NCBI RefSeq assembly: GCF_000003605.2
Contig: NW_003134348.1
Location: 44,352 to 79,691, forward strand
Length of the DNA stretch: 35,340 bases
DNA from: Saccoglossus kowalevskii
Taxonomy: Eukaryota > Hemichordata > Enteropneusta > Harrimaniidae
Reading direction: 5' to 3'
Part shown: piece after piece, positions 1-35,340 of the stretch
How positions within the stretch are numbered: the stretch's first letter is position 1
Layout of the letters: every line of letters starts with the position of its first letter
Program-made: the position numbers and the translations under genes
The notes under the pieces: generated by a model
Databases searched by the model: none
Told to the model about the DNA's origin: nothing
What the model saw: only the letters and a program-made list of their open reading frames with translations

Positions 1-848
1 CATGCCATTTATGACGAAACCTTTATTCGCCACTCGCTCACGGGATATGCGAGTATCAGTATCAGGGTTGTTGTCATGACAACAATTGTGCTCTTTATCA
101 AATTTCTTCAAAGGTAGTGGTAATTTGTGTACACTAAATATCATAGAACCTCTGTTCCTCACCCTAATACTCAACCTCGTGCACCTGGGTCGAAAAGGTG
201 CGTCTGAATATATTATATATAGTTGCAGTGCAAACAAAATGTGTTATGTATATTATAATTGTAAAAACAAGTTTTGTGCAAACGTCTTTTAATGACCAGT
301 TTGCAAAGTTGCGACGTGGGTGTCGTGTTATGACGGATAAACATCTTCGCTTGGGATTGAATGTCCCACGATCGGAGTGTTGATTGAGTGGAAGATCTTT
401 TTTCATGTACTCTGGTTAGAGTGCGACTTGTACTCTGTTTATTGGGTTGCCTGAAGTGTGTGTATTTCGGAAATTGAAAGAGGTTTTCTTTTCGGGTACC
501 CCTGTCTCTAACACAAAGTCATTCGGAGTCGGACAATAATTCTCAGTAGAAGACATTGGACTCAGAATACAAAAGGAGCCCATTCAGTGTTTGTATGATT
601 GCATCTTGTAGTGAATAAAACGCGAACGGCAGTACCGAAGCAATTCACATATTTAAATGAGATGTGGTATAGACCATGGTGGGTCTGAATAAAAGTCAGC
701 ACGGAGCTATTTATTCTTAAAGCCCATGTTGTCAGTAACTCGTACTTGGAGGTGTTATATAGGGTATATTCTCTATAGTCGGACATGAGAGCTAACGCAT
801 TTATTGTCACGCATTGCATTCTCTTTGGGATATGATATGTTATAACCT
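1..848. other. Non-coding, nothing recognised
   Basis: No open frame here shows a protein family, splice context or codon bias that I recognise. The frames present are short, overlap on opposite strands and look random. No tRNA, hairpin or tandem repeat stands out. Confidence 0.6.
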
Positions 849-972
849 TTAAAGGACGGCAGTCGTCGCGCAGCGCGTGTTCGAATTTCATGTAAATAAA
901 CAATGTATTTTACACGCGTTGTATACGTCGCTATGAGTCCCATATCGAACAGAACGCGGCGTGCCGACCCAG
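849..972 (+). mobile_element. TTAA-type MITE copy 1, right end decayed
   Basis: The copy begins at a TTAA (849-852) followed by AGGACGGCAGTCGTCGCGC. It runs through the family core (GTGTTCGAATTTCATGTAAA, then TTTTACACGCGTTGTATACG, then GAGTCCCATATCGAAC). The right inverted end has decayed after about 970 and its TTAA is no longer recognisable. Copies with both ends intact are at 21,964 and 24,554. No coding capacity. Confidence 0.8.
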
Positions 973-1254
973 GTTACTTGCAAAAAATACTGACGGGTGT
1001 GTGTAGCTGGTTGTTTAAAACCCCTAACCCTTTTCAGACAGAATTAAACTCGTATTGTCTACCCTGTTCCAGACAATAAGCATAAATAGTACCATCGGGG
1101 ATGGACTTTGATGATCGAATTGAATTTACAGAAAGAAAAAATCAGCTTCATTCTCCTGATTGTTGGATCACTCAATCTCTAGAGACAGTCTTTGGAAAAT
1201 ATGGACCCCTTTTCAGAGAGAAATAATGAAAAAAGGATACCCCTTTTCAGACAT

Positions 1255-1340
1255 ATAAACAATGTATTTCTAACGAGTTGCACATGTCGATAAGAGTCCC
1301 ATATCGAACAGGCCGCGGTGCGACGACCACCGCCCTTTAA
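1255..1340 (+). mobile_element. TTAA-type MITE copy 2, 5'-truncated
   Basis: Only the right half of the family is present: the ACAATGTATTT core, GAGTCCCATATCGAACAGG, then GACGACCACCGCCCT followed by TTAA at 1337-1340. The left inverted repeat is missing. It lies about 280 bp from copy 1 in the same orientation. Confidence 0.75.
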
Positions 1341-2220
1341 AATAGTATGTAATTACACGTGTGAGTGTCAGAAATACTGTGATACTTGGAAAAGGTTCAA
1401 GTTTGTCTAGCTAAATAGACAAATCTCCTGTGCATAGCGTATATCGCATTACGACACGTACAGTTTTATCGGAATACCAGACGATACTATTTACAACACT
1501 GTTTTGATTCTTTTTAATGTTGGGCCCGTAACATCCTGTTAGTGGATGAGTGAACAGATATACAGGGACGACCAACAATTTCATGCCGCACTGACAGTCT
1601 CCTCTATCACATACACGTACGAACGTCGCACACTGAAATGTCGATTTGCCGACTAGTTTTGTTTATGTGAAAAATTTAAAATACTGAATTGAAATGGCGC
1701 CGTGAAATGGTATTTCTCGTTACCGCCATTGTTAAGAGACACTAGTTGAAAAAACACAATTTCATGTATTAAACATTAGTAGAATGAATTATTGTTGCAA
1801 ATCGCACTAACAAACATAGTCTTCCTCCTAAGGAGTAAAGCTCGTGCCTAATGTTTACATTTTATAGCCGATACTGTATTTTAGAATTTATTCCGAGATG
1901 GACTGAGTAGAAAGCTCAAAACAATGTACAACTGTGCGTAAAAAAACATAGATGACACGTTCATAATCAGCTGTTCGAATCAATTCACGTCCACGTACGC
2001 ATATCGTTGAAAGCAGACAGTCATATACGAGTGGTAAATGTCACTGTCAGAACGGCGCTTCACTGTGGGAATATTTAAACAGGACTGGAGAATGAACGCA
2101 TGGGGTATCAGGGAATACAACGATACCAACAACTATGAATCAAAACTTGGTATTGTCGCGATTAGTGTAAGTGGCAGGAATATTTCTCGGGTTGAGCAAA
2201 TAATAGTATCTCTAGGGTGA

Positions 2221-2251
<31 letters not shown>

Positions 2252-2252
2252 G
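2221..2252. repeat. T-rich homopolymer tract
   Basis: About 31 T residues interrupted by a single C. No SINE or LINE body is recognisable beside it. Confidence 0.9.
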
Positions 2253-4118
2253 AGGAAGCAAAAATCATCACATCCGTTTAAAACGCCGCTTTTAATGATA
2301 ACTGTAAAGTCCGAATGAATAAACGCAGGGGACTGTTTGCGTTAGGTATCAGGGAATACATGGAGCACCAAAAACAATATCTCCAAAGTGAATATTCACG
2401 CGATTAGAGCAGTTAACCAAACCACTAGTAGGCAGTCACGGCATTTGCATTTATGGAAAAAAAATATTATGTACGGGGCAATCTTTAAAAAAAATCACGA
2501 CGGCTGAAAAGTACTGGCATAGTCCGAACACGACCAGTGCTGCTGTCACGGTTTAAGCTAAGATTGAGCTAAGAATAGATAACATTAGCGTTTGGAAAGT
2601 AATCGTATAATTGGTCAAGAACTCGTACACGCGATCCGAATCAACAGAGGTGACGGTGTCAGCTATTTGGTGTGTGGTTCAATTATCCCAGTGTGATCGA
2701 CGTGCTGTCAGGACTACGGGCTTAGCAAACCCGAGGACAGCAGTATTCGTGTCTAGCGACCCCGATTGTCTGTTATTCACTCAATTGATTGTTCTATGTA
2801 CTGTCTTTCCTTCAATGCCAGAATACAACACACAGTGTACCTTGACGTAACGTCAACGGGCGGATGTTTCAGCGTCTTCTACACCGATAGAAGTGATTAT
2901 CGACTTCCACTTGCGTCCTGATAAACACACATACGACTCGCCTCCTCGGCTGAAATGACCTACCTGTAACTTACAGTACTATATAAAAGACGACGCCTTG
3001 GTAGATACGTAAGCATGTACACTCCCTGTCTTGAACTTTTCTGTTTCTCAACAACGCTTGAATGACGCATGCGTCGATAAGTTGAATACCAAGTAGACTA
3101 ATAAGGTTTATCGTTTATTCAATTGTGACTGAACCATGCTGCTTGGTTATTGGTTATTATTATTTTATTTACATATTTATCATTTTACTAATCTATTCAT
3201 AACGCTCAAAGTTACATGGTTGTTTAAATAGGTTGGAACTAAATTCTGCAACATACGATGCTATACTACACGGTCTATTGCCAGGTGACTGTGCGAGGCA
3301 TGACACTATTTTGTTTCCATGGTTCCCAAACGAAACCCCCGGACGAAATATTGAAATTCGTTGCCGTTGAGCGCGGTCGTCATACTGCATGGAAACACGT
3401 AACTTTCGAAAACTCAGGATAATGTGTTGTCTACTTCTTCTTGTATCGACCTTTTCGAGTGCCGGAAGTGGTATATATATATCATGGACGTACAATGTAT
3501 GTATTCGAAAAGGTAATGAAAGCATGCGCAGTCAAGCCCACAAACGCCGGTGATACGCCCTTTCGTGCCCCAGGCAAATCGGAATCCGGATCCCAAAAGT
3601 TAGTTAAAATATAAGCACCACACTACAAGGTAAACTTGAAAAAAAATCAACTGTGTTAACCTGCCAGAATACTGGAATGTGTACAAGCTTTTCAGACATG
3701 TGTTCTCCTCCCGGCTCGGTATTGTGATTTTAATACTCCATTGAGTGTCTTTGAATGCGGTTCACAATAGAAAAACAAACACCGGGTTTGGACGTGTCCA
3801 TTCTAAATAGGTCAGATGGTAGTAAATTACTATACACAAATATATACTCGGCTTTGTGACCACTTCGACTGCATGACGTGCATGTAGGTCATGAAAGTAG
3901 GATGTGTGCCAGATACGTTGTATATGTACCCTAGCAAATTGGTTGTCATGGAAATACAACTTTAACAAACTACATGTTGTTCTTTCCACGAAAATGTAGT
4001 GTACATCAAAGCATGGAACTATAAACCACAGTTCCATGGTCCAAGTTAAACGACAACGTCGGCCGACAATCTTTTCAGCGTAATTGTTTATTTGCGTCAC
4101 GGTGCCATCATTGGTTTT

Positions 4119-4149
4119 ACCATAGACTCTCTACTGGAGGGTCTATGGT
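4119..4149. repeat. Short palindrome (hairpin)
   Basis: The arms ACCATAGAC (4119-4127) and GTCTATGGT (4141-4149) are perfect complements. The next four bases inward (TCTC and GAGG) pair with one mismatch. The GGTTTTAC flank is directly repeated on both sides, as might be left by insertion of a small foldback element. Confidence 0.7.
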
Positions 4150-6704
4150 TTTACATAGCTAATATTCATATAAACATTCATATTATTATTAGTTGGAATC
4201 AATTGAAATTAATATTATTTGAAATTAATATTATTCGTAGATATTTATAAATTTGAGGTACACCATGTGGAAATCTTAATGTACTTAATTAGTGTTTATT
4301 ATTTTCAGTTTATTCATTCCAACAAAACAGATGACGCGTGTGATTTCTATAATACGTGTACACGTATGCCATCGTATTCCATATTTCTTGTATACGTCTA
4401 CACGATTAGAATCCACCGAAACTGGAAGCAATACACACAATGGTTCAGGTACACGGCATCGCGGGTAATACAAGACATAGCCTAATCATTCGAGACGGTT
4501 TAATCGGGTGACTGGAATGTAAATAGTATTTTTTTTTTTACCTCGAAGCGAAATTCCTCGACATATAATGTATCCCATCACAAAAGGTCACGGTATTGAC
4601 GGTTAGTATGTAGTTATCACAGGCATTCTGATGATGAAGATGAATAGTGGTACCGTCACTAAGGTTACCGACAAAAGGATTACAAAATGTATGGATACAT
4701 AAATTATTATTAATCAATTTAAAGACTTAATTGGTTGTTTCCCACAGGAGATGGGCGCAGATACATACATTTTATACACAATGGACAAAACTAAATTAAC
4801 GCCGGTACTGCTCATCATTGCTTGACAATGGCTATTTGTTAGTCGAACGACTAGTCATATTTTGGACTGGTTCCACCAGACCTACCATGTCAAGGTTTGT
4901 AGGTCCTGTTACAGTGACGGTTGACTGATGATGCGAGAGAGAGTAAAAGGCTTCGACAGTCAACACCGGCATCATACCTGTCACTGCCATGTTTGTTCCC
5001 GTCGAATATGATATAGTTAACAAAGATCGGACAAAAGTGGACGTTGACATTGTTTTCGAAAGCTTGACACTTGAGCATCGGTGTGCCAGTCTATCCCGGG
5101 TAGTCTATGCAATAACACACCACTTCCAAATTGAGTGGTACCACCATAACCAATTGTGCAGTTTAACAACGACTTCATTATATTTGAAAAAAAAAAAAAA
5201 CTATGTAATTGAACTTATCGAGTCGTTGTAGCGAAGCGTGTTTGTCCATTCAAACGTCCTATAATTTAATTTTTCATTGCCAGTATCATGTTCGCGATCC
5301 CACAATGCATCGGAAGCGTTCAGGTTTGGGGGCAAATTGAGTATTAAATGTTAGATCAACATTTAGGTAAAAGTGCCCCGCGGGGCAAGGTGTGATTACA
5401 ATCGAATGCTTGTGATGTCATGTGTAAGAAATTAACCCAAATGCCGATGGACGGGACTGACATACTTTTGGCACATGCATTTCCCAAAACCTTGAAGTTT
5501 ACTTCCCCAGTAGCTGATATTAAAACCCTGGAGAAAAAAAACAAGCATTTGTAGTGTTTCGTATTATTGCTATAGTTAGCCGCGCCCCATCCTTAGTCAT
5601 GGCATCCAGAACACGTATTTAAACGCATGCAACAGCACTGTAATAGATATAGGAGACTGTGGGAGTATTGACGGCCAATTGGCAACGGATTTGATTTGAT
5701 TGGATTTATGTTCTTTTCCAAAGGAAAAACATACTCTCGTTCAACACCAATTCTCTGGCATGACGTCACACGCTTGTTCATGGAAATATTCGACGAACAC
5801 ACGTTCCAAACAATGATGGATAATTGTGTGCAGCGATAATTAGGGATGGCCATTAGAAACTTTGGGGGAATATGGTAGAACAACTGTGCATATTATTTTG
5901 TTTATCGCTTTTAAATTAGCTTTTTTCTCCAGGTTGATGTACAATTGTGTGTGTTCTTCGTTCTTTAATATGCGTGTTTCGTTTTGTTTTTTGTTATAAA
6001 TATTTTTTCTGTCACTGTAAATTTAGTCTGATTTTTCAAGTTCCTGTGTACATTTGTTTTTCCAACCCTCTGAGGTCATAATTGAAGACACCCACATATT
6101 TCAAAACTGAAATGAGGTGAAATTTATTTTATGCACGGATTCATGAAACTACACTGGAATGTTCATAACTATTTCATTTTTTAATCGATCAATCACTGCC
6201 GTATATTTTGAATACGTGCCATGTACTCAAGTTGTCGATTGTGTTTACACGTTTCAAAAATTCCAGAGCTAACATCGTGACTTCCAAACCGACTCGGGCG
6301 GAGTTGTGTGAGTCATACGAGAAGTATTACAGCTGTACCTTCACTGACTCCCTCGACATCAAAGCAAATGAAACTATGTTGGTCCTTTGATTGCTTGTTA
6401 TTCGTCAATCGAATGACTAATATCCTACGCATTCCAGTCATGATGTGAATTATAGACCTCAGTTGTTGAGAATCGTCGTTACTAGAAACACTTCGAATTA
6501 AGTGTGGGTAATTGTTATATCTCGGAGAAAAGGAGGGAGCTTTCATGGGAAAAGTGCCACCGCCCTCGGTATCGGCTTAGGATTTAGGATGGTGAAAACG
6601 ACATTCAGCCACAGGGGGTGTTGTACTCGCTTTTCACTGTTGGGTACGAAATAATCTTCATCATATACTAGTACTGTACAATGTGTATATTATCATTCTG
6701 GTCA

Positions 6705-6845
6705 CTAACAACCACCTGTGGATCTTAACTTTGTAACCAAGGTTCCCCAAAAATCAATCTCGGTCATTAGCTTCGTCATTAAGCCTGAGGCAGACTACTA
6801 GACTACCACGCTTTGTGTTTCGAATCCCCAGGAAGGTTTTACACT
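6705..6845 (-). mobile_element. Degenerate SINE copy
   Basis: Read on the minus strand, the segment matches the body of the SINE at 33,505 around the shared GGGGAACCTTGGTTA and CACAGGTG-type motifs (near 6710-6760), with many substitutions. The adjoining 6780-6835 looks like a decayed tRNA-type head; a B-box-like GTTTCGAATCCCC is readable on the plus strand, so the head's orientation is ambiguous. Confidence 0.5.
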
Positions 6846-6955
6846 CGTCACCTGCCGAACGGTGACTGTCCTTGTAGTGTTTGTACTTTTTCAGCAAAGC
6901 CATTAGCATAAGTCAAGGTGCATTTTTTCTCATATTTATCTAAATTAGAGTTTGA

Positions 6956-7081
6956 TTAAAGGGTGGCCGTGCTGCGCCCTGTTCGATGTGGGACTCGTAG
7001 CGACGTATACAACGCGTGTAAAATACATTGTCATTTACATGAAATTCGAACACGCGCTGCGCGACGACCTCCGCGCTTTAA
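6956..7081 (-). mobile_element. TTAA-type MITE copy 3
   Basis: Minus-orientation copy between TTAA at 6956-6959 and TTAA at 7078-7081. It starts AGGGTGG and ends CCGCGCT. The core (GAACACGCGCTGCGCGACGA and ACAACGCGTGTAAAATACAT) matches the other copies. It abuts copy 4 and shares its TTAA. Confidence 0.85.
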
Positions 7082-7209
7082 AGGGCGGTAGTCGACATGC
7101 CGCGTCCTGTTCGATATGGGACCCATAACGATGTACACAACGCGTGTAAAATACGTTGTTTGGTTACATGAAATTCGAACACGCGCTGCGCGACGACCTC
7201 CGCTCTAAT
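7078..7209 (-). mobile_element. TTAA-type MITE copy 4, abutting copy 3
   Basis: It starts at the shared TTAA (7078-7081) followed by AGGGCGGTAGTCG and runs in the same orientation as copy 3. It ends CCGCTCT followed by AATT, where the TTAA has decayed. Copies 3 and 4 form a head-to-tail dimer with one common target site. Confidence 0.82.
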
Positions 7210-7440
7210 TGATGTAATTTGAGCGCCGATCGACACAGTAACTTAACAAAAGTCTGACATCTTAGAAGTGACAGTGACTGATCACCATATATCTAATTTT
7301 GTCTTTTGTACTGATGAATGTACACGTACACAAACTCCCTAGCATGCGAATCTGGGGGTACTTATGATAGCACGAATAATCATAATAGTCCGAGATAGCT
7401 GTGTGTGTGTTCTAACGCAAACCCACGGAATTTTGTGTGA

Positions 7441-7502
7441 AAACAATGTATTTACGTTGCATAGGACTCATGTCGCATACGACGCGACCACCGTTCTTTG
7501 AG
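7441..7502 (+). mobile_element. Decayed TTAA-type MITE fragment
   Basis: Weak match to the right half of the family: ACAATGTATTTACG, a degraded GGACTCATGTCGCATA, and GACGCGACCACCG. Neither a TTAA nor a left end remains. Confidence 0.45.
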
Positions 7503-7559
7503 TGACTGCACTTAGTGTGTTGGGAAACTAATAATAAACACGTATTTGGGTATTAAATG

Positions 7560-7967
7560 TTTTTAATATAAATAAAATTTATATTATTATTATTTTATTA
7601 TTATTGCACCCTCTTTACCGAAGGAGAATTGAAATGTGCACATTCACAGAATGTGAGAATATAAATATTATTGCAAAATGAATTATTAAAACATAATTCT
7701 ATAATTAAAATGTATCTGCATTTCATAGATTATCACAAAAATATAATATTCAATATTTGTCGGACCACGGGCCCTATAATATGACAAAGACCGTCATACA
7801 TTGCGTCATGCGCAGTCTGGGTCAAAGTTAAACTTTTCAATTGAAAAAAAAGAATACGTTCGACCGAAGCCTTGCTCGAAAATGGTTACAAACAGATGAT
7901 TTCCATTGCTAATTTCTGTCTAATGTATTACAAACATATAGAAAAATAGTTTGTTTGTTTTTTGTCT
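7560..7967. other. AT-rich 3' flank of the sulfotransferase gene
   Basis: This lies downstream of the sulfotransferase stop codon on the minus strand. Around 7565-7610 it is almost pure A/T with ATT-repeat character and contains AATAAA-type signals on the minus strand. It may hold the 3' UTR and polyadenylation site, but no single signal can be chosen from sequence alone. Confidence 0.4.
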
Positions 7968-9294
7968 TTAAAAATGGAGAGTATCATTAATGGGTCCGGG
8001 GGTTCCTTGCCTCGCTTTGAAGATGTGGCTTTGTCTGTTAAAAATGTCCTTCGCTTTCTCGTAAATTTTCAAATCGTAAAACAGTGCTTCTGTTACTGCT
8101 GGGTCATCACGAAGTTGTTGTCGAAAGGATGCAATTACGTCGTTTCTCTTAATACCACGCGTCTCCGCCAAATACTGATGGTAATTGACGATGTTTCCCT
8201 GGCAACGGGAAAATGGCAGACGAAACGCATCCTCCAATAGCTGCAGAAAAGTGTTGTATTCCTCATTGATGCCGATGACGGCAAACCAGTTTTCCAAATT
8301 ATCTAAAACGTATTGCAAAATATTCAGTTTATCTATTTTACTTAACATGGCTTCCAGAACCAATTCGTTTCTATACCAACATGGTATTTTATTAGGTGTT
8401 AGGGACATCCCTTTGCGCATGCGCAGCTTGTCAATAATGTCGTCGTATTTCTGTGTACAAACTTCGAAATTATAAAACAATTGTCGAAAGAAAAAACTTC
8501 CCTGGAATATCGCCCATTGGTTCAGCGTCACATTGTTGGCGTCAATAATTTGGCAGTGAAGTTCATTACGCTTTTTACAGTACTCGTATGACGATATGAT
8601 GCGGTCAAGTGGATGACGTAACACGGTGACGTAGGTGCAAGGGTTTTCCGCAAAGTCACATATTTTAAAAGTATGGCCCCCCGCGAAGAACTTCTGCAAT
8701 GGACGTTTCCCGCTATTCGCCATGCCTGTATAGTAGTCACCTGCGTTCATGTCGCACACTACAGACATTCCGGGGTAATGTTGCTCCGCGCCAATATTTT
8801 CCATGCATACCTTCAGAGTACTTCCGCCTGATTTCTGGTTGTGTACGAAAACCATGGTTGCATTTTGATACGACGTACTTGGACTACGAGCAGAAATTTC
8901 ACGTTTTGTGAAAAAGTTTGGTAAATAGTGCGAACGGACGATCCAAGGGAAATGTTTCTCTATCTTCTCAGTGAAGAACATATTGGGAGCAGGGTTGTGT
9001 GTCTGTGTATGATTTGGTTTCTGAAGTTTACCGTACCCTTGGTCGGAATATGTGGCAATTTTCTTTAATTTCTCGTAACCTCGTTCCAGGCTTTCAGAGT
9101 TTGACTTGTCGATGGTCTTTTCTGTGTTTCCAGAAACTTTAGAGTGTTGGCTATACTTTGGCAGTGGTTTTCTTTCTGTTGGTATGTTCTGCTGGTTTTG
9201 TTTATCTATGTTGTTGTTCATTGGTTTATTCTGGTCACGTGTCACTTCTGTTTCATCATTCCATCTTGCAGGAAGTCTGGCAGCGAAGAGATGT
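7968..9294 (-). CDS. Carbohydrate sulfotransferase (Sulfotransfer_2-like), main and last coding exon; 5' exon not identified
   Basis: The exon encodes a PAPS-dependent sulfotransferase resembling the Golgi glycan enzymes of the heparan 2-O/uronyl 2-O group. Numbering from the in-frame GTG at 9245 (425 residues): a polar Asn/Gln/Lys-rich stem (1-90); the 5'-phosphosulfate loop FVHNQKSGGSTLK (133-145); the 3'-phosphate motif VTVLRHPLDRIISSYEYC (206-223); and N-glycosylation sequons at 78, 128 and 238. Several Cys fit lumenal disulfides. The GTG is not a believable start. The frame is open further upstream, to an acceptor (CTATTTTTTTAG) whose exon would begin at 9294, and stops lie beyond it. 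So this is an internal-to-terminal exon, and the transmembrane anchor expected of the family must come from an upstream exon. The stop is TAA at 7970-7968. The acceptor substrate cannot be told from sequence. Confidence 0.87.
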
Positions 9295-9409
9295 CTAAAA
9301 AAATAGTATAAATACTATCAGCACAAGAAAATAGCATAAAATAGACGAATCTACAGCAAAGAATATTTGTAGTCACCACCAATCCAAACCAAAAACATAA
9401 AATACTCAT
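9295..9409 (-). other. Hydrophobic frame just upstream of the sulfotransferase exon, one base out of register
   Basis: Starting at ATG 9409-9407, the minus strand reads MSILCFWFGLVVTTNILCC and continues hydrophobic for about 38 codons. It is in a different frame from the enzyme. The two frames meet at a run of seven T (9303-9297). This could be intron sequence with a T-rich acceptor tract, which tends to read as hydrophobic by chance, or a signal anchor separated by a homopolymer length error. Confidence 0.3.
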
Positions 9410-11356
9410 CGGTTTCGACGCTTGTACAATTTTCTTTTTTTACCGGGTTTGGAAGATCGTAGGATGACATGTTGCTCTATTTGTTCATTGTGACGTTTAT
9501 GTGAAGTTTATATGGAAATACGGGATTTCATTTGTTTCATCGTTGATCTTTATTTACAGAATGGCATGTAGACAATCGGCCCTTAAAGCAGGGGAGTTGT
9601 CGCTTACGCATGCGTCAGGTGGTCATAGCGTGTCATTGTTTACAAACAAGCTTCCACCCATGAGCCTTTGCGTTCTTAGCATGTGTTATCATTGCTTGGG
9701 ACTCAATTCCCGTGCGTGCGCAGGTGACTACCCTTCCACTTTAACCGAAATACAATTGTAAATAAAATAAAACAAAAATTACAATAAATCGCATAAAAGG
9801 CGTCGTATGATATCTTGATTTAGAGAAATGAACAAATCTATAGACATAGTCCCTTTAGGGTCAAGGGTCATAATTAATAGGTAGATATATAATTCGCAAT
9901 TCGTGGTAGAATGTGCCGGTCAAAATAAAATAAAAATCAATTTCAACTTCTTCTCCGGCGCATAGTGACCAAATAGACTGACAAAAATATATTGCAGAAG
10001 AGAATTTTTCCACCTTGTTCAATCACGACTGTGCTTTTAGAGATTCATCTCTGGTAAGGTTTGAATTAAAGCACTATAAGGACGCGCTATAAACTGGAAT
10101 TTTTAGTCGAGCATGACTAAGTACTACCTACTGATGAAACCTTCTTTGTAGATGACTGTCCTTTTTTGTTTGACGTACCAAACTGCATGTATTTCCGTGT
10201 CCGCGTATCATCGCCATTCATAAAGACGCTTTTGCCGAGCTACTGAGATCATACGAGTCTTCCTTAGTTCCCATCCACGAGAGTGTCACGGTACACAATA
10301 TTGCTTAATTTTTGTCAAAAACTTACGTTTATTTCAGTCCTAAGATTATCACCATTGAAAACTGTTTCAATTGCCTTTTATATTAATATTCATCATTGAA
10401 TTACAATACTAATTGTTGGTTTTAGAAACAAGTTAGACTGACCTTTTAGTTAAATTATAATTATATAAAAAAAAACTTGAAAAAAATAGTTTTGCAAAAT
10501 TTGGGGTGAACGCGAAACCACCACAATCTAATGTTTCATTTCGCGATTACAGGGATTTCGCGTTAATGCCTCCATTTTGCGATATTTTCATTTAATTTAA
10601 ACTTTAAAAGAAATAAATCGTCAAGACTGTGCCAGTCTAGAAACAAGTGTACGATTAGGTCCGGGTCGGTCGTGGTCGATTGGCAAACTAAACAAATGCA
10701 CCCCGGTAAATGCCTCGTTGGTCATCCAGAAAGTTGGCGAAATGAATAATCGATTGTTATTTAGTGTAACATTTAATTTAGAAATTTATTCTGGTATGCA
10801 TTTGATCGAGAATGTTTTTTTAAAAAGGCACCATGGTTGAAATGTTCAGATGCGCTACCACTAAACTGTTGCCATATACAGTTGTACATGATGTCTGACG
10901 TCACATTTGCGATGGACCTTTTCATTCACTCTTTCTTCCCTGGGGATGTTACCCATTCATGATGTTCGGTGATAAATAGTATTGGTCAAAGATCACATCA
11001 GAAATGTATGACCAGTACACCGAATCGCTCGGTTGAATTCAACGACGGGGCCTTGGGCGAAGACTTACTTTAATGAATAACTATATCGAGTGATTGGGTA
11101 TTTATTACGGAAATGTATTGGACGAAAACAGTCATAATCTAGCTAATGTGGCCACCCATCGTCGTTATTTTAACAATAGCATGATGTAATGGACGAGTGG
11201 CCTACAACGGTGTGAATCAGTACGACCCTTTCTTTGTTTCCCCTCACGAGCTAAGCTATTATCACGAGTACAAAAGCAAATCGGGTAACGAAAAACACAT
11301 GGAACGAAAAACACACGCTTGTCTGCGTTGACAGTACATTTGCTTGTACTGTGCAC

Positions 11357-11383
11357 AGTCCCTCTATAGCCTATAGAGGCACT
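11357..11383. repeat. Short palindrome, AGTCCCTCTATAG type
   Basis: The arms CCTCTATAG (11361-11369) and CTATAGAGG (11371-11379) are perfectly complementary around one base. They extend to AGT/ACT outside with one bulged base. The outer AGTCCCT matches the palindrome at 14,995 and the end of the element at 31,407. Confidence 0.75.
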
Positions 11384-11521
11384 ATGTTTGTGGCTAGTGT
11401 GACTAACTATATAACATATATATATTTGATTAAGCTGAGGTAAACCATGAGTATATTAGTAGTATGTAATTTGTAGAAGCTAGTAATTTGTAGAAGCTGC
11501 TTCGTAAAACCACACATGGGT

Positions 11522-11557
11522 CGAGTCACCGTCCCTCGACACCGGGACGGTGGTCGA
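11522..11557. repeat. GC-rich hairpin
   Basis: A perfect 9-bp stem CACCGTCCC (11527-11535) and GGGACGGTG (11544-11552) surrounds an 8-base loop. Flanking CGAGT/GTCGAG bases can extend it imperfectly. The stem again contains GTCCC. No gene is next to it, and its function is unknown. Confidence 0.7.
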
Positions 11558-12224
11558 GTATACACATTACAGTTGTTATTCTTACCCCCCCTCCCCCAAT
11601 ATATACATGGTTATTCTTAGCAAATTCACCCCGGACCTATACTTGTATCCACTTTTGAATCGAAATTTAATCAAAGTTTCTCCTCAGTACGGAGTCCCAT
11701 TGTTTTGTTCTCGGTGCATCATGTACTGACCTTTCTGTTTGTATGTTAAACTGTACCTCGCTGTATCGCTGCCGGTCCGTTTTTTCGTTCGTAATTCGGT
11801 ATTTCAGCCATACTAAACACACACAGACAACCATAAGCGACACCAGTTTAGTAGCAGTTGAGTTCTTCGTTCGATGAGCGAACATGGCGCACCCGTGTAA
11901 AAAAATCTGTGTGTTTGTACGGCGCGGAGCGACAGCTTTGTCCTGACTTCCACGTTGTTTTCATCTATCTGATGTGCTGCGAATATAGACAAAGGGATAT
12001 GGTTATCGTCTGCGGCCTCCGTAACGTACCCTGGGACAAAGGACCCACTATAATAACATTTCACAGCAATAGAAAAATACGTACAGAGTGCTTTTCTGGT
12101 ATGTAAGACAACGTCCACACTGCTGCTGTGTTTTTGCTTCATATTCTCATTGTCTCAAAACTTGCATGGCAAGTTCATATTACACAATGTGTATAGATTA
12201 CCAGTCTCGTTTCAAGAAATACTA

Positions 12225-12420
12225 GGATGGACGTTTCGGTATGGACGCGAACGTTTCGCCCAGACGTTCCGGTCCGCCCCTCCAAAATCAAGTTGAAACT
12301 CTTTGTGTCAGCAAAATTTGCCCCTAAAAATGCAGGGAAAATGTTTAAGGGAGAGCATTCCCCGGATCCCCGAGTAAGGTCGCGCCTTCGGTGCAAGGTT
12401 GGTGATCTTGCCCCCATGCA
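12225..12420 (-). repeat. Probable interspersed repeat (GGGGATCCGGGGAATGC type)
   Basis: The minus strand carries CTCGGGGATCCGGGGAATGC followed by CTCTCCCTTAAACATTTTCC. This resembles the GGGGGTCCGGGGG(C/T)ATGCCCCC...AAATTTT repeats common in marine invertebrate genomes. Frames on both strands stay open here, as is usual in such GC-rich repeats, and I do not treat them as genes. Recognition is from memory and there is no second copy in the window. Confidence 0.35.
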
Positions 12421-13522
12421 AAGTTCAGGCTGCGAACAATTTGAGTGTGTTTTTTTTAATTATCAAAAATGGTGCACTGTTACGCGAGAGAGACAAATGT
12501 TACTGTTACAAAATACAAACTGTCCAAGTATGCTTAAACTCTGAGGTACCGTAGAAACTCGCTAAAATTTAAAATAGTACAATTTTGTAAATAAAATCTT
12601 CTGACGTACGAGACGCGAACGAAACGTTCGTCTTTGAAATGAAAAAAATAATAATAACCGGGTCAACAAGACCGGCGTTCACGAAGGACGCATTGTCCTT
12701 GTAGACAAACCACCCCGCTCTCACTCACATTGAAGGATACGCGCATATCCTTAGTTCTCACTGAATTGACAACTCAGATATATTAGGATGGGTGCATGAA
12801 AACAACATTCATCCAAATACTGTTCTTTAACTATTGTTGGACTTTCAAAACCTTGAATGATTTTTTTTTCTTATTTAACGAAGCCCAATTCCTCACGTCT
12901 CCCTAGTTAATTATTCACCTGATATATTCATGAACTCACGACTTCTCATAAATTCGATTATCAACGACCTGTTACTCGTAGTGGCAATATAAACCTTCAT
13001 TCATTCTCTTTTGATGCATTTCACGGTTCCAGTTTTATCATTGAAAATAAAATTATACTGTTTTTAGCAAGTAATTCACGGACATCTCTTTACAACTTAA
13101 TGAAAAAGATGGTATATTGCAGATTCAACCTGAAGTTGTCCCAGAGCTACTTCAAAGTTTGACAAGTTGGTCATTACACTTGGCGACATCAAATGCTATC
13201 GTATTTACATTTATCCGTATTCATCAATTTACCGGAAAATTGTTATTTACCCCCCAGTAGCGTATGTCACCGATCATAGCGTATCACTGGAACCGCGCTA
13301 CAGAGGTGGCGCAGAGCGCGACTTTACTTGTGACACGGTGCGACGCAACGACTGTGCCGCGTGTCATTTTTCCGCTTATGATAATTTCCCAGCTTGCTAA
13401 AACACAGTCCTCCAGTGCTGAGGGATTGTGCAGTATTGGTTCTGCCATGAAACCCGCGGGACATTCTAAAATTTGGGTACCCAACCTTGAAAATGGGGAT
13501 TGAAATTTATAAGTAAGTTTTA

Positions 13523-13826
13523 TTAAAGGGCGGTGGTCGCCGCGCCACGCATGCGTGAGATATGGGTCTCATATAAACAAAGAAGGCGATTTTGACTGTT
13601 GCGCACACCAACGAATACAAACTGAGAAGTCACCAAGCTTTGATTAAGTGTTTTTGGAGTGATTGGATGGTATCGAAGATGTTGCCAGCGGCAATTAGTT
13701 CAAGTGGCCACCAGGGCAAAAGTCGTATATTTGATTTCATTAGAAAAGCGCATTGGATTGTGGGAAAACCTATGTTTATCAACAGAAATGTCTCACATGC
13801 GCGGCAGGACGACTACCGCCCTTTAA
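13523..13826 (+). mobile_element. TTAA-type MITE, long subfamily (304 bp), intact ends
   Basis: Bounded by TTAA at 13523-13526 and 13823-13826. The terminal inverted repeats are AGGGCGGTGGTCGCCGCG and its partner GACGACTACCGCCCT. The inside differs from the 133-bp subfamily: CCACGCATGCGTGAGATATG, later CCAAGCTTTGATTAAG and GCGCATTGGATTGTGGGAAA. The same interior recurs in the copy at 23,822. It has no transposase, so it would depend on an enzyme supplied elsewhere. Confidence 0.88.
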
Positions 13827-14155
13827 ATGTTAAATAACTACCCCTTACACACTACGTGAGTAGTTTCACGTGAACATAAGTACCGATTTGTTGTACGCAT
13901 TGAACCCCCCCCCCGCCCGGGTATGAAGTAGACGACGGCTGTGACAATTGTTATCATTGCCAAACCTAGTACATTGTACATTCACTCCGTCAGTGCCACG
14001 CCCATTGTATAAACCCTTTAAAATCCACTCTTTGTCGACAAAGCAGCTGCTACAGACTATTGGGTCAACAGGGCAATCGCGATCAGTCTAGGAACAGGAG
14101 AATCATGTCGTATTAATTACAAATTTTATTTTAAAAAAAAAGAAAAAAAAATGTT
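13827..14155. other. Non-coding, homopolymer runs
   Basis: It contains a C9 run near 13,906 and A-rich runs near 14,133-14,151. Nothing else is recognised. Confidence 0.5.
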
Positions 14156-14270
14156 TTAATGCGGTGGCACAGTCGTTGCGCAGCGTGTGAAAAAACGAGG
14201 CATTTACAAGCGTTAGTATACGTCGCATTAAACACATATCGAACACCACGCGGTACGACAAATATGGCGC
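14156..14270 (+). mobile_element. Decayed TTAA-type MITE copy
   Basis: TTAA (14156-14159) is followed by a degraded left end (TGCGGTGGCACAGTCG), TTGCGCAGCGTGTG, a weak core (CATTTACAAGCGTTAGTATACGTCGC) and CATATCGAACACCACGCGG. The right end is lost. It is older than the copies at 21,964 and 24,554, judging by its divergence. Confidence 0.6.
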
Positions 14271-16700
14271 GTTCCTTATTAATTTTCACGAGTTGTACAT
14301 AGCGAAAATCCATTAAATAACATCCACAGCCGGAAAGAATAACCTGATTAAGTGCGCGGAAAACTAAACATTTTTTTTTTTAATTGCTAAAACACTTGTC
14401 ACGTACGAGCCAATACATGTAATACAATGTACTATTTTATTAGTTGTATCGCTCCTTTCCGAAAAAAAAATATATACATGTAATACATATGATTGAACTC
14501 CGATATTATCTGCCTGTCAATCAACTATGTCCCAATCGAGGTACATGTATTACAAATTGAACACAAGATGCCTGAGAATTTAGTGACGTTCATGTTCAGC
14601 ATACGTACCGAGATCGTTTTAGTGTTACATACCTGGTGAGAACAAACTATCGCGCTTATTCCATGGAAGACGAATCAGACAACAGTGGTCGTACGTAGTA
14701 AATAAAAGTTGTCGACGCGATACTATTATCATGTTTTAAAGGTGACCTCACTTTTTATACACACCCGCACTTTCTCGGCTACTTTATTTATTGATATATT
14801 TCGGGATAGTAGGACAGAGCTTCGATATGGCGGCTTTTATTGCCATCGCTCGTGCAATAGAAAACGTTTTTTTTTAGTTGTACAACACTTCACGTACGGA
14901 GACATCGGAGTTTGAAAATTGAGAGTGCGAACCACCTGGCTTAACAAGTACTAATATATTTTTTCGTGATGTAAAAACAAAATGAATCGTTTCACAGTCC
15001 CTCTATCACGATAAAGGGACTGCGATCGTTTTCAGACCACAGCTTGTCGATTGTCTATACAACATTGTAATTTTAATATTGTTATTAATTCACTTCTATT
15101 TGTAGAGCGCATTACGTCATACCACGAAGGTCTTGGCGCCGTGTACGCCCCATAATGCCATACATTGCAAAGTAAAATTGGCATAGATATGCACAAATCG
15201 AGACAAACCGCATGCATGTTTATACCGTTCTGAAAACAAGCTGGAGTAGAGAATAGATATTTGTTTGATATCATAGCATATACCTGAATAACACACGTAT
15301 CGGGAGTACGCCCCATCATCTTGGCGTGAATAACATTTTCGTCGCGCTTTTAAGGTCATGCATGTTTTTCAAGTCGAAATTCGGATGCCCCTCTCTACAA
15401 ATACGCCTAAATCTATAATTGCGTGCTATGAACTGCACCACAGCTGATTTGAATTTCTTTCTGAGTAGCCGTGATTTGACTCACCCTAGATTGTTACTTT
15501 TCTTATCCCGATATTTGATACAGCAGTCACCACCAACACCATTACGGACGTAAATGTACAGTACTTTTGGTTGACACGGCGCTACCCAGTACATGTACCC
15601 GTATATTAAACGTTTGTTTGCACGTCATTTTACTATTATGGTATGCAAACAAACACGCTACGAGGCGTTGGCTGTGAATCATACAGACGTCGATGGCGTT
15701 ATTTGCAGTTACACTGACAGAAACGTTCTCGTTTTGAACCCACATACAGTGATGAAAGGGACAGTTATTGTACATTTCATTCATACATGTTCAGAAGTGG
15801 GTGTATGGATATGCTGAGTGGAGAGACATGCCCAGGGAGAGGAGGTGCATAATCGCTAGACAGTGAGCAAATATGCCGATTTGTATTCGAATATTATATA
15901 ACCACAACGATCCTTGAGCTTATTAATATGAAGTCAATTAAATTTCCACAATGGTGTGATACGGTCGAACGATTCAGACTCGTACATCGCCAGCTCTGTC
16001 ATGACAACTTTGAAGTTGAAAATACTATACAGCTTAAATACTACTCGGTGAAGCGATGCCATGCCGATATTACTTGTTGAAAACATCCGAATTATTTCAG
16101 TATACTAGTAAATGTAACCCACCTGTGTTGACATGAGACGTATTTTAATTACAGTGGTTGCTATGGTGATGGTATTTAAGCTACGATTAACAGTTAATTG
16201 GATTTCAAACATGTCCAAAGCCATGGTAGTGTATGACGTACGTTTCTTTGTGTAAAAATGTTACGCTTGCGACCACTACAACCTGTAATATCGGAACATC
16301 ACTGTCGCAACCTGTTGCTACGAGGATTGCGTTGCTTGTGCAAATTGGGGTCACCAACATTATTTATAGATAGCGCGCCCTCATAGTGATTTTTTTATTA
16401 CTTGTTACAGCCGTTCCAATGAATTGGCGTGGTAAGGTTATGTTTATTAGGCTTGTTGAAGCGTAAAACACTTTTGAAGGATGCCTATATTGCTTTCTGG
16501 TTAATTTATTAAGCTTACAGAAATTAAATTTATTTAATTTATTAAATTAAATCTTAAAATTTAATGGTTATTAAATATTTCCCAGTTCATTCAAACCTCG
16601 GTATATTCAATGTCTTCTTCGTATCTACTACACAGTAATGGACATGTCATGAATTTGTTTTTGCGTATCTGTTGACCGACTTAATTAGTTGATTACGAGC
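14271..16700. other. Non-coding stretch
   Basis: No supported gene. The open frames (up to 95 codons) occur as opposite-strand pairs without family resemblance. The hairpin at 14,995 is the only ordered structure seen. Around 16,500-16,570 there is an AT-rich tract built of ATTTAATTTATTAAA-like words. Confidence 0.55.
14995..15022. repeat. Short palindrome, CAGTCCCT type
   Basis: The arms CAGTCCCT (14995-15002) and AGGGACTG (15015-15022) are perfect complements. The next bases inward (CTAT and ATAA) pair partly. The outer sequence matches the palindrome at 11,357. Confidence 0.75.
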
Positions 16701-16709
16701 GAATTGCTG

Positions 16710-17342
16710 TGTTATGTCCGTCATCGTTTAGGTCTATTTGAAGTTTTGGGCGGAACTTGGCTCAGTGATTTGGAACTAATTACCAGATAACCGCCGCTTT
16801 TTAGACTACTCATTCTGACAGTTGGTATCCATAGTTATTAATGTAGTGAACGATTAATCAAAAGATATGACGGTATTCCGTACTTAGTGTGATTGGCTTT
16901 ATGATTGAAGGTTACGGCCTAGAGTCTTTTTACTGTTTTGTAATTGGTTAGAGTTTTGAAAATGAATAAAGAGAGTTTGAGTTGGTCTTGAAGAATACTC
17001 CACGACAGACGCAGTAGAGAGAGAGAGGGCAGTCCTGGGCAGTCGAGAGTCCAGTCCAGGGGCGAGCCTTGAGGCAGTCCAGTCTTGGGCGAGTCTTGGT
17101 TCAGCCTTGTGAGAGTCTTGGGGACTTTTCCCCAGGGCGCTGTGTCTTATAGAGTGCTCCAAAAGATCGACTAAGACGAGAGTTGAAACGTATTTCGTTG
17201 TGTGTGTCTTATTTGACTGTAAAGTATAAGTGACTTTCCCGATCCCGTACCTCCAGGGGACGCGATAGAGAGACGAGACGAATTTCCCCCTGACACGTGT
17301 GGAGAACCCCGAGGGAAAAGATTTTACCCCTGATAGACACAT
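16710..17342 (+). mobile_element. Possible solo LTR or LTR-like segment
   Basis: It begins TGTTATGTCCGTC, has an AATAAA polyadenylation-type signal near 16,963, and ends in a GC-rich part (near 17,300) close to ...GATAGACACATCA. This layout resembles the U3-R-U5 of a Gypsy-type LTR. I find no clean 5-bp target duplication and no second copy. The minus strand is open for 147 codons through the GC-rich part, which I read as a shadow rather than a gene. Confidence 0.3.
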
Positions 17343-17426
17343 CAGTTCAACCTGCTATCCGTACCGATGACATACAAATGGACACATGATGACCAGTGAT
17401 ACTAATAACTACGACAAATTTCTTAC

Positions 17427-17567
17427 TTTCGCTGTCTGTAACTTCTATATTTACTCTAAATCTGCATGATGCCGTATTGCCATGGAAATCTACAGTTGTA
17501 TATTGTATATCGGTAACACCTGATTTGATGTCAATTTGAACATGTCTGAATTGGCCATGTGAGTTCA
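17427..17567 (-). CDS. Lone exon encoding the second half of an HYR (hyalin repeat) domain
   Basis: The minus strand reads GVTDIQYTTVDFHGNTASC followed by RFRVNIEVTD. This is the C-terminal half of an HYR module, whose pattern is G-x-T-x-V-x-Y-x-x-x-D-x-x-G-N-x-A-x-C-x-F-x-V-x-V-x-D. A GTAAGA donor follows the coding end (exon end 17427). Upstream, a T-rich tract and AAG fit an acceptor giving an exon start at 17567; an in-frame TGA lies just beyond. With these limits the exon is 141 nt and phase 1-1, the usual symmetrical phase of extracellular modules. The first half of the domain, with its Cys and Pro, was not found. It may be one exon of a large extracellular gene with distant exons, or a stranded relic. 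HYR domains are found in adhesion and complement-like proteins. Confidence 0.5.
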
Positions 17568-17599
17568 CTTGAAAAAGCCTTCTTCAACTACCGCTGTGG

Positions 17600-20540
17600 T
17601 GTTATCTAAACAAAACAAACGATGGTACTCATGCATTTGCAAAAAAAACAAAAAAAAACACAGTGCTTATTGAGAGATTGGTAAAGTCTTATATTTGAAA
17701 GTATAATTGCAGTGACTGTAGCTACCATTACAGGGTCGTTAATGTGATATAACATAATCATAATATGTCGCTGATCGAAATCAACAGTTTCACTTTCGTT
17801 ATTTGTTTTATGTCACAGTTATATTGTTCACACCAATGTGCAGCACTATAGCTAAATTAATATAGCATTACATTCATGTAAATGTTTTGTTCTTGTGGAC
17901 TGTTTTTTCGATTCTTGCCAATTATTTGTTTTGTATTCCTGGACTTTTAAATTTCAGTATACGACTTATGTTCAACAATTTATAATGATGGGTATACTAT
18001 TTCTACATTATCCAGTGTTTATGAATAACAAATAGTTTAAATACCGTAAGTATCATAAGACTATATCACTAATACAATCACTGTACGTCTGAAATTTCCA
18101 TATTTTTTACAGTTGCATATTTCCTCACATACCACAGACCAGGAATTAAATTCACATTCCAACAATAAATTATTATAAATATTGTTAGAAACGTGTTTAT
18201 ATTATATTGTAATTCGTGTTATGTCTCATTCATTTTGTAGCATCCCAATTCATTCACACCTGCAGCTATGGATGCTAGATTTGTCACCAAGATTATCATG
18301 CATAATGATTTCATCTATAACTTCAAAAGTTGAACTTCAAATTGGCTGAAAGTTTAGAAATTTGTAGCATACATGTACTGGTGCCATCTATGTTTATAAA
18401 ATAGTTGTCATGGAAACAGAACTGAAAATATTTATTTTTATGTTTTTCTACCAAATTCTCAAATTTCCTTATATTGCATACAACTAACCAATGTGAATAG
18501 GTTATATAGGTGATATATTACACGTTGACCACAAAAAGAGGACAACAATGTCATTCTATATTTCACGACTAAAATATCAATTTTATTTTTTTAACGTTTT
18601 AGCTGTATCTTCGCTTTATGTGTATTTGTAATATTCTATTTTTACTGATTCGCGTCAGTATTTCTCATGTTATAGATGAAATAATTTTCTCAATTTCTGA
18701 CAACAGATTCTATGATGTCATACAGTACCCGTAATCTTTTGCTTGAGAATCAAAATGACTGACTACATAATACTGATATAAAGTTGAATATCTAGAGAAT
18801 GAAAAGTGATATAAATAAACTGTAAATTGCATTCTCCTACATTTGTGGGGCTTTTTCTTTAGGGGTCATTATGTTGTTTGGATTGATGTTTCCTTTAAAA
18901 ATGTTTTACAGTAATACATTTACTTGCATTTATGTTTACTATAATTATTATTCACCTTTCTGAGTGTTATTAATGTATTTTGACTTAATAAAATCTTTTC
19001 GATTATTAATACCTGATATTAGGTGTATATACGAATACACTATAATGTCAGAATAGTATTTTGCAATAGTGCCATTGTTTGATGGAATAAAGTCAGGGTC
19101 AGGGTTTGTTGTGATTATATATTGTATGTATTCTGTGTATATTTGTACTCATTTTACAGTTATTCGTACTAAATGAAGTGAGTACTTGAAAATATGTCGA
19201 ATGTACATGGAGCTGCCGAAGATTAAATAAGGATGCTTAGTTAATTCAAGACGAGTACAATTAACGTATTCATTTCAAAGTAGGCCAATTAATAGCGACG
19301 TTATGGTTATGATCGGCTAAAATATCAAATTCTCGGATCAGCTATTACGAAGGGGAGTGTGAAAAGTGTGTAATAATTGAATTGTTTCATACATACAAAA
19401 AATCTTGTTCATTACACTCATCTTAGTTCGTTTACTTCGAAGTATATTACACCACGTGATTGAAGTGTTCGAACTCTGTAGTGTAAATCCGATTTACTCA
19501 TGAATAGGCTGCATTCTACATTACAAAACTAGTGTTTTAATTATTGGCCCCATGGTGCATTTCATTGTTACCCAGTTTTGTCTAACATTGTTCACATATA
19601 TTAAACGGAAGATGCGGTCATGTGTAATGTTGCCAAGTCAAACGTTGCGCATGGAGTATCTTATGATGGGTATGCATTTATATAAACAAAGTAGAACCTA
19701 TTCAGAACTTTGTCATAAATGTTACGTGATGGTTGAATATATTTTACGAATTACTTCATTTGTATCGTCATTCTAACTAAATCCCACGCGTTCAACGTTG
19801 ACGGAAGAACTCTTATTCGCTTCAAAAATCCAAATAAAGTACATGTTTGTTTTCAACCACAAACCATCTGCGTGGGTCAATCAGTAGAGAGTGTGACCAT
19901 GCATTCACACAGCTCATCAATCTGAAAATCGTTTGTTTGAATTAAGGGAGCTGCTGCCTAAAATATGTACCATTTTTAATAGTTAAGGGAACGTTGTCAC
20001 CTCGACTTAAATTATACGAGAGTAACCTAGCTCTGAAAAAAAAAAGTACGCTCCTAGAAAATAGGTATTGTTGAGAACAAAGAAACTAGTAAACTGGTAC
20101 TGTCTGGAACTAAGAAAGTGCACTTTCCCAGTAAATGCTGACTGTTAGAATAATTATATGACGTAACAGTGCACGCCTATGAACTGTTAAAAGTAAATTG
20201 CTCGTTAAAGAAGATACTTCTGATATGTATTGTAATATTTGGTTGAACTGTGAGTCTCGAATTCATAGTATAATACAAATCATATTCTATTCCACACTGA
20301 TCACAGCCCACGTCTTATTATCCCCATTAAAGAGGAATGAACTTGGAATTTAGTGACTATATCCGTTGAATTTGGATGTGAAACCAGGCTGTCTCACACA
20401 TTGAATCAAGATCAGGCAAGTAAATGCATCATTATGTAACTTTTGAAAATGTTCCTCTACTAAACGCGGAACTCGGATCATGTGATAGTTTAATATCATA
20501 ATTCACCGATGGACGTTGTACCGTATGTGTGTTTTGTGGG
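17600..20540. other. AT-rich non-coding stretch
   Basis: About 3 kb without a supportable gene. It is noticeably AT-rich, especially 17,700-19,200, and has A-rich runs near 17,641 and 20,036. No MITE, SINE or tandem repeat is visible. It could be intergenic or an intron of the gene carrying the HYR exon. Confidence 0.55.
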
Positions 20541-20544
20541 TACT

Positions 20545-20895
20545 GTGCATATTAAATTAAAATCACTCAGGTAAGTCACGGATACTTTATTTATCGGATC
20601 TAAAGCTCGTTCACATCAATAACTACACACAACACAACACGACCAGTCTAATACAGACTACGGGCAGAACGATGACCGAAGCCCATGCCCAACTAACACT
20701 CACTTTTATTTATTTCACAGTGAAAGCATACACAATTCGCTGACATAAACCACGCCCTCTAAAATTGCACTAACAAGTCACATTATCTTCTTATCATTAA
20801 ACCAATCATAGACACTTTTCTTAACATAATTAATATCACGTGATGTCATAGCCATAATTGTCAAACTTACATGTTGAAATGGTGAACTAGCGTGC
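20545..20895 (-). mobile_element. Possible LTR-like segment, minus orientation
   Basis: On the minus strand it reads TGTAAGTTTGACAATTATGG, a CACGTG, a CCAAT-box-like ATTGG, AATAAATAAAAG and, about 120 bp on, a second AATAAA before ACTTACCTGAG. This combination suggests a promoter plus polyadenylation unit such as an LTR. There is no second copy and no clear target duplication. Confidence 0.2.
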
Positions 20896-21109
20896 TGGTT
20901 TGTATCTAGCAACGACGATCTCGAGGAGAGGAGACTTTTTTTTTTATAAGAGTAGTAGCCATTCGGCTAAGTACGCACAGGGTCAATTACTGAACTTGAA
21001 TAGTAGTTGTATGACACTGTTTTGACTTCAAATTCTGGCGTTAGTTTGTCTTAACATCGCTATGAACTGTAATGACGCTATAATATATTCATGTCCCCCA
21101 ACTACCAGT

Positions 21110-21264
21110 CTATATCTGTAAGTTTGCTTTCAGGACTCTCATTCTCGAATGGATTTCATCCCAATCAATGTAACCACCTTCAAGATGGCGACTGCTCCGC
21201 TGCTCGACCTTGAATGCTGACCTACCATGGAGAACTCGGATATTGTTAAATGCTACCATGTCTC
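21110..21264 (-). CDS. BBOX1: BBOX1 exon 5 (residues 332-382 and stop)
   Basis: 155 nt. The acceptor is TTTATTCAG. It encodes GDMVAFNNIRVLHGRSAF with iron ligand His344 and SRHLEGGYIDWDEIHSR with the 2-oxoglutarate Arg357, ending KANLQI and TAG at 21112-21110. AATAAA-type signals on the minus strand lie further down, for example near 20,705. Confidence 0.94.
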
Positions 21265-24200
21265 CTGAATAAATATAACATAATACAAACAATAAGTATG
21301 ATTATTACAATTGTTTTCTGAGGCGACGCTGTCGTCGAGACTGCGCGTATGTATAAAGAGAAGGGGGCTCTCGAAAACACGAATGTTTACATAGCGAACA
21401 TTTTTTAGATAGTTGACAAAAGGCAGTTCTCATTTACATGAACGCTGAGCAGAAAATTGAAAACACCAGAGTATAAGTCGTACTTTGTCATAGTTCAGGG
21501 ATTTTTGTGACGATAACATACTACAGGCTACGGCCATGAACTTTGATTGTGTTTGAATGAAGTGCGCGATTCATATATGGGAGGTTTTTATACCTATTCA
21601 TTTGTATGTCCGTTCAGGTTTACGGTAATTGTTTCCTAGTGAATTGTATGTCTTGTATTATACATATAACTCTACATGTCCCCAACTGGTTACACATCAT
21701 GGCACCGTACTTTCAGTGGTACAAATTCGCTTTGAATGTGAATTTCACAATTATACCCCCACTTGTCATTAATGTTCAGAATTGATCACAATTGATATGT
21801 TATATTGGAAACTATTGATATTCCAATGAGCAAAAACGTCACAGAATGTACCAAGATGTGTGACTTTTAGGAATCAAGCAAAAGGCATATTGGGTTGTCC
21901 GTGACGAATTTGGGAAAATAATGAAAATTCACTTTGGATACCAGCTGTCAAATAATGTGAATATTAAAGCGCGGTGGTCGTCGCGCAGCGCGTGTTCGAA
22001 TTTCATGTAAATAAACAATGTATTTTACACGCGTTGTATACATCGCTACGAGTCCCATATCGAACAGGACGCGGCACGACGACTACCACCCTTTAAGTAA
22101 AAGACATGTTAACCATGAGGCTATTGTACTTAATTTAAAAAAAATATATTACTAGTCTACATAAAACTAGGATTGAAAAGTTCAGAAGTATGACATGCGA
22201 ATGTGAAACACTTCAAAGTTTTGACTTGTAATTACCTGATTCCATTTTAAATTTGATGATATTCTCCTTATTGTACATGATATCACTGAATGCCTTTAAT
22301 GCTTCATACACTGACTCAACCTGCTCCACCGGAATATACATCATGCTAGACAGAGAAGTTCGGCTATATGCGATTTCTTCTATGTTACCCTTACGTCCCA
22401 AGCTATTGAGAGCAAATCGAAAAATAAAACATAACGAATAATGCTTGATCAATCAACTTGTTATGTTATGTGTTATTTATTTGAAATCTTGGGCGGGCTG
22501 AAGAAAATTGTTATTTTGTGAATATTTTATTCGCAAATGTCTGACAAAAAAAATGTATTTACATTTTCCCAATTCGGTTACAATATTCAGTAATCATTTT
22601 CTCTTCACTCTCAACCAATTTGTCCTTCGCCAGAATTTGATATTCTGACCAGCAAAAAAACGTAGTTTTGAAAACACAACCGACTTCTTATGAATTTAAT
22701 AGGGTTCAAAATGTTAAGCAAGTAAAACGTTTGGGGAAAAACGATTTCCATTGGTAAGATCATAGTGAATTCTGGGTAATTTATAGTGATATGGCATGGA
22801 TCTTGTTGTATTGAAACACGTGACGGACGCGTGAGATTTAATGTACCCAATACGCATGCGCATATTTGCGATTTCCTTACTTTTGAGTAGAAGTGGATGT
22901 TAAAGTTGTTGTTTTTTCTAAAAACGTGCTCCATTACAGTGTATGTCCTGGTAGCCGAAGATCGAGTGTAATATATCGCTTATAAGTTCGTTATGTTGTA
23001 CCAGATATACCGGTCAGTGGTGTGCCAGATATACCGGTCAGTGGTGTACCAGATATATCAGTCAGTGGTGTGCCAGATATATCAGTCAGTGGTGAACCAT
23101 ATATACAGGTGATGAGTTAATACGTACCAAATAGTTGGAGATTGTCTATTAAAGTGATACGAATAATAATCTATCCCGATATCGGAGAAATTCAACCAGG
23201 TAGTTGTCAGTATCTCGAATGCTTTGGGATTTTCTTTTTTCAGTTGAATGGCTGCTTTGAAACCATCAGTGAACTCACTGTCTCCACCTTCACCATCATA
23301 TTGCTGAATACAGTGTAACATTTGTACCTATGCAAAACATATTGTTATACATGTATTATTATACAACGGATATACATCACGATATGGTGAATAGATATCA
23401 CAAAGCAGCTAATGGGCATCACAATATGGTAGATAGACATCATAATACAGTGAATGGGCATCATAGTACAGTGGGTGGCCATCATGATATGCTAATTGGA
23501 CATCATAATACAGTAAATAGACATCACAATGCAGCGAACGAGCAACACAATATCGTGATTAGACATCATAATAAAGTGAATGGGCATAACACTCAGTGAA
23601 TGAACATTACAGTACAGTGTATGTGCAGCACAACACAATGAGAGGACATCACAATACAGTGAATGAAAATCAAAATATAGCGGATATACATCAAGATATG
23701 GTGAATGGGCATCACGATATGGTGAATGGGCATCACGATATGGTGAATAGACACCATAACATGTCATTAAACATTACACTAATATAAAATGCTACCTAAC
23801 ACAATCATGCTTTTCCATATATTAAAAGGCGGTAGTCGTCGCGCCACGCATGCGTGAGATATATGGGTCTCGTATAAACAACGAGTACAAACTGGGACGT
23901 TACCAAGCTTTAATTAGGTATTTTTTAGGTGATTGGAAGGTATTGAAGGAGTCACCGGCTATAATTAGTGTAAGTCGCTTCCAGGTCAAACTTCATACTT
24001 GTGATTTATCTTAGAAGAACGCATTGGATTGTGGGAAAATCAATGTTTATCAACACAAAGGTCGCACTTGCGCAGCGCGACGAATGCCGCCCTTCAACAA
24101 CTGAAATGGATCACGTGTATGCAGTATGCTGTAAGCATACTCACCCCGGGTGCGTGATTATAGTTTGACAGATCCGTGTGCAGACTAAGTCCGGCAGCAG

Positions 24201-25548
24201 TATAGGCTGTATTACTAGGATTCATTTTACTTTTGACTGAGAAGCATACTCTAGAAAATATAGGATACTATTATTTATGTTTGTCCACCATTCAGTTCAG
24301 TCTTACGCGTCCACTTTTCATTCAACAGTAACCACGACGTTCCTGGAGTAAACTATCGCCGACTCTCACAAGGCTGTTTGTCTGTCGGTCTGTCGGTCTG
24401 TCCTTCTGAGTCTGTCTGTTTAATGTTGTACAAATATTATATGGCAAATTCTACCATTTTTAGTTTGGGTAATGTTTGAGAAATAAATTTCATTATCATT
24501 CCATTCAATATCTACCCACTGCTCTTCTCAAATCCAAACCAGGTCAGTACTATTTAAAGGGCGGCAGCCGTCGTGCCGCGTCCTGTTCGATATGGGACTC
24601 ATAGCGACGTATACAACGCGTGTAAAATACATTGTTTATTTACATGAAATTTGAACACGCGCTGCGCGACGACCACCGCGCTTTAACTTTTTCTTTTTAA
24701 GTTACACTGTTGTAATGCATTTCGCGTATTTAATAGTACAAATGTGGTATTCTATTTCATTTACAAAAATTATGAGAAAAGTACGCTACGCTGGCATAGG
24801 AATGCACAAAATGGATCTATGGACAGCTATAAAACAAAACACCGCACCACTACCTGCTCCTATTTCATTGGGTTATTCTAGAACCTGTGGATTTTTGAAT
24901 ATTGAACAAAAATAGCATGAACAAATACCTCGAACTAAAATGCACGTACACCTGATAGTGCTATTGTGAAATTCTTATGGACGATATTGTCAAATATATT
25001 GTGAAAAAATCTAAATGTCGGGCTTACCCATAATTTGTAGGTTTGAGGAAAGAGACTCGTTTTGCAACACGTTTTATTTGTCCTGTTTCCTGAGGTACAT
25101 TCTTAATCAATGCAAGACCTGATGCATTCAACGAATCTAGCCACTTGTATAATTCAGCCTCGTTATTCAGGATACCTTCAAAATCGTACGTGGGTATAGT
25201 ATTGACCATCTCAGAACCCCATATATGCAGTTGAGGTTCAGCCACCTCGTCTGGCTTTGACGAATCAAACTGGTGTGTACGTAGCCAGTCAACGCTGTAG
25301 TCGCCGATATGTCCTTTAGACCATTTAATACTTAGATGGCTTCCATCAGGTGTCAGCGTCACCGATTCGGGAACCGCTCGGAAATCCAGCTGGCTGAACG
25401 GTACCAGCCTTTGATTTGCTGAATGCACATAACACTGGGTACACCGGCAATTATCGAGTAACCAAATATAGGGGTATTTACTCTGTAACCCGTCTGTGAA
25501 TATCGCCTTTATTTGCCTGTCTTCATCAACACACGTGGCGGATTGCAT
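21110..25548 (-). CDS. BBOX1: Gamma-butyrobetaine dioxygenase, complete five-exon gene
   Basis: Encodes the Fe(II)/2-oxoglutarate enzyme that hydroxylates gamma-butyrobetaine to L-carnitine, normally in the cytosol. The exons join to 382 codons plus TAG; human BBOX1 is 387. All intron phases close (2, 0, 2, 1). The N-terminal zinc-binding domain shows Cys34, Cys36, Cys39 (DNCRCTQC) and His80. The double-stranded beta-helix carries the iron ligands His198 and Asp200 (LHTD) and His344 (VLHGR), and Arg357 in SRHLEGGYIDWD for 2-oxoglutarate. The GGDSEFTDGF and SRHLEG motifs favour BBOX over trimethyllysine dioxygenase, and there is no mitochondrial presequence. ATG 25548 is chosen because it has a purine at -3 and is the first ATG after an in-frame TAG near 25,600. 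Some substrate-pocket positions differ from the human enzyme, so a paralogue with altered preference is possible. Confidence 0.93.
21964..22096 (+). mobile_element. TTAA-type MITE, short subfamily (133 bp), intact, in BBOX1 intron 4
   Basis: Bounded by TTAA at 21964-21967 and 22093-22096. The inverted ends are AGCGCGGTGGTCGTCGCGC and GCACGACGACTACCACCCT. The inner sequence is itself partly inverted: GCGCGTGTTCGA on the left against TCGAACAGGACGCG on the right. It is the same length as the copy at 24,554. Confidence 0.9.
22236..22402 (-). CDS. BBOX1: BBOX1 exon 4 (residues 276-331)
   Basis: 167 nt. The acceptor is TTTGCTCTCAATAG and the donor TCAG|GTAATT, phase 1. It encodes LGRKGNIEEIAYSRTSLSS and MYIPVEQVESVYEALKAFSD. 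Confidence 0.92.
22998..23110. repeat. 24-bp minisatellite, about 5 units, BBOX1 intron 3
   Basis: The words CCAGAT/CCATAT recur at 23001, 23025, 23049, 23073 and 23097, an exact 24-bp period. The unit is roughly ACCAGATATACCGGTCAGTG plus four bases. The last unit ends less than 20 bp from the exon 3 donor. Confidence 0.92.
23128..23327 (-). CDS. BBOX1: BBOX1 exon 3 (residues 210-275)
   Basis: 200 nt. The acceptor is TTTTGCATAG and the donor TTG|GTACGT, phase 2. It encodes VQMLHCIQQYDGEGGDSEF and on to FSDIGIDYYSYHFNRQSPTI. Minisatellites lie close to both splice sites. Confidence 0.93.
23365..23770. repeat. 21-bp minisatellite, BBOX1 intron 2
   Basis: About 19 units of a 21-bp word, roughly CATCATAATACAGTGAATGG plus one base, with substitutions and a few indels. 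Because 21 is a multiple of three, both strands read as open repeats (HHNTVNG on the plus strand), which produces false open frames. It starts about 40 bp from the exon 3 acceptor. Confidence 0.92.
23822..24097 (+). mobile_element. TTAA-type MITE, long subfamily (276 bp), BBOX1 intron 2
   Basis: TTAA at 23822-23825, then AAGGCGGTAGTCGTCGCGCC and the same interior as the 13,523 copy (ACGCATGCGTGAGATATATG, CCAAGCTTTAATTAGG, CGCATTGGATTGTGGGAAAA). The right end is GAATGCCGCCCT with a mutated TCAA. It is somewhat shorter than the 13,523 copy through internal deletions. Confidence 0.87.
24145..24250 (-). CDS. BBOX1: BBOX1 exon 2 (residues 174-209)
   Basis: 106 nt, too short to show as a long open frame. 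The acceptor is TATTTTCTAG and the donor CCCGGG|GTGAGT. It encodes SVKSKMNPSNTAYTAAG then LSLHTDLSNYNHAPG, which includes the iron ligands His198 and Asp200. Without this exon the enzyme would be dead. Confidence 0.92.
24554..24686 (-). mobile_element. TTAA-type MITE, short subfamily (133 bp), intact, BBOX1 intron 1
   Basis: TTAA at 24554-24557 and 24683-24686. It begins AGGGCGGCAGCCGTCGTGCC and ends GCGACGACCACCGCGCT. Relative to the 21,964 copy it is inverted and very similar throughout. Confidence 0.9.
25028..25548 (-). CDS. BBOX1: BBOX1 exon 1 (codons 1-173 plus 2 nt)
   Basis: 521 nt. It holds the start codon, the zinc site CRCTQC, and the linker up to FLKPTNY. The donor is TATGG|GTAAGC, leaving phase 2. 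The 5' UTR and promoter are not resolved; a separate 5' non-coding exon is possible. Confidence 0.92.
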
Positions 25549-27955
25549 GGCGAATAGCCCGGCACCCACGGTGTTATTCCAAAACCTCGTATACTATGCA
25601 TGTACTATATTATAATTTACGAACACCTGAATGTATGACCAAGGAAACGGGCGATACTACATGAATACTACGTGACAATGTAGGGGTGTCCGGTTTAGAA
25701 TATAAACAGCAGAGATAGGGAATCGTCTTAAATTACGTCAACTGCAATTCAATAACTGTCTGTGTAATATAAAACATATATCAAGAATACATTTGAATGG
25801 TATACATATGTTTCGAGTGAAGTGCCAGAACTCTCCCCTTCAAAACACTTCTACAAAACGCACGTCATTCGAATGTACTACGCATGCTCAGACGATATAT
25901 CACCTGAATTTCTCACGACTGTCTATTTAGAAACGATGACACGGGAAAAATGGCTGTTGTACCGTGACTGGTATCCCGCCGAGCTGTGCTCTATTCTGAG
26001 TATAGAACGCGAAGTAACGCGAAGCCATCATCTGTGCAACCAGGTCGTCAGTCAATAATAATGATAATGCCTATTTTTTTTGGGGGGGGGCTTCAGTCAA
26101 ACCCCCTAAATCATGATTGTTTAAATAATTGACTCGGTGCGGTTGTCATCAGTCCCAGCCGAAATGTCTAAATGTCAATCGTTACGTAACGCCGGCTTTG
26201 AATGACTGCAGCTGAGCTGAAACAACTCAAAAGCCAGTGAACAACATTATTATAAATGGGCAAGCTTTTATTCGGTGGTGGTGAAATGAAGATCGGATAG
26301 GCGGTAAGACGCGTAGCGATAATTATACACAGACAACTAATATATTTATACAACATTTACAATAATATAACAGGAGTCTCTCTCTCTGTTTTGACTTCAT
26401 TGTGTTCTTTGTGACAGTATATTGCATACTGTCCCACCTCGATGGCACCACGAAGTAGTTAGAATTGCATACAGTGCCTTGTTTATTTTGTTTTTTCAGT
26501 AAAATAAAATGTCATGGGAGTGTATAAATGGCGAAAGCGAACGCGAACGCGAAAGTCGGGTTTTGCACGGCAACCTAAACTAACTTGTACGACTATGTAA
26601 GGGAGAATATTGAGTTGCATTTTCGAAAATGTTACCACCAGCTGCAGACTGTCCCCATTGGTATTTGCATGGTATTTGTGCCACCCCTCACAAACCAACG
26701 TGTTACAAGGGGACAGATACAATGCCTAAATATATTGGCAAGTTCACCTGAAAAATTTTACAAACTGAATTTAGCTATTCCGTTTTCAACCCTTATGCTG
26801 AATCAGAGAGGGACTGTGGCTGAATGAACAGTTCACAGGTATACAAAGTAATTTAGTCATATATTATTTGATTTAAGGATATGCATAGTAGAATATGTCC
26901 AATGCATCTGTTTAAGTGTGATAGTACTTTCCTCGTTTGGTTCATTAGTTTTAATTTCTTCAAGTTAGTGACGGCGTATACACTATTCCTTTTCTTGTAG
27001 CTTAAATTTGCAAGTCAGTGGTGGATCTCGGTTTGTGCGTGTCTGTAGGTGAGAGTTGGCCCAGGAACCCTCTCCCTAAAATGGCATAGATAACGTGTAT
27101 TAACAACGTAACACAACATAATGTCAGTAACAGAACTGACAGATACCATAAAATTCGCTCTTTGTTTTCTTTTATAATTAAATAACTGACACGTTTCACA
27201 TAAAATATAATATTGTTTTCGAAGAAAGTTAGTCGCTCTTTCATATTTTTGCCAACGCCTTACCATAATTCCAAAGATATTATTATAATAAATCAAGAAA
27301 ATTAAACAGATTGACCACATTTATGAATGCTGAGCCGGGGTATACGGTTTTAAGAATCTCCTGTTCCGTGCCGTGATCCATGCATGACAAATTCTAAATA
27401 CAACACGTCTCCAGCTATACCGGTTTAAAAATCTGGGAACGTTAGTACTTTCATCCCTGCCTATTTTTATACTACACTAAATACCAACCGACACCCTCAT
27501 ACAGGCTAGGCGTACAGTTGATTAGTTCATGGGATTCCTGTGGTTATGTTTCCCTCTGGTGATTTCGATCAATATTAAATAGCAAACAAATTTTACTACT
27601 TTCAAGGAAATAAAACACCGAACGATGTCAACATTTTCGACCCGTTAATTGTATATCGCATACACGCAACGACGAAAGGGTATGCCAAGCTATGCTTAAT
27701 AATATATTAGAGTGACTATTCAGTACGCCTTGGTCTGCCTTAGAGAGACTAGTTTCCATCGTGGATACATATACCATTTGTGTTGCATAAAATCGTGCGA
27801 CTCGAGATACTTTTCTTAAGCATTCATTGTGAATTGAGCACAACAAATCTGTGATGCACTGGGAGATTGAGTTAGGAAGTACCTAAATTCCCACTAATGG
27901 GGGTCATGATGATATGCTAGGCAATATCATCTTTCTGAGAACACAATTCCAACTA
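25549..27955. other. Non-coding 5' flank of BBOX1 and intergenic DNA
   Basis: No supported gene. BBOX1 transcription should start somewhere in the left part of this stretch, but no TATA box or other promoter element can be fixed. Simple features: T8G10 near 26,073-26,090, a short GCGAAC repeat near 26,532-26,553, and a CT run near 26,378. The open frames at 25,822 and 26,585 resemble nothing known. Confidence 0.5.
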
Positions 27956-27959
27956 TTTT

Positions 27960-28100
27960 TTTAAAACTTTTTTTTTGTGCCAGGCGACAGTTCTGGACAT
28001 TGAGTGACACTGTCGTCTCTCCTGACTTCATCAACATCAACCAGACTCGTCGAACACAAGCACCTGCGGACCTTAACCAAGGTTTCCCCAAAGTCGTAAC
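27960..28100 (-). mobile_element. SINE copy, internally deleted
   Basis: Minus orientation with a T-rich end (27,958-27,976) that corresponds to the A-tail. GTGCCAGGCGACAGTTCTGG and GACATTGAGTGACACTGTCG match the 3' part of the SINE at 33,505. It then jumps to CACAAGCACCTGCGGACC and TTAACCAAGGTTTCCCC, so about 150 bp of the body are missing. No tRNA-like head is left. Confidence 0.8.
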
Positions 28101-29280
28101 TTGATTTGATTTATGTACATGTATTCAGTTAGGGATGGACCATTTAAAACTCAAAACTAATACACATGATAATGGTATGCCCTGACAAATACAAGACATG
28201 CTGCGAAGATGAGAAATTGGTGATACAGCAGTTGTATTGTTTTTAACCACATGGGCGGTGTCTGTAACAATGTCTTTAATGAGTCTGCTAAAAACTGTTC
28301 ACACTCATCCTTAACTATATTTAGAACAGTAAACTTAAATTTGGAAATTCCTACAGTTTAAACTGTGACAAGTGGGTCACTAAAAATAGTTAAAACACTG
28401 GGCAGGAGGGCAGTTAAATTGCAGAATATGGAGAACACTCTCTAGCAGTCAGGTACCAACATAGAACAAAATCGGTTCAGAAGCGTTTTTTTTTGTGTCT
28501 TGGAAGACATAAATGGATGCTAATTGGTCAAATATATATATACTAGCTTCGAACAAAATTGGTAAAGATTTGTGAGGGAAAGAATAAATAATCACCAAAT
28601 ATATTTACCAGTAACCAAGCATTACCAGCCATGTACCATTAATGGTTTAAACCAACCCTACAGTTATGCCACACATCCTAAAGCAAACAAATACAGAGCA
28701 CCCTCAGACCAGTGTATTAATCATTGGCCACAATTCTAAGTATAATAAAAATGTTTAATTTCTCACAGGATAGTCAGTAGATTTAAACTATACTAAAGAA
28801 ATGAAAACAAATAAACAAAAAACTTCATATAATTAATATTTATTATCATAAATATTTAATTATCTATTAGAATGAACATAAGTCAAAAGTTATCAATTGT
28901 CATGAAAAAAATCATTTCAATAATTTTTAGATAAAATGAGTAAAATAAATAGATGCTTGGACATAAAAAAACACATACCATATTACTATATTGCATTTTA
29001 TCTTAATCAATACTTCTTTAAAACATAGCAAGTATTCCAATGTTTTGTAAACAAACAATATACATCCAAGCCAAGCCAAGGTACAACTGTTTTTTTTTAT
29101 ATATTTACAAAAAATAGCATTTAAAAACAGATTGATTAGTACTTGAACTGCCAATACTAAAAATATACCTACATTACTGTATATATAGTAACCATAACAA
29201 TACATTTAGAAATATGACACTATTAGTTAAATAAACAATCTTCACATACTTCGGGCAGTTTTTAATATTATGTTTCTTTA
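28101..29280. other. AT-rich non-coding DNA downstream of VPS8
   Basis: No gene supported. A hydrophobic 92-codon frame on the minus strand (28,927-29,205) is explained by AT-rich composition. Confidence 0.5.
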
Positions 29281-29720
29281 AATCTTTATTTTTCACACAG
29301 CTCTAAAATTGATGTCATCTTTAAATTCAATGAACATGGGTACATGTACATAAAATACTACCAACAATTAGGTGTAGCATTTTGCCAATTCATTTGTCTA
29401 AAGGTTTATTGTTAATTCTCCATGGCTGCAGGTCTCTATCACAATAAATGACAAGTTTAATTTCCGTTTTCTACATTGCAAGCCAATCACAGAGCACTTC
29501 ATCACTGTGTGTACTGGAAGCAAGCCAATCAGAGAAGACCTTGCTTATTTACTTGGTTACTATGAGATGACTTGCAAGATTGTACATGATTGGTTCTCTA
29601 GCCCTAACACATTACCAGATGTTCAATCAGGAATCATATACGATAAATACAAATAGAGTAGTAATAATGCCAAGAAAAGAGCCATATTTCCGGTCATTAA
29701 GTGCATCAGTTACACTACTT
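29281..29720 (-). other. VPS8: Probable VPS8 3' UTR region
   Basis: Follows the VPS8 stop on the minus strand. Candidate AATAAA signals read on the minus strand lie near 29,406 and 29,285. A further AATAAA overlaps the stop codon itself (GAATAAAAG, 29,719-29,725). Which is used cannot be told. A GCCAATCA-type word occurs twice, near 29,480 and 29,523. Confidence 0.4.
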
Positions 29721-29861
29721 TTATTCCAGACTTGTATCTAATGGCGGAGCTGATAAATGGAGCTTGAAACTTTCTTTGTGTAAAATACTATCTGCAGAAA
29801 CAACTCCTTTACGAGAAGGGTGACTACGATTAGCTCGCGACAGCTCACTCAAGATTGCCAA
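29721..29861 (-). CDS. VPS8: VPS8 terminal coding exon D
   Basis: 141 nt. The acceptor is ACTCTTCTTTGCAG. It encodes LAILSELSRANRSHPSRKG, then SADSILHKESFKLHLSAPP and LDTSLE, with TAA at 29723-29721. The LAILSELS start continues exon C exactly as in other VPS8 proteins, which proves that the array between them is intronic. Confidence 0.92.
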   Translation of the reverse strand: MAILSELSRANRSHPSRKGVVSADSILHKESFKLHLSAPPLDTSLE

Positions 29862-32800
29862 CTGCAAAGAAGAGTAACAGAATAATTATAGCAGGCAATT
29901 ATAGTTATATATATTTTGTAACTGGCATAAAAATAAAATGATTAGTTCAAGTGGTTATCACTTTATACCTCAAGTGAAACTGGTAAGCTATTATTATATA
30001 CATTGAAGTAAAAATGAGAGAAAAAATGGCACAAAGCATTTTGTAACAATCCTTTCTCATCTGAGATGAAGTCGTATATCCCAGAAAGTTCTCTAATGGA
30101 CTATCAAAGCTGAGATAAAGTCATTACTTACCCTGGAAGGTCCTCTAGTCGACTGTCTTAGCTGAGATAAAGTCAATACTCACCCCGGAAGCTCCTCAAG
30201 TGGACTGTCTTAGCTGAGAGAATGACATTACTTACCCTAGCCTGTCCTCTAGTAGACTGTCTTAGCTGAAATATAGACATTACCTACCCTGGAAAGTCCT
30301 CTAGTAGACTGTCTTAGCTGAGAAAAAGACATTACTTGCCCTAGAAAGTCCTCTAGTAGACTGTCTTAGTTGAGATAAAGCCATTACTTATCCTAGAAGG
30401 TCCTGTAGTAGACTGTCTTAGCTGAGATAAAGCCATTATTTACCTTAGAAGGTTCTCTAGTGAACTGTCTTAGCTGAGATAAAGACATTACCCTCTCTAG
30501 AAGAGATAAAGTCAATACTCACCCCGGAAGCTCCTCAAGTGGACTGTCTTAGCTGAGAGAATGACATTACTTACCCTAGCCTGTCCTCTAGTAGACTGTC
30601 TTAGCTGAGATATAGACATTACCTACCTTGGAAAGTTCTCTAGTAGACTGTCTTAGCTGAGATAAAGACATTATCCTCTCTAGAAGGTTCTCTAGTAGAC
30701 TGTCTTACCTGAGGTAAAGACATTACATACCCTGGAAGGTCTCTAGTGGACTGTCCTATCTGAAATAAAACCATTACTTACCCTAGAAGGTCCTCTAGTC
30801 GACTGTCTTAGCTGAGATAAAGCCATTATTTACCCTAGAAGGTCCTCTGGTGGACTGTCTTGCCTGAGATAATGCCATTACCTACCCTGGAAGGTCCACT
30901 AGTGGACTGTCTTAGCTGAGATAAAGTCATTACTTACCCTGGAAGGTCCTCTAGTAGCCTGTCTTAGCTGAGATAAAGCCATTACTTACCCTGGAAGGTC
31001 CTCTAGTGGACTGTCTTACCTGAGATAATGCCATTACTTACCCTGGAAAGTTCTCTAGTTGACTGTCTTAGCTGAGATAATGCCATTACCTACCCTGGAA
31101 GGTCCACTAGTGGACTGTCTTAGCTGAGATAATGCCATTACCTACCCTGGAAAGTCCATTAGTGGACTGTCTTAGCTGAGATAATACCATTACTTACCCT
31201 GGAAGGTCCTCTAGTGGACTGTTTTACCTGAGATAATTGCCAGTACCTACCCTGGAATGTCCACTAGTGGACTGTCTTAGCTGAGATAATGCCATTACCT
31301 ACCCTGGAAGGTCCACTAGTGGACTTTCTTAGGTGAGATAATGCCATTACTTACCCTAAACGGTCCTCTAGTAGACTATCCTATCTGAGACAAGCCATAC
31401 ATGGCACAGTCCCTGTTAGTTATTGAATTTAAGATATATAGTTTTGTTTATAGTAATATAGCTGGAACATAAACATGTCAGGAATATGATTATGATGATT
31501 GAGAGATATTACTCTGGAACAGCATTAATTAAAACAAAATCAGCCATTTTGAATACATGTATAATGAATATATAAAATTTGAACATAATTAGTCAAAGCA
31601 TGTCAGAGATATGGCACTAGAGCTGCATTCATTAATACAAAATGGCCACCAGCCGGCCATTTTAAATTCGATCTGAAAAATAAAATGACGTGCATCAGGA
31701 ACCCATAATGTCTAATGTATGTACCAAGTTTGAACAAATTCCATTCATAAATGCTTGATTTGATGATTTTTTAGCACAAAAATGACCACCATTCGGCCAT
31801 TTTGAATAGGATCGTCAAACCAATATATCTGTATATCTATGACATGATTTATAATGAATATTTAAAATTTGAACATAATCAGTCTAAGCAAGTCAGAGAT
31901 ATGGCACTAGAACCACATTTATTAAAACAAAATGGCCGCCAGTTGGCCATTTTAAATCTTATCTAAAAAACAAAATGATGTGCATCAAGGTCCTATAATG
32001 TCTAACATATATACCAATTTTGAACAAAATCCATTTGTAAACAGCCGAAAAATTCTTGATTTTGATGATTTTTAGCACAAAAAAGGCCGCCATTCGGCCA
32101 TCTTGAATCAGATCGTGAAACAAATTGATGTGCATATGTATAATATCATGTATGATGTATATGTGAAATTTGATTGTGATTGGTCCAGGCATTTCTAAGA
32201 TACAGGTCCGAACACACACACTCATGCACGAACACACGGAGGTCAAAACACAAGTCCCCGTTTTCGGACTGCGTCCAAACAGGGACCAATAAAGCCACTA
32301 CTTACCCCAGCAGGTCCTGTAGTAGGCTGTCTTAGCTGAGATAAAACCATTACTTATCCTAGAAGGTCCTCTAGTGGACTGTCTTACCTGAGATAAAGCC
32401 ATTACTTACCCTAGATGGTCCTCTAGTAGCCCGTCTTAGCTGAAATAAAACCATTACTTACCCTAAATGGTCCTCTAGTAGCCTGTCATAGCTTAGATAA
32501 AACCATTACTTACCCTAGATGGTCCTCTAGTAGCCTGTCATAGCTTAGATAAAGACATTACTTCCCCTAGAAGGTCCTCTAGTAGCCTGTCTTAGCTGAA
32601 ATAAAACCATTACTTACCCTAGAAGGTCCCCTAGTAGACTGTCCTATCTGAGATAAAGACATTACTTCCCCTAGAAGGTCCTCTAGTAGCCTGTCATAGC
32701 TGAAATAAAACCATTACTTACCCTAGAAGGTCCCCTAGTAGACTGTCCTATCTGAGATAAAGACATTACTTCCCCTAGAAGGTCCTCTAGTAGCCTGTCT

Positions 32801-34396
32801 TAGCTGAAATAAAACCATTACTTACCCTAGAAGGTCCCCTAGTAGACTGTCCTATCTGAGATAAAGACATTACTTACCCTAGAAGCTCCTCTAGTGGACT
32901 GTCTTAACTGAGATAAAGACATTACTTACCCTAGAAGGTCCCCTAGTAGACTGTCCTATCTGAGATAAAGACATTACTTACCCTAGATGGTCCTCTAGTA
33001 GCCTGTCGTAGCTTAGATAAAGCCATTTCTTGTGCTGCATCTAATTGTGTATCCTACAATAAAAGAAATTGAGAAGATTATCAAGATATTTTGACAAGCA
33101 AAAGTGCTAAAAACACATGTGTCGAAGCCATCGTTTTGAACATTTCTACCAAGAGATAATATACATATACAGAATATCTTTAGAAAACATGCCCTCTACA
33201 GTTGTATCTCACCTGTACTTTCTTTTTTCCATTTTGTACCACGTTTATATTAGGGGGAGATTTAGATGTTGGAGACAACTGGGTAAGGCTCTTCTTTCGA
33301 TCTTTCACACCTCTTCTTTTGTTAGTATTACACTGATAACAAAACCAGTGTTGCTGACCATCAATCATAGTACAACTTCCAACTGACAGAAGACACAGTG
33401 TATGATAGGCATGACCACAACTAAAAAAAAAAAGAACAAGTATTTAGTAGAGAATGCATTTTTAATGCAATTTTTTTTCAATTCAACTGAAAATGTAAAT
33501 AAATCTTGTGTCGACCAGTCACAGGTACCATAGTAGTTGTCGCATCAGACTCATGATCGGTAGACCCAAGTTCAAATCCTACCTTAGGCTGAACATCAAA
33601 GGGTCGACCCCAACCCTGGGTGAGTGTGCCACAGACTCAATGGGAAGGCCAATTCCACTGGCCGTGATTCATTCACTAACGAATGCGACTTTGGGGGAAC
33701 CTTGGTTAAGGTCCGCAGGTGCTTGTGTTCGACCGGGCCTGGTTGACGCCAGGATAGCGCATTACAAATTGCCATTTGACAGAGAGATGGCCACACAGCC
33801 CTGTCATGTAGTCCCAAACAGGAAATGACTTCTGTGGCAAAATGCACTATGTGTTGTCACTAGCACTTGCAATTTGCACATACGCAAAAAAAGTCAGGAG
33901 AGACAACAGTGACACTCAATGTCCGGAACTGTCGCCTGGCACAAAAAATATTTAAAAAAAAAAAAAAATTATGTATGTCACATGATCCAGGAGATTGCAA
34001 AAAATAATATATGTATGTCACATGATCCAGGAGATTGTGATAGCCAAGGCTCTATTGTTAAACAGCAAGTGGTCCCATTTATAACATACACAGAATAAAT
34101 TATCAATTCCTCTAAATTTTCTAATCAGGACTCACTGTGGTGACCCATAATCCCCAAAATGCACCAATCGCAATCAAAAGTGAATGTCATGTGACAGAGC
34201 TTAACCAATCAAAGTCATTAATTGTTACTTACCTGAATATACACACAGATTGCTGATCCTGGTCAGTATGTGGTTTACTGCATACATGGCAATTGTCGTC
34301 TTTGGCTGCCAATCCTTTATTGACTGCCATCGTTAAATTTACCAAAGATCCATGTAAATCATGATTCAATAAGTTATTGGTAGTCTTTAATAAAGT
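29721..34396 (-). CDS. VPS8: VPS8, C-terminal four exons (RING finger and tail); 5' part outside the window or not found
   Basis: VPS8 is the CORVET-specific subunit that, with the class C core, tethers Rab5-positive early endosomes. The joined exons give 194 residues and a stop. TLLKTTNNLLNHDLHGSLVN leads into a RING-H2-like finger: CHVC, then CGHAYHTLC, then CYQC. A basic Ser/Lys/Pro-rich linker follows, then LDAAQEMALSKLRQATRGPSR and LAILSELSRANRS, and a tail ending DTSLE. Order and motifs match the C terminus of animal VPS8, including the conserved R-G-x-S-R-L-A-x-L-x-E-L-S segment, which is split here by an intron. All phases agree (0, 2, 0, 0). The upstream WD40 and helical parts lie beyond the right edge; a possible exon ending near 34,702 was tested and fails by frame. 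The last intron (about 3.1 kb) is filled with an array derived from the preceding exon. Confidence 0.93.
30061..31397 (-). repeat. 52-bp exon/donor minisatellite, block 1 (about 25 units), VPS8 last intron
   Basis: Each unit, read on the minus strand, carries a copy of the 3' part of VPS8 exon C (TTTATCTCAGCTAAGACAG then TCTACTAGAGGACC, TTCTAGG) followed by the donor GTAAGTAAT. Plus-strand landmarks are ATTACTTACCCT and GACTGTCTTAGCTGAGATAA at about 52-bp spacing. About four of five units keep the donor GT (as GTAAGT, GTAGGT or GTGAGT). One unit near 30,490-30,505 is shortened, at the start of a duplicated multi-unit segment. Confidence 0.95.
31398..32286. mobile_element. Insertion of unknown type splitting the array, with internal repeats and a terminal hairpin
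   Basis: About 0.9 kb unrelated to the 52-bp units. Two good copies and two degenerate ones of a roughly 290-bp monomer are visible, with landmarks AATTTGAACATAATNAGTC, GAGATATGGCACTAGA, AAAATGGCCGCCAG and TTCGGCCATTTTGAAT. The left end has CAGTCCCTGTTAG (31,407) and the right end AAACAGGGAC (32,267-32,284), an inverted pair. The right end also folds on itself (GTCCCCGTTT...GGAC-TGC-GTCC...AAACAGGGAC). AAGCCA occurs in the array sequence on both sides and may be part of a target duplication. No coding capacity. Confidence 0.7.
32287..32981 (-). repeat. 52-bp exon/donor minisatellite, block 2 (about 13 units), adjoining exon C
   Basis: Same unit as block 1 and continuous with exon C at 32,982. 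A 104-bp dimer (one unit with CCCCTAGTAGACTGTCCTATC, one with CTCTAGTAGCCTGTC) is repeated about three times between 32,597 and 32,860. In the dimer, one unit has TTCCCCT instead of TTACCCT on the plus strand, which destroys its donor GT. Confidence 0.95.
32982..33053 (-). CDS. VPS8: VPS8 exon C (24 codons), source of the intronic array
   Basis: 72 nt and too short for an open-frame search. The acceptor is TTTCTTTTATTGTAG and the donor TCTAGG|GTAAGTAAT, phase 0. It encodes DTQLDAAQEMALSKLRQATRGPSR (given here as DTQLDAAQEM plus ALSKLRQATRGPSR). It joins in frame to LAILSELS in the next exon. The last 40 or so bases plus the donor are the template of the 52-bp repeats that follow. Confidence 0.92.
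33213..33420 (-). CDS. VPS8: VPS8 exon B (second half of the RING)
   Basis: 208 nt. A very T-rich acceptor ends TTTTTTTTAG; the donor is CAG|GTGAGA, phase 0. It encodes CGHAYHTLCLLSVGSC, the last Cys pair in WFCYQCNTNK, then the basic linker KRRGVKDRKKSLTQLSPTS. Confidence 0.92.
33505..33971 (+). mobile_element. tRNA-derived SINE, nearly full length, in a VPS8 intron
   Basis: A tRNA-like head holds an A-box-like CATAGTAGTTGTCGCATCAG and a B-box AGTTCAAATCC (near 33,571). A body of about 370 bp contains CTTTGGGGGAACCTTGGTTA and GTCCGCAGGTGCTTGTG. The tail is GTGACACTCAATGTCCGG and AACTGTCGCCTGGCAC followed by an A-rich run. Related copies at 27,960 and 6,705 confirm a dispersed family. The plus-strand 106-codon frame inside is a by-product of the SINE. 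Confidence 0.85.
33968..34050. repeat. Two-copy tandem duplication after the SINE
   Basis: TATGTATGTCACATGATCC followed by AGGAGATTG occurs at about 33,971 and again at about 34,011, separated by an A-rich spacer. A target duplication of the SINE is unlikely because both copies are on the same side. Confidence 0.85.
34233..34396 (-). CDS. VPS8: VPS8 exon A (first VPS8 exon in the window)
   Basis: 164 nt. The acceptor is TTTTCGTTACAG and the donor TTCAG|GTAAGT, phase 2. It encodes TLLKTTNNLLNHDLHGSLVN and AAKDDNCHVCSKPHTDQDQQ, giving the first Cys pair of the RING. Confidence 0.92.
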
Positions 34397-35090
34397 CTGT
34401 AACGAAAACAATGTAGAAAAACATTTTCTTGATACAAGAATTGTTTAATATGTAAAATGATTTATTACTTAAAATATTAATGATTTTTTCCATGAAAACA
34501 TGCTTTATTTTGTCATTGATTCACTTCAACATTGTGCCTCTCCCACAGCAATGAATTATTAATTTATGTTAAGTTTTTACTGTCATGTAATACTTAAATG
34601 CCATGTATCACTGCGAATACATTCATTGTTATTCACAGCCAAATGTTAAACTGTTCATAAACAAATTTACCAGTAAATAAATCACATCACATTTTGACTT
34701 ACCTAATGACTGACTTTAGTTCTGATCATTTTCACAGTCAGTGGTAACCCATGACAACAAACTAGTACAATCTACTCCCACATTTAATACATTCACCATG
34801 ACAACATACCATTTTATAATTATGGAAACTAATATATATCATTTGCTAAATGTAACCCACTAATATGAGTCACTTTCCACTAAATATATTCACTAAACCC
34901 ACTATTGATCATTACCTTACTCATATCCTACCCACATAGAAAATGTAAAACACCGTAATATTGTTATCACCATCAGCATTAATCTCACTCAACACGCCCT
35001 TGATCTCCTCTCCTCTCCACCCAAGTGAACACCACTAATTTCCCTCCCTTCTAGGCAAATTTAACAGCACAGCCCACCTACTCACCCACA
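34397..35090. other. VPS8: Non-coding, presumably VPS8 intron
   Basis: AT-rich and without a supportable exon. A donor-like CATTAG|GTAAGTC on the minus strand near 34,702 was considered, but the frame required by the next exon (phase 0) would end in TAG. Confidence 0.5.
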
Positions 35091-35139
35091 ACACCAACTC
35101 ACCCAATTAAGGCCCTTAATGTCTTCCCACATTCACTAC

Positions 35140-35340
35140 ACAACACAACCCCACCCACTCACTCCACCCACTCACTCAACCCTATACCCCATCCTTCCTA
35201 CACTCACTCCACCCACCCACTCACTCAACCCTATACCCCATCCTTCCTACACTCACTCCACAACCCACCCACCCACTCACCCTATACCCCATCCTTCCTA
35301 CACTCACTCCACCCACTCACTCCACCCTATACCCCATCCT
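35140..35340. repeat. C/A-rich minisatellite running off the window end
   Basis: Units of about 50 bp built from CCCTATACCCCATCCTTCC and TACACTCACTCCACCCA, at least four copies at about 35,180, 35,230, 35,279 and 35,326. The preceding 150 bp is a degenerate CACCCACT-rich tract. One strand is strongly C-rich. Confidence 0.88.

Follow-up and report, generated by a model that had tools for sequence, protein, structure and literature searches.

A tandemly repeated exon-intron junction in the VPS8 gene of Saccoglossus kowalevskii, resembling the mirages of lancelets

The stretch of Saccoglossus kowalevskii DNA analyzed here (35,340 nt, hereafter the window) carries on its minus strand, between 29.7 and 34.4 kb, four exons that form a single open frame. 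Exon A (34233..34396), delimited by its open frame, its splice sites and its Pfam match, encodes the start of a RING-like domain and ends at the donor CAG|GTAAGTAA. Exon B (33213..33420; donor CAG|GTGAGATA), recognized by Pfam and by its open frame, encodes the remaining part of this domain and a linker, exon C (32982..33053) has 72 nt and phase 0-0 and codes for DTQLDAAQEMALSKLRQATRGPSR, and exon D (29721..29861), the last coding exon, follows the acceptor CTTCTTTGCAG and terminates in TAA. The A-B, B-C and C-D introns measure 812, 159 and 3,120 nt, all of them with GT-AG borders, and exon C joins exon D in frame, in agreement with the original prediction for this locus. The 194 residues of the joined exons matched the Pfam family zf_RING_Vps8 (PF23412; E 8e-14, 51.7 bits, cut-off 27.3) across exons A and B, so the gene name VPS8 holds and the sequence identifies the gene as animal VPS8, which codes for a CORVET subunit. 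The same 194-residue piece retrieved 25 sequences from the PDB, every one of them matching over the zinc-finger region. For the 93-residue tail that comes after the RING (exons C and D), the sequence search of the PDB found no relative and Pfam no covering family; presumably this tail resembles those of other VPS8 proteins, and we take the R-G-x-S-R of exon C to be a conserved VPS8 segment. Searches by protein for VPS8 relatives gave 88 pattern matches in the genome_contigs collection and 4 in viral_contigs, and none was confirmed in either. Within the A-B intron, positions 33508-33950 look by eye like a tRNA-derived short interspersed element, next to which two 40-bp tandem copies (TATGTATGTCACATGATCCAGGAGATTGC plus poly-A) lie at 33960-34037; Rfam at the gathering threshold gave no match in 28500-35340.

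The C-D intron contains a tandem array whose 52-nt unit consists of the 45 nt at the end of exon C followed by GTAAGTA, so the proposed identity of the unit with the exon end plus its donor was borne out. When this 52-nt sequence was slid along the intron, 38 intronic copies were found (39 with the copy in the exon), the number that had been estimated, and the remaining 27 nt of exon C and the exon C acceptor are absent from the units. The unit consensus differs from the exon C end at 4 of 52 positions, two of these differences being synonymous in the exon frame. Individual units differ from exon C at 2 to 13 positions per 52 (mean 8.1; 35 of the 38 units), whereas 2000 shuffled exons gave a mean of 38.7 and a lowest value of 28.5, and the units thus align to exon C far better than to unrelated sequence. 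Three units (30774, 30723 and 30124), affected by deletion or decay, were omitted from this and the other 35-unit column comparisons. Furthermore, a 22-nt junction probe with up to three mismatches found 33 matches in the window, all of them in exon C and the array (0.00 expected), and no match was obtained for the junction 22-mer in viral_contigs.

Placement and content of the array agree with the interval originally given for it (30061..33053), but the array is not continuous, as a different element occupies about 31400-32289. On the exon C side of this element, the proximal block (32299..32974, minus strand) comprises 13 intronic 52-nt units, several of which alternate in a two-unit pattern. 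The distal block (30073..31399, minus strand) comprises 25 intronic units, has its register shifted by one base at 31242 and again at 30723, includes a 27-nt unit remnant (30489-30515, minus strand) and is bordered at its distal edge by a degenerate partial copy, noted by eye within ACTTCATCTCAGATGAGAAAGG... (30040..30072, minus strand). The inserted element, of about 0.9 kb (31400..32289, ends approximate, no strand assigned), breaks a unit, and the broken unit stands at its edge. Within it are direct repeats that are 80% identical and spaced by about 0.3 kb; it also shows short terminal similarity (GGTCCCTGTT / AGTCCCTGTT) and recurring palindromes (AAAATGGCC...GGCCATTTT), and no second copy was found elsewhere in the window. 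This element is probably unrelated to the array units and was most likely inserted later.

Several features of the array bear on its growth. Neighboring units are more alike, with means of 7.0 to 7.6 differences at a spacing of 1 to 4 units, than distant ones, with means of 9.0 to 9.7 at a spacing of 11 to 15. In addition, alternate units from 32974 to 32610 are identical or nearly identical, a block is repeated within about 30160-30620 and TRF reported periods of 131, 183 and 235, all of which points to block-wise growth. The mean pairwise divergence of 16.2% among the 35 units and the exon indicates that the array is not brand new. At the edges the picture is mixed: the distal edge unit is decayed (17/52 differences, a value surpassed only by the 20 of unit 30774, a deletion unit compared without gaps), and units in the array interior have exactly the sequence of the first intronic one. 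Hairpin-driven instability was also considered and was rejected, as the DNA folds of single units did not surpass those of shuffled sequences (z 0.53, 0.60 and -0.37), with RNA folds of two units giving z values of 1.34 and 0.47 against shuffles.

Most units have a usable-looking donor, as had been anticipated. GT is kept in 30 of the 38 intronic copies and lost in 8, and 27 copies carry a strong donor, defined as GTAAGT, GTAGGT or GTGAGT (GTAAGT in 18/38). Pairing with the 5' end of U1 is at least as strong as for the authentic donor (-11.6 kcal/mol) in 21 of the 38 copies, while GT sites of such strength occur at 0.12 per kb on the minus strand outside the stretch formed by exon C and the array. 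Similarly, there are 27 strong donor motifs within these 3.1 kb compared with 10 on the rest of the window's minus strand. When the 39 sites are joined directly to exon D, the authentic donor is the only one that yields the normal protein, and all 38 decoy sites (a count that takes in the 8 sites without GT) lead to a stop before the last junction, inside the array, located more than 50 nt upstream of that junction in 37 cases and closer in one. Reading through from exon C, the first stop is the TAG at 32945, exactly where it had been predicted.

The high density of donors could be read as a maintained regulatory device, in which U1 snRNPs held in the intron would tune VPS8 output, either because frameshifted transcripts decay or because premature polyadenylation is suppressed. 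This is the least probable of the explanations we considered, because a concentration of 27/38 strong donors in so short an interval follows from descent, GT has been lost in 8 of the 38 donors and GT changes were as frequent as elsewhere (4 against 3.6 expected). The latter figure comes from a parsimony analysis, with 94 changes in total, in which the 35 units and the exon were placed on a FastTree tree; since the tree ignores recombination between units, its p values are rough, and the donor, GT, TCAG, tract plus AG and core comparisons are five uncorrected, partly overlapping tests. Over the donor positions -1 to +6, 8 changes were counted against 12.7 expected, a depletion that is not significant (p 0.10), and selection maintaining the decoy donors was rejected on this basis. 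The decoys would thus look good by descent from a good donor and not by upkeep.

In 34 of the 38 units a second splice-like signal, a CAG that resembles an acceptor, precedes the donor position by about 30 nt. Exon C reads TCTAAG at this place; the first A of its AAG is replaced by C in 33 of the 35 units compared, and CAG stands at the position of AAG in 31 of them. Together with its pyrimidine tract the acceptor-like motif, TTATYTCAG, occurs 27 times in the C-D intron and is absent from the rest of the window's minus strand, and 30 nt separate it from the donor, a stretch read in the frame that exon C passed on to the units. Of the 35 units tested, 21 possess CAG and a strong donor with an uninterrupted 30-nt frame between them, which gives them the look of in-frame mini-exons of 10 codons. 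The first such core (32930..32959, minus strand; IGQSTRGPSR) lies between the acceptor-like TTTATCTCAG and the donor GTAAGTAA; no more than 22 nt separate it from the authentic donor, and the other cores are further away. A set of 23 of 35 units lies at least 45 nt away from the authentic donor and contains both CAG and a strong donor; three of these 23 have a stop. The three joins through acceptor-like sites that were written out are in frame to the normal stop, and single inclusion of the core of unit 32922 is predicted to add LRQSTRGASR before the normal C terminus. The claim that the first donor alone gives a normal protein is therefore correct for direct joins, but routes through the acceptor-like sites keep the frame and lengthen the protein by 10 residues. 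In units 32402, 31242, 31034 and 30723 the CAG is followed by G, so that the sequence becomes CAG|GTAA, as in a recursive splice site, and TCAGGTAAG, an acceptor immediately followed by a donor, is present in three places among these units.

Taken as functional, these cores would make the intron an in-frame mini-exon array, from which alternative splicing could insert a 10-residue peptide of the LRQSTRGPSR type, in a single copy or in several, between GPSR and LAIL. Apart from the number of complete cores, the acceptor tracts speak in favor of this possibility, as their pyrimidines and AG have changed less than expected (9 changes against 16.3, p 0.026 uncorrected), with TCAG alone changing 3 times against 7.2 (p 0.06). 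However, the units owe both their frame and its openness to exon C, so these properties do not constitute independent evidence, and a stop interrupts the inherited frame in 6 of the 35 units, including the three mentioned above. Changes in the 30-nt core are about as numerous as expected (52 against 54.2), and in the inherited frame 17 were synonymous, 31 nonsynonymous and 4 to stop (null means 13.5, 35.3 and 3.2), an excess of synonymous changes that is not significant (p 0.17) and is about equaled in a wrong frame (offset 2, p 0.16; three frames tested). Coding constraint on the mini-exon frame was rejected accordingly. Moreover, only 22 nt separate neighboring cores, less than an animal intron requires, which would limit their use to one core at a time or to combinations that leave out intervening units, and the splicing machinery usually passes over 30-nt exons unless special factors assist. 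Overall, these tests give no convincing sign of constraint on the units and a faint hint of possible constraint on the acceptor tract, and we regard use of the cores as mini-exons as improbable. Slightly more improbable still is a full bank of dozens of mini-exons, each with a branch-like site, tract, AG and donor, that would place varying 10-residue, R/S-bearing repeats in the VPS8 C terminus; if it were true, the junction minisatellite would be a source of protein variants.

The origin of the array can be approached from the distances between exon C and the units. Exon C differs on average by 6.1 positions from the proximal block (13 units) and by 9.4 from the distal block (22 of its 25 units). 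The units nearest to it are 32558 (2 differences) and 32506 (3 differences), both of which share TCTAAG with the exon; their place in the array is ninth and tenth, not first, which indicates that position alone cannot show the order of events. In its mean distance to the other 35 sequences exon C is mid-range (rank 20 of 36), a value that by itself does not mark it as the ancestor. This rank would fit a reverse history, in which a dispersed or intronic satellite existed beforehand and one of its units gave rise to the end of exon C. We give such a capture as little probability as the use of mini-exons, since the exon C end continues the open frame on both sides, is closer to the proximal than to the distal block and has no copy of its unit elsewhere in the window. 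Thus, the original proposal that the exon came first, as an ancestral junction from which the array was copied, is supported, although not proven, by the open frame on both sides of exon C and by its proximity to the adjacent block. The exonic AAGAAATG and the AAGTAATG just beyond the donor are alike in 4 of 5 letters, a weak similarity with a chance probability of 0.045.

Junction repeats of this kind are already known, as the VPS8 array looks like the 'mirages' of lancelets, of which it would be a large and handy example. The excerpts of the original reports describe mirages as tandem duplications of exon-intron boundaries in Adh3 and in the globins BflGb6 and BflGb9, with units of 10-72 bp in Adh3 and 150-160 bp in the globins, splice signals in many but not all copies and a proposed role as a source of new introns (PMC3087553), add a mirage in TnC and similar repeats in PGBD5 (PMC3902484), and suggest that regular splicing is undisturbed (PMC3087553, PMC3902484). 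As far as these excerpts go, mirages and the VPS8 array share minisatellite-like tandem units that lie across an exon-intron boundary and contain a splice signal, and the duplicated boundary of BflGb9 is of the same kind, the 3' boundary of an exon (PMC3087553, PMC3902484). Two features that define mirages recur in VPS8, where the units span 45 nt of exon C and 7 nt of the donor and splice signals are intact in many copies (30/38 with GT, 27/38 strong). Mirages are further characterized by concerted turnover within the cluster that leaves out its edges, and by length polymorphism between haplotypes or somatic cells; in VPS8 turnover is seen inside the array, with the edges mixed as described above (distal unit decayed, first unit identical to interior ones). 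The VPS8 array differs from mirages in its mostly uniform 52-nt unit and in the acceptor-like site within most units, and its 38 intronic copies compare with the 6 and 3 units given for two BflGb6 haplotypes. Related cases appear in excerpts of other reports. In human genes within segmental duplications, internal tandem repeats at boundaries can alter splicing and form new introns (PMC2812944); those repeats differ from one recent paralog to another and are backed by transcripts, whereas the VPS8 array is known from DNA of a single locus. A duplication that carried splice signals over an intron-exon boundary created a new intron (PMC4974935), whereas in VPS8 an existing intron was enlarged. 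Additionally, intronic minisatellites lie near alternative splicing in C. elegans (PMC4039745), and one is described in an earthworm metallothionein gene, where the excerpt does not place it across a splice junction (PMC12783039). A search of the open-licence literature that did not use the name VPS8 met no VPS8 case of junction repeats.

In view of these data, the array is probably a minisatellite of the mirage type, generated by near-neutral expansion of the junction between VPS8 exon C and its intron. A 52-bp stretch across this junction would have been duplicated in tandem, the first duplication perhaps aided by the short similarity of AAGAAATG and AAGTAATG, and unequal exchange or slippage, involving both single units and blocks of several units, would then have raised the number of intronic copies to about 38 before the unrelated element entered the array. 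The copies would be near-neutral and the array a passive by-product. Normal VPS8 mRNA would arise mainly from exon C being defined by the acceptor that precedes it together with the closest donor, the first one, and use of a decoy would give frameshifted transcripts that could be removed by nonsense-mediated decay. The layout of the array, the identity of its unit, the donor counts and the consequences for translation are shown by the sequence, and from this arrangement we infer the order of these events, the use of the first donor in vivo and the decay of the other transcripts.

Whatever its origin, the C-D intron offers a natural multi-donor intron, in which one authentic 5' splice site is followed by 27 strong, near-identical ones, mostly at 52-nt spacing, and direct joining gives a normal protein only from the first. 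Models of donor choice make different predictions for such an intron: when many U1 are bound, some favor the donor nearest to the downstream acceptor, which would be at the far end of the array, and exon definition and first-come models predict the first donor. Since double occupancy by U1 tends to favor the donor closest to the acceptor, a strong use of the first donor in VPS8 would be informative. In addition, copies of an exon end that need a single base change to gain a CAG acceptor could serve as raw material for new exons. Binding of several U1 to alternative donors has been described, in the excerpt of the report, to affect the choice of donor and not the efficiency of splicing, unless the donors are too close (PMC5389562).

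Other features of the window lie outside VPS8. Two further minisatellites, at 22997-23110 (24 bp) and 23369-23759 (21/63 bp), have consensus sequences in which no strong donor motif is seen by eye. An open frame of 425 codons on the minus strand (7968-9245) gave no Pfam match at 1e-3 and, we assume, resembles a sulfotransferase. Another open frame on the minus strand (25024-25569) encodes a domain like the N-terminal one of gamma-butyrobetaine hydroxylase (Pfam PF06155, 1.7e-13).
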